Below are positions 1-64,000 of a stretch of DNA of 64,000 nucleotides, one piece after another. The notes under the pieces were generated by a model. That model worked only from the letters and a program-made list of their open reading frames with translations, was not told the origin of the DNA and did no database searches. Within the stretch, counting starts at the first letter, position 1. Each line of letters starts with the position of its first letter. Where the stretch lies: contig CAJXKC010000004.1 in the NCBI GenBank assembly GCA_913055685.1, positions 148,988 to 212,987 on the forward strand, written 5' to 3'. This stretch comes from an uncultured Flavobacteriales bacterium (GTDB lineage: Bacteria > Bacteroidota > Bacteroidia > Flavobacteriales > Schleiferiaceae). Position numbers and translations under genes: made by a program.

Positions 1-265
1 CAAGGTCATGCGCAAATTGGGCAATGCAGCGGCCGCCATTACCACACATCGTGCTTTCCCGGCCATCGCTGTTGTAATAAATCATCCTAAAATCATATCC
101 AGCTTCTTTAGCTAGAATGATTAGTCCGTCTGCACCAACACCAAATCGACGGTGACAAGCTTGGGCGATGTCATTTTGACTTAGCTTTGGGATTTCGCGA
201 CGTCCATCGATAAGAATGAAGTCATTTCCAGTACCTTGGTATTTATAAAAGTGAAGATTAGTCAA
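1..265 (-). CDS. dapF: Diaminopimelate epimerase DapF, N-terminal part (cut by window edge)
   Basis: This is the first ~88 residues of DapF, which epimerises LL- to meso-diaminopimelate in the cytoplasm for lysine and peptidoglycan synthesis. The reverse strand reads HFYKYQGTGNDFILIDGR near the start, then FGVGADGLI, and MCGNGGRC near the window edge; the last motif carries one of the two catalytic cysteines of the family. It is missing from the ORF track. I place the start at a TTG (265-263): the frame has a TAA just upstream at 274-272 and no ATG precedes the conserved FYKYQGTGNDF block. It is divergent from the htrA-like gene with about 100 bp between them. The remaining ~170 residues lie outside the window. 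Confidence 0.9.
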   Translation of the reverse strand, partial: MTNLHFYKYQGTGNDFILIDGRREIPKLSQNDIAQACHRRFGVGADGLIILAKEAGYDFRMIYYNSDGRESTMCGNGGRCIAQFAHDL

Positions 266-368
266 TTCTTGTTAAAATGTCGTTAAACCAAAGCCCTCAT
301 GGGCAACAGAATTTGCTTTGGAATAGTTATTGAAAAAAATTTGTTGCAAAGTAAAAATATAGGAGGAT

Positions 369-1820
369 ATGAAGAATATAGCAAAGCTCATTTTGGTTTC
401 AACTTTAGGCGGAATTATAAGCCTAGGGGCCTATAAAATGTTTTTTGAAAAGCCGGAGGTACGCACCTACTTCGAAGCACCGGCCAATTATCAGCCCAAG
501 CAAACGAATTATGTACCCGGAACCGCTCCTGAAGATTTTGTGATGGCGGCCGAAAAATCGGTTCATAGTGTGGTGCACGTTAAAACTGCGGTGGTGGCCA
601 ATATGCCTCAGGTGCAGTCTCCTTTCGATTTATTCTTTGGTATGCCTAAGGCAGCGCCCGATGGCCGTTTGCAATTGGGAACCGGCTCGGGGGTGATTAT
701 AAGTAAAGATGGTTATATCGTAACCAATAACCACGTAATTGAGAATGCCGAAGAAATTTTAGTGGGCCTGAACAGTGGAGAGGAGTATCGTGCGGAGGTA
801 ATCGGCACCGACCCCACTACCGATATTGCGCTCATTAAAATTAGCGATGAGGTAGATAGATTACCTTATTTGGATTTCAGCAATAGCGATAATATAAAGG
901 TTGGTGAATGGGTTCTTGCAGTAGGTAATCCCTTTAACCTAACCTCCACGGTTACCGCTGGCATCGTGAGTGCCAAAGCCCGCAGCATAGGTATTATTAA
1001 TGAAAGAGCAGCAATCGAATCTTTCATTCAGACAGATGCAGCGGTAAATCCCGGGAACAGTGGGGGAGCCTTAGTGAATACCAAAGGGGAATTGGTGGGC
1101 ATTAATTCTGCTATTAGTACTCGTACCGGTTCTTTTGAGGGTTATTCCTTTGCAGTGCCTAGTAATTTGGCCAAAAAAGTGGTGGCCGATCTCAAAGAGT
1201 ATGGCACTGTGCAACGCGCCTTTATTGGGGTTAATATTTCGGATGTAAATCAGAGTTTAGCCGATGAATTAGATCTCGACGTAAACTCCGGCGTGTATGT
1301 AGCGGGCTTGTCCGAAAATGGCGCTGCTGCGGATGCAGGTTTAATGAAAGGCGATGTGATTGTGGCCATTAACAATCGTAAAGTCTCAAAAAGTGCCGAG
1401 CTGCAAGAAATCATCGGTGCCAAGCGTCCAGGTGAAAAGGTAAAACTCTCTGTATTACGTGAAGGCGATACCGAAGATTTTGAAGTTACCCTACGCAATG
1501 TAAATGGTACTACCAAAAGAATCCGCAAAGAGGACTTGGAGTTCCTCACCCTGCTGGGTGGTAGCTTCCGCGAAATCAACGACAAGGAGAAACGTGCCTA
1601 TCGTATACCTTATGGTGTTAAAATTACCGAAGTAAATTCCGGAATCTTGGCCGATCAAGATATTCCTGAAGGATTCATCATTACGCAGATTAACCAAAAA
1701 CCCATAAAGAATATTGAAGATATTAATGAGGCCGGTATGAACCTTCCCAAAGAGAAGCCCGTGATAATCTTCGGCGTATTACCCAATGGTCGTGAGAAGT
1801 ACTTTGCCTTCGGATTCTAA
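369..1820 (+). CDS. htrA: HtrA/DegP-type periplasmic serine protease with two PDZ domains
   Basis: An envelope quality-control protease of the Do/DegP family. The N-terminus is a membrane anchor or uncleaved signal (about residues 5-23). A trypsin-like domain follows with the triad visible as TNNHVI (H122), TTDIAL (D152) and NPGNSGGAL (S231). Two PDZ domains lie at about 265-375 and 400-480, the second more divergent. The length of 483 residues is usual for the family. An AGGAGG lies only 2 nt before the ATG, which is unusual both for its strength in Bacteroidota and for its very short spacing. The gene ends at a bidirectional terminator shared with convergent valS. It is monocistronic. Confidence 0.95.
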   Translation: MKNIAKLILVSTLGGIISLGAYKMFFEKPEVRTYFEAPANYQPKQTNYVPGTAPEDFVMAAEKSVHSVVHVKTAVVANMPQVQSPFDLFFGMPKAAPDGRLQLGTGSGVIISKDGYIVTNNHVIENAEEILVGLNSGEEYRAEVIGTDPTTDIALIKISDEVDRLPYLDFSNSDNIKVGEWVLAVGNPFNLTSTVTAGIVSAKARSIGIINERAAIESFIQTDAAVNPGNSGGALVNTKGELVGINSAISTRTGSFEGYSFAVPSNLAKKVVADLKEYGTVQRAFIGVNISDVNQSLADELDLDVNSGVYVAGLSENGAAADAGLMKGDVIVAINNRKVSKSAELQEIIGAKRPGEKVKLSVLREGDTEDFEVTLRNVNGTTKRIRKEDLEFLTLLGGSFREINDKEKRAYRIPYGVKITEVNSGILADQDIPEGFIITQINQKPIKNIEDINEAGMNLPKEKPVIIFGVLPNGREKYFAFGF

Positions 1821-1843
1821 GGGATTAAGGCAAAAGCAAAAAT

Positions 1844-1872
1844 AAAAAAGCCCCAAGTCGGGGCTTTTTTTT
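1844..1872. terminator. Bidirectional intrinsic terminator between htrA and valS
   Basis: AGCCCC and GGGGCT form a GC-rich stem around a short loop. It is flanked by A6 on the left and T8 on the right, so it can terminate the rightward htrA transcript and the leftward valS transcript. Confidence 0.85.
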
Positions 1873-1885
1873 ATTTGATAGTTCA

Positions 1886-4516
1886 TTAAAGCTTGGCTAG
1901 GCTTTCTTCCAAAGCTTTGATTTTTGCCTCCGCATCAGCTTGTTTGGCTTTTTCTTTCGCCACCACCGCTTCAGGGGCATTGTTTACAAATCGTTCGTTG
2001 GATAGTTTTTTCTCTACCGATTTTAAAAATCCTTTTAGGTAGGCCACTTCCTTTTGAATGCGCTCTTTTTCGGCTTCCATATCTACCGCTTCACCTGCAG
2101 GAACAAAAAACTCAAATTTTCCGGCTAAGAAACTAAAGCCTATCGCTTCTTGGTCGACCTTAACTTCGATGCGCTCCAAGTTAGCTAGTTTCGAAGCCAA
2201 GCTACGTAAACTAGGCTCCAGTGCCTCTTCGCTAGGATAGTAAAGTGCTAGTTTTTCTTTGGGAGATATGTTTTTCTCTGCTCTCAAATTGCGAACCCCG
2301 TTTACGACCGCTAACATCTGATCGAATTCACGTAAATAGGCCTGATCACTGTCCTGTAATTTGGGCCATTGACTCATGCAGAGGCTTTCTCCCGCTGAGC
2401 GATCCTTGAGGTTATGCCAAATCTCTTCGGTTAAGAATGGCATAAAAGGATGCAGTACCGTAACTACTTCCTCGAAGAAACTGATTGTTTGATTATAAAC
2501 GGCTTTGCTTATTGCTTCACCGTAAGGCGGTTTAATGGCTTCCAAATACCAATTGCAGAAATCGTCCCATACCCATTTATAACTAATCATTAGGGCTTCC
2601 GAAATTCGGTAAGAGCCAAAGCTCTTTTCCAATTGCTGCAGCACGTCCAATTTCTTTTCCGCAAACCAGCGCATGGCCGCAATATCCGATTCGCTAGGGG
2701 CCTTATCACTAAGTTCCCATGATTTTACTAAGCGTTGGGCATTCCAAATTTTATTGGAGAAGTTTCTGCCCTGCTCGCATAGTTCCTCATCGAAGGGTAG
2801 ATCATTACCAGCTGGAGAGGTGAGAAGCATACCCACGCGTACCCCGTCGGTACTGTATTTTTCCATCAATTCAATGGGGTCTGGGGAATTCCCAAGCGAC
2901 TTCGACATTTTTCGACCCTGTTTATCGCGTACGATACCCGTGAGGTAAACATTGCTAAAGGGCTTGGTGTCTCTTAATTCATAACCGATGATAATCATCC
3001 GCGCTACCCAGAAGAATAAAATTTCGGGAGCGGTAATTAGATCTCGGGTAGGGTAGTAGTAATTTATTTCTTCGTTTTCCGGATCCAGTACTCCGTTGAA
3101 TACCGATAAGGGCCATAGCCAGCTGGAGAACCAGGTGTCTAGTACATCTTCCTCCTGTTCTAAATCACTTATAGTTAAAGCAGGGTTGCCGGTTTTGGCC
3201 TGGGCTTTTTCCAAGGCCTCATCAGCGCTAAGCGCCACCACGATATTATTGCGATCGCCCTGGATGTAATAGGCTGGAATCTGATGCCCCCACCATAATT
3301 GACGAGAAATGTTCCAGTCAATTACATTTTCCATCCAGTGTCGATAGGTATTCTTGAATTTTTCGGGAATTAAATTGATTTCCGGATTTTCATCCATCAC
3401 CGCTTTAATAGCCGGTTCGGCAAGATCCTTCATCTTTAAGAACCATTGATCCGATAATCTGGGCTCGATAACCGCACCGGTTCGCTCACTGGTTCCAACT
3501 TTATTCTTATAGTCTTCGGCCTTTATTAAAAAGCCTTTTTCTTCTAGTTCTTTGGCAATGGCCTTACGCACCACAAAGCGATCCATGCCTTGGTAATGCA
3601 AACCATGGGCATTAAGCTTGCCTTCTTCATCCAATACATCGATAATCTCTAGATCGTGCTTTTGTCCGATCGTGTAGTCATTGATATCGTGGGCTGGGGT
3701 AATTTTTAAACAGCCGGTACCAAATTCCATGTCTACATATTCATCGGCAATAATGGGAATTTCACGATCACAAATCGGTACTCTTACCCTTTTCCCAACA
3801 ATGTCTTGGTAGCGCTCATCATTCGGATTTACGCAAATGGCCACATCCCCCAAAATGGTTTCGGGTCTGGTGGTAGCTACTTCAATGGCCCCATTGCCAT
3901 CTACCATTGGGTAACGTAAATGATAAAGTTTACCGTTTAATTCTTTGTGAATTACCTCCTCGTCGGATAGGGTGGTTTTGGCTTGGGGGTCCCAGTTTAC
4001 CATGCGGTAACCGCGGTAAATGAGCCCCTTGTCGTAAAGGTCAATGAATACTTTTAGCACCGATTCACTGCGCGTCTCATCCATAGTAAAGGCCTCACGA
4101 TCCCAATCGAAAGAGCAGCCTAAACGCTTTAATTGATCTTGGATAATGCCCCCGTGTTTGTGGGTCCATTCCCAGGCGTGTTTCAAAAATTCCTCGCGAC
4201 CAATTTCGAATTTATCGATACCATCTTCTTTTAGCTTAGCTACTACTTTAGCCTCGGTGGCGATCGATGCATGGTCGGTTCCTGGTACCCAACAGGCATT
4301 ATAGCCTAGCATACGCGCTCTGCGAATGAGCACATCTTGAAGGGTATTATTAAGCATATGTCCCATGTGTAAGACTCCCGTTACATTGGGCGGGGGAATC
4401 ACAATGGTGTAGGCTTCACGTTCATCCGGGACCGAAGCAAAAAACTTGTGATCCATCCAGTATTGGTACCACTTGTCTTCAGCGCTCAGGTGATCGAACT
4501 TAGCTGCTATGCTCAT
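1886..4516 (-). CDS. valS: Valyl-tRNA synthetase
   Basis: A class I aminoacyl-tRNA synthetase that charges tRNA-Val in the cytoplasm. The HIGH signature appears as HMGH at residues 50-53 after PPPNVTGVL, and the KMSKS loop at about residue 537 ([10 protein letters not shown]). The editing (CP1) domain lies between them, including [10 protein letters not shown]. An anticodon-binding domain follows, and the last ~65 residues are the charged coiled-coil arm typical of ValS ([14 protein letters not shown] onward). The length of 876 residues is full size. The ATG start immediately precedes a normal N-terminus. The gene stands alone between convergent htrA and a divergent DUF1573 gene. Confidence 0.98.
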
Positions 4517-4636
4517 CGTCTAAATTTTTGAAAATAATTAAGCCGCCAAAGTTAATACTTAGCTAAGGGAAGCTTGCGAATACTTTGGTATAATTTTCGC
4601 GGACTAATTGGGCTATGTTAAAGGAGATAAAATTCC

Positions 4637-4644
4637 TAAATTTG
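4637..4644 (+). promoter_or_regulatory. Bacteroidota-type -7 promoter element (TAAATTTG)
   Basis: A perfect match to the TAnnTTTG -7 consensus, 25 bp before ATG 4669. It lies downstream of the ORF-track start at 4615, so the true start should be 4669. No convincing -33 TTTG was seen. Confidence 0.55.
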
Positions 4645-4668
4645 AAAGGTCTAATTAAACAAAGTACA

Positions 4669-5112
4669 ATGAGACAAATGATCACTACCCTAGCAATGGT
4701 GTTTATTGGCTTCACTGCGATGGCGCAGCAGCAAGCGACTAATCCCAATGCTCCCCAAATCGAGTTCGAAACGGAAGTCGTAGACTATGGTACCATTGAG
4801 CAAGGTGCAAATGGTGTGCGTGAGTTTAAATTTACCAACAAAGGTAAAGAGCCATTAATCATTAAAAATGCCCGCGGATCCTGTGGTTGTACCGTGCCAA
4901 GCTGGCCAAAAGAACCTATTCAACCCGGACAAGACGCGGTTATTAAGGTGAAGTACGATACCCAGCGTATCGGACCCATCAATAAAAGTGTAACCGTTAC
5001 TACTAATGCTGCTACACCTACTAAGGTTTTACGCATTAAAGGTCAGGTTAAAAAGCCCGAACAGGTTAAGACTACTCCCGTAAAAGAGAAATCTTCTTTG
5101 ATGGCTAAGTAA
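4669..5112 (+). CDS. DUF1573 secreted protein
   Basis: A secreted DUF1573 protein of unknown function, 147 residues from the chosen start. The signal peptide MRQMITTLAMVFIGFTAMA is followed by the domain with its hallmark GSCGCTVPSWPKEPIQPGQ and the strand pattern IKVKYDT...KSVTVTTNA, an immunoglobulin-like fold. DUF1573 proteins are common, often multicopy exported proteins in Bacteroidota. The ORF track begins 18 codons earlier. I prefer ATG 4669 because it starts the signal peptide and a perfect TAnnTTTG box lies between the two candidate starts. A terminator follows directly. Confidence 0.88.
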   Translation: MRQMITTLAMVFIGFTAMAQQQATNPNAPQIEFETEVVDYGTIEQGANGVREFKFTNKGKEPLIIKNARGSCGCTVPSWPKEPIQPGQDAVIKVKYDTQRIGPINKSVTVTTNAATPTKVLRIKGQVKKPEQVKTTPVKEKSSLMAK

Positions 5113-5130
5113 GTCTTCTTATCCAATTAG

Positions 5131-5167
5131 AAAAAACGCCTCATTCTCAATGGGGCGTTTTTTTTTA
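5131..5167. terminator. Bidirectional intrinsic terminator between DUF1573 gene and deaminase gene
   Basis: AAAAAACGCCTCA and TGGGGCGTTTTTTTTT form a stem with a T-run to the right and an A-run to the left. It overlaps the stop region of the convergent deaminase gene. Confidence 0.8.
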
Positions 5168-5671
5168 GGTCTTTATTCTTCGCTCTAATTCATCTTTCGA
5201 ATCTTCTCCGAACATCCATAGTCCGAATTCATCGAAGATTTTTTTGGCCTCAGGTTCGAGTAAGCCGCCAATTACTTCTGGTTTGGGGCCGAAGAAAGGA
5301 GGGAAGTGCTGTAATTCATCATCTTCCATAATATTCCATTTGCTGTGGCCGCCCATAAAAGGAGAGCGCAAAGCATACACTACTCGGCTCACTTTATATT
5401 CCCTGGCCATAAAGGCGCACATAGGGCAGGGCTCGCAATTGGAATAAAGAGTGGCTCCCACTAAATTGGAATGCCCCATTTTTTCATGGGCTTGGTGCAA
5501 AGCAATCACTTCAGCATGATCGGAGACCTTAGCACTGGCATTGTTTTCAGAAGCGCCGATAATTTCACCGTTTAACACTACCATAGAACCGAAAGGAGCG
5601 TCTCCTGCCGCAACGCTTCGGGCGGATAGCTCAATGCAATCCTTTACAAATTTTAAATCCTCTCCTTTCAT
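5165..5671 (-). CDS. Cytidine/guanine-deaminase-like zinc nucleoside deaminase
   Basis: A cytoplasmic zinc hydrolase of the cytidine deaminase-like superfamily. The zinc and catalytic signature is complete: DHAEVIAL (His and the proton-shuttling Glu) and EPCPMC (two Cys ligands). The early segment GDAPFGSMVV resembles the GuaD/TadA group. The 168 residues and the long C-terminal part (FGPKPEVIGGLL onward) look more like a guanine or general nucleoside deaminase than the tRNA-editing TadA, but the substrate cannot be told from the sequence. The gene appears monocistronic, with a short divergent spacer to the SRPBCC gene. Confidence 0.85.
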   Translation of the reverse strand: MKGEDLKFVKDCIELSARSVAAGDAPFGSMVVLNGEIIGASENNASAKVSDHAEVIALHQAHEKMGHSNLVGATLYSNCEPCPMCAFMAREYKVSRVVYALRSPFMGGHSKWNIMEDDELQHFPPFFGPKPEVIGGLLEPEAKKIFDEFGLWMFGEDSKDELERRIKT

Positions 5672-5746
5672 TGCTTTTCCTTTTGCGATTCAGCGAAATA
5701 AAGGAATTCCCTGAATTAAAATTGTAGCTTTGGAACAAATGTAATA

Positions 5747-6193
5747 ATGCGCTATTCTTCCGAAATACTAATTGAGCTGCCGCGAAAGCAGGTAATAGAT
5801 TTATTTGATGATGCCGACAACCTTTTTGAATGGATGAAAGGTTTGCAATCGGTTGAGCTAATTTTTGGTGAAGCCGGACAAGTTGGTGCTCAATCAAAAA
5901 TGAGCTTTGAAATGGGAAAGAGGCACATTGCTATGGTGGAAACCATTTTAGAGCGAAATTTCCCCGATTATTTTAAAACAGCTTATGAAACCAAAGGTGT
6001 TTACAATGAGGTGGAGAATTTCTTTATAGAAGAAGGAGAAATAACGCGCTATCGAACGGTGCATTATTTTCGATTCGACTCATGGGCCATGCGTCTCATG
6101 GCCAAACTAATGCCTAAGGCATTTAAAAAGCAATCCATGCAATACCTGAAAGATTTTAAAGCTTTTGCTGAATCAAATCAAGAACATGATTAA
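5747..6193 (+). CDS. SRPBCC-family (START-like) protein
   Basis: A 148-residue soluble protein with the SRPBCC/Bet v 1 pattern: MRYSSEILIELPRKQVIDLFDDADNLFEWMKGLQSVE at the N-terminus, a central run of beta strands and a long C-terminal helix (KAFKKQSMQYLKDFKAFAE). Such proteins bind small hydrophobic ligands in a deep cavity, and no ligand can be named here. The stop overlaps the chosen start of the following acetyltransferase by 8 nt, so the two genes are probably co-translated. Confidence 0.75.
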   Translation: MRYSSEILIELPRKQVIDLFDDADNLFEWMKGLQSVELIFGEAGQVGAQSKMSFEMGKRHIAMVETILERNFPDYFKTAYETKGVYNEVENFFIEEGEITRYRTVHYFRFDSWAMRLMAKLMPKAFKKQSMQYLKDFKAFAESNQEHD

Positions 6194-6686
6194 AACTGAG
6201 CGCTGTATTATTCGACCTTTAGAGGAAAAGGACTTCGAGGTACTTATCGATATGTACCAAGAACCTGACTCGAATAAGTATGTCGGCCCCCTTAGGGATA
6301 AAACCATCGATTTTTACCGCAGTTTTTTAGAGAACAAGAAGTTTTTAAATAATGAGGAACTAGGCTTTTTTAGCGTTAGTACTAAAGATAGCAAGGAAAT
6401 CATCGGTACCGTGAATGTCAATGTCTTTATGCTCTTAAAATTACCGCAAGTGGGAATTCACTTAAGGCGAAAGTACTGGCGCCAAGGCTATGCCAGCGAA
6501 TTAATGGCCGCTCTATTGGACTATGCGAAAACGGAAAAAAACTGGGATACTATATATGGGATTTTTGAAACCGATAATCAAGCCTCAAAATCTTTGATGA
6601 AAAAATTTGATTTTGAACCAAAGGAGCAGACAGATATCCAGGGAGTTAGTCTAGAAATTTATTCTAAATCCCTGAAAACCTTATAG
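6186..6686 (+). CDS. GNAT-family N-acetyltransferase (RimJ/RimL type)
   Basis: An acetyl-CoA-dependent acetyltransferase, 166 residues. The N-terminus IKTERCIIRPLEEKDFEVL is typical of the RimJ/RimL/Acetyltransf_3 branch. The acetyl-CoA-binding region appears as GIHLRRKYWRQGYASELMAALLDYA, and NQASKSLMKKFDFE is the usual C-terminal part. The ORF track starts at a TTG seven codons upstream. I chose ATG 6186, which begins the conserved block and overlaps the preceding stop by 8 nt. Substrate unknown (protein N-terminus, polyamine or antibiotic-like molecules are all possible). Confidence 0.85.
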   Translation: MIKTERCIIRPLEEKDFEVLIDMYQEPDSNKYVGPLRDKTIDFYRSFLENKKFLNNEELGFFSVSTKDSKEIIGTVNVNVFMLLKLPQVGIHLRRKYWRQGYASELMAALLDYAKTEKNWDTIYGIFETDNQASKSLMKKFDFEPKEQTDIQGVSLEIYSKSLKTL

Positions 6687-6752
6687 AGAAAGGGTTTGCA
6701 GGTGTAAATATTTTTTTTACCTTCACATCGGGAAGGGAATTTTAATAAGAGA

Positions 6753-6790
6753 ATGGGCCGGGTGAAATTCTTCCTCGGCCCATCTTTTTT
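6753..6790 (+). terminator. Intrinsic terminator after the acetyltransferase gene
   Basis: ATGGGCCG (6753-6760) pairs with CGGCCCAT (6776-6783) and T6 follows. The ATG of the ORF-track entry 6753..7229 is the first three bases of this stem, so that start is probably false. Confidence 0.8.
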
Positions 6791-6803
6791 AAAGGGAAAG
6801 ACT

Positions 6804-7229
6804 ATGCATTTACGAACCGTCAGTCTTTTAGTATTCATTTTTTTTAGCAGCATGTCCGCGCAAGCGCAATTGGGTTTTGCGGTAGCCAAGAACCGATCGG
6901 GTTCTAGTTTAGATTATGCTCTAATCTTTAATGAGGGTTACCAATCGGAGTATCTGGCTAAACTCGACTTAAAGGAAAAAGGATTTCAAAGGGTTTATAA
7001 CCTTAATGGCGGTAGCGAACGCGGACATAATCTTCGCAGTGGTCATTATGTAGTTATTAAGGCAGTCCGCAAAAATTATCTCGGTAAGAAGATAATTAGT
7101 TACGGTATGGGGGCCAGTAATAACAGTGCCGAGGAGGCTAAGCGGCGTGCCATTTCTAATTTAAAGCAATACGATTGGGCCTGGAAGGAAGTCCATGGTT
7201 ACAGTATTATAGAAGAAGGAAGATTTTAG
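6804..7229 (+). CDS. Small secreted protein, function unknown
   Basis: A 141-residue exported protein. The signal peptide is MHLRTVSLLVFIFFSSMSAQAQ, cleaved after AQA or AQ. The mature part has two halves: a segment with LDYALIFNEGYQSEYLAKLDL, then GHYVVIKAVRKNYLGKKIISYGMGASNNSAEEAKRRAISNLKQYDW. The second half faintly recalls DUF4189-like secreted domains, but I do not claim membership. The start is revised from 6753 to ATG 6804 because the upstream ATG is inside a terminator stem and the signal peptide begins at 6804. A terminator follows. Confidence 0.7.
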   Translation: MHLRTVSLLVFIFFSSMSAQAQLGFAVAKNRSGSSLDYALIFNEGYQSEYLAKLDLKEKGFQRVYNLNGGSERGHNLRSGHYVVIKAVRKNYLGKKIISYGMGASNNSAEEAKRRAISNLKQYDWAWKEVHGYSIIEEGRF

Positions 7230-7251
7230 TGTGTATCTAAGGTTTGTTGAG

Positions 7252-7282
7252 AAGGTGGTATATTCATTGTACCACCTTTTTT
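7252..7282 (+). terminator. Intrinsic terminator
   Basis: AAGGTGGTA (7252-7260) pairs perfectly with TACCACCTT (7270-7278), followed by a T-rich tail. It lies within the 5' extension of ORF-track entry 7231..7806 and argues for the start at 7300. Confidence 0.8.
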
Positions 7283-7299
7283 ATTGCTACCTTGTTGGC

Positions 7300-7806
7300 A
7301 TGCAAAGCTATTTCGCAATCTTACTTTTCGCATTAACATCTTTTAGCGGTCTGGCTCAGGCTTGTCCCTGTTGCACGGAAAATTATAATCAATTTGATTT
7401 TTGGCTAGGTAATTGGGAGGTGAAGGACACCAATGGAATTGCATTGGGTAGCAACCAAATTAGCGAAGCCGAGCAAAATTGTTTGATTGTTGAACATTGG
7501 ACCGGTGCAAGCGGTGGCACCGGGACATCCTATAATTATTACGATTCATCCGATTCTCTTTGGCATCAACTATGGGTAAGTAGCAATGGTTTTATTTTAA
7601 ACTTGAAAGGCAGTTGGCAAGGAGAGTCGATGCAACTGCGTTCCAAATTGCAGAAAGGTAAAAGTGTCGGGGATTTTTACCATCAAATTAGCTGGACCCC
7701 GCAAAAAGATGGAAGCATAATTCAGCGATGGGATTATCTCGGCACTAAAGGAGAGGTCCTGCAAACGGTATTCTACGGTATCTACCGCAAGGTCAACAAG
7801 GATTAG
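7300..7806 (+). CDS. Secreted protein with DUF1579-like fold signature
   Basis: A 168-residue exported protein. The signal peptide is MQSYFAILLFALTSFSGLAQA, and the mature protein starts with a Cys-rich CPCC. The segment NQFDFWLGNWEVKD matches the FDFWxGxW opening of DUF1579-type beta-barrel proteins, and the rest is strand-rich with conserved Trp residues (SGGTGTSYNYYD, WHQLWVSSNG, SIIQRWDYLG). No function is known. The ORF-track GTG start at 7231 lies upstream of a terminator hairpin; ATG 7300 follows the hairpin and begins the signal peptide. The 3' end overlaps that of convergent rlmH by 4 bp. Confidence 0.72.
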   Translation: MQSYFAILLFALTSFSGLAQACPCCTENYNQFDFWLGNWEVKDTNGIALGSNQISEAEQNCLIVEHWTGASGGTGTSYNYYDSSDSLWHQLWVSSNGFILNLKGSWQGESMQLRSKLQKGKSVGDFYHQISWTPQKDGSIIQRWDYLGTKGEVLQTVFYGIYRKVNKD

Positions 7807-8276
7807 TCGTGGTGATAGGGTTCACCCTTTAAAATAGTCGCCGCTCGGTACAATTGCTCTCCAAATAGGGCTCTTACAATTTGATGGGAGAAGGTCATCC
7901 GCGATAGGCTGAGCTTGTAATTGGCTCGCTGGTATACTTCTGGCGAAAAGCCATAAGGTCCGCCAATGCAAAAGACTAACCTTTTAGGTGATTGATTAAA
8001 CCACTGCTGAATTTGCTTTGCAAAAGCTCTTGAATGCAATTCCTTTCCTTTTTCATCCAACAATACCAACCAGTCTCCAGCTTGGAGTTCTTTAAAGAGC
8101 AATTTCCCTTCTTCTTCAGCAACCTGATTAAAGCTTAGTTTCTTGCTATTCTTAAGGTCTGGTATAACTTTGTGCTCGAAGGGCCAATAATGGCTCAAGC
8201 GCTGAAAGTACTCTCTTTCCAATTCGGCCACTGCCGACTGAGTGGTTTTTCCATGCATAATCAGAACTACTTTCAT
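7803..8276 (-). CDS. rlmH: 23S rRNA (pseudouridine1915-N3)-methyltransferase RlmH
   Basis: A SPOUT-class methyltransferase that methylates pseudouridine 1915 in helix 69 of 23S rRNA. The 157 residues match the family length. Visible motifs are WLVLLDEKGKELHSRAFA, the knot segment FCIGGPYGFSPEVY, SLSRMTFSHQIVRALFGEQLYRA and the C-terminal GEPYHHD, which is diagnostic. The gene is convergent with the DUF1579-like gene (4-bp overlap) and divergent from the glutathione peroxidase gene. Confidence 0.95.
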   Translation of the reverse strand: MKVVLIMHGKTTQSAVAELEREYFQRLSHYWPFEHKVIPDLKNSKKLSFNQVAEEEGKLLFKELQAGDWLVLLDEKGKELHSRAFAKQIQQWFNQSPKRLVFCIGGPYGFSPEVYQRANYKLSLSRMTFSHQIVRALFGEQLYRAATILKGEPYHHD

Positions 8277-8306
8277 CGCTAAAGGTTAATTCGGTAAATA
8301 AGAAAT

Positions 8307-8792
8307 ATGAGCGAAAGTAAGTTTTACCAACTGAGTGTAAAAGATACCAAAGGAGAAAGCATTGATATGTCTCAGTTTAAAGGGAAGCCCGTCTTAGTAG
8401 TTAATACCGCCACCAAATGCGGATTGGCACCGCAGTTTAATGGTTTGGAGGAATTGCACCAGAAGTATAAGGACCAGGGTTTGGTAGTTCTCGGTTTTCC
8501 TTGTAATCAGTTTCTTGGCCAAGAACCAGAGTCCAATGAAAGTATGGTAGAAGCTTGTTCCTTAAACTTTGGCGTTAGTTTTCAGCTAACGGAAAAGGTA
8601 AAGGTAAATGGTAGCGACACGCATCCAATCTTTGAATACCTTAAATCGGAGTTACCTGGTACCCTTAGCTCGGCTATCAAATGGAACTTCACCAAATTCT
8701 TAATCGATTCTGAGGGTAAGCCCTTAAAACGTTATTCGCCTCAAACCGAACCGGAGAAAATTGAAGCAGACATCAAATCGGTTCTGTCTTAA
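8307..8792 (+). CDS. Glutathione-peroxidase-family thiol peroxidase
   Basis: A cytoplasmic peroxidase of the GPx family, 161 residues. The peroxidatic cysteine is in NTATKCGLAPQF, the Gln is in GFPCNQFLGQEP, and the Trp is in IKWNFTKFLID. The enzyme is of the Cys rather than selenocysteine type, which in bacteria usually takes electrons from thioredoxin. The second conserved Cys in FPCNQF and a further Cys in MVEACSLNFG could act as resolving residue. No signal peptide. It appears monocistronic. Confidence 0.92.
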   Translation: MSESKFYQLSVKDTKGESIDMSQFKGKPVLVVNTATKCGLAPQFNGLEELHQKYKDQGLVVLGFPCNQFLGQEPESNESMVEACSLNFGVSFQLTEKVKVNGSDTHPIFEYLKSELPGTLSSAIKWNFTKFLIDSEGKPLKRYSPQTEPEKIEADIKSVLS

Positions 8793-8871
8793 ATAGCTAT
8801 CCTAAATATTTATTTAGCCAAGCTTCCAATCGCCTTAATTTGAATTAACTTAGTGTCATTAATTCATCTGA

Positions 8872-9957
8872 ATGAAACCAAAGCACCGCAATGTCCTTTT
8901 AATAGGTTATGATGAGCATTTATGCTTAAGCGTATTATACTGTCTTCGCAAGGAGAAGAATTATAATTTCTACGTTTTAACCACCAATGAGAAGAGCTCT
9001 GCGGGCTACTCCAGGCATGTGAAAGGCTTGGAATACGTTTCCTCTTACGATCAAATCGAAAAAGGAGCGGTAAAATGCATTCAGCAGTGGGATATTGATT
9101 TGTTGATGCCTTTTGGTGAGAAAGAAGGTTTAGCGGTAGCGGAGGCCAAAGATCGTTTGGCCAAGGTATGTCGCATTATGCCCCTTACCGAGCTCAATGA
9201 ATTTCAGATTGCTACTAATAAAAAACGACTAAATAACTTTTTGCTATCCAAGGGCTTACGCCTGATGCCCCAGACTCTGGACCTGGACGACCCCGATTTT
9301 AAATCTAAGTTTCAAAGTTTAAACTTCCCTTTACTCCTTAAACCGGCGGAGGGTGCCTTTGGACGCGGCATTCAAACCTTAAATACCAAAGAGGAAGCGA
9401 TAATGGCTTTGGATGAGGAAGGACTAGATCCCAAAGCACTCTATCTTCAAGAATACGTTGGCGGCAGTGATATCAATTGCAATGTTATCTGTGAAGATGG
9501 TGAGATAAAGCATTATACCATCCAAGAGTCGCCGTTAAAAACGCTCGGCAATTACAATAAGAACGACGACCTTATTTACAAAGATGATCCAGCGGTATTG
9601 GAAGTAGTAAAACCAATGCTTAAAGCCTTGAATTATCAAGGGGTGGCCTGTATCGATTTACGTCGGGATGTACTGCGCAATAAGGTCTATTTATTAGAAG
9701 TAAACGCGCGTTTTTGGGGCTCACTAATGGCTTCTTTAACCCGCGCTGGAGTTAACTTTCCGCTTATCATGCTTAAAATGGGCTTTGGCGAATCGGCACC
9801 TTCCTATCATAAGCGGGAAGGGAAACAAATAGCGGCCTCGACTTTTATTAAAAAGCTGCTTAAGTTCCAATGGCCCAAACCTAGTGAGTTAAAATTCTGG
9901 ACCTATTTGCATGATCCCTACGCGCGTTTCATGAAATATTGGCTGCAAAAATTTTAG
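8872..9957 (+). CDS. ATP-grasp ligase, carbamoyl-phosphate-synthase-like
   Basis: A 361-residue ATP-grasp enzyme. An N-terminal Rossmann-like part (NVLLIGYDEHLCLSVLYCLRKEKNYNFYVLTTN) precedes the ATP-grasp core: FPLLLKPAEGAFGRGIQTL, then LYLQEYVGGSDINCNVICEDGEI, then YLLEVNARFWGSLMASLTRAGVNFPLIML. The NARFWGS segment is the metal-binding part. It belongs to the single-protein CPSase-like ATP-grasp group that forms amide or peptide-like bonds with unknown acceptors, sometimes in cell-surface or natural-product pathways. No biosynthetic neighbours lie here, so the substrate stays open. Confidence 0.82.
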   Translation: MKPKHRNVLLIGYDEHLCLSVLYCLRKEKNYNFYVLTTNEKSSAGYSRHVKGLEYVSSYDQIEKGAVKCIQQWDIDLLMPFGEKEGLAVAEAKDRLAKVCRIMPLTELNEFQIATNKKRLNNFLLSKGLRLMPQTLDLDDPDFKSKFQSLNFPLLLKPAEGAFGRGIQTLNTKEEAIMALDEEGLDPKALYLQEYVGGSDINCNVICEDGEIKHYTIQESPLKTLGNYNKNDDLIYKDDPAVLEVVKPMLKALNYQGVACIDLRRDVLRNKVYLLEVNARFWGSLMASLTRAGVNFPLIMLKMGFGESAPSYHKREGKQIAASTFIKKLLKFQWPKPSELKFWTYLHDPYARFMKYWLQKF

Positions 9958-10015
9958 GGCATTTGCCGTATAGTTTGGGGCACCTAGAAATTGCATCTTT
10001 GAAAAAAGATAATCT

Positions 10016-10765
10016 ATGAATGCATCGAAAGCTATAAGTCTAGGCCTGGCCCTTTTACTATTTAGTGCCTGTGCTAAAGAGGAAGAAGCTCAAAGTCCAG
10101 ACACCTTAAATTTACCCGCTGGAATTAGTGGGGTTGATTATAATTTAGAATGTTCTTTTGCGGCCACGGGTGCTCCTAATCAAGTAGGGGATCAAGCTAG
10201 CTTTTCCTTTGGGAGTGATGGGTCTTTTGCGATTGACTTTAACCCGGCCGACAATGATGGCAATGAGGTTTTTGTTGCTTCGGGCGCACAAGAGGGCAAT
10301 GAGTTTGTATGGGAGGATCAGGGGGCTGGATATAAATATGCCCTAAGCTTAACCGCCGAGGATAGCTTAAATGAAGTAAATGTCTTCGACCTGCAAGGTA
10401 CCTTCCTAAATCAATGGAATCCTATTCCTGATGGTCCGGCTAATTTAAATCTCATTAAGGCCTTGGCCGGAAATTACCCGGTGCAGTCGGTCGATCAAGG
10501 AACCCACAACCGCATGAGCTTTAGCATCGCTGCTGATGGTAGTATCGATTTTGATTCGGGTATTAGTTTTAGCCCTAGCGACTATAATTTGATTACCGAT
10601 CGCATCGATGTTTTGGACGGTATTTGGATCGACATGAAGCCATGGCCCGATGAGCCTTACCCACGCATAGAACTTTTCGTGGACCCCAATGATTCTTCAC
10701 GCCTAGTGAAGGTGATCTACCGACCGAATTACCCTGGCAGTGGATCCACGGAAATAAGTTTATAA
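10016..10765 (+). CDS. Lipoprotein, function unknown
   Basis: A 249-residue lipoprotein with signal peptide and lipobox LLFSAC; C19 would carry the lipid. The mature part has two similar halves of beta-strand sequence, each with an S-x-x-x-DGS-x-x-x-DF segment (SFGSDGSFAIDFN and SIAADGSIDFDSG), suggesting a duplicated small beta domain of lipocalin-like character. I do not recognise a named family. A strong GCAA-tetraloop terminator follows directly. Confidence 0.7.
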   Translation: MNASKAISLGLALLLFSACAKEEEAQSPDTLNLPAGISGVDYNLECSFAATGAPNQVGDQASFSFGSDGSFAIDFNPADNDGNEVFVASGAQEGNEFVWEDQGAGYKYALSLTAEDSLNEVNVFDLQGTFLNQWNPIPDGPANLNLIKALAGNYPVQSVDQGTHNRMSFSIAADGSIDFDSGISFSPSDYNLITDRIDVLDGIWIDMKPWPDEPYPRIELFVDPNDSSRLVKVIYRPNYPGSGSTEISL

Positions 10766-10769
10766 ATAG

Positions 10770-10790
10770 GCCCCGCAAGGGGCTTTTTTT
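10770..10790 (+). terminator. Intrinsic terminator with GCAA tetraloop
   Basis: GCCCC-GCAA-GGGGC followed by T7 directly after the lipoprotein gene: a compact, stable hairpin. Confidence 0.9.
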
Positions 10791-10804
10791 ATATTTTTAG
10801 TTTC

Positions 10805-12010
10805 ATGATAAAGCCCTTGATTCCTGAAAACGAAAAGGAACGATTAGCGAAATTATACGAGTACTCTCTATTAGACTCTTTGGAAGAAGAGGAATACGAT
10901 CAAATTACTCGCCTTGCCTCCAAAATATGCGATACGCCCATTTCTCTTATTTCACTTATCGATAAAGATCGTCAGTGGTTTAAGTCTAAGGTAGGATTGG
11001 ATCAAAAAGAAACCGAAAGAGACACCGCTTTTTGCGCCCATGCCATTAATGAACCCGACCATACCTTTATTGTTGAGGATTCACGAAAAGATGAGCGCTT
11101 TCACGATAATCCCCTGGTCGCTGATGACCCCAATGTGGTATTTTATGCGGGTGTTCCCCTAGTTTGTGATGACCAAGCCTTGGGCACTTTATGCGTAATC
11201 GATAATGAGCCCCGTGAGCTTAGTGATGATCAATTAGAAAGCTTATCGGACCTGGCTAATCAGCTGGTAAAACTCTTTGAACTGCGTAGGAATAAACTGT
11301 TGCTAGAGCGTACAGTTCGAGAGCTGGAACAGCGCAATAAGAATTTGGATGAGTTCGCACGTATCGCTGCTCATGATATAAAATCGCCCTTAGGCAATAT
11401 ATATGGCTTGGTAGAATTATTGGAGCAAAAGACTGCGGACTCCGATCCTGAAACTCAGGAAATAATTGGGATGATTCAGGATTCTGCTAAAGGGCTTAGC
11501 TCCCTGATTGATGGAATTTTAAAACATGCCAAAACCAATTCTTTGTTATTAGAGGAACGGAGCTTCTTTAGTTTAGCGGATCTTATCAAGGATACCTTAA
11601 AGCTCTTGGATCCGAAAGGAAAGCAGGGCTTGTCTTTAGAAATGGAAGGGGAGTCGGTTTACGCCAATAAAGTGGCCATTCAGCAAATCTTGATAAACCT
11701 TATTGCCAATGCCATTAAGTACAACACTAATCCTGAGCCGAAACTAGAAATAGGATTAAAGCAAGAACGTACAAAGGTAATTGTATCGATTAGCGATAAT
11801 GGTCCGGGTATAAAGCCTGAAGACCAAGAAAGAATCTTTAAAATTTTCCATACCACCAGTAATAAGGATGTCAATGGTTCCACCGGCACGGGAATTGGTC
11901 TGGCTACGGTAAAAAGCTTGGTCGAAGGAATGGGCGGTGAAATTAGCCTTAAGTCAGAGATTGGGCAGGGCTCTACCTTTTACGTACATCTCCCGGTAAT
12001 GGACATCTAG
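10805..12010 (+). CDS. GAF-domain sensor histidine kinase
   Basis: A soluble 401-residue kinase. An N-terminal GAF domain (about 20-160) has the pattern ISLISLIDKDRQWFKSKVGLDQKETERDTAFCAHAI and FYAGVPLVCDDQALGTLCVID. A short coiled coil follows, then HisKA with the phosphoacceptor in AAHDIKSPLGNIYGLVELL, and an HATPase domain with the N box (INLIANAIKYN), G1 (DNGPGI), F box (RIFKIF) and G2 (GTGIGLATV). There are no membrane segments, so the input is cytoplasmic. No response regulator is adjacent, and this type often works through a remote partner. Confidence 0.93.
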   Translation: MIKPLIPENEKERLAKLYEYSLLDSLEEEEYDQITRLASKICDTPISLISLIDKDRQWFKSKVGLDQKETERDTAFCAHAINEPDHTFIVEDSRKDERFHDNPLVADDPNVVFYAGVPLVCDDQALGTLCVIDNEPRELSDDQLESLSDLANQLVKLFELRRNKLLLERTVRELEQRNKNLDEFARIAAHDIKSPLGNIYGLVELLEQKTADSDPETQEIIGMIQDSAKGLSSLIDGILKHAKTNSLLLEERSFFSLADLIKDTLKLLDPKGKQGLSLEMEGESVYANKVAIQQILINLIANAIKYNTNPEPKLEIGLKQERTKVIVSISDNGPGIKPEDQERIFKIFHTTSNKDVNGSTGTGIGLATVKSLVEGMGGEISLKSEIGQGSTFYVHLPVMDI

Positions 12011-12032
12011 TTGATACACTTTTGGTTAACTC

Positions 12033-12113
12033 ATGAAGTTCATTAAACTAAGTATTTCTACCGCTTTTCTATTCGTCTTGGAAAGAGGGGCGTTCGTCGA
12101 TTTATCTCTTTGA
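12033..12113 (+). pseudogene. Orphan 26-codon ORF starting like a signal peptide
   Basis: The ORF reads MKFIKLSISTAFLFVLERGAFVDLSL and then stops. The first ~16 residues have the charge and hydrophobic pattern of a secretion signal, but no mature protein follows. Together with the C-terminal fragment about 70 bp downstream it may be the start of a decayed secreted-protein gene. It could equally be chance. Confidence 0.35.
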
Positions 12114-12181
12114 AAAGTATCTTCCTGGAACATATTTGTGTGAATAAATATTTACCATGAAGAGAAAAGGGTTTTTCCTAG

Positions 12182-12310
12182 CCCAAAGAGTTTAACCCCA
12201 TTAAGGAAGCTTATTTAAACTTTTCCATTTGGGCTACCTCTGGTGGTGCTAGTAATACTGACTGGTTTACCGATGCAGCAGGTAACCGCGACTTAACAAA
12301 GATTTATTAA
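12182..12310 (+). pseudogene. Remnant of the C-terminal end of a LruC/DUF4842-like protein
   Basis: The open frame between a TAG (12179-12181) and a TAA (12308-12310) has no start codon but reads like a real protein end: PKEFNPIKEAYLNF, then WATSGGASNTDWFTDAAGN, then RDLTKIY. The pattern of an aromatic-rich helix, W-A-x-SGG, a D-W and a closing short tail is what I recall of the ends of LruC/DUF4842 domain proteins in Bacteroidota. The rest of the gene is missing. A terminator hairpin lies 35 bp downstream, as expected for the 3' end of a once functional gene. Confidence 0.5.
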
Positions 12311-12323
12311 TAGGTCTATCTAT

Positions 12324-12345
12324 ACCCCCTCTATACAGAGCATTC
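12324..12345 (+). repeat. 22-bp inverted repeat, left copy
   Basis: ACCCCCTCTATACAGAGCATTC. The reverse complement recurs at 13678-13699 with one mismatch. The two copies bracket the SlyD-like gene, tRNA-Pro and the XRE gene. Confidence 0.75.
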
Positions 12346-12375
12346 CCTGGCCATTGGTCGGGGTTTGCTTTTTTT
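12345..12375 (+). terminator. Intrinsic terminator after the LruC-like remnant
   Basis: CCCTGGCC-ATT-GGTCGGGG forms an 8-bp stem with two G-U pairs, followed by TTTGCTTTTTTT. No intact gene lies directly upstream, so it seems to be left over from the decayed gene or to end the histidine kinase transcript. Confidence 0.65.
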
Positions 12376-12449
12376 AAGGCCTGACAATAAGTCGGGATTT
12401 AAAGGAAGGCAAGACCTTTGCGACCCTATAGGAAATTAAAATTTAAGTT

Positions 12450-12878
12450 ATGAGTAAAGTAAAGGCCAACGACACCGTACGTGTACACTACACTGGTAAA
12501 TTGGAAAATGGTGAAGTGTTTGACGATTCACGTGGTCGTGAGCCCTTCGAGTTCACTTTAGGTCAGGGTATGGTAATTCCAGGCTTCGAGAACGCTTTAA
12601 TTGATATGGAGGTTAATGAAACCAAATCTGTTAATATTCCTGCCGCTGAAGCTTATGGTGAGCACCGTGCCGAATTAGTACAAGATGTTCCTAAAAATCA
12701 GATTCCCGCCGAAATCAATCCTCAAGTAGGTATGCAATTGGTATCGCAAACCCCAGACGGACAACAGATTCCTATTATGGTTACCGAAGTTAAAGAGGAC
12801 AGCATCACCGTAGATGCCAACCCACCTTTAGCCGGAAAGGACCTAAACTTCGAATTAGAATTGGTGGAAATTAAATAA
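12450..12878 (+). CDS. slyD: SlyD-like FKBP peptidyl-prolyl isomerase
   Basis: A cytoplasmic FKBP-type prolyl isomerase and chaperone, 142 residues. The FKBP core appears as VRVHYTGKLENGEVFDDSRGREPFEFTLGQGMVIPGFENALIDMEVNETKSVNIPAAEAYGEH. The insert-in-flap domain typical of SlyD (LVQDVPKNQIPAEINPQVGMQLVSQTPDGQQIPI) follows, and then the return segment NPPLAGKDLNFELELVEI. It lacks the His/Cys-rich metal tail of E. coli SlyD, as most homologues do. A near-consensus -7 box (GACCTTTG, 12413-12420) precedes it. The symbol is by family resemblance. Confidence 0.9.
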   Translation: MSKVKANDTVRVHYTGKLENGEVFDDSRGREPFEFTLGQGMVIPGFENALIDMEVNETKSVNIPAAEAYGEHRAELVQDVPKNQIPAEINPQVGMQLVSQTPDGQQIPIMVTEVKEDSITVDANPPLAGKDLNFELELVEIK

Positions 12879-12922
12879 GGATTTTGCCGGCTTTTTAGCC
12901 TTCGCAATAGAATTTCCTTTAT

Positions 12923-12930
12923 TACATTTG
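12923..12930 (+). promoter_or_regulatory. -7 promoter element for tRNA-Pro (TACATTTG)
   Basis: A perfect TAnnTTTG, 21 bp before the first base of tRNA-Pro, giving a short 5' leader of about 15 nt. Confidence 0.6.
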
Positions 12931-12951
12931 CAGCCCGCTAATATTGGGCAT

Positions 12952-13024
12952 CGGGATGTAGCTCAGTTGGTAGAGTACACGTCTGGGGGGCGTGTGGTCG
13001 CTGGTTCAAGTCCAGTCATCCCGA
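12952..13024 (+). tRNA. tRNA-Pro (GGG anticodon)
   Basis: A full cloverleaf: acceptor CGGGATG with CATCCCG and discriminator A; D arm GCTC-AGTTGGTA-GAGT; anticodon stem CACGT/GCGTG around CTGGGGG (U33, anticodon GGG); T arm CTGG-TTCAAGT-CCAG. The C1-G72 pair with A73 is characteristic of bacterial tRNA-Pro. CCA is not encoded (ACTAA follows). It is 73 nt long with its own promoter and terminator. Confidence 0.95.
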
Positions 13025-13030
13025 CTAATA

Positions 13031-13059
13031 AAAAAGGCAGCTTTTAAGCTGCCTTTTTT
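13031..13059 (+). terminator. Intrinsic terminator after tRNA-Pro
   Basis: AAAAAGGCAGCTT-TT-AAGCTGCCTTTTTTA forms a perfect stem with a T-run on the right and an A-run on the left, so it may also serve leftward transcription from the XRE gene. Confidence 0.88.
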
Positions 13060-13061
13060 AT

Positions 13062-13130
13062 TAGAGTATAGAATCTAGAACCTAGACTAAACTGTCTAGA
13101 CTCTAAATTCTAGACTCTAGTCTCTAAGCC
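13062..13130. repeat. TCTAGA/GTCTAGACT-rich short-repeat spacer
   Basis: About 70 bp built from variants of TCTAGAAC, CTAGACT, GTCTAGACTC, TCTAGACTCTAG. Related TATAGTCTAG units (two direct copies) lie beyond the other side of the XRE gene at 13634-13663. Not coding. Confidence 0.6.
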
Positions 13131-13493
13131 TCAGCTTACCACCAAATCCACATATTTCGGATTCAGCAATTGCAGTAGCTTATTGTTAAGCTCACGCTGA
13201 TAGTGGATTTCACTCTTTAGAAACTCCACTTCCGAACTGAGACGCTTGTTCTCAATTTTCAACAAATCTTTAGAGCTCACTTCGGTAATCCCTTCCAAGA
13301 GCTCGCAGGGATTGCTACCTAGCAGTTCACAGATCATCACAAAGCGTTCTATGGAAATTGGCGACTGACCATTTTCCATTTTTCGATAGCCACTGGTAGT
13401 AAGGTTTAAATCGGTGGCCAATTGGGCCTGTGAAATTTTTAATTCCAGTCTCCGGGCCTTTAAAAAGCTTCTAAGTTTATCAATATTAACCAT
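13131..13493 (-). CDS. XRE-family helix-turn-helix regulator
   Basis: A 120-residue DNA-binding protein. The N-terminal HTH_3 domain (residues 5-62) reads LRSFLKARRLELKISQAQLATDLNLTTSGYRKMENGQSPISIERFVMICELLG. A C-terminal helix (SSEVEFLKSEIHYQRELNNKLLQLL) looks like a short coiled coil for dimerisation. A palindrome ATTCCCA-CCAA-TGGGAAT lies 18-35 bp upstream and is a good candidate for its own operator. No toxin, phage gene or methylase partner is adjacent. It is bounded by the TCTAGA-rich spacer and by an orphan rightward terminator. Confidence 0.9.
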   Translation of the reverse strand: MVNIDKLRSFLKARRLELKISQAQLATDLNLTTSGYRKMENGQSPISIERFVMICELLGSNPCELLEGITEVSSKDLLKIENKRLSSEVEFLKSEIHYQRELNNKLLQLLNPKYVDLVVS

Positions 13494-13510
13494 AGGCAGA
13501 GCGGACTATT

Positions 13511-13528
13511 ATTCCCACCAATGGGAAT
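13511..13528. promoter_or_regulatory. Palindromic operator candidate upstream of XRE gene
   Basis: ATTCCCA-CCAA-TGGGAAT: perfect 7-bp arms with a 4-bp spacer, just upstream of the XRE start. The position fits autoregulation. Confidence 0.6.
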
Positions 13529-13673
13529 GTGAGGGTCACTTTAATTAGTTCAGCTAAGCTAAATTTGTCAGGTCTAATTACCAAGTTATTAGGTAAATAG
13601 AGATTAACAAAAGGAAAATAGTTTTAAACAGTTTATAGTCTAGCTCCTATTATAGTCTAGATCTGATTCGCAA

Positions 13674-13712
13674 CCAAGAATGCCCTGTATAGAGGGGGTT
13701 CTTGGTTTTTTT
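13674..13712 (+). terminator. Orphan rightward intrinsic terminator
   Basis: CCAAGAA (13674-13680) pairs with TTCTTGG (13699-13705). An inner CCCT/AGGG pairing lies inside the loop, and T7 follows. No plus-strand gene lies upstream back to tRNA-Pro. It overlaps the right copy of the 22-bp inverted repeat and the stop of the ferredoxin-like gene. Confidence 0.75.
13678..13699 (-). repeat. 22-bp inverted repeat, right copy
   Basis: GAATGCCCTGTATAGAGGGGGT is the reverse complement of the left copy at 12324-12345 apart from one base. It forms the loop side of an intrinsic terminator. Confidence 0.75.
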
Positions 13713-13926
13713 ATTTCTCCCTTCGGTAATAGCTTAATGCTCCCGACGGACAAGCATCTATTTGGGCTATAAGCTCATCGCTACTAGCATTTTCGGGTTT
13801 AATCCAGGGTTTCTCCTTGGGATTGTAAACTTGGGGTAAACGGCGCACACAGACACCGGCATGTTGACAAAGCTTGGGTTTCCAAACGATGCTTATTTCT
13901 TGTTGTTTATATTCCTTTTGCTCCAT
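13711..13926 (-). CDS. Small divergent 4Fe-4S (Fer4_19-type) protein
   Basis: A 71-residue protein of the divergent 4Fe-4S mono-cluster family. The motif is KLCQHAGVCVRRLPQVY followed by WIKPENASSDELIAQIDACPSGALSYYR. The usual Cys ligands are C-x5-C and the later CPSGAL cysteine; the family often has a non-standard ligand set. It is probably a small electron carrier or a domain that binds an iron-sulphur cluster for an unknown partner. The stop sits in the T-run of the orphan terminator on the other strand. The region upstream is the repeat-rich gap. Confidence 0.85.
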   Translation of the reverse strand: MEQKEYKQQEISIVWKPKLCQHAGVCVRRLPQVYNPKEKPWIKPENASSDELIAQIDACPSGALSYYRREK

Positions 13927-14114
13927 CTTTCTTTTGCTTTATGGAATCAAGGTATTAAAAGATCTTCGAATTAATGGGATTTCACATTTGTGATAAACTA
14001 CTTCATTGGGCAGTAATTAACCTTTCTGCAAGGTCTACGGCTTCATTTTTCATGGTTTCGGGTATATATTGCCGCGTGAAGGGCAATCCTGGGCCCCGAT
14101 ATAGCAATTCTTGC

Positions 14115-14329
14115 CTATGGTCGGTTGCTTCCTTGACCCCAACACACCATTCCCTCGCTATGGTCGGTTGCTTCCTTGACCCCAACACACCATTCCCTCA
14201 CTATGGTCGGTTGCTTCCTGTGCTGTAACAGACCATTCCCATGCAATGGTCGGTCGCTTCCCATCCTAAGAGAGACCATTCCCTTGCCATGGTCGGTGGC
14301 TTCCCTGGCAATGATCGACTATAGCCTTA
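14115..14329 (+). repeat. 43-bp tandem repeat array, about 5 units
   Basis: Units begin at 14115, 14158, 14201, 14244 and 14287, an exact 43-bp period. Units 1 and 2 differ at one base, units 3-4 keep both ends (ATGGTCGGTNGCTTCC and ACCATTCC) but differ in the middle, and unit 5 is decayed. ATGGTC at the head and GACCAT near the tail of units 3 and 4 are complementary, so each unit can fold as a hairpin. Confidence 0.85.
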
Positions 14330-14357
14330 GCTAAGACGCGGACCTATTTTAATGCGC

Positions 14358-14399
14358 ACTACCATCAATTTAGAGCAGACTACCATTAATTTAGGGCGA
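14358..14399 (+). repeat. Two ~21-bp direct repeats
   Basis: CACTACCATCAATTTAGAG and GACTACCATTAATTTAGGG lie side by side in the noncoding spacer, downstream of the 43-bp array. Confidence 0.55.
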
Positions 14400-14613
14400 C
14401 GGCTTTATCTTTTGTAAGGTCGCTCGCTTCTTGCCCCTCGATCGCTTTATAAATTTTCTTGGTCGATTGCTTCTTGTGCTTAGAGAGGGCAAGTATTTTC
14501 TTCGACCGACCAATAGCAAGGAAAGAACAGGGCATTGCTTTGGTACCGAGAGACCATTAAATTTAAAGCACCGACCAGCATCAGGCGAAAGCCGTTCTAC
14601 TAAATTACAACAT

Positions 14614-14668
14614 CGACCATAGGCGAAGAAGTGAACGACTATAGTCCTACAGTGGATCGACCATAGGC
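14614..14668 (-). repeat. Inverted copies of the CCTATGGTCG element
   Basis: CGACCATAGGCGAAGAA (14614-14630) and CGACCATAGGC (14658-14668) are reverse-complement relatives of TTCTTGCCTATGGTCG at 14108-14123. The spacer is thus bracketed by opposed copies of one element. Confidence 0.6.
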
Positions 14669-14809
14669 AGGGACAGTAACCACTTTAGTACTCAGCTTGC
14701 TAGACCAAGGACAGACTATATTCGGGTCTATCAAGGGGAAAGCTGCTCAAGTTGAGGGCTTTTTGCGCTAAGAGTCTATGTTATACCTTTAAAACCAAAA
14801 TTAGCTCCT

Positions 14810-15226
14810 ATGTCTTTGCAGCCTTTTCATTTAGCGATACCGGTTAAAGAACTTCAAGCAACCCGCCACTTTTACAATAGCCTCTTGGGTTTTTCCGAAG
14901 GTCGTTCTTCCGAGCATTGGGTGGATCTCAATTTCTTTGGACATCAATTGGTCTTGCACCTCGCCGATGGGGCGGGTGAGAAGGAGCATAATCCCGTAGA
15001 TGGCCATTCGGTGCCGGTACCGCATTTTGGAGTAGTCTTAGAATGGGAACATTGGCATGAGTTTAAAGATCGTCTGCTTGCAGCGAAGATCGATTTTGTA
15101 ATTGAACCTTATATCCGTTTTGAAGGTCAGGTAGGGGAGCAGGCTACCATGTTCTTTTTAGACCCATCGGGTAATGCCTTAGAATTTAAGGCTTTCAAAG
15201 ACCCTTCAGAGCTTTTTAAGGCTTAA
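14810..15226 (+). CDS. VOC-family (glyoxalase/dioxygenase-like) protein
   Basis: A 138-residue single-chain VOC fold made of two beta-alpha-beta-beta-beta modules: [23 protein letters not shown] and [20 protein letters not shown]. The metal-binding positions look intact: His in FHLAIPV, His in PHFGV and Glu in NALEFKAF. The segment [15 protein letters not shown] is the classic C-terminal VOC ending. The enzyme type (lyase, isomerase, dioxygenase, resistance protein) cannot be read from the sequence. It is convergent with the lipoprotein gene ending 8 bp away. Confidence 0.85.
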
Positions 15227-15233
15227 GCTTCAC

Positions 15234-16235
15234 CTACCATTTCCTTACTAGTCCACTGGGTAGGGCACCGGCTTGGAAATCATCGAGCACGGTTCCAGAA
15301 TTGGGATTAATACGCCGTATTCGATGAGGTTGCACAAATGACCTAGCATCGAAGAGAAACAGACTTTCGCTGGGAGCGTGAAAGGAGAGTCCGTAGAAAT
15401 TCTCACATTCAATGGCTATTAGTGGACTGCGAGCATAATTATTCTGGAGATTATGTACGTATAAACTATCTCCATCGTAAGAGAAGAAACGGTCTTTCGA
15501 CTCATCTACCACTCTATAGGAAAGGGGTAATTGGAAGCTGGCTAATGGGATGGGGTTTCCACCGCGACTAGGCCAGTGATAGACATTTCCATTTTCATAG
15601 CTGATGATTATACCCTCCCCAATCGTTATAATCTGATCAATATCTTGAAGGTTTGAAAAGCCACTGCGAAGAGATGCATTTACCGATTCTAAGTATTTCC
15701 ACCTTGATCCTTGGTAAAAGTGCAGTTGCTTTTCCCAAATAAACATTCGAGCATTCGAGAAGCCCAAATTGAATTCCGCTAAGAGCTTTCCATCGAGGTC
15801 GTATTGCCTTATTTTAGGACTGTATAGGTCGCTAAGCCAAATACTATTTTCCCAATAGGCCAAATGCACGGGAGCATTAATACCCGCACTCGCAGAAATT
15901 TCCTTCCAATTTAAATCGCATATTACTAATTCATTAGAACCGTTCATTACCAAGTAATATCGATTCTTTATGCGATGCGCTTCTTGCAATACATCACCTA
16001 AGGGCTGATTATTGGCATTGCGAAAAAGTCCATCTTCATAACTTTTACGCTCTGGATTATACTGTCCTAAGCTGGCATTGCCCCATTGGAAATTGCCCTC
16101 ATTTACGATGATAACCGCATTGGAATCGGGCCTTAAGATACCGCCATTCACGGCTTGTGGTCCATAATCTTTATGGCAAGCCGACAGTAGTCCCAGTAGA
16201 AGGATAACTAAAGCTATTCTTTTTCCCAATTCCAT
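15234..16235 (-). CDS. Surface beta-propeller lipoprotein, BtuG/DUF5074-like
   Basis: A 333-residue lipoprotein; the lipobox is GLLSAC. The sequence after the anchor is all short beta blades. It opens with VIIVNEGNFQWGNASLGQYNPERKSYEDGLFRNANNQPLGDVLQEA, a pattern of DUF5074/YncE-like propellers. In Bacteroides, BtuG-type surface propeller lipoproteins pass cobalamin to the TonB receptor BtuB. Here the gene overlaps the BtuB-like receptor gene by 22 nt and is the last gene of the riboswitch-controlled operon, so a BtuG-like role is the best inference. No ligand-binding residues can be assigned by eye. Confidence 0.72.
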   Translation of the reverse strand: MELGKRIALVILLLGLLSACHKDYGPQAVNGGILRPDSNAVIIVNEGNFQWGNASLGQYNPERKSYEDGLFRNANNQPLGDVLQEAHRIKNRYYLVMNGSNELVICDLNWKEISASAGINAPVHLAYWENSIWLSDLYSPKIRQYDLDGKLLAEFNLGFSNARMFIWEKQLHFYQGSRWKYLESVNASLRSGFSNLQDIDQIITIGEGIIISYENGNVYHWPSRGGNPIPLASFQLPLSYRVVDESKDRFFSYDGDSLYVHNLQNNYARSPLIAIECENFYGLSFHAPSESLFLFDARSFVQPHRIRRINPNSGTVLDDFQAGALPSGLVRKW

Positions 16236-18109
16236 TGTAAACCAATTATAAAGTGGAGGCCGGGCTCGGGTCGCCAGGGAATGATTTGATAATCGCGATT
16301 GCCTAAATTATTAATGCCGACGAAGCCTCGGAGCTTATGTTTGCGGTATGACCAATTATAGTTGATGCGTAGGTCTTGCACCAAATAGGAAGGCATATAA
16401 TAGAAATTCCCTTCGTCTATAAAATAGCGATCGCTGTAATTCAATTGATAGCTCACTTGCAAGTTTTCATAGGCCAGGAATGCCCGAGCACTCAAATTAT
16501 GATCGGGATTGTAAATGGTGCGATTTCCCGAAAATGCCTCTTCGGCGGAGGAATTATTTATGCTGTTGAGGTATTGATATTGTAAGTCCAAGCCGCTTTG
16601 CCAATGCTCCCAATAACGCTCTAATCCAAAGCTCAGCGCTAAACCTGTATTCCGAACCTTTTTAAGGTTTTGAGCCCGCCATAAGCCTCCATTCGGTGCC
16701 CATTGAATCCAATTGTCGATATCCATGTAGAAGGCATTGAATTCCAATGAGAAAATCCACGGGCCAAAGTTTTGCTTAAACTTGGAACCAAGCTCGGTAT
16801 TGTAGGAGGTTTCGGGTAAAAGCTCGGGATTACCCCCAGGTTCCCAAAAGAGATCATTTAGGGCAGGCAAACGATAATTGCGGCCCAAGTTAGCATAGAG
16901 CTGGAGCTGAGGATTGATTTGATAGCCAAAGGCCAAACTACCGGTAAGAGGACTCAGGTTACTATTGGAATTATACTCTTGACGTAATTGAATTTGCGCA
17001 TTCCAGGTCTGGGGTATCACATAATTAATCTGCGCAAATGCGGCATGGGTCCAACGGTCTTGAGTATAGGTAGCAGATACGAAGTCAAAACGACTTTGCA
17101 GACTAAACTCCGATTCTAAATAAGCCCTTTCCGAAAGGTGTTTATGGGGCCCTTTGTAGCGAAGCATACTTTGTTGAGAACCCCATTCATTCCAGGCAGG
17201 AATTCCTTTAGCATTTAGGAAGAATTCATTACTTGAATAGATCGCTCCGCTAATCCAATGCAAATGCCCCTGGTTTTTTAATTGCTTTTGATAATCGAGG
17301 TTAAAGTACAGGTTGCGATCTTCCATGCGGTCGTGGGGACCAGCGACACTGAGGCTAATCACAGGGATATTCCGTAAAGTCTGATTGTACCAGGCTCTGA
17401 TGCTAAAGATGTGCTTTTGCTTGCGCCAGCTAAAGTATTGTTTGAGCTGCAATTGTTCGAAGTCCGCATTTTGTAGTTCTTGGGAACGCACTTCGCCATT
17501 GACCAAGCGGTAGGGATAATTATTGAGAGCCGAAGAATAGGAAAGAGCACTTTGGCCTTGAAAAGAGCTACTTCCATATTGGTTCTCAAAAGCGATTTGT
17601 TGTCGGCCAAAGCTTCCTCCTGCGAGTTTAAGATTTTGTTGGTACTTGTTTCCAAAATCAGGTCTAGAGTTAATAAGAAGTCCACCGCCTATATTTCCCG
17701 AAGAATAGGCTAGGGCACCATTACCAAAGCTAATTTCCATTTGTTCTAATCCGCTATTGGCTGGTAAGAGGGAAAGGTCGGAAAGTCCTAAGCCGGCCGG
17801 ACTAATGTCTAAACCATTCCAATAAACCTTAGTATGACCAGAGCCTGTTCCCCTAAGGTTGAGGGTGGCAATGCCATTGCTGCCATAAGATTTAACGAAA
17901 ATGGGACTGCCTTGCTTTAATTGCTCGGCCAGGTTTAGGGCTAGGTTTTGATTAATCGTATCGCTTAAACTGAGCTTGTAATGATTTTCGCTCGCTTCTA
18001 TCCAGTGGCTTTCGGTAATGGTGACCTCTTTTAGATACTCTGCAGTATCTGTTTGTGCTTTTAGCGAGAAAGCCGAAAGAAGCAAAGCTATGAACAAGCA
18101 AATTCGCAT
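16214..18109 (-). CDS. TonB-dependent outer membrane receptor, BtuB-like
   Basis: A 631-residue outer membrane transporter. The signal peptide ends at LKA-Q. A plug domain follows (about 30-150) with GSPIFVKSYGSNGIATLNLRGTGSGHTKVYWNGLDI. The beta-barrel contains the conserved NYRLPALNDLFWEPGGNPELLPETSYNTELG segment and ends in aromatic FIIGLQWNWEKE. The size matches BtuB-type rather than the ~1000-residue SusC receptors. The upstream cobalamin riboswitch makes cobalamin or a cobinamide the likely cargo. The start shares one base with the upstream stop (TGATG). Confidence 0.85.
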   Translation of the reverse strand: MRICLFIALLLSAFSLKAQTDTAEYLKEVTITESHWIEASENHYKLSLSDTINQNLALNLAEQLKQGSPIFVKSYGSNGIATLNLRGTGSGHTKVYWNGLDISPAGLGLSDLSLLPANSGLEQMEISFGNGALAYSSGNIGGGLLINSRPDFGNKYQQNLKLAGGSFGRQQIAFENQYGSSSFQGQSALSYSSALNNYPYRLVNGEVRSQELQNADFEQLQLKQYFSWRKQKHIFSIRAWYNQTLRNIPVISLSVAGPHDRMEDRNLYFNLDYQKQLKNQGHLHWISGAIYSSNEFFLNAKGIPAWNEWGSQQSMLRYKGPHKHLSERAYLESEFSLQSRFDFVSATYTQDRWTHAAFAQINYVIPQTWNAQIQLRQEYNSNSNLSPLTGSLAFGYQINPQLQLYANLGRNYRLPALNDLFWEPGGNPELLPETSYNTELGSKFKQNFGPWIFSLEFNAFYMDIDNWIQWAPNGGLWRAQNLKKVRNTGLALSFGLERYWEHWQSGLDLQYQYLNSINNSSAEEAFSGNRTIYNPDHNLSARAFLAYENLQVSYQLNYSDRYFIDEGNFYYMPSYLVQDLRINYNWSYRKHKLRGFVGINNLGNRDYQIIPWRPEPGLHFIIGLQWNWEKE

Positions 18110-19065
18110 CAGATTTTGATTATCAATTCAAGCTTCATTTCACCATTCAGCCCTTCGGCTTTTAGAAAATAGGTGCCTGGCATTAAGGGACTTAGATTTA
18201 TAGATTCACCTTCTGCTGCCAATAGGCTTGCGCCTGATAGACTATACACACTTAAGGCCACCGCCTTAGGCCAATGTATTTGCCCGGCACTTGGATTGGG
18301 ATAGGGTTTGGACTGCCTGAGCTCATATTCTTTTTCCGCTAATGAACTTGGGTGAAGGAAGGCCAAGGCATCTAAATCAAAGCCTCCCGAGGCATAAGCG
18401 GTGGGATAGGGGTCATTTACCACATTGCCAAAGGCATCCCGACTGCTATAGGGCTTTCCGACTGCCCCGATAACATCAACAAGGCGAATGTGACTGATGG
18501 AATTAATATTGACCCGACTCGAATCCTTTAGCTCTGCTAAGTCAAAAGGGACGCCGAAATCACCTCGATACTTCCCTGCAAAATTGTAGAGCAAGCTGGG
18601 CTCGGTTGCGCCGAAGCCCGCCGTTTGCGCACTATCTTGAACAAGGCTATGGGCCGGAAACCGCACAAAGTCGATACCATTACTGCTCACTTCCACAAAG
18701 GCCAATTCTAAGAATACATCACTAAAGGAGTTTTCAAAAATGGCAAAGTCAGGTCCATTAGCATCACTTATGGGAAAAGCCAAGTCGAAAGTAGCTAGGC
18801 CGCTGTCACCTAGGGATACTACTTGACCATCAGCCGGACCAATGGCATCAGCCGCTTGGCCATAAGTTACGGTGTCGAGGGCGGGTTTATCGATATCCCA
18901 ATAGCCACGCAGAACGCTGCAATTTGTGGCCCAAGACTTAATGATACTTGAATCTTTAGCGATGGCGGTTGAGCCCGGGCTACCAGCGGCGCTGCCATAA
19001 GGACCAAGAACCTGCCCTTGCAAGCAGGTTCCGATCAATATTAAAATGGCAAGGCTTAAACGCAT
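18109..19065 (-). CDS. T9SS-secreted cell-surface protein of the B12 operon
   Basis: A 318-residue exported protein. The signal peptide ends near GTCLQGQ. The mature domain contains VVSLGDSGLATFDLAFPISDANGPDFAIFENSF, then FVEVSSNGIDFVRFPAHS, then SHIRLVDVIG and GFDLDALAFLH. It resembles the cell-surface proteins often found beside BtuB-like receptors in Bacteroidota. A type A T9SS sorting domain ends it (PYPNPSAGQIHW through ELIIKI), so it is exported across the outer membrane and may be anchored there. It is joined to both neighbours by one-base start-stop overlaps. The role is probably ligand binding or scaffolding at the surface. Confidence 0.75.
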   Translation of the reverse strand: MRLSLAILILIGTCLQGQVLGPYGSAAGSPGSTAIAKDSSIIKSWATNCSVLRGYWDIDKPALDTVTYGQAADAIGPADGQVVSLGDSGLATFDLAFPISDANGPDFAIFENSFSDVFLELAFVEVSSNGIDFVRFPAHSLVQDSAQTAGFGATEPSLLYNFAGKYRGDFGVPFDLAELKDSSRVNINSISHIRLVDVIGAVGKPYSSRDAFGNVVNDPYPTAYASGGFDLDALAFLHPSSLAEKEYELRQSKPYPNPSAGQIHWPKAVALSVYSLSGASLLAAEGESINLSPLMPGTYFLKAEGLNGEMKLELIIKI

Positions 19066-20165
19066 TAGTTTAAAATAAAGGCTTCACTACTATTGCCATT
19101 GCGAAGGAAGTAGGCACCTCTTGGCCAATCACCTAGCTCAATTTGCTTTTTTCCCTCTACGTATCCCGACCATAGAAGCTGACCCATAGAATTAATGATT
19201 TCAAATTTACTGCGGGATTCGCTCTCAATACTAAGTTCATTTTGTACAGGGTTAGGGTAAAAGCTAAAGCGGATGTTCGGCCACTCTTGTTGACCAATAT
19301 TTTGCTCCTGATTAGGCGTTTTTGGCCGTAGTGCCGGAGCGAAGTCGGTATAAGAACAACCAAATAACTCGCCGCCTTTTACCCAAGTGCTAATCCCTGC
19401 ATTAAGGAACCAGTTGCCAATATTGGTGGCGCTCCAGGTCGACCAATAATCGGGGCTGCCTCCAATCCCATTCCAGCTACCATAGCTAATATCATTTAGG
19501 AAAGAACTGGCATTAACGCTAAGCATGGCATCCGCCTGATCTAAATCACTTAAGGCCTGACTCGCTTGGATGGAGTCATTGAAAAGAAGACCATAGGCGA
19601 TTCGGGCCGAATCACCCGGCAATTGAAAATCGATGATCACTACGGCCGAATCCATACCTGTGCCGATCCATTGTTGCACCTGACTAAAATCGAAGGCCCT
19701 TGGATTAAAGGCGGCAATAGGCAAGGCAGGTTTTAGAGCTGGATTAAAGTCGGTATAGCTAATAGCAAACCACTCACCATTTACCAAAGGCGTGGCAATG
19801 CCCGCATTCATCATCAAGCTGGCCGTGTCGGCACCGCTCCAGGTCGACCAATAATTAGGGCTACCTCCAATACCTTCATGGCGGTGGTAAATCACATCAT
19901 TTAAAAAGCCACCCGCGGTATTGATGCTAAAATTGACATCTGCAGCGGCAACTGCATTAAGAAGGTCTTCGCCATCTTCGCCTGGGTTAAAGCGATAGCC
20001 CCAAGCATACGACGAGTCGCTAGTACCATCATTAAAGCTTACAATAAGAAGGGTGGAGTCAGTACCCGAACCAATCCAGAATTCGGTCTGGGAAAAGGAG
20101 AATTGAGCCTTGCTGTTGAAGGCAATGAGACTAATGATAGTCCCTAGAAGTAGTTTTTTGTTCAT
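19065..20165 (-). CDS. T9SS-secreted protein with a duplicated ~130-residue domain; first gene after the B12 riboswitch
   Basis: A 366-residue exported protein that I cannot assign to a named family with certainty. After the signal peptide (ending NSKA-Q) come two copies of one domain, about 22-150 and 155-285. Copy 1 has FWIGSGTDSTLLIVSFN, IGGSPNYWSTWSG and SYTDFNPALKP; copy 2 has QWIGTGMDSAVVIIDFQ, IGGSPDYWSTWSA and SYTDFAPALRP. A T9SS type A sorting domain closes it (SFYPNPVQNELSI onward). As the promoter-proximal gene under cobalamin control, it is a good candidate for a surface cobalamin-binding protein with two binding modules. That is inference. Confidence 0.7.
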   Translation of the reverse strand: MNKKLLLGTIISLIAFNSKAQFSFSQTEFWIGSGTDSTLLIVSFNDGTSDSSYAWGYRFNPGEDGEDLLNAVAAADVNFSINTAGGFLNDVIYHRHEGIGGSPNYWSTWSGADTASLMMNAGIATPLVNGEWFAISYTDFNPALKPALPIAAFNPRAFDFSQVQQWIGTGMDSAVVIIDFQLPGDSARIAYGLLFNDSIQASQALSDLDQADAMLSVNASSFLNDISYGSWNGIGGSPDYWSTWSATNIGNWFLNAGISTWVKGGELFGCSYTDFAPALRPKTPNQEQNIGQQEWPNIRFSFYPNPVQNELSIESESRSKFEIINSMGQLLWSGYVEGKKQIELGDWPRGAYFLRNGNSSEAFILN

Positions 20166-20212
20166 CGTTCAAATTTTAGGTTAGGAACAAAAAACTTCCA
20201 GTTAGAGAGATT

Positions 20213-20241
20213 AGAGAAAAAGCCTTGCTTAAACAAGAGCT
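20213..20241 (-). terminator. Candidate terminator downstream of the B12 riboswitch (expression platform)
   Basis: On the minus strand AGC(T)CTTG-TTTAAG-CAAGGCT is a bulged stem followed by TTTTCTCT, between the aptamer and the first gene. It could be a cobalamin-controlled attenuator. The stem is modest. Confidence 0.4.
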
Positions 20242-20284
20242 TCGTCAATAATAGCTTTTATCCTGAAAGCGAATTATTTATGTG

Positions 20285-20450
20285 CTCTTGGCAGGTCTTC
20301 TGGCTTGTCTCAAGGGTAGAGGCCTTCCCGTTTTTACACAGTGGCGTTAATCTCAACCTTTAACGAGACTTACAGCTTCAGGAAAAGCTCAGGATTTACA
20401 CCTGATTCCCTTTTAATCCCTTTTCGGTAGACACCGAATCGGAAACCATA
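20285..20450 (-). ncRNA. Cobalamin riboswitch
   Basis: The minus strand shows the conserved blocks in the right order: GGGAATCAGGTGTAAATCC, then GAAGCTGTAAG, then GCCACTG followed by AACGGGAAGG, then AGCCAGAAGACCTGCC. GCCACTG is the hallmark B12 box, and the final block closes the aptamer. It lies 120 bp before the T9SS/BtuB-like operon that it should repress when cobalamin is plentiful. Boundaries are approximate. Confidence 0.95.
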
Positions 20451-20475
20451 AGCAAGACAAAAGTAGAGAAAAGAA

Positions 20476-20898
20476 TTAGGCCATTTTCTTAATGACCCCT
20501 GTAACTACACCCCAGATGCGAAAATCCATGAACTGGGTGATTTTTAGCGCTTCAAAATCAGGGTTTTCGGGTTGAAGGTAGTATCCATCCGCTCTTTTTT
20601 GCAGCCGCTTCACGGTGTAATCTCCGTTAATTACCGCTAAAATGATCTGATTGTCTTTGGCTTCCAATTGTTTGTCCACAATTAAGAGGTCGCCATCATT
20701 TATTCCCGCCCCTACCATAGACTGACCGCTCACTCGCACGCAGAAGGTCGCCTTAGGATTAGGCACTAATTCTTGATTCAGATTAATGGAATCAGGGAAA
20801 TACTCTGTTACATAAGAAGGGTTTCCGGCGGCAACCCCCACGTCAAAGAAGGGAATTTCAATGCCCGTCTCTGCTGATAATTCGAATATTTCCACCAT
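20476..20898 (-). CDS. umuD: UmuD-like S24 self-cleaving protein
   Basis: A 140-residue S24 peptidase of the UmuD/LexA fold without a DNA-binding domain. The self-cleavage site is visible as GVAAG-NPSY (between A and G). The catalytic Ser is in SGQSM and the Lys in GDYTVKRL. UmuD, once cleaved, normally teams with UmuC to form DNA polymerase V in the SOS response. No umuC lies next to it here: the riboswitch begins 25 bp downstream. A TAGAA-N6-TTCTA dyad overlapping a near-consensus -7 box lies just upstream and may be its operator. Confidence 0.9.
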   Translation of the reverse strand: MVEIFELSAETGIEIPFFDVGVAAGNPSYVTEYFPDSINLNQELVPNPKATFCVRVSGQSMVGAGINDGDLLIVDKQLEAKDNQIILAVINGDYTVKRLQKRADGYYLQPENPDFEALKITQFMDFRIWGVVTGVIKKMA

Positions 20899-20903
20899 GA
20901 TAC

Positions 20904-20919
20904 TAGAATTAGGCTTCTA
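20904..20919. promoter_or_regulatory. Dyad TAGAA-N6-TTCTA upstream of umuD
   Basis: A perfect 5-bp inverted repeat 6 bp from the umuD start, overlapping a TATATTAG -7-like box on the minus strand. It is a candidate SOS-type operator; whether LexA binds is unknown. Confidence 0.4.
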
Positions 20920-20942
20920 ATATAGGTAGAATTTGGGATATG

Positions 20943-21044
20943 AGAGGTGGGATGTGAGATGTGAGATGTGGGAAGTGGGAAGTTTGATGAGCGACCTAAA
21001 TTTAGTCTCAAATCTCACGTCTTACGTCTCACGTCTTCTTAACA
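20943..21044. repeat. Imperfect long hairpin made of GATGTGA / TCACGTC short repeats
   Basis: The left arm is GGGATGTGAGATGTGAGATGTGGGAAG and the right arm CTCACGTCTTACGTCTCACGTCTTC. With G-U pairs they can fold on each other around a ~25-nt loop. It fills the gap between umuD and the NlpC/P60 gene and is not coding. Confidence 0.6.
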
Positions 21045-21061
21045 GAACTAATGCTTTGAGC

Positions 21062-21838
21062 CTAAATTATCTTCTTAATCACCCTCAACTTATGGGTATG
21101 CCCGCGTTCTTCCGGATTAAAGATGCCGCTCTGGTCAAGGCGGTCGAGGCGAACCTTGCCGGAGGCATGGAGGATGTAATTGTCTTTTAGGATAATACCG
21201 ACGTGGGTGATGCGCCCTTCATTATTATCGAAAAAGGCCAAATCTCCTGGCTCCGATTCTTCGATAAAACTGAGGGTTTCTCCCAATTCGGCTTGTTGGT
21301 AAGCGTCACGGGGTATTTGATGTCCGCACAAGCGGTACACCATTTGAGTGAATCCCGAACAGTCAATGCCAAAAGGCGTGCGGCCTCCCCAAAGGTAGGG
21401 GGCATGCAAATACTGAAAAGCAATTTCTACCAATTGCTCGCGGTTTTGCTTTTTATTTACGGCTGGTCCATTAAAGTGAAACTTTTCATCGGCCAGCTTA
21501 AAGTTTTTTTCCTTGTCCAGGTTAGGAATCAAAGAACCCAAGAAGATGGGGAAAAAGCTTCCCCCATCTACTTGAGATACAATTTCTATTAAATCGGAGG
21601 CAATCCACAATTTGGCTTTTGCGCGTTTTTCGGCTTGCTTTTCGTCCATAATATGGAACTGCTTGCGATCGATCCAGCCTTCATAGCGGTCGTGATGCAA
21701 GCGTATACGAAGCCATTTTTTACGCTGCTCCAGTACATCATAACTCTCGCCGAAAATCACCTGATTTACCATCTCTGAGGCATCAGCCGCTTCCAGGCGC
21801 ATGGGTATCACGCTTAGTTTGCAGATTCCTTTGAGCAT
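21062..21838 (-). CDS. SH3/NlpC-P60 cysteine peptidase (peptidoglycan endopeptidase-like)
   Basis: A 258-residue protein from the chosen start. An N-terminal SH3-like region (LSVIPMRLEAADASEMVNQVIFGESYDVLEQRKKWLRIRLHHDRYEGWIDRKQF) is followed by a second linker/SH3-like part and an NlpC/P60 domain. The catalytic Cys is in IDCSGFTQMVYR and the His in THVGIIL, followed by ILHASG. It probably cleaves peptidoglycan stem peptides. There is no clear signal peptide, so either export is non-classical or it acts on recycled muropeptides. The ORF track starts seven codons earlier inside the thiolase gene. MLKGICKLSVIP begins at ATG 21838, 4 bp after the thiolase stop. Confidence 0.87.
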   Translation of the reverse strand: MLKGICKLSVIPMRLEAADASEMVNQVIFGESYDVLEQRKKWLRIRLHHDRYEGWIDRKQFHIMDEKQAEKRAKAKLWIASDLIEIVSQVDGGSFFPIFLGSLIPNLDKEKNFKLADEKFHFNGPAVNKKQNREQLVEIAFQYLHAPYLWGGRTPFGIDCSGFTQMVYRLCGHQIPRDAYQQAELGETLSFIEESEPGDLAFFDNNEGRITHVGIILKDNYILHASGKVRLDRLDQSGIFNPEERGHTHKLRVIKKII

Positions 21839-21842
21839 GTGC

Positions 21843-23021
21843 TTAGCCGAGGTTTTCAATTACCATGGCCGAAGCACCACCGCCACCGTTACATATACCG
21901 GCCGCTCCGTATTTACCATTATTTTGTTTTAGGACATTGATAAGGGTAACAATGATTCGCGCCCCTGATGCTCCTAGAGGGTGACCCATAGAAACTGCTC
22001 CACCGTTAACATTGGTCTTGGCCGCATCAATACCTAAGATTTTAATATTCGCTAGGCCAACTACAGAGAAAGCTTCGTTTAATTCGAAGGCATCGATTTG
22101 TTCAATGCCAAGCCCGGCCTTGTCCAAAGCTTTTGGTAAAGCTTTAGCTGGAGCAGTAGTAAACCATTTTGGTTCATGAGCTGCATCTGCATAGGCACTA
22201 ATTTTTGCTAAAGGTTTTAAGCCTAAAGCTGCCGCTTTTTCGGCCGACATTAGAATTAAAGCCGCCGCTCCATCATTAATATTGGAGGCATTGGCAGCGG
22301 TAACCGTTCCTTCTTTATCGAATACCGGACGAAGGCTTGGTACCTTTTCGGCCTTTACCTTGAATACGTCCTCATCATTGCTTACCACTACTGGTTCGCC
22401 GCGACGCTGGGGAATGCTCACTGGAATTACTTCCTCGTCGAACTTGCCATTTTTCCAAGACTCCGCACTGCGACGGTAGCTCTCTAAGGCAAAATTATCT
22501 TGGTCTTCACGGCTAAATTCCATGTCTTTGGCGCAAAGCTCAGCGCAATTACCCATGTGTACATTGTCGTATACATCGATAAGGCCATCACGTAATAGAC
22601 CGTCCTTCATCTTGATATCGCCTAGCTTTACACCATTGCGACCATCAAGATAATGCGGAACATTACTCATGCTTTCCATACCACCTGCTACCACTACCTC
22701 AGCATCGCCGCAACGAATGGCTTGGGCGGCCTGCATTAAGGCTTTCATGCCCGAAGAACAAACTTTATTTACGGTAGTACAGGGTACCGTATCTGGAATA
22801 CCAGCGCCCATGGCCGCTTGGCGAGCGGGAGCCTGACCCACACCGGCTTGTAAAACATTACCCATTAGTACTTCCTGTACTTCTTTAGGGTCGAGATTAA
22901 TTTTATCCAATGCGCCTTTAATGGCGATTGATCCTAATTGCGTGGCGCTTAGGCTGGAAAGACTGCCTAAGAATCCGCCTAATGGCGTGCGTACTGCCGA
23001 AACAACTACTACTTCTTTCAT
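21843..23021 (-). CDS. Acetyl-CoA C-acetyl/acyltransferase (thiolase)
   Basis: A 392-residue thiolase. The nucleophilic Cys is in VNKVCSSGMKAL, the His in GGAVSMGHPLGASGARI, and the second Cys in GICNGGGGASAMVIE. All three catalytic elements are intact. The length and the NxGGGGASA ending suggest a biosynthetic-type acetoacetyl-CoA thiolase, but degradative action cannot be excluded. It is followed closely by the NlpC/P60 gene, with no obvious metabolic link. Confidence 0.95.
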   Translation of the reverse strand: MKEVVVVSAVRTPLGGFLGSLSSLSATQLGSIAIKGALDKINLDPKEVQEVLMGNVLQAGVGQAPARQAAMGAGIPDTVPCTTVNKVCSSGMKALMQAAQAIRCGDAEVVVAGGMESMSNVPHYLDGRNGVKLGDIKMKDGLLRDGLIDVYDNVHMGNCAELCAKDMEFSREDQDNFALESYRRSAESWKNGKFDEEVIPVSIPQRRGEPVVVSNDEDVFKVKAEKVPSLRPVFDKEGTVTAANASNINDGAAALILMSAEKAAALGLKPLAKISAYADAAHEPKWFTTAPAKALPKALDKAGLGIEQIDAFELNEAFSVVGLANIKILGIDAAKTNVNGGAVSMGHPLGASGARIIVTLINVLKQNNGKYGAAGICNGGGGASAMVIENLG

Positions 23022-23188
23022 GAGAGGTGATTTTTATGATTTTGAGACAGAATACCCTTCCTAAGCCAAATGTTTAGTAATTTGTAGGAAGACAAGATTG
23101 ATGAAATCATGTGGTATTCTAAGATTTGTCTTTACTTAGCAATGTGGGCGAAATTAAATAAAATAAGCCTTTAATTTAGTGGCCTTCC

Positions 23189-25285
23189 ATGAGAAAGCTA
23201 ATCCTCTTAATTCAAAACTATCAAACCCAGATATCCACGGCACTACTCTTTTTGTGTTCGGTAGCCTTAGTGGTATATCTGAGTCCCCGTGAAGCCAAGT
23301 TTAAGTACGAGTTTCAGAAGTCGAAGCCTTGGCAACATGAAAATCTTTTGGCACCTTTTGACTTTGCTATCGAGAAAACCGATGAAGAATTAGCGCTTGA
23401 GCGCAGTGCCCTCCAAGACAATAAAACCGTTTTTTTAAAGTGGGACGCCACACAGAGCGAAGACATTAAGATCAATTTTGAAAATGACTTTGCCCAGTCC
23501 TGGAAAGACGCCATTGCCGCCGGACGTTTCGAGCTAAGTGGGGATAGCAGCGAGCAAAAAACCTTGGGCGATAGCCTTCAAAACCTGGGGCTTAAAACCA
23601 TCGAGGCTCTTAGTGCTAAGGGTATTTTACAGCCCAGTGATGATCCTTCGCTAGAAGACTACGGCGAGATTTTGCTTTTAAAAGATGGTATCAGTAAACC
23701 AGTAGAACTGCAAGATTTCTTAAATATTCGAGAGGCGGCCGAATTAGCACGTAAACAATTGCAAGAGCAACTTTCCCCAGAACTAAGCTCTTTCTTGGCG
23801 GCTCGACTAAGCGCTAATCTGCGCTACAATGTCTTTTACGATTTAGAAACTACCCAGAAATACCTCGATAATCAATTAAAGTCGATTCTTTCTACTCGTG
23901 GTATGGTGGAAAAGGGCGAGCTAATAATTGCCCAGGGAAATTTGGTAGATGAGAGCCGTTTCGCGAAGCTTAACTCCTTAAAGCAGGTCTATGAAGGTTC
24001 GCTGGCCGGTTCTAATTCCTATTACGGATTGCTCTTTGGCCAAATTCTGCTTATTGGCATCTTGTTCCTGGCCATCTTTGCCTACCTGCGTCAATTCGAC
24101 CGACTAGTATTGGAAGACATTGCGCGACTCACCTTTATTCTCCTCAATATTTTAATTATGGTGGGGGTTGCGCGCCTTATTGCGCGTTGGGATCCAGATT
24201 TTCTTTACCTGGTGCCCTTTGCGATTCTGCCCATGGTAATTCGATCCTTTTTCGATATCCGCTTGGCGCTCTTTATGCATTTCATTGCGATGCTATTAAT
24301 AGCTTTCCAGGTACCGAATAGCTTTGAGTTTATTCTCTTGCAATTCGTAGCGGGAATATTCGCGGTTTTATTGGTGAATAATCTCTATAAACGTAGAGAT
24401 CTATTCCTTACCGCGGCTAAGATTACCCTAGTATACGCGGTTTCCTATTTTAGTTTAGCGATTCTCCAAGAGGGTAGCTTGGATAGTATTAACTACACGG
24501 TCTTTGGTTATTTTATGGCCAATGGACTCTTAACCTTGGTTTCTTTTCCCCTGATCTATTTTGAGGAACGCCTTTTTGGTTTAGTGTCGGAAATTTCGCT
24601 CTTGGAGCTAAGTGACACCAATAATCCACTTTTACGAGAAATGGCCGAATTGGCTCCGGGTACTTTCCACCATGTGATGCAGGTAGCCAATCTTACCGAA
24701 AATGCCTGCTTGGCCATCGGTGGTAATGCTTTGCTCGCCCGTACCGGTGCTCTGTACCATGATATTGGTAAGATGAATAGTCCGATGTACTTCATCGAAA
24801 ACCAGGCTACCGGTATTAATCCCCACGACGAACTTAGCTTCGAAGAAAGCGCTGAAATTATTATTGGTCACGTTAGCGATGGTATCCAATTAGCCAAGAA
24901 GCATAAATTACCGGATGTGCTTATTGACTTTATTCGTACCCATCACGGCACTTCTACCGTGATGTATTTCTACCGCCAATACATTAAAGATTTTCCCGAA
25001 GATGAAAAGGCCCTGGACAAGTTCACCTATCCTGGTCCTAAACCTTTTTCTAAGGAAACAGCAGTATTAATGATGGCTGATACGGTGGAAGCGGCTAGTC
25101 GCAGTATTAAGAATCCCGATCACGATCAATTGGACAATTTGGTAGAGAAGTTAATTGATGCCCAAATTTCCAGTGGTCAGTTTGAGAATGCACCCATAAC
25201 CTTACGGGAGATTAGAACTGTGAAAAAGATATTTAAGAAGATGTTGATGAATATTTACCACGTAAGAATCAAATATCCAGAATAA
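23189..25285 (+). CDS. PgpH-type 7TM HD-domain phosphodiesterase
   Basis: A 698-residue membrane protein of the 7TMR-HDED/PgpH family. It has an N-terminal TM segment, a large extracytoplasmic domain (about 40-275), seven TM segments (about 280-460) and a cytoplasmic HD domain. The HD domain shows FHHVMQVANLTENACLAIGG, then LYHDIGKMNSPMYFIENQ, then IRTHHGTSTVMYFY and MADTVEAASRS. In Gram-positives PgpH degrades c-di-AMP; in Bacteroidota the same substrate is likely but not shown. A near-consensus -7 box (TAATTTAG, 23172-23179) lies just before the start. A terminator follows. Confidence 0.92.
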   Translation: MRKLILLIQNYQTQISTALLFLCSVALVVYLSPREAKFKYEFQKSKPWQHENLLAPFDFAIEKTDEELALERSALQDNKTVFLKWDATQSEDIKINFENDFAQSWKDAIAAGRFELSGDSSEQKTLGDSLQNLGLKTIEALSAKGILQPSDDPSLEDYGEILLLKDGISKPVELQDFLNIREAAELARKQLQEQLSPELSSFLAARLSANLRYNVFYDLETTQKYLDNQLKSILSTRGMVEKGELIIAQGNLVDESRFAKLNSLKQVYEGSLAGSNSYYGLLFGQILLIGILFLAIFAYLRQFDRLVLEDIARLTFILLNILIMVGVARLIARWDPDFLYLVPFAILPMVIRSFFDIRLALFMHFIAMLLIAFQVPNSFEFILLQFVAGIFAVLLVNNLYKRRDLFLTAAKITLVYAVSYFSLAILQEGSLDSINYTVFGYFMANGLLTLVSFPLIYFEERLFGLVSEISLLELSDTNNPLLREMAELAPGTFHHVMQVANLTENACLAIGGNALLARTGALYHDIGKMNSPMYFIENQATGINPHDELSFEESAEIIIGHVSDGIQLAKKHKLPDVLIDFIRTHHGTSTVMYFYRQYIKDFPEDEKALDKFTYPGPKPFSKETAVLMMADTVEAASRSIKNPDHDQLDNLVEKLIDAQISSGQFENAPITLREIRTVKKIFKKMLMNIYHVRIKYPE

Positions 25286-25286
25286 A

Positions 25287-25314
25287 AAAAAGCCTCCCGA
25301 TGGAGGCTTTTTTT
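25287..25314. terminator. Bidirectional intrinsic terminator
   Basis: AGCCTCC-CGAT-GGAGGCT flanked by A-rich and T-rich tracts, shared by the HD-phosphodiesterase gene and the convergent small gene. Confidence 0.88.
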
Positions 25315-25624
25315 ATTCTTCTTCAGTTTCAATTGCTGCATTTTGCTGGAGCTCTACAAATCCAAAAAGGTTCTGTGCACCCAAGGGCAAGCTTTCGAGC
25401 TCTTCGAGCTCAAAGCGCTCGCGGTAATAATCTAAATATCGATTGGTAAAGGCATCATTGTCGGAGCAAAGCACCAGGTTATCGGAATCCTCGGCTTGCA
25501 TGATGGCAATTTGATAGCCCTTTTTCTCCCATAAATAGCGATTAGGCATAAGGGGCGCTTTCGCTAGAAACAGGTTGTCTACCTTAAATAAACGATGTTT
25601 GGGACTTAGTAAATAAACTTTCAT
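25313..25624 (-). CDS. Hypothetical protein
   Basis: A 103-residue soluble protein of no recognised family. It opens MKVYLLSPKHRLFKVDNLFLAKAPLMPNRYLWEKKGYQIAIM, has a central DSDNLVLCSDNDAFTNRYLDYYRERFELEELES and a Glu-rich tail. No signal peptide or TM segment. The ORF track starts 23 codons earlier, but that extension reads like noncoding sequence. A near-consensus -7 box (TACCTTTA) lies between the two candidate starts, so I use ATG 25624. Confidence 0.6.
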   Translation of the reverse strand: MKVYLLSPKHRLFKVDNLFLAKAPLMPNRYLWEKKGYQIAIMQAEDSDNLVLCSDNDAFTNRYLDYYRERFELEELESLPLGAQNLFGFVELQQNAAIETEEE

Positions 25625-25693
25625 TCGGCCAAAATTTGGATGATTAGCTAAAGGTACATAGGATTTTGTAAAAGCCAGAACCTTTAAAATCAA

Positions 25694-28096
25694 TTATTTG
25701 ATCAAAATTGGGAATCGCTCCTTATTGATGATTAGTAGGTACTGTCCGGCAGGATAATCGTCTATTGCGAATTGTAAACTTTTACCTTCAAACTGACCTA
25801 ATTCGGAGGAGTCCATTAACTTTTTCCCATCGCGACTAATTAACTCAAATTGAAAATCAATGTCTTCATCCCCGAGGTAATTGATGCGAATGTACTTTTC
25901 CGCCGGATTAGGAAATACTTCGAACTGAGCGCTTCGCAGGTGTAATTCCTCATTGGTGCCTAAGCTTTCCTTGCTATTGGCGAAGCAATAGTCTCCATCT
26001 AAAACCGTATCCAGCTTAAAGCTGCCAATCTTAGAATTAGGACTGCTTACCTGCTTTTGGGCAAAAGGATAGAGGCGCCATTGATGACTACCCTTGGCGC
26101 GGTAAAGGAGTACCAGCGAATCATTACCACTTTGCAATAAGGCTTGATCCTTGCCGCGGTTACTGCCATCAAATCGCAATTCGGCTTCAATGCTAGTATT
26201 TTGATAATACAATTGCTGTAAACTGAAATAACGGCTCTTGCTTAGATTAAAGTCAAAGGGATTAGCACTGTCTTTTTGAGGTGCTACTAAATGCTGCATG
26301 ACTATTGCCGAGCCACTGTCGCTGTAATTGTTGGTGCTCAGGGTCCATCCGCCGTAAGGCGCTGTCCAAGATCCATTCTGATCGATGCGAATATGATCCA
26401 CTCCAGTAGCAGTTAAGAAACTTGGCTCGTAGGAGGCTAAAACCGCAATAGGACGGAAGCCTAGTAATAGGCCTTGGTGCTGACTAAGCTCACCACTATG
26501 GTTTAGCTTGAAACTCACCTTGCGACCATCGGAAGCGAAACAAGTAACAGATACGGGCACTGAATTAAAGTAATTGGGAGCGGCGTAAACTCTTTGCTTT
26601 ATTTCGATATCGAGTCTTTGTAGGAGATCACTGTAATTCCAATTCTCTACCGAAAACTGAGGATAGCCGGGCTCAAAAACCCAGTCTTGCCAGAAGTCAG
26701 CCAAGGAGTTTAAGCCACTAATGCGAATCATTTCGTCGCGCATACTGGTGCTACTGAGGTTACCGTAAGCATGGTCATTGAAGAGTTGCTGTAAACTGCC
26801 AAAGAACAAGCTGTCTCCCATATAATGACGCATATTGTGGCCTACCATAGCTCCCTTTTGATAGACATGATAGCCATATACGTATTCATGCGGCATGCCA
26901 AAAAGTGGGCGGTGTAGATTACCATCTCGGGCTGCGGCAAGGTTTAAAACCTTCCAAGCATTGTCTTTTACCGTTTCGTAATAAGCCTTGGGACCATAAA
27001 CATATTCCTCATACAAATGTGAGCTAAACTCGGCCATGCCTTCGTTGATCCACATATCGTCCGAAGTTTCGCAAGTAATGAGATTACCAAACCAGTGATG
27101 TGCCAATTCGTGGGCCATAATGTCTTCCCCATTCAAATTGCCATTAATAAGGCTAATGGGAAAATGAATGCTTGTAGCATGTTCCATGGCACCCACGGTA
27201 GTTGCTGCATAGCCTACTCTAGGCCATTGATAGGGCCCAAAGTAATTTTCATAAGCGTGAAAGGTGGGTTTTAGATTGATGAAGGAGGCCTTTAAATTAT
27301 TGGTGTCGGCTGCTTTGGCGGCTAAAAGAATATCGATGATGCCATTGGCGCCCTGTACCGTGTCGGCGAGAAATTCATAATTGGCCAAGGCAAAACTCAC
27401 CAAATAAGTAGGAATTTCTTCCTGCAGTTCGGCACTGCTTATAAGGCTGTCGCCTGATATCACTCTGGTAATTTGATCGCCACTGATCAATGGTTTTAGG
27501 GGATCTTTACTTAAAACGCTTAGCGAATAGCTTGACTTTTCTACGAAATTGTCGTAACAAGGAAACCAAGCCCGGCCGTAGGTGTGCGGATTAGCACCAA
27601 AGCCAACGCCTAGGTTATAGTAGTATCCCGACTGACTATGGAAACCGCCCCAATTTAGTGGGTCACCTTGCGGACTACCGTGGTAGTAAATCCGCAGCTT
27701 GCCGCTATCGCCAGCAGCATAATTAGTAGAGAAAGTGACGGCCAAAAGCGAATCATTATAGCTGTGGCTGAAAGCGTTCGAGGCATTGCCATTTCTCCAG
27801 AATTGAATACTATCCACCTGCAGTTTGTACAAGTCTAGGTTGAGTCGGTTAATGCCATTTAGCTTGGCCGCAAAATCAATTTCCGCTACCGCTTTAAAAT
27901 TGGAACGACCCTGAGCGATGCTGTAGAGGTCTAAGCTTAAATCGTAATGCTTGATATCGAAGCTGTCGCTCTTGGCATTGTTATTAATGCTTATGCCGCT
28001 CATTCCTCCCGTGGCTTGCTTGGTGTCCATGCAGTTGTACTGGGCTTTCGCCTGATAAGCAAGGAGGAGGATAAGACTTAGAATAGCTTTTTTCAT
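25694..28096 (-). CDS. T9SS-secreted M1-family metallopeptidase
   Basis: An 800-residue exported zinc aminopeptidase of family M1. The signal peptide is MKKAILSLILLLAYQAKAQ; the ORF-track extension of ten residues overlaps the rlmB stop and is dropped. The N-terminal beta domain is followed by the catalytic domain with HELAHHWFGNLI and the downstream Glu in MWINEGMAEF, the full zinc site. The exopeptidase motif usually GxMEN reads GAMEH here. A long C-terminal region ends in a T9SS type A sorting domain (FEVFPNPAEKYIRI onward). It probably degrades peptides outside the cell. Confidence 0.92.
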   Translation of the reverse strand: MKKAILSLILLLAYQAKAQYNCMDTKQATGGMSGISINNNAKSDSFDIKHYDLSLDLYSIAQGRSNFKAVAEIDFAAKLNGINRLNLDLYKLQVDSIQFWRNGNASNAFSHSYNDSLLAVTFSTNYAAGDSGKLRIYYHGSPQGDPLNWGGFHSQSGYYYNLGVGFGANPHTYGRAWFPCYDNFVEKSSYSLSVLSKDPLKPLISGDQITRVISGDSLISSAELQEEIPTYLVSFALANYEFLADTVQGANGIIDILLAAKAADTNNLKASFINLKPTFHAYENYFGPYQWPRVGYAATTVGAMEHATSIHFPISLINGNLNGEDIMAHELAHHWFGNLITCETSDDMWINEGMAEFSSHLYEEYVYGPKAYYETVKDNAWKVLNLAAARDGNLHRPLFGMPHEYVYGYHVYQKGAMVGHNMRHYMGDSLFFGSLQQLFNDHAYGNLSSTSMRDEMIRISGLNSLADFWQDWVFEPGYPQFSVENWNYSDLLQRLDIEIKQRVYAAPNYFNSVPVSVTCFASDGRKVSFKLNHSGELSQHQGLLLGFRPIAVLASYEPSFLTATGVDHIRIDQNGSWTAPYGGWTLSTNNYSDSGSAIVMQHLVAPQKDSANPFDFNLSKSRYFSLQQLYYQNTSIEAELRFDGSNRGKDQALLQSGNDSLVLLYRAKGSHQWRLYPFAQKQVSSPNSKIGSFKLDTVLDGDYCFANSKESLGTNEELHLRSAQFEVFPNPAEKYIRINYLGDEDIDFQFELISRDGKKLMDSSELGQFEGKSLQFAIDDYPAGQYLLIINKERFPILIK

Positions 28097-28097
28097 A

Positions 28098-28853
28098 TCA
28101 AATAGATCGTTGACGGATAAGTTCATACAATACCGCTCCGGCGGCTACCGATACATTTAAGGAGCCTACTTTACCCATCATAGGTAATTTAACCACCGCA
28201 TCGGCTGCTTTGAGTCGCTCTGGCGCTACACCTTTGTCTTCCGAGCCCATAACAATCGCCATCGGCCCTTTGAGGTCGGTTTCATAATGAAGGGTATCGG
28301 TTTTTTCACTGCAGGCTACCACCCGAATGCCACTCATCTGCAAATAGGTAATGGTTTCATTTAAATTACTCTCCTTGCATACTGGAAGATGGGCCAAGGC
28401 ACCAGCCGATGCTTTCATCGCATCGAGGTTAAATGCCGCCGAATTACGCATGGTGGTTACCAAGGCATGGGCTCCTACGGCATCGGCAGTACGGGCTATT
28501 GCCCCTAAGTTGCGTACATCACTAACCCGGTCCAGAATTACAATTAAGGGCTCTTCGCCTTTCTCGAAAGTGGCCTGCACAATTTCTTTGAGATCTACAC
28601 TCTGCACTACCGAGAGGGTCGCTACCACTCCTTGGTGATTCTTGCGGGTGAACTTATCCAGGCGACTTTTAGGAACAACGGTATAAGGAAGCTTATGCTC
28701 CTTAATTACGCCCCAAAGCTCCTTAAATAGCGCTCCTTGTAGGTTTTTTTGAATGTAAATTTTATCGAGTTCCTTGCCGGCTTCAATAGCCTCTAATAGT
28801 GGTCTAATACCACATAGGAGTTCGTGTTCGGTATTGGAGTTGGTCGTAGTCAT
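28098..28853 (-). CDS. rlmB: 23S rRNA 2'-O-methyltransferase of the TrmH/RlmB family
   Basis: A SPOUT-class 2'-O-ribose methyltransferase, 251 residues from the chosen start. The N-terminal substrate-binding domain begins ELLCGIRPLLEAIEAGKELDKIYI. The knot carries LIVILDRVSDVRNLGAIARTADAVGAHALV (motif 1), MAIVMGSEDKGV (motif 2) and LPMMGKVGSLNVSVAAGAVLYE (motif 3). RlmB methylates G2251 in E. coli; the family assignment is firm, the exact site inferred. The ORF track starts 25 codons further up inside the GWxTD gene. ATG 28853 still overlaps that gene by 50 nt. Confidence 0.92.
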   Translation of the reverse strand: MTTTNSNTEHELLCGIRPLLEAIEAGKELDKIYIQKNLQGALFKELWGVIKEHKLPYTVVPKSRLDKFTRKNHQGVVATLSVVQSVDLKEIVQATFEKGEEPLIVILDRVSDVRNLGAIARTADAVGAHALVTTMRNSAAFNLDAMKASAGALAHLPVCKESNLNETITYLQMSGIRVVACSEKTDTLHYETDLKGPMAIVMGSEDKGVAPERLKAADAVVKLPMMGKVGSLNVSVAAGAVLYELIRQRSI

Positions 28854-30147
28854 CTTGCTCTCTGCGGATGTCTTTAGTGTTATATATATGTCCGCGTCGC
28901 CAAGCTTCGATAGCCTGACCCCAGCCATAACGGTATTGCGGGCTTCGCTCTAATTCGAAGTCATTGTCGCTAAAGGGATTATCGAGGCGAATAAAATTAA
29001 AGTAATAGGATAGACCAGAGCTTTCGTTGCCATATACCCAGGCCTCACCGGCCGAAGATCGGTATACCTTATTCGGGGGGCCGTATATGATATACAGAAT
29101 CCCGCGGTCGGTTTTCCAGCCTTCGTGATAAGAGCTAAAAAAGCGGTTGGCACTTTCTACTCTTTCGTAATATTCTCGGATCATATCGCGTGCACGCTGG
29201 GCATTCCCCGCCTTCCGAATCCAAAAATCATCGATCCAATCGCTAAGTTTTTGCGGTTGATCTAAGAGGGCTTGCAATTCATCGTACTCACTTTGGGTGG
29301 TTAAATAACGCAGCGGGCCCGCCATATCCCGGTGATTCCCCACCATAGGGAAATGCGGGTAAAAACTATATAGGGTAAAACCCGACCACTGACTAGTATC
29401 TAATCGGAAGTGGTAAAAGCCAATATTTCGTAAAGCTAAAACGGTATCGGCGGGCACTAAAAAGGTGGAGTCGGGTTGGATGTCGAAAGACTGACTTTCC
29501 CGGGAGGAATATGGGGGGAGTGCTAAAGGGAACTCCCTTTGGTAATAACTTACGTAGTAATACCTGGGCTCTAATTGGGTGTGGCTTAGTTGGAAGGGTA
29601 CACCGGCAGGCAAGTGGTTGGTAAAAAGAATGTGGCCACTGGTATCGCGTAAACTAAAATTATTGGGGTTGTTGAGGTTCCCTCTTTTCAAGAGAATAAA
29701 ATTGCTTTGCTCGCTGCCACGGTTTAAATCCACCGTGGTCACATAAAGGGTTAGTTTTTCTGGGCTTCTGCTCTCGGGCGGAAGTTTTAGGTAGAAACTT
29801 CCGTTTATTATCTTATTGCTAACGTCCTCCACCTGATGTTGCAAGCGAACGCTGCCACTATCCAATACCTGCTCTTGCTCCATACGCGGTAACAATTGGT
29901 ATTTGATATGTACATGGGCCTCGTAGGTTTTATCATCGGAGAGGCGCGTAAAGAGAAAGTTTCCAGTTTCGAGGCGATAATGAACCTTACAAAGAGTGTC
30001 TCCTAAGTATTCAAAACGGAAATAAGGCCTAAGGGCCATTTCCTGCTCATTGTAGAGATAGGATAAATTATTGGTCTGCAGCCCTTCCGGACCACGACAA
30101 GACCAAAGCAGGGTCGATATTAAAATAAAAATTACCGCCTTTCGCAT
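28804..30147 (-). CDS. GWxTD-domain lipoprotein
   Basis: A 447-residue lipoprotein (lipobox LLWSC, then RGPEG) ending in a GWxTD domain. The signature reads EGWKTDRGILYIIYGPPNKVYRS, with the preceding helix RARDMIREYYERVESANRFF. GWxTD proteins are found in Bacteroidota and Acidobacteriota; their function is not established. The N-terminal ~300 residues are beta-rich. It lies in a tight cluster with the BamA-like gene upstream and rlmB downstream, which suggests an envelope role for at least these two. Confidence 0.85.
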   Translation of the reverse strand: MRKAVIFILISTLLWSCRGPEGLQTNNLSYLYNEQEMALRPYFRFEYLGDTLCKVHYRLETGNFLFTRLSDDKTYEAHVHIKYQLLPRMEQEQVLDSGSVRLQHQVEDVSNKIINGSFYLKLPPESRSPEKLTLYVTTVDLNRGSEQSNFILLKRGNLNNPNNFSLRDTSGHILFTNHLPAGVPFQLSHTQLEPRYYYVSYYQREFPLALPPYSSRESQSFDIQPDSTFLVPADTVLALRNIGFYHFRLDTSQWSGFTLYSFYPHFPMVGNHRDMAGPLRYLTTQSEYDELQALLDQPQKLSDWIDDFWIRKAGNAQRARDMIREYYERVESANRFFSSYHEGWKTDRGILYIIYGPPNKVYRSSAGEAWVYGNESSGLSYYFNFIRLDNPFSDNDFELERSPQYRYGWGQAIEAWRRGHIYNTKDIRREQDDYDQLQYRTRTPMWY

Positions 30148-30176
30148 AGCACAAAGAAAAGAAATGTCGCGCAGCT

Positions 30177-31772
30177 TTAGAAAGTATTTACATAGGATAG
30201 ATGAACCTTAGTGCTGCGCCAATCATAGCTGTCATCGTCTGTCTGTCCTACTGCTAAGAATAACGAAAAGATACCCCCTTTAGTTTGGAAATTAATTCCG
30301 CCTCCCAGTCCACTATGCAGATTTTGGCTCACTAGTAGGGAACTATTGTTTTCACTGTAAGCCAAATCCCCAAATAAGCAGAGGTAGTCGTATTTGCCTA
30401 ACATATAGCGAATTTCGCTGCGCATAAGACCATAGGCGCTGCTAAAGAGACTTAGTTCGTTAAAACCACGCAAGCTATTAATACCACCTAAACGGAATAA
30501 CTCATTTTCGAATAGCGGCGAGCCGCCAATTCCCTCGCTGCTAAAGGCTTGGTGCCAAACCCAAGCCGAACCCATTTTATGATAATAGGCGGCATCAAAG
30601 CGCCAATCATATTGTTGCCATTCTGCCGCCTCCGCTTCTCGGTAGCGGCTACCTAATTCTATAGTAAAGCGGTAGCCTTGGGTGGCGACAATACTTTGGT
30701 TAAGTCGCTTCAGGCGAAAGCCTAAAGATAGGCCTGCGCTACTGTAGCTACCTAAATTTTGAAATTCGACACTACTCGCACCGAGTTGGTTGGAGGAGCG
30801 GAAGCGGGCATTTAACTCTAATGAAGCTTGATAAGCTATGCGGTAGTTGAACCCGGTTTCGAAAAAGCGTTGTATAAAACTGCTGTCTTGCCTAAAAAGC
30901 TCAACCCCAGCTTTAATACCCAGCGGACTACCCCAGAGATAGGGATAAGCAAAGCGCAGTTGAAAGTCCTGCACCGAGGTGTTAGGACTGCGCCACCGCA
31001 ATTGAATCGCTTCCCCTTTATTAAAAGTGTTGAGCAGGTTTAAGTTGAAATCGCCGTTTAAGGTGGTACGGCCATCGGCCTCGGTATTTAGTCCAATTAT
31101 TCCGCTGATCTGATTGCTACTGCGCTTGTTTAAATAAAGGTATAGATGAGCACTTTGAGGGTAGAAGGCCAGAGCGGGAGCCCTCTGGGCACTTAGATAA
31201 TCGCTGGCCTCTAATCTGTTTTGGACTTCCTGCAAGTATTTTTCCTGGTATAGACCCCCTTTCTGCCAATCTATTTCATAGCCTAGTAAATTGGGGTCTA
31301 CCTTGGTGTAGCCTAATACAATCAAGGAATCGAACCGAAATTGCTGACCTAATTTTAGGGTGGCAAATGCATGCAGCTCATTTTCTTGAACCAGGTAGTT
31401 AATGATTTCTAAGCTGGCAAAGAGATAGCCTTGATCGGCATAAGTGCTAAGTACTTGTTTTAGCTCAAATTTCCAGTTTTGAGCATTGAGGAGTTTTGGC
31501 TCCAAATTAAATTCGAGGCTGTCTATTCGTAAAGTTCCGAGGCTTAGTTTAGGTCCGCTCTGTAAAAGGGTATCTCTTCTTTCATGCAGCCAAAAGCCTG
31601 CCTCTTGCAGGGCGAGCGATTTTTGCGACCAGTGTTCTAAACTGCTATCGGCTAAAATTGCTTCTACCTCTTGCCGCCAGTTCAGTTGCGGGCTTTCCAC
31701 CGCTAACTGTGCAGTTATGGGCCCAGTAATTAGTATTAATATTAAAAAGCTCCTTACCAAGATAATCGCCAA
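30177..31772 (-). CDS. BamA/TamA-like outer membrane beta-barrel protein
   Basis: A 531-residue outer membrane protein with signal peptide (MAIILVRSFLILILITGPITAQ), a POTRA-like periplasmic region (about 70-210; FRFDSLIVLGYTKVDPNLLGY is a POTRA segment) and a 16-strand-type barrel. The surface-antigen signature is seen as FENELFRLGGINSLRGFNELSLFSSAYGLMRSEIRY. It is much shorter than BamA (one or two POTRA domains only), so it is probably a TamA/Omp85-like accessory for export or lipid traffic. The start overlaps the end of ung by 19 nt. Confidence 0.85.
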   Translation of the reverse strand: MAIILVRSFLILILITGPITAQLAVESPQLNWRQEVEAILADSSLEHWSQKSLALQEAGFWLHERRDTLLQSGPKLSLGTLRIDSLEFNLEPKLLNAQNWKFELKQVLSTYADQGYLFASLEIINYLVQENELHAFATLKLGQQFRFDSLIVLGYTKVDPNLLGYEIDWQKGGLYQEKYLQEVQNRLEASDYLSAQRAPALAFYPQSAHLYLYLNKRSSNQISGIIGLNTEADGRTTLNGDFNLNLLNTFNKGEAIQLRWRSPNTSVQDFQLRFAYPYLWGSPLGIKAGVELFRQDSSFIQRFFETGFNYRIAYQASLELNARFRSSNQLGASSVEFQNLGSYSSAGLSLGFRLKRLNQSIVATQGYRFTIELGSRYREAEAAEWQQYDWRFDAAYYHKMGSAWVWHQAFSSEGIGGSPLFENELFRLGGINSLRGFNELSLFSSAYGLMRSEIRYMLGKYDYLCLFGDLAYSENNSSLLVSQNLHSGLGGGINFQTKGGIFSLFLAVGQTDDDSYDWRSTKVHLSYVNTF

Positions 31773-32446
31773 TTAATCGCTTCTAAGCCTTGCTTTAGTA
31801 AGAAGTCATTGCATAGCGAAAAGGGTTTAGAACCAAAGAATCCGTGGCGGGCCGAAAGGGGAGAGGGATGCGCCGACTTTATAATTAGGTGTTTCTGTGT
31901 ATCAATGAAAAGCTGCTTTTTTTGCGCCCAATTGCCCCAGAGTATAAACACCATTCTTTCCTTGTTGGCCGAAAGACTTTGGATAACCGCATCGGTAAAA
32001 AGCTCCCAACCCCATTTTTGATGGGAACCCGCTTTTCCTTCCTCAACACTCAAAAAGCTATTTAATAAGAGTACTCCTTGCTGCGCCCATTCGCTTAAAT
32101 CACCGCCAAAGGCAGGGTCGATGTTTAAATCACTTTTTAGCTCTTTATAGATGTTGCGTAAGCTAGGTGGGATCTTTTGGCCTTGCGGTACGGAGAAGGA
32201 TAAACCATCGGCTTGGCCTGGGCCGTGGTAAGGATCCTGACCCAAGATTAATACTTTACACTTATCCCACTTGCAAACATTAAAGGCCCTGAAACGGTTA
32301 TATTCTGCAGGGTATATAGGCTTGGTTTTCGCTTCCACTTCCAGCTTTTTAAGCAGACTTTGAAAGTCGGGATTATGCCAATAAGGCTCTAATACCTTTT
32401 GCCATCCTGGATCATGCAAGTAATTGTGAATGGGATAGGATACCAC
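31754..32446 (-). CDS. ung: Uracil-DNA glycosylase
   Basis: A family 1 UDG, 230 residues, which removes uracil from DNA at the start of base excision repair. The water-activating motif is LGQDPYHGPGQADGLSFSVP and the minor-groove loop SAHPSPLSARHGFFGSKPFS; both are intact. The start is a GTG (32446-32444): no ATG is suitably placed ahead of MVSYPIHNYLHDPGWQKVLEPYW. It overlaps the BamA-like gene by 19 nt, so they are probably one transcript. Confidence 0.96.
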   Translation of the reverse strand: MVSYPIHNYLHDPGWQKVLEPYWHNPDFQSLLKKLEVEAKTKPIYPAEYNRFRAFNVCKWDKCKVLILGQDPYHGPGQADGLSFSVPQGQKIPPSLRNIYKELKSDLNIDPAFGGDLSEWAQQGVLLLNSFLSVEEGKAGSHQKWGWELFTDAVIQSLSANKERMVFILWGNWAQKKQLFIDTQKHLIIKSAHPSPLSARHGFFGSKPFSLCNDFLLKQGLEAINWRLSW

Positions 32447-32542
32447 GATGTACTTTTTGTAGTTATCTATAAAGGCATAAGGTTAGCGCAAAAAGTCTAA
32501 CTTTGTTGCAAGCTATTTTAAAAATATCTTAATCGAAAGAAC

Positions 32543-32665
32543 ATGAAAAAAGTATTGGTTGCGGTACTAATGATTTTAGGAGCTTTAGTGGTTCAATCTT
32601 GTGGTAGTTCAGAGAAATGTCCTGCCTATACTGCCGCACCAGAGGTGGAGCAGTTTAATGTGTAA
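32543..32665 (+). CDS. Very small lipoprotein
   Basis: A 40-residue gene below the cut-off of the ORF track. It starts MKKVLVAVLMILGALVVQSC, a complete lipoprotein signal with lipobox VQSC, and the mature peptide is only CGSSEKCPAYTAAPEVEQFNV. The stop and the ytxJ start share one base (TAATG), so the two are translationally coupled. The CPAY segment in a tiny lipoprotein recalls similar short flavobacterial lipoproteins; no function is known. Evidence for a real gene: full signal peptide, coupling, coding-like composition. Confidence 0.75.
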   Translation: MKKVLVAVLMILGALVVQSCGSSEKCPAYTAAPEVEQFNV

Positions 32666-33003
32666 TGATTCGTAGGGAACTTCAAGATCCCTCGCAATTA
32701 GAGGAGATCGACCAAATATCAGCAGAGGGGCAGGTCGTGATTTTTAAGCATTCTACCCGCTGTCCCATAAGCGCCATGGCTTGGCGTAGAGTAAACGATG
32801 GTTGGGATGATGAATTGGCGGAAACGCCACTTTATTTTCTCGATCTTTTGCGTTTTCGGGAAACCTCTCAGGCAGTTAGCGTCCATTATGGAGTGCAACA
32901 TGAGTCGCCTCAAATACTGTTAGTTGAAAATGGAAGGGTAGTATACCAAACCTCCCATAATGGAATTAACGTTAAGGATATAAAGGGATTAATTGATGCG
33001 TAA
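32665..33003 (+). CDS. ytxJ: Bacillithiol-system redox protein YtxJ
   Basis: A 112-residue thioredoxin-fold protein of the YtxJ/DUF2847 family, proposed to act as a monothiol redoxin with bacillithiol. The active site is KHSTRCPISAMAW (one Cys), followed by SPQILLVENGRVVYQTSHNGI. Its presence suggests the cell makes bacillithiol, though no bsh genes are in the window. It lies in an operon: small lipoprotein, ytxJ, outer membrane protein, lipA, with overlaps between successive genes. Confidence 0.9.
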   Translation: MIRRELQDPSQLEEIDQISAEGQVVIFKHSTRCPISAMAWRRVNDGWDDELAETPLYFLDLLRFRETSQAVSVHYGVQHESPQILLVENGRVVYQTSHNGINVKDIKGLIDA

Positions 33004-33748
33004 GACGTTTCTTTTTTTATCGGCAATGCTTTTGGGCTTGACAGTACAAGCCCAATTGGATACTGATGCCGATTTTAAAAGAACCGTTAAAGACCGTGCA
33101 TACCAAGGAGGAATTATGTTTCATTCCCGTGGCTATGCCATAACAGGTAAATACCTCAAATACATTGATGGCTATACTGCCAGGGGTTTAGAAATTGATT
33201 TCTCGAAAATTCGCCATCCTAAAGAAACCATCTCTTCTGAGGACATTTTCAACAATTATCGAGGTTATGTAAAGGGCAGAATCAACTCTTTTTACACGCT
33301 AAGAGTAGGTTATGCCGAGGAAAAAATCCTTTACGATAAAACTGATCAAGGTACCATATCGATGGCCTGGGTTTACAGTGGTGGCTTGTCTTTAGGCTTT
33401 TTAAAGCCCATTTATCTGAGTGTTGATGTTTTTGGTGATGATGGCGACATGTATGCCGAGATTATCCGTTACACGGGTGAAACCAATCCGGCCAATATTA
33501 ATGGGGAGGCAAATTTTTTTCGCGGAATTGAGGAAACCAAATTCCAACCTGGCGTCTATCTTAAAACGGGCGTTAATTTCGACTATCAATTTTTAGACGA
33601 TAAGATCACCAATTTGGAAGCAGGCCTTATCTACGATTATTACGTACGTGAGGTGCCTATTTTTTATGAAGATAGCCAAGACGTAAACTGGTCGGGCTTT
33701 TTTCAGTTATATATTACAGTAAACTTTGGCTATAAGCTGAATAAGTAA
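32996..33748 (+). CDS. Conserved exported/outer-membrane-type protein
   Basis: A 250-residue exported protein: signal peptide [20 protein letters not shown], then alternating beta-strand sequence ([49 protein letters not shown]) ending in [15 protein letters not shown], which is consistent with a small outer membrane beta-barrel. Family and function are not recognised. The ORF track begins at a TTG one codon earlier; ATG 32996 is preferred and overlaps ytxJ by 8 nt. The stop shares a base with the lipA start. Confidence 0.75.
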
Positions 33749-34638
33749 TGAGTGAACTTGTAGAAACAGTTGCTCCTGCAAAGGAGAATACCATAAGTAA
33801 AGGGAAACCAAAATGGTTGCGGGTAAAATTGCCCACTGGCAAGAATTACCGCAGCGTACGCAATTTGGTCGATAATTACGAGCTTCATACTATTTGTGAA
33901 AGTGGCAATTGCCCGAATATGGGTGAGTGTTGGGGTGCGGGCACCGCAACCTTTATGATTCTAGGGAACACCTGTACCCGTAGCTGCGGTTTTTGCGCGG
34001 TTGCTACTGGTAGGCCAGATAGTGTGGATTGGGACGAGCCCGAAAGAGTAGCGCGATCAGTGAAGCTCATGAAGGTGAAGCACTGTGTTATTACCTCAGT
34101 AGATCGCGACGATTTGCGTGATGGCGGATCCATCATTTGGAGGGAGACAGTTCGTGCTGTACGCCGTATGAGTCCGGGTACCACCATGGAAACCCTAATC
34201 CCAGATTTTAAAGGGGAGTGGCATAATATCGATCGCATCGTTGATGCAGCCCCCGAAATTGTTTCCCATAACATGGAAACGGTGCGTCGTCTTACTCGTA
34301 AAGTGCGCATTCAAGCGCAGTACGATCGTAGTTTAGCGGTGCTTCGTTACTTGAAAGACCAAGGCTTACCTCGCACTAAATCGGGAATTATGCTTGGTTT
34401 AGGGGAAACCGAAGAAGAAGTTATTGAAAGTTTAAAAGACTTAAGAGAGGCCAAGGTAGACATCATTACTTTGGGACAATACTTACAGCCAACTCCTAAG
34501 CATCTGCCTGTACAAGAATTTGTTAGGCCAGAGCAATTTGAAAAATACAAGGAGATTGGATTGGATATGGGCTTCCGATATGTGGAGAGCGGACCCTTGG
34601 TTCGTTCATCTTATCATGCGGAAAGACATATGTTTTAA
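33748..34638 (+). CDS. lipA: Lipoyl synthase
   Basis: A radical-SAM enzyme that inserts two sulphurs into protein-bound octanoyl groups. Both cluster motifs are clear: the auxiliary cluster [12 protein letters not shown] (C-x4-C-x5-C) and the radical-SAM TCTRSCGFC (C-x3-C-x2-C). The C-terminal RSSYHAERH carries the conserved Ser ligand (RSSY). The 296 residues are full length. The start is coupled to the upstream stop by TAATG. Confidence 0.97.
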
Positions 34639-34660
34639 TTAAGTATTAAGTTTTAGCAAT

Positions 34661-34668
34661 TATATTTG
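34661..34668 (+). promoter_or_regulatory. -7 promoter element (TATATTTG)
   Basis: A perfect TAnnTTTG, 29 bp before the start of the 1057-residue secreted protein gene. It probably drives strong, separate transcription from the lipA operon. Confidence 0.55.
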
Positions 34669-34696
34669 TCGCACAAGGAAAAAAACGGATAAACGA

Positions 34697-37600
34697 ATGA
34701 AAAGAGGATTACTTTTCTCCATTAGTGGCCTAATGTTAGCAGGATCTGCACTGTGGATTGGAAACGTCACTAATCAACAAACTCATTATCAACCCCGTCA
34801 GGAAAATACGGAGCTAAACGATGCCAGAGGTTACGATACTTTTTGGACCCGTTTACGCGCTAATCCCCAAACTGGAAAGGTGGAGGAAGCGGATATTCTT
34901 GCCGCTCGTGAAGAGCTAAAAAGAATGGCCAAAGGAAATTCTTCCCTAAATCTGCAGTGGGAAGAGATGGGACCAAATGACATGGGTGGTCGCACGCGTG
35001 CCATTCTTTTTGATCGCAATGACCCCAATAAAATGTGGGCTGCTTCGGTAAGTGGCGGTATTTTTTACAGTCCAAACCGCGGTCGTAGCTGGTTAGTTAT
35101 AGACGATATGATGGATAACCTAGCGGTGGTGAGCTTGGCTCAGGCTGCTAATGGCGATATCTATGCCGGTACCGGTGAGGATATGTATTACTTCGCTTCT
35201 GGCGCAGGTAGCGGTGGTATTCGTGGTGCAGGTATTTTCAAGTCTACCGATGGTGGACAGACTTTTGCGCAAATTCCTAGTACCGATCCAGCTAACAATC
35301 CTAACCAGGGTTGGGATGCGGTTGGTAAAATTGAAGCCGACCCAACTGATGCTAACCGTATATATGCCGCTACTTCAGCTGGTTTAAAAGTTAGTGATGA
35401 TGCTGGTGTATCTTGGACCGATGCTGGTTTAAGTTCAAATATCACGCGCGATTTACATATTACCCCAAGCGGTACCGTTTACGCTAAAGTGGGAACTCGT
35501 ATCTGGAAATCTACTTCTGGAGATCCTGGTACTTACACTGAAGTAACCTCTATTTCTGGAGACCCTAATACTATTGTTCGTCCTAGTGGTGACCGTATGC
35601 GTATTGCAGTTTCTCCTCAAGATGAGAACTACGTTTATATTCTTGAAACGGCCGGTGGCGATTACGATGCACTTTACAAGTCGACCGATGGTGGTGCAAC
35701 TTTTACTCCGGTACAAACACTACCAGGAGCGCTTAACCCAATTGATCAAGCTCCTTTTGCCGTAGCCTTAGGGGTGGATCCAAAGAATAAAGACCGCGTA
35801 CTTATTGGTGGTTTAACTTTATGGGAGTACTCAGAAAATGATGGTTGGCAGCAAATAGCTAGTCGTAGTGATCTAGCCCTAAACTTATATGTTCACGTAG
35901 ACATTCACGAAATTGAATGGAATCCGCATGACTCAACCGAAATTTGGGTAGGTAATGATGGTGGTTTATTCAAATCTGAGAACGACGGTGTAACTTGGTT
36001 AGAAGAGAATAAGGGTTATGCAACCATTCAGTTCTATAAGATGTCAGTTGGCCTCAATGGTGACATGTTAGGTGGTACTCAAGATAATGGTACTATTCTT
36101 ATTGATCCTAAAACTGGATTACCTAAAGCTGGTGAGCGTACCGTAGGTATTACTCAAAACAGCGGTCTAGTAGTAGACGGTGATGGTGGTTATACCGAAA
36201 TTTCTAAACTTGATCCTGAAGTACGTTTCAAGGCTATGCAATATGGTCGTTTAGGACGTTCTATTAATACTGGTGATGAGTATTCTTACTTCTACAGCAA
36301 TCGTATGGCTGGTCGTTACAATGCCTTCTCATTTGCTTTTGCTGATTTTGTTACTCCTTTCGCATTATGGGAGAAATTAGATGATCCTAATTCTACCGAT
36401 AGCGTATTCTTTAGCGCTGATACAATTAACTTAAGTATTGGTTTCGGTAATGGAAATACTCGTTATACGGGTCAGTATACCAAGCCTCAAGCTTCTACCA
36501 AATTTATTGCTAGCACCTTCCGTGCAGTAGCCGGTGGTCAGATTTTAACTTCTGACGCTAGTGGTAACCTAAGTGGAGATGGTACGGGTACTTTCGATGC
36601 AGTTACCGGTCAGTTCACACTAGAGTTTGCTAGTCCTACTAGTTTAGAAATTCGTACCAGCGTTGGTACTGAATATGACCCTGGCGCGGTAATCGTAGTA
36701 GAGAGTGAAACCGGTGAATTGCCTATCACCCATACCTTAAGTAATGGTTTAGCAAGTGGGGATACCGCCTTCATTCAGGATCCTGTACAGGCTATGTTTG
36801 CAGTAGGTTTAACTTCATACAACAATGCTTCTCAGCCTGGTAACAAAGGCGGTGGTATTTGGATGTGTCGTAATGTTTTATCCGACCGTACTCAAACTCC
36901 AGAGTGGTGGCACATTGGTGCGCTTAATGATGAAGAAGTTCCTTCTTCGATGGCCTTTAGTCATGATGGCGATGCCCTTTATGTTGGTACCAACTCAGGT
37001 CGCGTTTACCGCTTCCAAAACTTAACCAATGCCCGCTCGGAGGAAACTGCGGATATTGATATCGATTACCTACAAAACCCACCTGCACCTAGTCAGGCTG
37101 TGGTAGATGCAAAGGTTATTTTGACTGCTAGCCGCACAATTACAGGAATTGCTGTAGATACAGAAGATCCCGACCGCTTAATTGTTACTGCTGGTGGTTA
37201 TGGTGGTACTAGCCCTCATATTTACTACACCGAGCAAGCTACTTCAGCTAGCTTAACTTCAAGTGGCTTTATTGGTAAGGATGGAGATATGCCTAATGTA
37301 CCCGTTTACGATGCAGTATTTAACTACAACGACGCCACTGGTGGTCAGGTAATAATTGGTACCGATTTCGGTGTGTTCTCTACAACTGATATTACTGCTG
37401 GTAGTGTGAGCTGGACTCAGGAGAACCAAGGTTTCCCTAATGCACCAGTATTCGACTTATTACAAACTCGCACGGTGCGTTACGATCTTAAGACCAACCA
37501 AGACTTTGAAGGAGCAATTTATGCTGCTACTCACGGTCGTGGTATCTTTAAGACGAGTACCACGGCAGACTACGTTAGTGTCAAAGAGCCTGCAATTGAC

Positions 37601-37870
37601 TTCGAACCGGCTAAAACCCAATTGGGTATTTACCCGAATCCAGTTGTTGATTATGTTAATGTAGAATTAGCGCTTGAAGCGAATAGCGATTTACAAGTTA
37701 CGGTTCGTGATATGACCGGCCGTATGGTTCGCGCCTTTAACTACAATTCTGTTTCTCGTGATACCGAAAGCTTACGCTTGAATGTATCCGGACTTAAAAA
37801 CGGTAATTACATCATTAGCCTTATTAATGGTCAGGATGTTAAAACCGCAAAAATGATCGTAAGACACTAA
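34697..37870 (+). CDS. Large T9SS-secreted beta-propeller (sortilin/BNR-like) protein
   Basis: A 1057-residue exported protein. It has an N-terminal hydrophobic signal and a propeller region built of BNR/VPS10-like blades: WAASVSGGIFYSPNRGRSW, GAGIFKSTDGGQTF, LYKSTDGGATF, WVGNDGGLFKSENDGVTW. A different beta domain sits in the middle (about 500-700), more propeller follows, and a T9SS type A sorting domain closes it (GIYPNPVVDYVNVELAL onward). Codon choice is far more biased (GGT, CGT, TAC, AAC) than in neighbours, which points to very high expression. The function is unknown: adhesin, surface-layer component or glycan binder are possible. Confidence 0.85.
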   Translation: MKRGLLFSISGLMLAGSALWIGNVTNQQTHYQPRQENTELNDARGYDTFWTRLRANPQTGKVEEADILAAREELKRMAKGNSSLNLQWEEMGPNDMGGRTRAILFDRNDPNKMWAASVSGGIFYSPNRGRSWLVIDDMMDNLAVVSLAQAANGDIYAGTGEDMYYFASGAGSGGIRGAGIFKSTDGGQTFAQIPSTDPANNPNQGWDAVGKIEADPTDANRIYAATSAGLKVSDDAGVSWTDAGLSSNITRDLHITPSGTVYAKVGTRIWKSTSGDPGTYTEVTSISGDPNTIVRPSGDRMRIAVSPQDENYVYILETAGGDYDALYKSTDGGATFTPVQTLPGALNPIDQAPFAVALGVDPKNKDRVLIGGLTLWEYSENDGWQQIASRSDLALNLYVHVDIHEIEWNPHDSTEIWVGNDGGLFKSENDGVTWLEENKGYATIQFYKMSVGLNGDMLGGTQDNGTILIDPKTGLPKAGERTVGITQNSGLVVDGDGGYTEISKLDPEVRFKAMQYGRLGRSINTGDEYSYFYSNRMAGRYNAFSFAFADFVTPFALWEKLDDPNSTDSVFFSADTINLSIGFGNGNTRYTGQYTKPQASTKFIASTFRAVAGGQILTSDASGNLSGDGTGTFDAVTGQFTLEFASPTSLEIRTSVGTEYDPGAVIVVESETGELPITHTLSNGLASGDTAFIQDPVQAMFAVGLTSYNNASQPGNKGGGIWMCRNVLSDRTQTPEWWHIGALNDEEVPSSMAFSHDGDALYVGTNSGRVYRFQNLTNARSEETADIDIDYLQNPPAPSQAVVDAKVILTASRTITGIAVDTEDPDRLIVTAGGYGGTSPHIYYTEQATSASLTSSGFIGKDGDMPNVPVYDAVFNYNDATGGQVIIGTDFGVFSTTDITAGSVSWTQENQGFPNAPVFDLLQTRTVRYDLKTNQDFEGAIYAATHGRGIFKTSTTADYVSVKEPAIDFEPAKTQLGIYPNPVVDYVNVELALEANSDLQVTVRDMTGRMVRAFNYNSVSRDTESLRLNVSGLKNGNYIISLINGQDVKTAKMIVRH

Positions 37871-37884
37871 TCGTTTTATAATTC

Positions 37885-37919
37885 ATAAAAAAGCCTTCTC
37901 TTTGGAGAGGGCTTTTTTG
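37885..37919 (+). terminator. Intrinsic terminator after the large propeller gene
   Basis: AAGCCTTCTC-TTTG-GAGAGGGCTT followed by a T-run, with A6 in front. Confidence 0.82.
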
Positions 37920-37929
37920 TTTGATAGCT

Positions 37930-38919
37930 ATGAGAATTGCAATAAATGGTTTTGGTCGCATCGGAAGAACCTTGATGCGGGTTATTGAAAATCATCCCCA
38001 TATCGAGGTGGTGGCCATTAATGATTTGGCTCAGACCGATAATCTAGCGCATCTATTAAAATACGATACTACCCATCGCTTATTTTCCAGTGCCATTAGC
38101 TTCGAAGGCGATACTTTGAAGGTTGGTAGACATACTATTGCCGTAAGTCATGAGGCCAATCCGGAAAAGCTTAATTGGGCGCAATTTGACCTCGATTATA
38201 TCGTAGAAGCTACCGGGAAGTTTAGAACCGCTCAGTTACTGACTCCTCATTTAAAAATGGCTAAGCGCGTAATTCTAAGTGCCCCACCATTGGATAACAC
38301 TAAAACCGTGGTAATGGGCATAAATGAGTTCCAAATTGATACCGAGGACCGTATTTTGTCTAATGCTTCCTGTACCACCAATAGCGCCGCCCCTTTAATA
38401 AAGGTGGTCGATGACCTATGTGCGATCGAGCATGCCTTTATTACCACTGTGCATAGTTATACCACGGATCAACAATTACAGGATGGTCCACATAAAGACT
38501 TTAGACGGGGGAGGGCAGCGGCCGAATCGATAGTGCCTACTAGCACCGGAGCGGCCAAGGCAATCACCAAGGTATTCCCTCATCTCGATGGGGCCATCGG
38601 CGGAGCGGGAATAAGAGTACCGGTGCCCGATGGTAGTCTAACCGACATCACCTTTACCCTAAAAAAAACCGCCTCGGTAGAGGCGGTTAATGAGGCTTTT
38701 TTAAAAGCTTCAGAATCTTATTTAAAACCCTATCTCGGTTATACCAAGGATCCGATTGTTTCTCGCGATGTTATCGGTAGTCCCTTTTCTTGCCTTTACG
38801 ACGAAGAGCTCACCGCCGTATTAGGACCGATGCTAAAAGTGGTAGGCTGGTACGACAATGAAATGGGCTATTCCAATCGCTTGGTCGACCTAATGCTTTA
38901 CTTAGAGCACATCGTCTAA
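37930..38919 (+). CDS. gapA: Glyceraldehyde-3-phosphate dehydrogenase
   Basis: A 329-residue type I GAPDH (glycolysis/gluconeogenesis). The NAD-binding start is RIAINGFGRIGRTLMRVIE and an Asp follows in INDLAQ, favouring NAD. The catalytic Cys is in SNASCTTNSAAPL and the His in TTVHSYTTDQQLQDGPH. The phosphate site FRRGRAAAESIVPTSTGAAKAI is intact. The residue after CTTN is Ser rather than the common Cys. The ORF track starts at TTG 37921; ATG 37930 fits the family N-terminus. The 3' end overlaps the convergent thioredoxin-like gene by 18 bp. Bacteroidota often carry two GAPDH genes and this could be either. Confidence 0.93.
   Translation: MRIAINGFGRIGRTLMRVIENHPHIEVVAINDLAQTDNLAHLLKYDTTHRLFSSAISFEGDTLKVGRHTIAVSHEANPEKLNWAQFDLDYIVEATGKFRTAQLLTPHLKMAKRVILSAPPLDNTKTVVMGINEFQIDTEDRILSNASCTTNSAAPLIKVVDDLCAIEHAFITTVHSYTTDQQLQDGPHKDFRRGRAAAESIVPTSTGAAKAITKVFPHLDGAIGGAGIRVPVPDGSLTDITFTLKKTASVEAVNEAFLKASESYLKPYLGYTKDPIVSRDVIGSPFSCLYDEELTAVLGPMLKVVGWYDNEMGYSNRLVDLMLYLEHIV
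38661..38688 (-). terminator. Leftward terminator embedded in the gapA coding sequence
   Basis: AACCGCCTC-GGTA-GAGGCGGTT is a perfect 9-bp stem. On the minus strand it is followed by a run of U (A8 at 38661-38668). It can end transcripts of the convergent thioredoxin-like gene, about 215 bp beyond its stop. Confidence 0.75.
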
Positions 38920-40086
38920 AATCGAACCTAATTGAGAGGGATGTAAGTTTTTCTCAATAATGGTTCCATCACGGTCGATTAATACCGTAAAGGGTATACT
39001 CTGAATACCGTAGAGCTGCGCCGCGGCATTGGTCCAACCTTTTAAATCACTTACGTGATGATCCCAAACTAGGCCATCTTGACGAATGGCAGCTAGCCAA
39101 TCCTGTTGAGGGGTTTGTTGTTGTGCTAGTCCATCTAAAGATACGCTGAAAACGGTAAAGCCTTGGTCTTTATACTTTTCATAAACCTTAACTAATTCGG
39201 GATTAGCAGCTCTACAAGGACGACACCAAGCTGCCCAGAAATCAATCAGTACCACTTTTCCACGTAGGTCAGATAGCTTTTGTAATTCACCTTTGCGGTC
39301 TGCCATTTCAATTTCGGGAGCAATATTCCCGGGCTGGATGGCTTCTTGCTTAGCCTTTAGTGCCTTTGATTGTTCCACCTGCAGGCGGATGCGATCCAGT
39401 TGCGCGGAGAAATTTTCTGCATGGGGATTGCCAGGATAGGCTTCATTAATGGCGCTATTTACCTTTTCGTAGTAGTCGAAATCCTCTTCAGCGGTCACTA
39501 ATTGACGGTTCGCAATACTCTGTGGCCAAATAAATAAATTGGCTAGACTTCCGGGGTTCTCATCAATCATCTGCTTTAAGGCAGCGCTAGTATTAGCGAT
39601 TTCACTTTCAAAAGCCGACTGCATTTCCGCTCTTACCTGAGCAAAGTTTGCACTATCGCGATAAGTACCAATAATATTTCCCAAGCTATCGATTCGTTTA
39701 CCGGCTGCATAAACCAAATCATTAATGGCCTTAATACGTGCACTTTCGTCATTGGCCTTAATTTCATAGCTACGATCAACTTCTCCAGTTAGGGGAGCAA
39801 TTTCAATTAGCACTTGCTCATTTCCCTTAGAGAAGAAAGGAACTCTTATGCCTTCATTGGCTATCATGTAGAAATTAGCGGTATCCACCTGCATCACGTA
39901 ATCGAAATTACCATCATCAGACCTTAGCGTGTCAATGGTGGTCACCCCATTTGGTGCTAATTTGCTTAAAACCAACTCGCTGGTGCCTTTAGAGCTTACG
40001 CGAATAGCGGTTTTGCCTTCACCGGGATTGGTGTTACAGGCGTTTAAGAGGAGGAGACTAAAAATGGCTAGACTTAGCTTTTTCAT
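38902..40086 (-). CDS. TlpA-like thioredoxin-domain lipoprotein with DUF4369-like N-terminus
   Basis: A 394-residue exported lipoprotein (lipobox LLNAC, then NTNPG). A beta-rich N-terminal domain (about 25-120) is followed by a helical linker and a C-terminal thioredoxin fold (about 255-394) with active site WAAWCRPCRAAN and the cis-Pro segment SIPFTVLIDRDG. This arrangement matches the AhpC/TSA-TlpA disulphide reductases abundant in Bacteroidota. They reduce or isomerise disulphides in the periplasm. The stop overlaps convergent gapA; the start is 7 bp from the gatB stop, so it may be cotranscribed with gatB. Confidence 0.88.
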   Translation of the reverse strand: MKKLSLAIFSLLLLNACNTNPGEGKTAIRVSSKGTSELVLSKLAPNGVTTIDTLRSDDGNFDYVMQVDTANFYMIANEGIRVPFFSKGNEQVLIEIAPLTGEVDRSYEIKANDESARIKAINDLVYAAGKRIDSLGNIIGTYRDSANFAQVRAEMQSAFESEIANTSAALKQMIDENPGSLANLFIWPQSIANRQLVTAEEDFDYYEKVNSAINEAYPGNPHAENFSAQLDRIRLQVEQSKALKAKQEAIQPGNIAPEIEMADRKGELQKLSDLRGKVVLIDFWAAWCRPCRAANPELVKVYEKYKDQGFTVFSVSLDGLAQQQTPQQDWLAAIRQDGLVWDHHVSDLKGWTNAAAQLYGIQSIPFTVLIDRDGTIIEKNLHPSQLGSILDDVL

Positions 40087-40092
40087 TAAATA

Positions 40093-41562
40093 TTATTTTT
40101 CTAATGTTTCTTGAACTAGTTTACTGGCAAGTTTAGGGTCTGCCTTCCCGCGGGAGAGTTTCATTACTTCACCCATGAAAAGCCCAGTTAGACCTTTTTT
40201 TCCAGCTTTATATTCTTCTACTTTATCTGGATATTTTGCGAGGGCTTCATTAACCCAAGCCTGCAACTCGTCGGTATTGCTTTCTTGAATCAAATTCATT
40301 TGCTCTGCCAATTCTGCAGCACTTTTCTCTGGGTTTTCCAAAAGGGCCTTAAATAGATCACCATTAGCCGCGGTATTAGAAACTTTGGAATCATCTACTA
40401 ATTGGATGAGCTCCGCAATTTGCTCCGCTTTTAGAGGGAAATCCTTTATGTGGGCGGCCTTTTCGTTGAGATAGGACTTAATACTGCCCATCATCCAGTT
40501 GGCGGCGGCTTTATAATTGTTAGTATGGGCAATAATGGCCTCGTAATAAAGGGCAATTTCCTTGCTATCGGTGAGAAGAGCCGCGTCATACTCACTTAAG
40601 CCCAGCTTGCGGTATTTCTCGAACAATTCTTTCGGTAGCGGCGGTAAACCCGCTTTTACGCTATTCACGTATTCTTCTACCACTTCTACCGGCTGTAAAT
40701 CGGGTTCATTAAAATAGCGGTAATCGTGCGCGTCTTCCTTATCCCGTAATAGTTGAGTTTTACCACGAGCCGCATCGAAGGTAAAGGTTTGTTGCACTAC
40801 GGTGCCACCGTCTTCGATAAGGGCTATTTGCCGGTTTATTTCGTAATCAATGGCTTTTTGCACATTGCGGAAAGAGTTGAGGTTTTTTACCTCCACCTTG
40901 GTGCCAAATTTCTCCTGACCAACTGGACGCACCGAGATGTTCACGTCGCAACGCAAGCTTCCCTCTTCCATGTTTCCATCGCTAATCTCTAGGTATCGCA
41001 CCAAGCGCCGCATCTCTGTTAGGTATTGATAGGCCTCATCCCCGGTTCTAAACTCAGGCTCAGAAACTATCTCTAAAAGCGGAACGCCCGCACGGTTAAG
41101 GTCTATTAAAGTGTGGAATGGGTCAATATCATGCGAGCTCTTGCCCGAATCTTCTTCCATATGGATACGGGTGAGGTTTATCTTTTTAGGCTTGCCCTCT
41201 GCATCCTTAATTTCGATAAAACCACCATTGCAAATCGGAGTAAGATCTTGGGTTATTTGATAGCCCTTCGGTAAATCTGCGTAGAAGTAGTTTTTTCGTG
41301 CAAACTCATTATGCTCGCGAATGGTAGCCTGCACAGCAATACCCAATTTTACGGCCGACTCTAATACCGCTTCGTTGAACATTGGTAGGGTACCAGGGTG
41401 ACCAAGGGTAATAGGGCTAATTTGCGTATTCGGACTCGCACCATATTCGGTGGCATCACTAGAATAGGCCTTGCTTAATGAATTGAGCTGTACGTGAATC
41501 TCGATACCGATTACCGGTTCGTATTTCGCTCGAATATCTGGAGAAACAGTAGTATTTGCCAT
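40093..41562 (-). CDS. gatB: Asp-tRNA(Asn)/Glu-tRNA(Gln) amidotransferase subunit B
   Basis: A 489-residue GatB, which with GatA and GatC converts Glu-tRNA(Gln) (and/or Asp-tRNA(Asn)) to the amide. The N-terminus YEPVIGIEIHVQLNSLSKAYSSDATEYGA is diagnostic, as are PKGYQITQ, LTRIHMEEDSGKSSHD, DLNRAGVPLLEIVSEPE and EEGSLRCDVNISVRP. The C-terminal YqeY-like tail domain ends GLTGLFMGEVMKLSRGKADPKLASKLVQ. Neither gatA nor gatC is in the window. Confidence 0.97.
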   Translation of the reverse strand: MANTTVSPDIRAKYEPVIGIEIHVQLNSLSKAYSSDATEYGASPNTQISPITLGHPGTLPMFNEAVLESAVKLGIAVQATIREHNEFARKNYFYADLPKGYQITQDLTPICNGGFIEIKDAEGKPKKINLTRIHMEEDSGKSSHDIDPFHTLIDLNRAGVPLLEIVSEPEFRTGDEAYQYLTEMRRLVRYLEISDGNMEEGSLRCDVNISVRPVGQEKFGTKVEVKNLNSFRNVQKAIDYEINRQIALIEDGGTVVQQTFTFDAARGKTQLLRDKEDAHDYRYFNEPDLQPVEVVEEYVNSVKAGLPPLPKELFEKYRKLGLSEYDAALLTDSKEIALYYEAIIAHTNNYKAAANWMMGSIKSYLNEKAAHIKDFPLKAEQIAELIQLVDDSKVSNTAANGDLFKALLENPEKSAAELAEQMNLIQESNTDELQAWVNEALAKYPDKVEEYKAGKKGLTGLFMGEVMKLSRGKADPKLASKLVQETLEK

Positions 41563-41594
41563 GCTGCAAAGATGCGAAATGAATTTGGCTCTCT

Positions 41595-42620
41595 CTAATC
41601 CTGAGCGGCCGAAAAACGCTCCTCGATCATGCTTTTCAAAATGGCTTCACCATCCTTAAAAAAGGCATGTTCAACTGGAAGGTAAAAGAGCTGATCTAAT
41701 TTGTTTAATTCCTGAAAGAGCGGCGCTAGCTTTACGTAGTCCTTCTCACTGCATATAAATTGTTTGTTGCCACGTTCATCGTCCCTTAGCATTGGCTCTA
41801 GGTCCTTCTGACTAAAAAGGTGATGGTCTTTAAATAACCAGCTTTTAACCAAGCGATGATGACGCGATACTTCATCGATAAGAACTTGGGGCTTGGCAAT
41901 GGCAGAAATTATTTCTACCGGCCCGGCTAGCGCTTCTTCACCCTTATTATTCTCTAATTTACCGTAACGAAGATGCGTGAATAGTACCGGTGCTTTACTG
42001 TAACTTTTACTCTTGTCGATTATCGCTCTTCGCGCTTCTTCGCTTAAGGCGGATGGACATTTGGTGATGATAATGCAATCGGCTCTTTTTGCACCTTTTC
42101 TTCTTTCCCTTAATCGACCTGAGGGTAATACATAGTCTTGGTAGTACGGCCGATCATAAGAGCTCAGAAGAATATGAAAATCACCACGCACGTATCGGTG
42201 TTGGAAGGCATCATCGTAAATGATGAAATCAGTTCCCGCGGTTTCTGCTGCTTGAGCTCCTAAAATCCTTTTCTCACTAACCCATAATTGCGCATCGGGA
42301 AATTTAGCCGCGATTTGCAAGCTTTCATCACCATATTGAGCGGCCTTGCCTCCCGACTCAACCTTTAATAATCCCTTACTTTCTCGACCATAGCCACGGC
42401 TTACTACCGCAGGTTTAGCTTTCAACCTTAGTTTTAAGAGCAGCTCTACCATGGGGGTTTTACCCGTCCCGCCCACGCTAAGGTTGCCTACTACAATACT
42501 GGGAATGCTAGACTGGTAGGACTTTAGCCAGCCAATATCAAAGAGCCGATTACGGATTTCCAAGATCAGGCCGTAAATTAAACTAAAAGGCATTAGCAGT
42601 ATCGCGAGTATTTTATTCAC
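41595..42620 (-). CDS. lpxK: Tetraacyldisaccharide 4'-kinase
   Basis: Inner-membrane-associated kinase of lipid A synthesis that phosphorylates the 4' position of the tetraacyl disaccharide. It has an N-terminal membrane-anchor helix (ILAILLMPFSLIYGLIL) and Walker A VVGNLSVGGTGKTPMVELL, followed by VVSRGYGR and YDDAFQHRYVRGDFHILL. The size is 341 residues. The start overlaps the miaA stop by 8 nt, so the kinase is the last gene of the channel-miaA-lpxK unit. Confidence 0.95.
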   Translation of the reverse strand: MNKILAILLMPFSLIYGLILEIRNRLFDIGWLKSYQSSIPSIVVGNLSVGGTGKTPMVELLLKLRLKAKPAVVSRGYGRESKGLLKVESGGKAAQYGDESLQIAAKFPDAQLWVSEKRILGAQAAETAGTDFIIYDDAFQHRYVRGDFHILLSSYDRPYYQDYVLPSGRLRERRKGAKRADCIIITKCPSALSEEARRAIIDKSKSYSKAPVLFTHLRYGKLENNKGEEALAGPVEIISAIAKPQVLIDEVSRHHRLVKSWLFKDHHLFSQKDLEPMLRDDERGNKQFICSEKDYVKLAPLFQELNKLDQLFYLPVEHAFFKDGEAILKSMIEERFSAAQD

Positions 42621-43548
42621 CCTTGATCGCTTTTAAAATTCCCATCTTATCTTTTCGATGATACCAAAGCATGGCATCATTTTTTCGAAACCAAGTTAAC
42701 TGACGTTTGGCATAACGGCGACTATTCTTTTTAATTTCCTCTATGCAGTGTTCACGGCTATATTCCCCTCGGAAATAAGCAAAGAACTCTTTGTAGCCTA
42801 CAGTTTGAAGGCTGCTACGTTCTTGTTCTGCAATTAAAGATTTCGCCTCCTTTTCTAAACCTTCTTCTAGCATCAAATCCACTCGCTGATTGATACATTG
42901 ATAAAGAATTTCGCGCTCCTCGTACAAGGCAAACTGTAAAACTCGATAGGGTAGGTGGCGCTTTTTTTGATTGCGAAAGCTCGAGAATTTTTTCTGGGTT
43001 GCGCGAATAATTTCCAAAGCGCGGATAAGGCGTTGCGGATTGTTAAGATCCACATGCCTATAATATTCTGGATCTTTTTCCTCTAACTCCTTTTGCAGCG
43101 GACTTATTCCATTCAGCTCTAATTCAAGGTTGAGCTCAGCTCGAAATTTGGGGTCTATTTCAGGGAGCTCGTCGAAACCTTCTATAAGTGCTTTTAAGTA
43201 AAGGCCACTGCCACCAACTAAAACTAAATAATCTTGCCTTTGAAACAATTGTTCCATCAGGCTTAAAGCCTCCTGAGCATAAGAAGCCGCATTTAATTCC
43301 TCCTTAATACTGCGATCGAGGATAAAGTGATGCTTCACCCTTTTTAGTTCGGCAGCACTGGGAGGAGCAGTTCCAATTTTTAGTTCGCGGTAAAACTGGC
43401 GCGAATCGAAAGATAGAATCTCACAATTTAAAGCTTCAGCAATTTCAATCGCCATAGAGGTTTTTCCCACTGCCGTTGGGCCGGCAATACAAATAAGAGT
43501 TTTATTAGAGCCTTTCTCCACAGTACTGACAAAATTCGGCATTTGCAC
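42613..43548 (-). CDS. miaA: tRNA dimethylallyltransferase
   Basis: MiaA adds the dimethylallyl group to A37 of tRNAs that read UNN codons. Walker A is CIAGPTAVGKTSMAIEIA, followed by EILSFDSRQFYREL and GTAPPSAAELKRVKHHFI. Further downstream come LVGGSGLYLKALIEG and the C-terminal QLTWFRKNDAMLWYH. The track start (ATG 43548) lies 44 nt inside the channel gene. A GTG at 43521 is a rival start that would give a more usual short N-terminus. Catalytic content is the same either way. Confidence 0.95.
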   Translation of the reverse strand: MQMPNFVSTVEKGSNKTLICIAGPTAVGKTSMAIEIAEALNCEILSFDSRQFYRELKIGTAPPSAAELKRVKHHFILDRSIKEELNAASYAQEALSLMEQLFQRQDYLVLVGGSGLYLKALIEGFDELPEIDPKFRAELNLELELNGISPLQKELEEKDPEYYRHVDLNNPQRLIRALEIIRATQKKFSSFRNQKKRHLPYRVLQFALYEEREILYQCINQRVDLMLEEGLEKEAKSLIAEQERSSLQTVGYKEFFAYFRGEYSREHCIEEIKKNSRRYAKRQLTWFRKNDAMLWYHRKDKMGILKAIKGE

Positions 43549-44326
43549 TCATACCACCGCTACCGCAAATCGAACAGTTTTTTTTCTGCGCCGCTTCGGC
43601 TTCGCGATTGCTTTTACTCAGTTCCGAGGTAACTATGCCGGTAGGTACCGCGATAATGCCGTAACCCAGAATCATAATTACCGAGGCTAGGAACTGTCCG
43701 AAAGGACTCTGCGGAGAAATATCGCCATAACCAACGGTGGTTAGGGTTACGATACACCAATAGATGGAAACAGGAATACTGGTAAAACCGTTTTCAGGCC
43801 CTTCGATAAGGTACATGGCTGTTCCCATTATAAAGGTCATACAAATTACGGCCACTAAGAACACCGCAATTTTATGTCGGGAGGCCCTTAAGGCACTACT
43901 TAAAACATTGGCCTCGCCTAGGAAGCGTACCATTTTTAGAACTCTAAATACGCGTAAAAGTCGAAGACTACGGATAACAATAAAGTATTGGGCACCACCC
44001 AATATTATAGCTAGATAGGCGGGTAGTACCGATACAAAATCGATAATGCCATAAAAACTTAAAGCGTAGCTAATCGGACGCTTTACAATGATTAGTCGGA
44101 TGATATATTCAATTGAAAAAAGTATTGTGAAGGCCCATTCCAAAATCACAAACCACTGTCGGTAATGTTTTTGCAAAGTAGGAACGCTCTCAAGCATGAT
44201 GACCAAAAGGCTGGCTAGAATAGCGATAAGCAGAATAACGTCGAAGCGCCTTCCTGCCTTGGTATCCGATTCAAAAATGATGGTATACCATTTTTTCTTC
44301 CATGCCTTGGGATTAGCTTCGGTCAT
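43505..44326 (-). CDS. Voltage-gated potassium-channel-like protein with C-terminal zinc ribbon
   Basis: A 273-residue six-TM ion channel subunit. S1-S4 lie at about 30-150, with the S4 voltage-sensor pattern IVIRSLRLLRVFRVLKMVRF. The pore helix and filter VTLTTVGYGDISPQSPFG are those of a K+ channel. After S6 a short linker ends in a zinc-ribbon-like module, NCSICGSGGMSANAEFCQYCGERL, with two CxxC pairs. The ribbon is an uncommon addition and may sense redox state or zinc. It overlaps the ABC permease stop by 4 nt and runs on into miaA. Confidence 0.9.
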   Translation of the reverse strand: MTEANPKAWKKKWYTIIFESDTKAGRRFDVILLIAILASLLVIMLESVPTLQKHYRQWFVILEWAFTILFSIEYIIRLIIVKRPISYALSFYGIIDFVSVLPAYLAIILGGAQYFIVIRSLRLLRVFRVLKMVRFLGEANVLSSALRASRHKIAVFLVAVICMTFIMGTAMYLIEGPENGFTSIPVSIYWCIVTLTTVGYGDISPQSPFGQFLASVIMILGYGIIAVPTGIVTSELSKSNREAEAAQKKNCSICGSGGMSANAEFCQYCGERL

Positions 44327-45156
44327 AAATCTCTTTTTCGAAGGATAAATAAGCCTGTTCCAGCAAAGATAAAACTGTAAACTAGGCTAAGGCTAAATAG
44401 CTTCCAGTTTACCGAATCCGGACTTTCAACGTTTAAAAAGGACTGAATATTAAAGAGTCGGGTAAAAGGCTCATTTATCATGTCTCGTGAAGGCCGGGTG
44501 GGTAAATACTCTTTAATAGGTTCGCCTAAATAATAGCCTAAGGCTGGTTCCATTACGTAGTAAATCATCAAAATGATAATTGCGATGGCACTCCTTCGTA
44601 CTAAAATACCAAAGAGAAAGGCCAAGGAAAGGAGGGAAAATACTTCGGCAAAATAGGCTAGGAGGAAACTGCTTTGTTCTCCTAGTCCCGAAAGGGCCTC
44701 TTCATTGTGATAAATAGCTAATAAGCTAACCGTAAGTCCCACTACCAAGGTTGCCATCAGGGCGAAGGCAAATACGGTCATCAATTTGGAGAAAAAGAAC
44801 TGCGTGACCGAAAGGCCATCAATAATATTCTGACGATAGGTGCGGTATTCAAACTCTGAGCTCATAAAGAATAGCAGTAGGAAGGCCGGAATAAACTTAA
44901 AGAAGCTGGCAATATAGGTGGTGTTTTGCCAGATGAAGGGTAGGGTATAGAAGCCTGCTTCTTCCAAGTTCGCCGGAATCATCATGGTAACCATGTTCAT
45001 ATCCTCGGGGTCGGGTTGCCTGCCCGTTCCAAAGAGACTTAGTTTGCCGAAATAACCAAGAGTGGTAGTTACTAAAATGGCGAAAAGTCCCATCCCGATC
45101 CAGAAAAACCGGTGATTCCGGATCTTAAACCATTCAATTTGTGCTAAGCGGATCAT
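44323..45156 (-). CDS. ABC transporter permease (ABC-2 type)
   Basis: A 277-residue inner-membrane protein with six predicted TM segments (for example FFWIGMGLFAILVTTTLGYF, FIPAFLLLFFMSS, LMATLVVGLTVSLLAIY, LSLAFLFGILV, SLVYSFIFAGTGLFIL). FEYRTYRQNIIDGLSVTQFFFSKL is the cytoplasmic coupling segment typical of ABC-2/NatB-like permeases. Partner of the ATPase encoded 4 nt upstream (ATGA overlap). The substrate is unknown; such pairs often export peptides, lipids or drugs. Confidence 0.85.
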   Translation of the reverse strand: MIRLAQIEWFKIRNHRFFWIGMGLFAILVTTTLGYFGKLSLFGTGRQPDPEDMNMVTMMIPANLEEAGFYTLPFIWQNTTYIASFFKFIPAFLLLFFMSSEFEYRTYRQNIIDGLSVTQFFFSKLMTVFAFALMATLVVGLTVSLLAIYHNEEALSGLGEQSSFLLAYFAEVFSLLSLAFLFGILVRRSAIAIIILMIYYVMEPALGYYLGEPIKEYLPTRPSRDMINEPFTRLFNIQSFLNVESPDSVNWKLFSLSLVYSFIFAGTGLFILRKRDL

Positions 45157-46043
45157 TGGTCTAGTAGTTTTAGGAAGCCTTCTTCGAGACTTTGTGGCTT
45201 AAGGTGAAGATGGGATAGGAAGATTCCCTTAGCGGCTAGAAACTCGTTGAGGTCTGCTGGACCATGACCTTCAGCTAAACTGAGCTCAAAGAAATCTGCT
45301 TCTCTTTCAAGCCTAAGTTTGTGGGGATATTCGTCCAGGGCAAGTGCTAACTTATCCATATCCAGGGCGGCTAATTCAACCCGGCCTTCGCTGCCGCTCA
45401 ATTCCTTTACCGAACCTTGGAAAAGGAGGCTACCTTTTCGTAAGACCGCTACATGATCGCAGATTTTTTCGACTTCTGCCAAAATGTGACTGGCAATAAT
45501 TACGGTAATTCCTTGAGCGCCAATTTCTAGGATGAGCTTACGTACTTCGGCTATTCCTTGGGGATCTAAGCCATTGGTGGGTTCGTCTAAAACTAGAACT
45601 TCTGGCTTACCGAGCAGACTTGCCGCAATGGCCAGTCGTTGTTTCATTCCTAGAGAGTAGGTTTTAAACTTATGCTGTGCCCTTTCTTCGAGATTAACCA
45701 ACTGCAGGCATTCCTCAATATTAGCCTCCTTTATACCCTTAATTTTTGCGACGAGTTCCAGGTTTTTCCTGGCCGACATATAAGGGTAGAAATTGGGGGT
45801 TTCCAATAAGGCTCCCATTTTGGTTTTGGCCTCTTGCAATGGCTTCTGGTCAAACCATTCGAAGCTACCAGCACTTGCCTTGGTAACCCCAAGGACAATA
45901 CCTAAGGTGGTGGTTTTTCCGCTTCCATTGGGACCCAAAATGCCATAGATACTACCGCTCGGAATATCCAGGTTTAAAGCATTTAGAGCTTGAACACGGC
46001 CGTAGTTCTTACTAAGCGAACGGATTTTTAATATAGATGTCAA
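45153..46043 (-). CDS. ABC transporter ATP-binding protein
   Basis: A 296-residue ATPase. Walker A GPNGSGKTTT, signature YSLGMKQRLAIAASL, Walker B EVLVLDEPTNGLD, D-loop GLDPQG and H-loop ASHIL are all present. The ~80-residue C-terminal extension is typical of ABC-2-type exporter ATPases (CcmA/NatA-like). It is the first gene of the operon ATPase, permease, channel, miaA, lpxK, and shares a short divergent promoter region with the small plus-strand gene. Confidence 0.93.
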   Translation of the reverse strand: MTSILKIRSLSKNYGRVQALNALNLDIPSGSIYGILGPNGSGKTTTLGIVLGVTKASAGSFEWFDQKPLQEAKTKMGALLETPNFYPYMSARKNLELVAKIKGIKEANIEECLQLVNLEERAQHKFKTYSLGMKQRLAIAASLLGKPEVLVLDEPTNGLDPQGIAEVRKLILEIGAQGITVIIASHILAEVEKICDHVAVLRKGSLLFQGSVKELSGSEGRVELAALDMDKLALALDEYPHKLRLEREADFFELSLAEGHGPADLNEFLAAKGIFLSHLHLKPQSLEEGFLKLLDQ

Positions 46044-46091
46044 GGCAGGAAATTAACTATTTTTTACGTAAATTTAGAATGTAATATATTG

Positions 46092-46403
46092 ATGTTTATG
46101 GAAACTGATACTCGTAATTTTAAACGAATTGCGAAGGAAGAGTTAAATCTACTGGAGTTTCCATCCGATGATATACTGAACAATAGAGAAGAACTGGAAA
46201 AACGCCGACAGATGCTACATCGGGCTACCAGTCTGGGGAACTTGCAAAAGCACAAAGTTTTAATCCGTTTTGCGGATAAATCTGGGCCCAAAGAAGTTTA
46301 CACAACTATTTGGGCTGTAACTGATAACAAAGTTTTACTGAAAGCAGGGCAACTCATTCCAGTACATCGGATCCACTCCGTAGAGGTCACTTATTCTTCG
46401 TAG
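46092..46403 (+). CDS. Small conserved hypothetical protein
   Basis: A ~103-residue soluble protein, family not recognised. A charged helical N-terminal half (DTRNFKRIAKEELNLLEFPSDDILNNREELEKRRQMLHRATSLGNLQKHKV) is followed by a short beta module (VLIRFADKSGPKEVYTTIWAVTDNKVLLKAGQLIPVHRIHSVEV), which resembles a single SH3- or Sm-like barrel. The ORF track uses TTG 46089; ATG 46092 or 46098 are better. A near-consensus -7 box (TAAATTTA, 46069-46076) precedes it. It is convergent with the next gene (13-bp overlap). Confidence 0.7.
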   Translation: MFMETDTRNFKRIAKEELNLLEFPSDDILNNREELEKRRQMLHRATSLGNLQKHKVLIRFADKSGPKEVYTTIWAVTDNKVLLKAGQLIPVHRIHSVEVTYSS

Positions 46404-46876
46404 TCGTCCAGATCTTCAAACTCACCGAGGTCGAGATCTAAATCACCGAATAAATCGGAGTCACTTCTATTGTCTTTTTTCTCGGGCGCTTCTGGCGGCC
46501 GGTGGCCTTTTATTTGGGTAACTTTAATGCCTTCTGGTTCTTCTTCAAGGATATTCATGCTTTCCAAGTAGAAGGTCCACATCGATAAAAAGTCGTAGAC
46601 ATAAAGGAGCTTTTTACCTTTGGAGCTAAATATGTCTTCAACCAAGAAATGTTCCATGGTTGCTTGCTTATCGTCAAAAGCCATCATTGGAATTTCCTCC
46701 CCTTGATCCCAGTTTTCATTAGATCGGTAATAACTGGCCATTTCGCCGCTTGCTAGCTGAAAGGACTTTAAAATGGCATCGTGCAATTGCAATAAGTCGG
46801 TCTCTGCCGGTACCAGCAAATCGCGAAAAACATCTTCCTCCTCCCAATCGAGGATTACCCGAATACTTACACTCAT
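46391..46876 (-). CDS. PRiA4-ORF3-like protein
   Basis: A 161-residue soluble acidic protein with the PRiA4_ORF3 (plasmid pRiA4b ORF-3) pattern: SIRVILDWEEEDVFRDLLVPAETDLLQLHDAILKSFQ at the N-terminus and FLYVYDFLSMWTFYLE-like central strands. The C-terminus is a strongly acidic tail (DLFGDLDLDLGEFEDLDDYEE). The family was first named from a plasmid but is common on chromosomes; its function is unknown. It follows the cca gene after a 1-nt gap, so it is cotranscribed with it. Confidence 0.78.
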   Translation of the reverse strand: MSVSIRVILDWEEEDVFRDLLVPAETDLLQLHDAILKSFQLASGEMASYYRSNENWDQGEEIPMMAFDDKQATMEHFLVEDIFSSKGKKLLYVYDFLSMWTFYLESMNILEEEPEGIKVTQIKGHRPPEAPEKKDNRSDSDLFGDLDLDLGEFEDLDDYEE

Positions 46877-46877
46877 A

Positions 46878-48287
46878 TTATTTCGATTTCACAAGCCCCA
46901 TCTGGGCTGCTTTCTCTTGGATAAAGGCCAAAGCCTCATCGTAATTGTTCTTTATTTCACCGTCTAAAATAGCATCCTTTACCGCGGTTTTAAGAATGCC
47001 AATTTCTGGTCCAGGTTTTAATGCAAATAATTGCATAATCTCCTGCCCATCTACTGGAGGTTGAAAATTGCGAATTCGGTCCTTTTCTTCTACCTCTTTT
47101 ATTCGTTCTCTTACCTCCTGGTAGTTCTTTAGATAGCGCCTTTTCTTTTTTTCATTGCGGGTGGTGATGTCCGACTCACAAAGGAGCATTAAATCGTCGA
47201 TATCTTCACCCGCGTCAAATAGTAGTCGACGGGCAGCCGAATCGGTGGCATGATCTTCGGCCACCGCCTGCGGACGAGAAGATAATTCTACCATTTTTTT
47301 TACATAGCGCATCGGTTCGCCTAAAGGTAAACGCAGGCGTTTAAAAATGCGGTTTACCATTTTCGCCCCCACGAATTCGTGGCTGTGGAAGGTCCAACCT
47401 GTACCTTCGATAAATTTCTTGGTGACCGGTTTACCAATGTCATGGAAAAGCGCGGCGTATCGTAGCCATAGTTTATCGCTACGCTCAGCTAAATTATCCA
47501 CCACTATTGCGGTATGGTAAAAATTGTCTTTATGACTCTGACCTTCGATTTCTTCTACTCCAGCTAAAGCTACCACTTCCGGCAGGAAATGCTGTAGGAG
47601 ACCGGTCTTGTAAAGTAGGATTAAACCTTTTGAGGGTTTGGCTGAGGCCATAATTTTATGAAGCTCATCCACAATCCGCTCCATGCTAATGATCTTTAAT
47701 CGCTCGTTTTGCGACTGAATCGCTTCTAAGCAAGAATCTTCGATGTGAAAGTCGAGCTGTGTAGCAAAGCGAATGGCACGCATCATCCGTAAAGGATCAT
47801 CACTAAAGGTAATAATGGGATCCAAGGGAGTACGAATGATACCATTGTTAAGGTCCTCTTGGCCATTAAAAGGGTCTAGTAATTCGCCATAAGTCTCCTT
47901 GTTTAGAGATAAGGCCATGGCGTTTATCGTGAAATCGCGACGTTTCTGATCGTCTTCTCGACTACCATCTTCTACTATTGGTTTACGACTGTCCCTCTGG
48001 TAAGACTCCTTGCGGGCGCCAACAAATTCCAGTTCAAGATCGCCGTACTTTATTTGTGCGGTACCAAAATTCTTAAAGGTGTTTACTTTTAAGCCCCCCA
48101 AGTATTCGGCCACTTTTTCGGCTAATTCTATTCCGCTACCTACCGCTACGACATCAATATCCTTGGCTTGTTTACGCCCTAATATTTTGTCGCGCACATA
48201 GCCACCAATTAAATAGGTCTCTAAGCCTAAGTCATCGGCTGCGGCGCCAATGGTTTCGAATATTTCTAAATCTAAAAACTTCTTCAA
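46878..48287 (-). CDS. cca: CCA tRNA nucleotidyltransferase with HD domain
   Basis: A 469-residue class II tRNA nucleotidyltransferase/poly(A) polymerase family protein. The head domain has YLIGGYVRDKILGRKQAKDIDVVAVG (GG and DxD catalytic motifs), then RRDFTINAMA and DPLRMMRAIRFATQLDF. An HD domain is fused at the C-terminus (LFHDIGKPVTKKF), as in E. coli Cca-type enzymes. It adds or repairs CCA ends, which fits tRNA-Pro in this window lacking an encoded CCA. Operon with the PRiA4-ORF3-like gene downstream. Confidence 0.92.
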   Translation of the reverse strand: MKKFLDLEIFETIGAAADDLGLETYLIGGYVRDKILGRKQAKDIDVVAVGSGIELAEKVAEYLGGLKVNTFKNFGTAQIKYGDLELEFVGARKESYQRDSRKPIVEDGSREDDQKRRDFTINAMALSLNKETYGELLDPFNGQEDLNNGIIRTPLDPIITFSDDPLRMMRAIRFATQLDFHIEDSCLEAIQSQNERLKIISMERIVDELHKIMASAKPSKGLILLYKTGLLQHFLPEVVALAGVEEIEGQSHKDNFYHTAIVVDNLAERSDKLWLRYAALFHDIGKPVTKKFIEGTGWTFHSHEFVGAKMVNRIFKRLRLPLGEPMRYVKKMVELSSRPQAVAEDHATDSAARRLLFDAGEDIDDLMLLCESDITTRNEKKKRRYLKNYQEVRERIKEVEEKDRIRNFQPPVDGQEIMQLFALKPGPEIGILKTAVKDAILDGEIKNNYDEALAFIQEKAAQMGLVKSK

Positions 48288-48291
48288 AACC

Positions 48292-48639
48292 TTATGCTGG
48301 AAATACTTTTTCGGAATAAATACTAAGGATGATAAAGATGATGATGCCTAAGTATATTCCGATGTGACTCCTTTTAATACTCCTTTTGATGTCTAGCAGC
48401 TCTTGTTCTTCATCGTCTAGAACTATTGGATAAAGCATGGGGAAGAGTAAAAAAGCCTCCCATCTTAAACTTCTTTTTTTCTCGTCTTTCCAATCAAAAA
48501 AGAGAAATTTAGACAGGGCCTCCGCCTTCTTTTTTTGCTTGATTTGAAGGTACTGCATCTGCAATCCCATCTTTAGGTAGAAGAGCCCTGCTATGAATGC
48601 GATAATAGCGCCAATAAAAAGGATGTAGATGATTTCCAT
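48292..48639 (-). CDS. Small membrane protein, function unknown
   Basis: A 115-residue protein with a hydrophobic N-terminal TM helix (IIYILFIGAIIAFIAGLFYL) and a C-terminal TM helix (IGIYLGIIIFIILSIYS), with a charged loop of about 70 residues between. No recognised domain. The start is revised from the ORF track by seven codons to ATG 48639 because the extension is not coding-like. It ends 4 bp before cca and is probably cotranscribed. Confidence 0.65.
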   Translation of the reverse strand: MEIIYILFIGAIIAFIAGLFYLKMGLQMQYLQIKQKKKAEALSKFLFFDWKDEKKRSLRWEAFLLFPMLYPIVLDDEEQELLDIKRSIKRSHIGIYLGIIIFIILSIYSEKVFPA

Positions 48640-48697
48640 GCTCCGAATTTGCCGGGGCAAAAATACGCTTTAATTAGCAGGCAGGAAACCGAATAAC

Positions 48698-49783
48698 TTA
48701 GTTTAGGTAGTGCCAGGCGGTTTTTTTGGCCATGGCCTGGGGTAGGAATTCTTGCAGTTTTATTTGCGCTTGAGCGACTAAGTTCTCAGCTAAGCTTGAA
48801 TCTGCTTTAATTTGAGCGACAAATTGGGCCAAGGTTTTAAAATCCTTTACTGGAGCTAGTAAACCAGTTTCACCGGGAATAACCATTTCTGGGATTCCAC
48901 CAGCTTGGGTAGCTACAACGGGGATTTTTGCTGCAAAGGCATCTAAAATGCTAGTACCTAGTCCTTCCATTTCGGAAGTAAATAGAAAGCAATTAAAGTC
49001 TAAAAGGAGGGAGGGAACATCTTCTCTAAAGCCCAGAAAGCTAACATGCTCACTAATTTTTAGGTCACTAGCCATTGCCTTTAATTCGGACTCTAATTCA
49101 CCTTTACCGGCAATAAAAAAGTGTATATCCTTATCGTGTTTTAAAAGCTCAGCAGCGACCGATAAAAAGGTCTTATGATCTTTATGGCCCGCTAAGGCCG
49201 CCACATTTCCAATCCAAAACTTGGCGGAAAATTCTGGATACTCTGATCTTAAAATGCCTTTTTCAGCCCTTTCAAACTTACTAGGGTCTATAGACGAGTG
49301 AACGGTAAAGACCTTATTGGGCTCTTTAATTGACTTCTTAAGGATCTTGGCAATGGCATCACTTACGGCTAGATACTTAGCTACTCCCTTAAAATTATAT
49401 TTAAATCTGCTCAGCATCGATTTAGCCACGGGAAAGTCGACTCGGCGAGATACTACTAATCTTTCTTTAGCACCAAATAGTGCTTTAGCATAAACCGCAA
49501 AGCCATGGGCATGGGCATCATGAGCATGCCAAATGGAGATTTCTTCTTGCTTACTGTATTGCTTTAGCCTTTTAGCGAAGCTCAAATCTAAAGAGCTCCG
49601 TTTTTTTAAGGCCAGGACCGGAATATTTTCTTTAATGGCCCATTGATGTAAGGGCGAATCACGGATGCAGGCTATATGCTGTTGCCAATTTTCTTTGCGA
49701 AGTTCTTTCACTAAATAGGCAATCTGTTGCTCTCCGCCGCGCCAAGAGCGAGCGGTTGAAATATGCAGCAGTTTAGGATTCAC
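48698..49783 (-). CDS. Glycosyltransferase, GT4 family
   Basis: A 361-residue GT-B fold glycosyltransferase. The N-terminal domain opens LLHISTARSWRGGEQQIAYLVKEL (acceptor side). The C-terminal donor domain shows IGNVAALAGHKDHKTFLSVAAEL, FFIAGKGELESEL, HVSFLGFREDVPSLLLDFNCFLFTSEMEGLGTSILDAFAAKIPVVATQAGGIPEMV, the typical E-x7-E motif of GT4 enzymes. It is in a run of three glycosyltransferase genes, so surface-polysaccharide or LPS-core synthesis is likely. The start overlaps the GT2 stop by 11 nt. Confidence 0.9.
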   Translation of the reverse strand: MNPKLLHISTARSWRGGEQQIAYLVKELRKENWQQHIACIRDSPLHQWAIKENIPVLALKKRSSLDLSFAKRLKQYSKQEEISIWHAHDAHAHGFAVYAKALFGAKERLVVSRRVDFPVAKSMLSRFKYNFKGVAKYLAVSDAIAKILKKSIKEPNKVFTVHSSIDPSKFERAEKGILRSEYPEFSAKFWIGNVAALAGHKDHKTFLSVAAELLKHDKDIHFFIAGKGELESELKAMASDLKISEHVSFLGFREDVPSLLLDFNCFLFTSEMEGLGTSILDAFAAKIPVVATQAGGIPEMVIPGETGLLAPVKDFKTLAQFVAQIKADSSLAENLVAQAQIKLQEFLPQAMAKKTAWHYLN

Positions 49784-50531
49784 GACGCTGCAGTTTTAAG
49801 AGCTTAGTATATTTAAGGTAGGTGGCGTAAGCCGACCAGCGCGCAATCATCCAACCCTCTTTTCCATCGAGAAAGCCTAAACGAAAAAAATAAGCCCGGA
49901 TAAACTTTAGGCTAGGGGAGAAAATGATTTTAAACCAGTTAGAGCGCTTGCCTTTTTCGAAGGCTGCTTGGGAGGAGATGTCGGTGAATTTGCGGATTTG
50001 AGCCAGATGCTCCTCAAAGCTGTAAATGCTGTAATGCAATAAATTTCCTTCCAGCCTTGAGCTCTTTGCCCCGTCTTCCAAAATAAAGGTATCGTGAGGA
50101 TTTTGCCCACCCCAGGCGCCTTTTCGACTATCCCATAGCCGTAGTTTGCGATCGGGATACCACAGTCCATGTTTGATCCATTTCCCGATATAATTTGTTA
50201 GTCGGTTCAGATAATATCCATCGTAAGCCCAGTTTTCTTTAACCGCTAAGATGGAGGCTTTTAAAGTTTCGTCCAGGGCTTCATCGGCATCGAGGGATAA
50301 AACATGCGGGTATTTAGCCTGACTAATAGCCCAGTTTTTTTGCTGGATATGTCCTTCAAAAGTATGTTGTACGAAGCGAGCTCCTTTAGACTTTACAATT
50401 TCTTCGGTCCGATCCGTGCTGTAGGAGTCAACCACCACTATATCATCGGCCACCTCCAATAAAGAGTCTAGGCAACGTCCAATATTGCGTTCTTCGTTAA
50501 AGGTTATTATGACAGCTGAAATCTTAGGCAT
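49773..50531 (-). CDS. Glycosyltransferase, GT2 family (WaaE-like)
   Basis: A 252-residue GT-A fold enzyme. It starts MPKISAVIITFNEERNIGRCLDSLLEVADDIVVVDSYSTDRTEEI, the typical nucleotide-sugar site, followed by LSLDADEALDE (metal-binding DxD). A segment WYPDRKLRLWDSRKGAWGG follows, as in LPS-core beta-1,4-glucosyltransferases of the WaaE/KdtX type. The middle gene of the three-glycosyltransferase run; it overlaps both neighbours by 8-11 nt. Confidence 0.9.
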   Translation of the reverse strand: MPKISAVIITFNEERNIGRCLDSLLEVADDIVVVDSYSTDRTEEIVKSKGARFVQHTFEGHIQQKNWAISQAKYPHVLSLDADEALDETLKASILAVKENWAYDGYYLNRLTNYIGKWIKHGLWYPDRKLRLWDSRKGAWGGQNPHDTFILEDGAKSSRLEGNLLHYSIYSFEEHLAQIRKFTDISSQAAFEKGKRSNWFKIIFSPSLKFIRAYFFRLGFLDGKEGWMIARWSAYATYLKYTKLLKLQRRES

Positions 50532-51627
50532 GAGCCTTCAAGTCTTGATAGGTTTGCATCCACTGTTCGGCAATTACCCTGGGATGAAATTGTTGTACAA
50601 AATTATAATTCTGTTTCACGGCCTTTTCGCGCTGTCCTCCATTCCAAAAATGATCGAGGCCTAATTTCAATGACTCTAAATCAATTGTATCCACTAAATA
50701 ACTTCCTGGCCCGGCTACTTCTTGCAGCGCCGAATTGCGCGCGGTTAGTAAGGCGGTTTTTGAAAACATTGCTTCTAAAAGGGGAATCCCAAAGCCTTCA
50801 AAAATAGAAGGGTAGGCCATAAGCTCGGACATCTGATAAAGGGCCGCTAATTCTGTATTGTCACCTACCTTTAATGGTTTTATCCACTGTTTTTCTTCTT
50901 CGCTCAGCGCATTGTAGAAATTGACCCAATAGCTAGTTGCACGGCCCACCAAGACCAGAGGGATTTTTAATTCGATACAGGCCTGAGCCAATAATACCGG
51001 GTTTTTCCGAGCTTCTAGAGTACCTACGAAGAGCGCATATCGTTCGGGTAACTTATACTTTGCCCGAATTTTGGCGTAACTGCTTTCATAGGACTCAAGA
51101 AATACCTTCTGACAAGACTGGCCAATCACCTTAATCTTTTCTGGGGCAATGCCCAGTAGTTGGATAAGGTCCATACGGGTTTGCTGACTTATCGCTACTA
51201 TTAATTTAGCATCCTTTGCCGCTTGACGAGCCTTACGTTTATAGATCTTGCGGTCAATTGGTTTGTAAAGCTCTGGGTAGCGCAAAAAGATTAAATCGTG
51301 TACCGTTAGTACCGAGGCTATTCCTCGTTTCATTAAGCCACTTGGTAATTCCCCGCTTAGGCCGTGATAAATCGACACCCCGTCTTGCTGGGCTTGTTTA
51401 GACACCAAAGACCGCCGCCAAATCTGACCGTAAAGCTTGTTCTTAAACTTTGGTCCGCACTCTTTTACATGCTCTGCCTTAAAGGGCACCTTTCCGGGCC
51501 AAGGGTTATAAAGCAGGTATTCGTTTTCAGGAAAATATTCGCTTAATGACTCTACCAGGTTACGCCCGTAATTCCCAAGACCACTGCGATTGTGGTAAAT
51601 TCGTTTGGCATCAAAAGCGATTTTCAT
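50524..51627 (-). CDS. Glycosyltransferase, GT4 family
   Basis: A 367-residue GT-B glycosyltransferase. The N-terminal side is KIAFDAKRIYHNRSGLGNYGRNLVESL; the C-terminal donor side is LFVGTLEARKNPVLLAQACIELKIPLVLVG and LMAYPSIFEGFGIPLLEAMFSKTALLTARNSALQEVAG (E-x7-E). The similarity is to mannosyl/glucosyltransferases of surface-polysaccharide assembly. The start shares one base with the stop of the upstream dihydroorotase-like gene (TAATG). Confidence 0.9.
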   Translation of the reverse strand: MKIAFDAKRIYHNRSGLGNYGRNLVESLSEYFPENEYLLYNPWPGKVPFKAEHVKECGPKFKNKLYGQIWRRSLVSKQAQQDGVSIYHGLSGELPSGLMKRGIASVLTVHDLIFLRYPELYKPIDRKIYKRKARQAAKDAKLIVAISQQTRMDLIQLLGIAPEKIKVIGQSCQKVFLESYESSYAKIRAKYKLPERYALFVGTLEARKNPVLLAQACIELKIPLVLVGRATSYWVNFYNALSEEEKQWIKPLKVGDNTELAALYQMSELMAYPSIFEGFGIPLLEAMFSKTALLTARNSALQEVAGPGSYLVDTIDLESLKLGLDHFWNGGQREKAVKQNYNFVQQFHPRVIAEQWMQTYQDLKAHA

Positions 51628-52922
51628 TAATCGAGGCTAATAAGCTGCTGGTTTTGATAGATGGCCAAGGCCTTACCTTTTAGGCTCATCCCTAGGAAGG
51701 GATTATTGGCCCCTTTGCTTTTTAAGTTTGAGGCTTCTAAGGTATAGCTCAGCTCAGGGTCAAATAAACTAAGTTCTACGGTTGCACCTTCTTCTATCTT
51801 TAGATCGGTTTGGTAGTTAAGAACTTCGCGCGGCCCCATACTTATAAGTTCTATTATACGGTCTAAGCCCAATTCATTGCCACAACTTGCATTGAGGGCA
51901 CCGAAAAAGCCCTCCAAGCTAGCCGCGCCAAATGCGGCTAAATCGAATTCACAACGCTTTTCTTCGATGGTTCTGGGCTGGTGATTACTGGCAATCGCTT
52001 TAATACTACCCTTTTTAAGAGCCGCTATTAATGCTTTTCGATCAGCTGCTGATCGCAAAGGGGGATAAACTTTTAAATTACTATCGTAGCTTTCCAAAGC
52101 CTCATCGGTGTAAACCAAATTCAGGAGGTTTACGTCGGCACTAATGTCCAATCCCTTGGCCTGCGCTTTTTCTAGTAATTCTACCGCCTCTTTGCTGCTT
52201 AAAGCTTGTAGGTGAAGGGGGGCAAGACAATAATCGGCTAAGGCAATATCACGGGCTATGCCTAAGCTTTCGGCTAGTTCTGGAATACCCTTTAAACCCA
52301 GCCAGGTACTTTTTTCGCCCTCGTGCATTTGCCCATTAGCGCGAATTTCTCTATCCTGCGATAGCACTTGTAGAGCGGGGCCAATTTCGCGGTTATAAAG
52401 CAAGGCTAAGCGCATAAGGGCGCTGTTAGTAACCGCTTTGGTGCCGTGTGAGAAACCAACTGCACCGGCAGCTTTCATATCGTAAATTTCACTAAGCTCT
52501 TCTCCCTTTAGACCTTTACTAAAAGCACCCATGGGCAGAACTTTTACCGGGAGATGGGGATTGTGCTTGGCTAGATATTGAATAGCCGCTTTATGATCTA
52601 CGGTTGGATTAGTGTCCGGACTTAGGGCAACGCTTGTAAACCCGCCCTGAGCGGCCGCAGCTGCACCCGAGTTGAGATCTTCGCGGTCTTCATTACCAGG
52701 ATCATTGAAGTTTGCTCTTAAATCTAACCATCCGATACTTAGGTGAAGGTTATCAGCGCTAAACTCTTGCGCCTTTGGATCGGATAAATTTGAACCAATT
52801 TTTTCGATTTTCCCCTCCGAAAGTAAAAGGTCAACCACCTTTTGGTGGAAAGAGGAGCGAGGGTCAATCACCTTCGCGTTTTTAATGAGAAATTTTTGCG
52901 CGCTCATGTGGTTCTTTTCCAA
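51627..52922 (-). CDS. Dihydroorotase-like protein lacking metal ligands
   Basis: A 431-residue amidohydrolase-fold protein clearly related to dihydroorotase: LLSEGKIEKIGSNLSDPKAQEFS, then GGFTSVALSPDTNPTVDHKAAI, then SADVNLLNLVYTDEAL, then GSIKAIASNHQPRTIEEKRCEFD. The metal-binding HxH is replaced by DLRANFNDPG, the later His-rich TPHH by NLLNL, and TDHAPH by SNHQPR. It therefore looks catalytically inactive, like the PyrC' partners of aspartate transcarbamoylase. A structural or regulatory role is likely. It overlaps the BatA-type gene by 19 nt upstream. Confidence 0.85.
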   Translation of the reverse strand: MEKNHMSAQKFLIKNAKVIDPRSSFHQKVVDLLLSEGKIEKIGSNLSDPKAQEFSADNLHLSIGWLDLRANFNDPGNEDREDLNSGAAAAAQGGFTSVALSPDTNPTVDHKAAIQYLAKHNPHLPVKVLPMGAFSKGLKGEELSEIYDMKAAGAVGFSHGTKAVTNSALMRLALLYNREIGPALQVLSQDREIRANGQMHEGEKSTWLGLKGIPELAESLGIARDIALADYCLAPLHLQALSSKEAVELLEKAQAKGLDISADVNLLNLVYTDEALESYDSNLKVYPPLRSAADRKALIAALKKGSIKAIASNHQPRTIEEKRCEFDLAAFGAASLEGFFGALNASCGNELGLDRIIELISMGPREVLNYQTDLKIEEGATVELSLFDPELSYTLEASNLKSKGANNPFLGMSLKGKALAIYQNQQLISLD

Positions 52923-54907
52923 AGTAAAATCATTTCCAAGGCAAGGAATAACAAGGCTGCAAAGATAAAGCTTGCTCCTAAGCTTCGGTCTTTGAAGGTT
53001 AAGCCTGCCTTTAATTTATTTAAACGGCTAGTTTCTTCAGGATTAATCAATTCCGCATTTGGACCAAAATACGCTCTTAATTGGTCTTCTTCAAGCTGCT
53101 TTAAATCCGACTCTCGCCTATCGATATTTACGGAAAGGTAGGCAATTTCCTGCCCTGAATTTTTCACCAAGTATTGTCCGGGGTCAAGATTGGCTCCTTC
53201 GCCCATTATTCGGTACATACCCTTTTGGTAATTTTGAGGAGGGATAAGCTCCCCAACATCAGTGATCAGTTTTAAACTTTGATCGGCACTTCCTTGGGCT
53301 TTAATTTCTTGATGGGCATCATCCTGACCTAAAGTGAGGTAATAACTTAAGCCTTGGTCTTTGAAAAGTGCCGCGTTCACCAGAATAGGGGCAAAGCTTT
53401 CGTGGTTTAAGATATTGCTCGAATTCCGATCCAATTTTGAGTTACAATAGAAGATCTGCCCTTTTGCAAAGGCCAGACGAGATAGGAGCTTTCGATTGCC
53501 ACTTAAACTAATTAGTGACTGACTTTGGCTCGTAAAGTCATTAAGATAGGCCGTAGTATAGGGTAGGTCGGGGTTATCTAATTCCTCGATAAAAACATCT
53601 TTGTAAAAGGGGTCGGCATAATTTATCTCTTGGGCGCGACTACTATCGTTTTGCCATTTTTCGGAAAGCCTAATCTGGAAGCGCGCCAGATTTTGTTTAA
53701 AAGCAGAAGCAGATTGTCCTGGTAAAAAACAAAGGTTTCCACCTCTTTTTAAGTGGTTCTGCAAGTTGACTTGCAATTTTTCTAAGTCTTGATCGGTGGT
53801 AATTACGATAAGATCTGCAGCTTCAAATTTAGCGTAGTCAAGCTGATTAAGCGGAGACCGGAAATATTCAAAAAACTTGCTGTCAAATAAGTCAGATAAA
53901 GGCTCAATATGCTGCTCTCCTAGGAGGTACACCAGAGGTGGCTTTTGGTTTTGCCAGCTAAAGAAAAACTGATTGTCGAATTCGGGTTCACCTTTGTCAA
54001 TCTTTAATTGGGCCCGATGAAACTTCCCAGGTGGGACTACAAAAGGTAAACTTAGCTTCGGAGTTTGATCTTCATTCAAGTCTACTAATTGCGCGGAATA
54101 AAGGCTATCATCCAATTTCAGCTCTAAGCTTAAGTTACTTATTTGTTCACCATGACTTTTTAGCCAGAGCTGGATTTTCTGCTCCATTCCCGCCACGAAA
54201 ATGGGCTTTTCAAAACTCAATGAATCGATTGCGATGTTTTTGCTTCCTTCCACACTGCTTAAAGGAAGTAATACTAGTTCTTCCTCGAATTGGGTAGCGC
54301 CTAGTTGCTCGTTAAATAAACTATTTTGAAAGTCGCTGATAAGATAGACCTTATGCAAAGCTCCTTCGGTATAATTGGCTCGTAGCGATTCTAGCATTTG
54401 CTTGATTCCCAAAAAGCGGCTGTGAAAATTGAGCCGGTCTACAAGCTCTACTGCCGTCTGAGGCTTTGTGTTGGAGGCAAATAAGGAACTACTATTGTTA
54501 CTGATTAATTGCACATCAGCGTCCTCGCTAAAGCTTTGTATTAAATCGACCGCTAAATTTTTCGCTTGGTAAAATAAGGGGCCTTCCGCTCCATTACGCT
54601 TCATGGAGAAGCTGTTATCCAAATAAATGTGGTGGTAGACCTTTTTAGTTTGCGAATCGCCGCCAACTTCGTCTACTTCCGGCTGAGCAAATGCAAACAC
54701 TAGCATGCTTAGCGCTAAGGCCCTTAGGGCAAAGATTAACCAGTAGCGTAGCTTCTTTACCGCTTTACTTTCTTGTTCGAGCCTTCTTAAAAATCGGGTA
54801 TTGCTAAAAAAAACGGTTTTGGCCTTCCTGAAATTGAAGAGGTGAATGAGTAGGGGAATACTCAGTGCGGTTAGGGCCCATAGAAATTGAGGAAAACCGA
54901 AATTCAT
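52904..54907 (-). CDS. BatA-type (N-terminal double-TM domain) membrane protein
   Basis: A 667-residue protein. The N-terminal BatA domain shows two TM segments: FGFPQFLWALTALSIPLLIHLFNFRKAKTVFFSNTRFL and LRYWLIFALRALALSMLVFAFAQPE. A vWA-like region follows with HHIYLDNSFSMKRNGAEG (a DxSxS-like MIDAS) and a long beta-rich extracytoplasmic part. A last TM segment (FIFAALLFLALEMILLW) ends it. Such proteins are conserved in Bacteroidota; the family was first linked to aerotolerance, but the role of this form is not known. Confidence 0.85.
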   Translation of the reverse strand: MNFGFPQFLWALTALSIPLLIHLFNFRKAKTVFFSNTRFLRRLEQESKAVKKLRYWLIFALRALALSMLVFAFAQPEVDEVGGDSQTKKVYHHIYLDNSFSMKRNGAEGPLFYQAKNLAVDLIQSFSEDADVQLISNNSSSLFASNTKPQTAVELVDRLNFHSRFLGIKQMLESLRANYTEGALHKVYLISDFQNSLFNEQLGATQFEEELVLLPLSSVEGSKNIAIDSLSFEKPIFVAGMEQKIQLWLKSHGEQISNLSLELKLDDSLYSAQLVDLNEDQTPKLSLPFVVPPGKFHRAQLKIDKGEPEFDNQFFFSWQNQKPPLVYLLGEQHIEPLSDLFDSKFFEYFRSPLNQLDYAKFEAADLIVITTDQDLEKLQVNLQNHLKRGGNLCFLPGQSASAFKQNLARFQIRLSEKWQNDSSRAQEINYADPFYKDVFIEELDNPDLPYTTAYLNDFTSQSQSLISLSGNRKLLSRLAFAKGQIFYCNSKLDRNSSNILNHESFAPILVNAALFKDQGLSYYLTLGQDDAHQEIKAQGSADQSLKLITDVGELIPPQNYQKGMYRIMGEGANLDPGQYLVKNSGQEIAYLSVNIDRRESDLKQLEEDQLRAYFGPNAELINPEETSRLNKLKAGLTFKDRSLGASFIFAALLFLALEMILLWKRTT

Positions 54908-54954
54908 TAAAAAACAAAAGTAAAGCTTTGGAGCTTACTGCAATGAATCAATTC

Positions 54955-55938
54955 TTATTTGTGAAGAATTTCCTCCAAGAATTTTTCAATCGCCGCTCTA
55001 ACGGCCTCCGGGTCCTGACTCTTAATAGGGTTTGCCAGCACGTGGTCCCCTACATCTGCCAACTCGACCAATCGTTTTTTATGCTTCGGACTACCTAGGC
55101 TTTCGTGCATCCATCGAATTTTATCGACCGAAACTACCGGGTCTTGTTCCTCCTCATTTTTATAGAAACAAAGATTTAGGGTGGGACATTTAACTTTAGC
55201 GAAAGTGCTATCCACCAAGGTGGATTCTAACAAGTGCTGCAGTTCTACTAAGGCATTAACCGTGTAAAGTGTATCCCAATAGAGCGCATAGGCAGCAGTG
55301 TCGGCTACAATTCTGCGCTTATCCCCCAAAACTAGGTGAGCAATTTCTAAGCCCCAAGGGCCATTTAATAATGCTGCAGCAGGATCTTTTACTCGAATGT
55401 TTGGTGATAAGTTAACCAGGGCATTCACCGACTTTGGAAAACTAGCGGCTAAATTAATGGCATAGCTGCAACCAGTAGAAGTACCCATTAGTAGTACTTT
55501 CTTACCTAATTTTTGTCCAATTGCTAGTGCTTCTTTGGCGTCGGCCCAGGCACTTTCAGCGGTAAAATCATGTAGGCTTTCACGGCGATAGCCATGACCA
55601 CTCAAGCGACTTAAAAACAAATTCGCGCCTAATTTATTCGCGATTTCACGATGCACGGGCGCGCCTTCTGGATGAGAAGCAGAAAAGCCATGCAGGTACA
55701 CAATGGCCCATTCGGTTTGATGCAGGCTATCACCAAACCATTCTATTCTAGCCTCATTTTCGCTGCGAAGATCAAATTTAGATTCCTTATTAAGCAGAAA
55801 TGAATCTAGCTCAGCCAGATTACTGGGAATAGCGGGTAGGTCTGACTTTAAATTTAATGGTTCTGGCTTTGGCCCGGCCAAATAGCCCATAGCTAAAAGG
55901 CTAAAAAAAAAGAGTAAGAGGTAAACTATTTTTTTCAT
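54955..55938 (-). CDS. Alpha/beta hydrolase
   Basis: A 327-residue serine hydrolase with an N-terminal signal or anchor (MKKIVYLLLFFFSLLAMGYLAG). The nucleophile elbow is MGTSTGCSY (Ser in GxSxG), the acid is probably Asp in NEEEQDPVVSVD, and the His is in VGDHVLANP. The oxyanion region is VYLHGFSASH. It acts in the envelope as an esterase or lipase of unknown specificity. The start overlaps the upstream DUF3299-like gene by 4 nt (ATGA), so it belongs to the ABC/DUF3299 operon. Confidence 0.85.
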   Translation of the reverse strand: MKKIVYLLLFFFSLLAMGYLAGPKPEPLNLKSDLPAIPSNLAELDSFLLNKESKFDLRSENEARIEWFGDSLHQTEWAIVYLHGFSASHPEGAPVHREIANKLGANLFLSRLSGHGYRRESLHDFTAESAWADAKEALAIGQKLGKKVLLMGTSTGCSYAINLAASFPKSVNALVNLSPNIRVKDPAAALLNGPWGLEIAHLVLGDKRRIVADTAAYALYWDTLYTVNALVELQHLLESTLVDSTFAKVKCPTLNLCFYKNEEEQDPVVSVDKIRWMHESLGSPKHKKRLVELADVGDHVLANPIKSQDPEAVRAAIEKFLEEILHK

Positions 55939-56378
55939 CGGTCTACGGCTTCACAAGCTTCTAAAATGTAATTAAACTGCTCGAAATCATCACTGTTTAG
56001 TCGAAGCCTGCCTTTAATGAAAACCACTTCATCCGTTTCGAAGCGCCGGGGTGATTCTTTGAATTTTAGGGCAATAACACTTTCGGGACCCGCACCACCG
56101 CAAAAGAAGCAAGCGCTAAAGGGGTAGGCCGATAAAGCGTACTCGCCGCCATCCACATCCAATGGAATCATATATCCTTTGATAAGAACTTCTTGGTCCT
56201 TGAGGGCTTTTACTTCCATGGAAAATTCAGGCACTAAATACCAGGCCTCAAAATCCTCGAAATAGCGGTCTACAAATTCCACTTTAGACAGTAGTTTCCA
56301 GTCAATGATACGAGCGGCCTGCTGTGCGATTAAGTCTTGACTAAGGATAAAGAATATGATTATTGTAAGCTTTTTCAT
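55935..56378 (-). CDS. DUF3299-like exported protein, copy 2
   Basis: A 147-residue exported protein with signal peptide MKKLTIIIFFILSQDLIAQ. The core is VLIKGYMIPLDVDGGEYALSAYPFSACFFCGGAGPESVIALKF, where the FSxCFFCGxAGPE block is shared with the next gene upstream. The two Cys of CFFC plus nearby acidic residues could bind metal. It follows the first copy with a 4-nt overlap and is followed in the same way by the hydrolase gene. The role is probably envelope metal handling together with the ABC genes (inference). Confidence 0.75.
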   Translation of the reverse strand: MKKLTIIIFFILSQDLIAQQAARIIDWKLLSKVEFVDRYFEDFEAWYLVPEFSMEVKALKDQEVLIKGYMIPLDVDGGEYALSAYPFSACFFCGGAGPESVIALKFKESPRRFETDEVVFIKGRLRLNSDDFEQFNYILEACEAVDR

Positions 56379-56797
56379 CCGGCTATACTTGCTTGGGTGA
56401 GCGTGAAAAATAGTCCGCTTCCATTGCGGTTTAAGCGCAGCACTCCTTTAATGGGAAGGTACTTATCAGTTGCAAAACGCCCTGGGTCCTTCGCGAATTT
56501 TAATTGAATTGCCGTTTCTGGTCCCGCATTTCCACAGAAGAAGCAACTGCTAAAAGGGTTTTTGGAAAGCGCGTAAGTATTGGCTTCAACATCAATAGGA
56601 ATAAGGTAGCCCGCTATGATTACTTCTTCTCCCTCAAACTGAGATTCAAGGATAGAAGGGAATTTCGGAAAAAACTGACCGCTATTGGGGTCTTGGTCAT
56701 AGGTGGTCATGCCTAATACCGGCCAGGCCAAACTTTTTTGGGCCCATCCATCCGCCGAAAGGCTAATGAGAAATATGAAGGTTAGGAGCCTAAGCAT
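56375..56797 (-). CDS. DUF3299-like exported protein, copy 1
   Basis: A 140-residue exported protein with signal peptide MLRLLTFIFLISLSADGWAQ. The block EVIIAGYLIPIDVEANTYALSKNPFSSCFFCGNAGPETAIQLKF is closely similar to copy 2, so the pair arose by tandem duplication. The ORF track starts 23 codons earlier, inside the permease gene; the signal peptide fixes ATG 56797, which overlaps the permease stop by 8 nt. As I recall, DUF3299 proteins occur with similar ABC genes in zinc-responsive loci of proteobacteria. Confidence 0.75.
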   Translation of the reverse strand: MLRLLTFIFLISLSADGWAQKSLAWPVLGMTTYDQDPNSGQFFPKFPSILESQFEGEEVIIAGYLIPIDVEANTYALSKNPFSSCFFCGNAGPETAIQLKFAKDPGRFATDKYLPIKGVLRLNRNGSGLFFTLTQASIAG

Positions 56798-57953
56798 CTT
56801 GAAGAGATTTAATGATATTAATGCGATAAGCATGCCAAGCGGGAAGCAGGGAGGCGACTCCCACAATTAGACAGAGACTTAGGAAGGTATATAAGGTTTT
56901 AAGGTCGACAATGATGCTGTGCCAAGGAATTTTGTAAGCGGGACTCAGATACTGACCAATTAAGGCGAAACTTATTAGGTTGAAAAGCACCGCCGCGATA
57001 AAGGCGAAAAAAGCAAGAATAAGGCCTTTGCTAAGAAGTAGGGTAATAATCTTTTTTCGCGGACTGCCTATCGCCCTTAAAAAAGCGAGCTGGGGCTCAT
57101 CATCCTTTAGGCCTTGAAATAAAGCTAAGAAGACACTGAGGGTCGCGATCAGGATCATTATATAGGCTAAAATATTGAGGAAAAGGATAGCATTGGCTCC
57201 TAGACTAAAAAGTCGATTAACCTCAATGGCGGGCAGGGCCGCTTGCATGCTAGTATTTTTATTCACTAATCGCGGTAAGCGTAAGTTGGCCATTGGGCTT
57301 TTAAAGCGAAAGAGGCCTGCGGTAATTTCTTTAGGTCCTTCGCTATGGTGGACTTCCCAAAGAGTGCTTAGCGGACTTAGAATTAGCTCATCGATAACCG
57401 TGCCGCTGGCCTGATAAATACCTACAACTTTAAAAGGATGATGGTGATGATCGCCCTTGGCTTGAAGGCCATGGGACCCTTCAAACTGATCTCCAATCTG
57501 AAGGCCAGTTGCTTCGGCTACTGCAGCACCTAGACATACTTCCATGCTTTTTGAGGCTAATTTGCCACTGGCTAGTTTAACTCCGTACCATTCTGCATAG
57601 CGCTGACTAGTACCAACAATTCTCCAGGATTGATAATTGTCGCCATAGGATAGTGGCACGGACTCTTTTACTAAAGGGTTTTTACTTAGTTTCTCGAATT
57701 CCTCTAATGGGATATTTCCAGTGGGAGGGTCGATATGATAAACGGAGGCTAATATTATTTGCAGAGGGCTGCCTTTGGCACCCACTACCATGTCTATGTT
57801 TTTAATATTGTCCTTAAAGCTGGCCTCAAAGCGCTCTTGAGCGTGGAGTAATAAAAGCACTAAACCAGTGCTAAAGGATAGAAGCAATACGCTTAAAATG
57901 CTATGCAGGCTTCGGTGTTTAAGGCTTTGCCAAGCAGTTTTCCACACTCTCAT
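56790..57953 (-). CDS. MacB/LolC-like ABC permease with His-rich segment
   Basis: A 387-residue permease of the FtsX/MacB type: one N-terminal TM segment, a large periplasmic domain (about 40-260), then three TM segments (about 262-375). The periplasmic domain opens FKDNIKNIDMVVGAKGSPLQIILASVYHIDPPTGNIP and carries a His run, LQAKGDHHHHPFKVVGIYQASGTVIDELI. The His run suggests metal binding. It pairs with the ATPase encoded 4 nt upstream and with the two DUF3299-like proteins downstream. Such machines move substrates between inner membrane and periplasm rather than across both membranes. Confidence 0.83.
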   Translation of the reverse strand: MRVWKTAWQSLKHRSLHSILSVLLLSFSTGLVLLLLHAQERFEASFKDNIKNIDMVVGAKGSPLQIILASVYHIDPPTGNIPLEEFEKLSKNPLVKESVPLSYGDNYQSWRIVGTSQRYAEWYGVKLASGKLASKSMEVCLGAAVAEATGLQIGDQFEGSHGLQAKGDHHHHPFKVVGIYQASGTVIDELILSPLSTLWEVHHSEGPKEITAGLFRFKSPMANLRLPRLVNKNTSMQAALPAIEVNRLFSLGANAILFLNILAYIMILIATLSVFLALFQGLKDDEPQLAFLRAIGSPRKKIITLLLSKGLILAFFAFIAAVLFNLISFALIGQYLSPAYKIPWHSIIVDLKTLYTFLSLCLIVGVASLLPAWHAYRINIIKSLQDA

Positions 57954-58579
57954 AAGTTATAGCTTTTTGAGATTTTGGATTTTAGGCGCGCATCATGGGT
58001 AACGATAAGCAGCGCACTTTGATGCTTTTCGCAAAGCTCGATGAGCAGGGAGGCCACTAGGTCGGCATTTTTATCGTCTAAGGCTGAGCTCGGCTCATCG
58101 GCTAAAAGAATAGGTGGTTCATGCATTAAGGCTCTGGCTATGGAGGCCCTTTGCTGTTCACCGATACTGCAAACTGCTGGTTTTTTATGACGTAAATTAT
58201 AGATGCCCAGATCTTTAAATAATTGATGGATTTTTTGAAGATTGGGTTTGTGGCCTTGATAGCGGGCGGCTAGCAATAAGTTATCTTCTAAGCTGAGGTA
58301 GGGTAGGAAATAGCTTTTTTGAAAAACTAAGCCATAGTGTTTGGCCCTAAACTTTTCCAGCTGCCTAGGGTTTAATTCTTTAAGCGACTGACCCAAAACT
58401 TCTATGCTTCCTTGCTGCAGCTCTTGAAGTCCTGCAAGTAAATTTAATAATGTAGACTTTCCACTGCCTGATGGGCCTAGCAGTAACGCCGTTTCTCCTC
58501 TATGGAGATTCACATCAGGAAATTCGAGGGCCTCTTGGGAGGGATAACTGAATTTAAGTTCAGAGCTTTGTAAGACCAT
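57950..58579 (-). CDS. ABC transporter ATP-binding protein, MacB/LolD type
   Basis: A 209-residue ATPase with Walker A LLGPSGSGKSTLLN, signature CSIGEQQRASIARALM, Walker B ILLADEPSSALDDKN and the H-loop VTHDARL. The short length and signature belong to the MacB/LolD group that drives FtsX-like permeases. It is the first gene of the operon: ATPase, permease, DUF3299-like 1, DUF3299-like 2, hydrolase. It is divergent from the CoA-binding gene with a 26-bp spacer, so the two may share a promoter region. Confidence 0.92.
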   Translation of the reverse strand: MVLQSSELKFSYPSQEALEFPDVNLHRGETALLLGPSGSGKSTLLNLLAGLQELQQGSIEVLGQSLKELNPRQLEKFRAKHYGLVFQKSYFLPYLSLEDNLLLAARYQGHKPNLQKIHQLFKDLGIYNLRHKKPAVCSIGEQQRASIARALMHEPPILLADEPSSALDDKNADLVASLLIELCEKHQSALLIVTHDARLKSKISKSYNL

Positions 58580-58605
58580 AGGACAAACTTACTAAGAAAG
58601 AAATC

Positions 58606-58962
58606 ATGAAAACACTAGTAATTGGTGCAAGCACTAAAGCAGAGCGATACTCTAATATCGCCATGAATATGTTGCACGATTATAAACATGAAGTAGTGGC
58701 TTTAGGTAGAAAAGAAGCGGATACAGATATTGTTCACATCGATGCAGGATTCCCTAACTATAAAGATGTAGACACAGTAAGTTTATATGTAGGGCCTAAA
58801 AATCAAGAGGAGTATATTCCATATGTGATCTCCTTAAATCCACGACGGGTGATCTTTAATCCAGGCACCGAAAACCCCGATTTTTACCAAGCGCTAGAAT
58901 CAGCAGGCATTGATTACGAGGTGGCTTGTACGCTTGTCCTTTTGCGAACGGGGCAGTTTTAA
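58606..58962 (+). CDS. CoA-binding-domain protein
   Basis: A 118-residue Rossmann-fold protein of the CoA_binding_2 family: MKTLVIGASTKAERYSNIAMNMLHDYKHEVVALG, then DVDTVSLYVGPKNQEEYIPYVISLNPRRVIFNPGTENPDFYQALESAGIDYEVACTLVLL. Members bind CoA or a similar nucleotide; physiological role unknown. The 3' end overlaps that of the convergent lipoprotein gene by 4 bp. Confidence 0.88.
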   Translation: MKTLVIGASTKAERYSNIAMNMLHDYKHEVVALGRKEADTDIVHIDAGFPNYKDVDTVSLYVGPKNQEEYIPYVISLNPRRVIFNPGTENPDFYQALESAGIDYEVACTLVLLRTGQF

Positions 58963-59447
58963 TTTTCGCGATAGTCAATTTCTAATTGATCGTTGACGCG
59001 CAGATTTACCACTTCCGGGCCTTGGCCCAAGCCTTGGAGGTCAAAATAGGCAGTGGTTTCCATCAACATCTCACACGGACCAGCACCCCTTATCACCATT
59101 TTGAGGTTTTGAGTAAAGCCCATCTTATTTTGCACTACAGGCTGTTTTATAAGAAAAGCTTGGCCCATCTGACAGCCGCTGAATTGATACTTGACTTCGA
59201 GGCAGTTATCGCGCAGCTCGAGCTTTATTAGACCCGCGTATTGATCTTCATTGTCCATACTAAAATCACTGGCATCCAAAACTTTAGTACACTGCGATTC
59301 TTTTTCCTCTTCTTTTTTCACCGGCTTTGAGTCCCTCTCTTCGAGCTTAAGACCCAACTCAATTTCTTCTACCTCTGGACTTGTTTTATGACTCTTACAG
59401 CCAATTCCTATAGCTAATAAGGCGAAAATTAGGCTAAATCTTTTCAT
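58959..59447 (-). CDS. Lipoprotein, function unknown
   Basis: A 162-residue lipoprotein with signal peptide and lipobox AIGIGC, then KSHKTSPE. A charged Lys/Glu-rich linker (about 25-55) is followed by a small beta-rich domain (QYAGLIKLELRDNCLEVKYQFSGCQMGQAFLIKQPVVQ). No recognised family. Its start overlaps the stop of the T9SS protease gene by 4 nt, so the two are cotranscribed. Confidence 0.68.
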   Translation of the reverse strand: MKRFSLIFALLAIGIGCKSHKTSPEVEEIELGLKLEERDSKPVKKEEEKESQCTKVLDASDFSMDNEDQYAGLIKLELRDNCLEVKYQFSGCQMGQAFLIKQPVVQNKMGFTQNLKMVIRGAGPCEMLMETTAYFDLQGLGQGPEVVNLRVNDQLEIDYREN

Positions 59448-61039
59448 AATTTCATAATCTTAAATTGCTTTATACTGCTGCCCTGTATTACTTCAACCAG
59501 GTATATACCAGCTTCTTGGAATGGACAATTAAGCTCAATTTCTCCGTCTAAGCGAGGAGGGTGAAATTCTTCAATGCGGATCTTTCCTCCTAAATCTGTC
59601 CAACGCACCTTAAGTGGTTCTTGAATATTTTGTAATCCAATTAGACTTAGCGATTGAGTCGAAGTAAAGGGGTTTGGGGCGATTGTCCATTGCGGACTCA
59701 CCCGGGGATTGAGGCCCTCATTTTCTTCCATACCGTCGAGGGCCAAGGTACCGCTGTTAATAGGGTCTAGCCAATCTCTTAACCTGCGATTGGCGTTATT
59801 CCCATTAGAGTCCCAGTGATAATCGAAACGACCAAAGTAATCTGGAGCTTCTAAGTTGTCGCAAGCACTGCCTCCACCAGTTAAGGTTCCAACCACTAAG
59901 CCGTTTTGGTCAAAGATGGGTGCGCCACTACTACCGGCCTCGGTTGTGCCGTGGCCAGCGCTGTTTGCGGACCATTCAATTTTCCAGTGTGTGTTTTGCG
60001 ACAATTCAGTGAAGGAGGAGCTTACCGCATCTTTTTTATAGCTGCTCACCTTTAAAATGTCTCCTGCTGGAAAATGATAGCACAATCCCGATTTTGCCGC
60101 TCGATCCCAGCGATTCCAACCAGCATAATAGGCATTGAAACTAGAAGGTATATTTTGATTTAACTCCAATAGCAATAGGTCCGAGCCATAATCTCCACCA
60201 TTATCGTCACTTCGGGCTAATAAATTGGCACCCACTAGTCGGTCTTGGTTAATAGCTTGCGGGCTATTTGGGTTTTTACAACTCCTACTGAAGTAATTAA
60301 AGGTGAAGGCCCATCGGGCGAAGTCAGACGAAGAGCTCAGATTAGGCGTTAAGGCACAATGCTCGGCACTTAGAATGTAAGGCTTAAAGTCTAAAGCGGT
60401 ATTATTTACGAGACTACCACTGCAAAATCCGGCAAGGTTTCCATTGACCCAAAGAATGTGAACCATAGCGCGTAGATTTTGATTGGTGCTGTCTAAGCAA
60501 AAGGGGTTTATCTGACAGGCTCCCGCATCACCAAAGTCGGCTATGCTTTTGGGGCGATAAATTAGACCCTTAACCGTGATGCTTGAATTGTTATAAGGAG
60601 GGGCGTCTTTTAAAACTAGCTCCCGCGTAGATGAAAAAGGCCCAAGTAGCTCTAATCTAGATTCCTTGAGCCTAAAGAGGCTTTCGTCTAAAAACAGGCT
60701 GTCTTCTGCGGCAATTAAATAGGAGAGGTAGTAATAGGTAGTGAGTGCCTCGTGCCCTAATCTTTGACTGTGCGTCTTTTTAGCCCGACTGTCCGAAAAA
60801 AGTGGTTGGTTCAGGCTTTGATAGAATCCGGCCAAAGCCTTATCGGGATTGGCATTCTCACTGCTTTTGAAAGAATGGGATAATTGTTTTAAATCGAGCT
60901 GAGAAAAGGCTAAGTCTGTTTCTTCAATAGATTGAGCCGAAACGGATAAGCAGCAGAAAAATAGCGATAGCGAGCCCCAGTTAAAAAGACTAAGAAAGAA
61001 GCTTTTGGCGTAAAAGGAATTCCAGTTGTTCATTAGCAC
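59444..61039 (-). CDS. T9SS-secreted trypsin-like serine protease
   Basis: A 531-residue exported protease. A long signal sequence ends near LSVSA-Q, followed by a propeptide-like region (about 35-170). The trypsin-fold domain resembles lysyl endopeptidases: His in ILSAEHCAL, Asp in GSDLLLLEL, and Ser in GTTEAGSSGAPIFD. Paired Cys residues (CQINPFC, CDN) suggest disulphides. A T9SS type A sorting domain closes it (TIAPNPFTSTQSLSL onward). It starts 50 nt inside the response-regulator gene; ATG at residue 3 is equally possible. Probably an extracellular nutrient protease. Confidence 0.88.
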   Translation of the reverse strand: MLMNNWNSFYAKSFFLSLFNWGSLSLFFCCLSVSAQSIEETDLAFSQLDLKQLSHSFKSSENANPDKALAGFYQSLNQPLFSDSRAKKTHSQRLGHEALTTYYYLSYLIAAEDSLFLDESLFRLKESRLELLGPFSSTRELVLKDAPPYNNSSITVKGLIYRPKSIADFGDAGACQINPFCLDSTNQNLRAMVHILWVNGNLAGFCSGSLVNNTALDFKPYILSAEHCALTPNLSSSSDFARWAFTFNYFSRSCKNPNSPQAINQDRLVGANLLARSDDNGGDYGSDLLLLELNQNIPSSFNAYYAGWNRWDRAAKSGLCYHFPAGDILKVSSYKKDAVSSSFTELSQNTHWKIEWSANSAGHGTTEAGSSGAPIFDQNGLVVGTLTGGGSACDNLEAPDYFGRFDYHWDSNGNNANRRLRDWLDPINSGTLALDGMEENEGLNPRVSPQWTIAPNPFTSTQSLSLIGLQNIQEPLKVRWTDLGGKIRIEEFHPPRLDGEIELNCPFQEAGIYLVEVIQGSSIKQFKIMKL

Positions 61040-61451
61040 GAGCTAATTTATCAATCAATTCCTTGTTTTCTCGTCTTAATCTAAAAACTTCGTGAGCCGA
61101 TAAAATTGTTGATTTTAGATCCTCGTAATGCCAAGGTTTATTGAGGTAGCGATAAACCTGACCTCGGTTAATTGCGTCAATTACCGCATTAATGTCCGAA
61201 TAACCAGTGATGAGAATTCGCATTGGCTCAGGGTTTACCTTTTGAACCTCAACTAAGAATTCAATACCAGTCATATTGGGCATTCTCTGGTCGGTTAGGA
61301 TAATATTTAGCTCTTCTTTCTTGAAGATTTCTAGACCCTCAGCGCCTGATTCTGCGGTAAATATGGTGAAATCACGACGAAAATTAGCTTTAAAGGCTTG
61401 GAGGTTATGGGCCTCGTCATCGACGTACAAGATTTTCACGTTACTGTTCAT
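60990..61451 (-). CDS. Response regulator receiver-domain protein
   Basis: A 153-residue receiver domain with a short C-terminal coiled coil and no DNA-binding output. It begins SNVKILYVDDEAHNLQAFKANFRRDFTIFTAESG; the phosphorylatable Asp is in IILTDQRMPNMTG, the Thr/Ser site in ILITGYSD and the Lys in YLNKPW. YRYLNKPWHYEDL is typical of RpfG-type receivers. The C-terminal helix (RRENKELIDKLARANEQLEFLLRQK) may dimerise or bind a partner kinase. The ORF track has 14 extra residues; MNSNVKIL starts at ATG 61451. It is divergent from the fusion enzyme gene. Confidence 0.88.
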   Translation of the reverse strand: MNSNVKILYVDDEAHNLQAFKANFRRDFTIFTAESGAEGLEIFKKEELNIILTDQRMPNMTGIEFLVEVQKVNPEPMRILITGYSDINAVIDAINRGQVYRYLNKPWHYEDLKSTILSAHEVFRLRRENKELIDKLARANEQLEFLLRQKLLS

Positions 61452-61537
61452 CTCTAAATCAAAAATATAGGGTAAAAGTAAAGTATTTTTCAATACAAAG
61501 ATGTAATTTGGCTCATAATTTCAAAGGTCACTTTGTG

Positions 61538-63865
61538 ATGAAAAATAAACAAAGATTTGACTTAAAAGACTGTAATACAGCTAAGTCGCTTAGCTCTGAT
61601 TATTTATTTAGACCACGGGTTTACCACATGTCTAGCGACCTAGATATTGCGGAGTTTAAAACATTTATTGATAGCAATTATTCACATTTAAATGTTCATA
61701 ACAATATTGAGGGTCAGCTAAAAGAATTGCTGAAAATCGATAATCCAAAGCGAAAACTGAGTTCAAATGAACTAGATAATTTATATCAGGATTGGATTCA
61801 GGGAAAAGACCTTGATTATTACGGTACTTGGGTTTATTACCCATGGAATAATAATCTCGTGCATTTGCTTGAAGAGACAGATTTTATTCGTTTAAGGACT
61901 TCAAGGAATCAATATAAAATCACCCCTGAGGAGCAATCGGACTTAGGGGGGAAGAAGGTGGGCGTAATTGGTTTGTCCGTAGGGCAGTCGGTGGCTCTTA
62001 CCATGGCCATGGAGCGGGTTTTCGGAACCTTGCGCATCGCTGACTTTGATCATTTAGACTTATCCAATCTTAACCGTATACGGTCGGGCGTGGCTAATAT
62101 TGGTTTGCCAAAGACGATTATTGTTGCCCGTGAAATTGCCGAAATCGATCCATTTTTGAAGATTGAACTATACCCAGACGGTATTACCGATGAAAATCTG
62201 GACGAGTTTTTAGGGGAGGGAGAGAGTAAGCTAGATTTATTAGTTGAGGAATGTGATTCCCTCGATATAAAAATCAAGGCCCGAATTAAGGCAAGAGCCA
62301 AGTCTATCCCGGTAATCATGGATACCAGTGATAGAGGAATGATGGATATTGAGCGCTTTGACCTTGACAATACCCTACCCATAATGCACGGCATGGTAGA
62401 TGAAGGCAGAGCGAACCAAATAGATCAGTGGACTGCGAAAGAACGCTTAGCTCTGGTGATGGATATGGTAGGCGCCGAAAACATTTCGAGCCGATTAAAA
62501 GCTTCACTTTTAGAAGTGGAAGAAACCTTGACCACCTGGCCTCAGTTGGCTTCCTCGGTTGTTCTAGGGGGTGCCATTAGTACGGTGGTGGTTCGCCAAA
62601 TTTTACTGCGTCAAGCGGTAAAATCAGGTCGCTATTATTTGGATGTCGATGATAAATATAAAGCTCAGCCTGCCGCAACGAAAGAGCGATTTGCCGAAAC
62701 GGAAAGACCGGCGGAGCTAAGTTTCTCGGACTGTAAAAAAATACTTAGCGAAACTGCGCTTGTTATGCCGGCGGATGCTAAGGTAATAGGGGAAGAAATT
62801 GCAGCCGACCTAGTCGAGCATGCTTGTTTAGCGCCTAGTGGTGGAAATGTACAGGCCTGGAAATGGATTTATCAGGACGGGATGATGGCTTTGTTTCACG
62901 ATATGCACTTTTCCCATTCCTTTTTGGATTTTAAACATCGAGGGAGCTTTATCGGCTTTGGTGCTGCAGTTGAGAACCTTAATCAAAGGGCAGCATATCA
63001 CGGTTTGGAGCTCATTGAACTGAAAAGCCCGGAATATTTGGGGGAGAAATTACTGGCGGTTTATTCCTTTAAGGAGCAGCCGGCCGCCGCTAAGTCTTCA
63101 TTTTATTTTGGTGATAAATTGACTCTGCGACTTACCAATCGGAAAAAGGCCGCCGATTATCGGGCTATTGATGCTAAAGTTAAGGCTGAAATAGAAAATG
63201 AACTTGAAGGAACAGCTTTTCGAATAGCTTGGATCGAAGATCGACAGAAGTTAAGATCATTGGCTCAAATAGTTGGAAAAGTTGAGCGTCAGCGAATTCT
63301 GGATCCTTGGGGTCATTCCGACTTTATAGCGGAAGCACGCTGGACTGCAGAAGCGGCAGAAAGCACACGAAATGGGGTAGATTTACGCACTTTAGACCTT
63401 AATGAAGCGGACAAGGTCGGTTTTAAATTAATTCGTGATGCCAAGGCTATCGAGAGCTTGCGTAATTGGGACCGAGGATCGGCTCTAATTAAAATGAGTG
63501 CTGATGCGATTGAAAACTCCTCTTTGTGTTTGCTTTATACTATGGACCATAGTCCCAAGGCAGTATTTGAAGGCGGCCAATGGGTAGAGAAGTTATGGCT
63601 CTACTTTAATGCAAATGGAATAGCCTATCAACCTGTTTCGCCGGCAACCTTTATGTTTGCGCGATTAGCGGAAGATGATTCAAGCACAAGTCCCTATCTT
63701 AGAGAAAATTTAAAGAATTTGCGGCAGGAATACCTGCAAATATTAGGTTTGCCTGAAGGGCTAAACGACTTATTTTTATCACGACTTTTTTACGCCGAGG
63801 AACCAAAGGTGAAATCATTAAGAAAGCCTTTAACCGCAGTGTATAAGAATTTTAATACCAACTAG
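61538..63865 (+). CDS. ThiF/E1-like plus nitroreductase fusion protein (Rv1355c type)
   Basis: A 775-residue fusion. The first ~130 residues have no clear domain. An E1/ThiF-like adenylyltransferase domain follows (about 140-370) with KVGVIGLSVGQSVALTMAM, ADFDHLDLSNLNRI and VIMDTSDRGMMDIE. The C-terminal third (from about 425) is nitroreductase-like: LVEHACLAPSGGNVQAWKW and DKLTLRLTNRKKAADY. The arrangement is that of Rv1355c-family proteins, whose reaction is unknown. The ORF track starts at TTG 61508; ATG 61538 is better. Another gene begins 3 nt after the stop, which suggests a joint task. Confidence 0.85.
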   Translation: MKNKQRFDLKDCNTAKSLSSDYLFRPRVYHMSSDLDIAEFKTFIDSNYSHLNVHNNIEGQLKELLKIDNPKRKLSSNELDNLYQDWIQGKDLDYYGTWVYYPWNNNLVHLLEETDFIRLRTSRNQYKITPEEQSDLGGKKVGVIGLSVGQSVALTMAMERVFGTLRIADFDHLDLSNLNRIRSGVANIGLPKTIIVAREIAEIDPFLKIELYPDGITDENLDEFLGEGESKLDLLVEECDSLDIKIKARIKARAKSIPVIMDTSDRGMMDIERFDLDNTLPIMHGMVDEGRANQIDQWTAKERLALVMDMVGAENISSRLKASLLEVEETLTTWPQLASSVVLGGAISTVVVRQILLRQAVKSGRYYLDVDDKYKAQPAATKERFAETERPAELSFSDCKKILSETALVMPADAKVIGEEIAADLVEHACLAPSGGNVQAWKWIYQDGMMALFHDMHFSHSFLDFKHRGSFIGFGAAVENLNQRAAYHGLELIELKSPEYLGEKLLAVYSFKEQPAAAKSSFYFGDKLTLRLTNRKKAADYRAIDAKVKAEIENELEGTAFRIAWIEDRQKLRSLAQIVGKVERQRILDPWGHSDFIAEARWTAEAAESTRNGVDLRTLDLNEADKVGFKLIRDAKAIESLRNWDRGSALIKMSADAIENSSLCLLYTMDHSPKAVFEGGQWVEKLWLYFNANGIAYQPVSPATFMFARLAEDDSSTSPYLRENLKNLRQEYLQILGLPEGLNDLFLSRLFYAEEPKVKSLRKPLTAVYKNFNTN

Positions 63866-63867
63866 CA

Positions 63868-64000
63868 GTGTTACAATTAAGGGCATTTAAAGCATTAGAT
63901 GATCAAGAGAGTTGCGAGAAGTTCTTGGAAGTTATCCATAGTCTGCACGGAATCAGTCAATTGTGTAGTTCGTTTTTATTCTGTGGGACGTTTGTCGCCC
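63868..64000 (+). CDS. Start of an unknown gene coupled to the ThiF/nitroreductase fusion (cut by window edge)
   Basis: An open frame begins at GTG 63868, 3 nt after the stop of the fusion gene, and runs to the window end (44 codons) without a stop. It reads VLQLRAFKALDDQESCEKFLEVIHSLHGISQLCSSFLFCG. No domain can be named from this fragment. The tight spacing and coding-like sequence support a real gene in the same operon. Confidence 0.6.
   Translation, partial: MLQLRAFKALDDQESCEKFLEVIHSLHGISQLCSSFLFCGTFVA

Follow-up and report, generated by a model that had tools for sequence, protein, structure and literature searches.

A dihydroorotase-like protein of Bacteroidia that lacks the metal-centre residues and follows the type of aspartate transcarbamoylase PyrB

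A gene from an uncultured Flavobacteriales bacterium was found to encode a dihydroorotase (DHO) homologue in which all of the metal-centre residues are replaced, and whose relatives occur throughout the class Bacteroidia in company with one type of PyrB. The product is very probably a pseudo-DHO of the PyrC'/PyrX kind, which would assemble PyrB into a class A2-like aspartate transcarbamoylase (ATCase), and which would derive, within the Bacteroidota, from an active PyrB-bound DHO whose gene has since been unlinked from pyrB. The window, i.e. the whole stretch of DNA that was analysed, comprises 64,000 nucleotides of contig CAJXKC010000004.1 and belongs to a genome of 2.96 Mb in 8 contigs (99.9% complete).

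Results

The gene and its product

The likelier start of the pseudo-DHO gene is the ATG at codon 6 (52907-52905), which gives a protein of 426 aa and forms the sequence ATGA with the stop codon of the BatA/VWA gene upstream. The product matched dihydroorotases over its full length. Its score against TIGR00857 was 282.9 bits, passing the cut-off of 279.05 by about 4 bits, and annotation pipelines would therefore call it a dihydroorotase. The closest solved structure by sequence was that of the Aquifex aeolicus DHO (E about 1e-67). The AlphaFold2 model had a pLDDT of 88.6 and a pTM of 0.91, and its best PDB match in Foldseek was 3d6n_A (TM 0.91), the Aquifex DHO from the DHO-ATC complex. The protein is thus a full-length homologue of type I dihydroorotase and, as far as the predicted model tells, has the same fold.

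Table 1. Features of the window around the pseudo-DHO gene; residue changes are given as Aquifex DHO to window protein.
Feature	Position	Strand	Remarks
Pseudo-dihydroorotase CDS	51627..52922	(-)	431 aa from TTG
WLDLRANFNDPG, HxH metal motif and Arg65 position	52695..52730	(-)	H61 to R69, H63 to N71, R65 to N73
VGFSHGTKA, Asp153 ligand position	52434..52460	(-)	D153 to G160; ligand identity from PMC3880350
LQVLSQDRE, His180 position	52347..52373	(-)	H180 to L187
PLHLQALSS, His232 position	52194..52220	(-)	H232 to A240
IASNHQPRT, TDHAPH position	51969..51995	(-)	D305 to N313, H309 to R317; H314 kept
BatA N-terminal domain (PF07584)/VWA-like membrane protein gene	52904..54907	(-)	directly upstream, ATGA overlap; conserved neighbour
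Glycosyltransferase	50524..51627	(-)	downstream of pseudo-DHO, 1-base overlap; neighbour only

The metal site

The metal centre of the Aquifex DHO is formed by H61, H63, D153, H180, H232 and D305 (PMC3880350), and these residues were placed on the window protein by alignment. None of the six is kept (Table 1). Two further active-site positions, those of R65 and H309, are altered as well. An earlier sequence-only reading had described a dihydroorotase-like protein with replaced metal ligands and altered HxH and TDHAPH motifs, and the alignment bears this out. That reading had also named NLLNL (aa 265-269) as a later His motif; this segment aligns with Aquifex NPNHLL, which holds no metal ligand, and the true later ligands, H180 (at LQVLSQDR) and H232 (at HLQALS), are indeed lost.

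The replacement extends to the relatives of the protein in the class, of which 81 named ones were compared. At most two of the six ligands are kept in 80 of them, and one or none, mostly D305, in 76. H61 and H63 occur together in a single relative and H232 in none, D305 is found in 58/81, and the histidine H314 of the window protein (Aquifex H306) is kept in all 81. The pocket positions are occupied by many different residues, with no single new conserved set. All 81 relatives have an intact reading frame, and this conservation across the class rules out a sequencing error, a local oddity or the decay of one gene. The name given by TIGR00857, an active dihydroorotase, was rejected, as the metal-centre residues are absent despite the score above the cut-off. 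Judging from these residues, the pseudo-DHO probably has no dihydroorotase activity.

Dihydroorotase and PyrB in the same genome

The genome holds one other DHO (C1:912907-914187, 447 aa), in which all ligands are intact. It displays the segments DQVHFREPG, HSEDE, HVFHIS and TDHAPH, and scored 711.8 bits with NCBIfam PRK09236, an equivalog dihydroorotase model with a cut-off of 535. The search for a second, intact pyrC that had been proposed from the window alone was thus successful, and the idea that the pseudo-DHO is the sole dihydroorotase of the genome is ruled out.

There is a single pyrB, located beside pyrR on a contig other than that of the pseudo-DHO, and a search of the genome for PyrI gave none. 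The PyrB is class A-like. Its motifs GPxTLIP and ERQ..YFPSxREY are common to the Aquifex ATC and to the PyrB of sister classes, occur in similar form in an alphaproteobacterial PyrB that adjoins a pDHO, and are missing from class B and class C PyrB. Judging from these motifs and the tree, it is a PyrB of the putatively DHO-associating type, working with no PyrI.

Genomic neighbourhood

A BatA/VWA gene lies directly upstream of the pseudo-DHO gene, on the same strand and often overlapping it, in 64 of the 74 named loci for which upstream sequence was available. This synteny is old. In some loci the pair is followed by DUF4199 and a family 2 glycosyltransferase, according to the annotation of Rufibacter (L227). 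No pyrB was found within about 4 kb of the pseudo-DHO in any of the 81 Bacteroidia loci; the one exception met in the search for such linkage was a genome (G278, L056) in which the two genes are about 3 kb apart, with other genes between. The position of the gene between a BatA-type gene and glycosyltransferases, away from pyrB, is as it had been read from the window. Elsewhere in the window, neighbouring genes at 55935-56866 encode a pair of short paralogues with a PFS(A/S)CFFCG.AGPE(S/T) motif, beside two ABC-transporter-like genes (56790-58579).

Distribution in the class and type of PyrB

Ligand-less homologues were found throughout Bacteroidia, including Flavobacteriales, Chitinophagaceae, Saprospiraceae, Mucilaginibacter, Solitalea and others, with roughly 36-43% identity to the window protein (best 46%). 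Similarity to the PyrB of the window's genome splits the class sharply, with 59-81% in most genomes and 35-50% in the rest; a PyrB with E>1e-65 to this PyrB was considered foreign. Among 396 class genomes, counted by hand from tables and not independent of each other, about 353 have the native PyrB, and 348 of these carry the pseudo-DHO (347 at E<1e-50, plus a divergent copy in G218); none of the 25 with foreign PyrB does. In a set of 148 class genomes, PyrI was detected in seven and the pseudo-DHO in none of those seven.

PyrB is foreign or missing in about four or five separate lineages, and most of the foreign-PyrB genomes may reflect one ancestral PyrB replacement. Absences of the pseudo-DHO that go with a replaced or missing PyrB were found in Bacteroidales-like families, in families f2 and f10 and in genome G270, and the replacing PyrB types differ. 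Seven foreign PyrBs are accompanied by PyrI and are of class B. The PyrB of G012 groups with the class C PyrB of B. subtilis and S. aureus (100/99 in the tree). In G072, which lacks the pseudo-DHO, a different PyrB is immediately followed by an intact DHO (L055, C23:491500-500000). G270 carries a class B-like PyrB (L051, C75) and no pseudo-DHO, and its congeners keep the native pair. The pseudo-DHO is therefore absent where PyrB is of a type that needs no partner or comes with one of its own and, as judged from these genome sequences, the distribution ties it to the PyrB type.

Some related genomes deserve mention. In G166 and G452, which share the genus code of G072, no PyrB was matched at E<1e-15. 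G313, of the genus of G270, has a class B-like PyrB (L040, C52) besides the native PyrB and the pseudo-DHO, possibly by contamination; PyrI was found neither in G313 nor in G270. G227 and G257, nearly complete genomes from a single genus, lack both PyrB and any recognisable dihydroorotase, and are likely pyrimidine auxotrophs.

There were exceptions to the co-occurrence. The pseudo-DHO was not found in five drafts with native PyrB (G375, G380, G423, G429 and G382), nor in G245 (95% complete, 300 contigs), which has a class A-like PyrB. Conversely, pyrB was not detected in the fragmented drafts G310 and G533, where the pseudo-DHO is present, nor in G212, with a divergent pseudo-DHO. The divergent-PyrB lineages f61, f73 and G435 had been candidate counter-examples by absence; this was overturned by the finding of very divergent copies, likewise ligand-less.

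Origin

Homologues from sister classes of the Bacteroidota have intact ligands, and pyrB immediately precedes them in 4 of 10 loci. The pseudo-DHOs of Bacteroidia group together (100/100) and fall among these intact homologues (93/93, 99/97), and the alphaproteobacterial pDHOs form a separate clade (100/99). An earlier tree separated the groups likewise and left the nesting unresolved. A common clade of both kinds of pseudo-DHO was not the best tree, though an AU p of 0.14 does not reject it. A separate origin of the Bacteroidia pseudo-DHO is probable. Alphaproteobacterial pDHOs that adjoin pyrB (L226, L230) show SDHNPQD or SSHDPQD, motifs that closely resemble SDHNPxD, which occurs in many pseudo-DHOs of Bacteroidia; this likeness reflects either shared descent or convergence.

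Discussion

Proposed role and alternatives

The co-occurrence with one PyrB type, the precedents of known pDHOs and the shared PyrB motifs together lead us to infer that the pseudo-DHO assembles the PyrB of Bacteroidia; physical binding, its stoichiometry and the need of PyrB for its partner are part of this inference. Dimers of the pseudo-DHO would connect PyrB trimers to form a dodecamer, in the manner of the Aquifex DHO and of the pDHO of Pseudomonas aeruginosa, and this bridging would stabilise or activate PyrB. The N-carbamoyl-aspartate formed by PyrB would then be cyclised by the separate intact DHO. The ancestor would have been the active PyrB-associated DHO of Bacteroidota; once the other DHO had taken over catalysis, selection may have kept the scaffold and not the metal site. 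The suggestion, made from the window, of a pseudoenzyme comparable to the PyrC' subunits that scaffold ATCase gains support from the intact second DHO and from the distribution by PyrB type, the complex and the inactivity being presumed. The separation of the gene from pyrB, its company with BatA/VWA, the exceptions to the co-occurrence and the small number of independent PyrB replacements weigh against it, and the main caveat is the reported activity of a PyrC paralogue poor in zinc ligands, taken up below.

It could be argued that the neighbours point elsewhere. A BatA/VWA gene upstream in 64/74 loci, and overlapping genes in the window, would suit a protein recruited, together with BatA/VWA and the glycosyltransferases, to a function in the envelope or in glycosylation, the link to PyrB type being a phylogenetic coincidence. 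However, in several separate lineages the protein is absent where PyrB is missing or has been replaced, with varied replacing types, and the ancestral linkage, as preserved in sister classes, is with pyrB; this reading is quite improbable. The possibility that the protein is still catalytic, either as a dihydroorotase or as another amidohydrolase, in a metal-independent or differently ligated manner, appears very improbable. According to work cited in PMC2770081, a Pseudomonas PyrC paralogue without zinc-binding residues (PyrC2) had DHO activity, and the retention of D305 in 58/81 relatives and of H306 in 81/81 could be taken in the same sense. Against it stand the loss in the window protein of all six metal-centre residues and of the Arg65 and His309 positions, the varied residues that fill the pocket in the relatives with no new conserved set, and the intact DHO in the same genome; moreover, catalysis leaves the dependence on PyrB type unexplained. 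That the gene is the decaying remnant of a former DHO, no longer held by selection, is hardly credible: the lost ligands, and an identity of about 40% between families vs 70-80% for PyrB, would fit, but full-length frames in about 350 genomes across the class and invariant non-ligand positions refute it by conservation.

Within the preferred reading of a PyrB-assembling pseudo-DHO, a broader proposal is somewhat favoured on balance: that nearly all Bacteroidia outside the PyrI lineages carry out the committed step of pyrimidine synthesis with a class A2-like ATCase. Its pseudo-DHO would have evolved within Bacteroidota from an active DHO bound to PyrB, separately from that of the proteobacteria, and its gene would then have left the pyr locus for a position behind BatA/VWA.

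If the assembling role is true, the "dihydroorotase" of hundreds of Bacteroidia would be an ATCase subunit, and metabolic models would have to be corrected; it would also explain why two "dihydroorotases" are kept in these genomes. The protein would be a further example of an enzyme that became a scaffold, one with intact relatives still linked to pyrB in sister classes, and the Bacteroidia ATCase would be a defined two-protein system for reconstitution. Lineages in which the pseudo-DHO is lost and PyrB has given way to a type that is self-sufficient or has a different partner amount to a natural experiment on partner dependence.

Comparison with known systems

The kind of protein is known from Pseudomonas and Sinorhizobium; for the class-wide, unlinked version no description was found. 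The literature searches gave no Bacteroidetes pseudo-DHO, and an earlier mention is possible. Adjacency to pyrB is usual in proteobacteria, without being a strict criterion, and the window gene lacks it.

The class A2 ATCase of Pseudomonas consists of PyrB and the pseudo-dihydroorotase PyrC', as PMC7053772 relates, citing Schurr et al. 1995. The ATCase chains of P. aeruginosa are inactive monomers until the pDHO assembles the dodecamer, and the pDHO is needed for activity (PMC7053772). Likened by description, the window system shares with it a DHO fold without zinc ligands, a class A-like PyrB, an active DHO elsewhere and the lack of PyrI. It differs in that the gene is unlinked from pyrB, lies beside BatA/VWA and is nearly class-wide.

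In S. meliloti, smc01361 ("PyrX") adjoins pyrB, and its disruption leads to pyrimidine auxotrophy (PMC5929573). PyrX and the alphaproteobacterial pDHOs resemble the window protein in the loss of ligands, in a similar S-H-P-D..K motif at the TDHAPH position and in the class A-type PyrB. S. meliloti likewise has a second PyrC, an essential one, besides the pseudo-DHO. Unlike the window gene, the alphaproteobacterial pDHO genes overlap or directly follow pyrB, and their products belong to a separate clade (100/99 vs 100/100).

A DHO domain without zinc ligands is also found in the fungal CAD-like protein (PMC7053772, by description), attached to ATC; unlike the window protein, it is covalently fused and eukaryotic. 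The class A1 ATCase-DHO of Aquifex (3d6n, 4bjh) is the nearest solved structure by sequence and fold, and its PyrB shares GPxTLIP and ERQ..Y.PS. The Aquifex DHO is, in contrast, an active zinc enzyme, whose metal-centre residues are all missing from the window protein.
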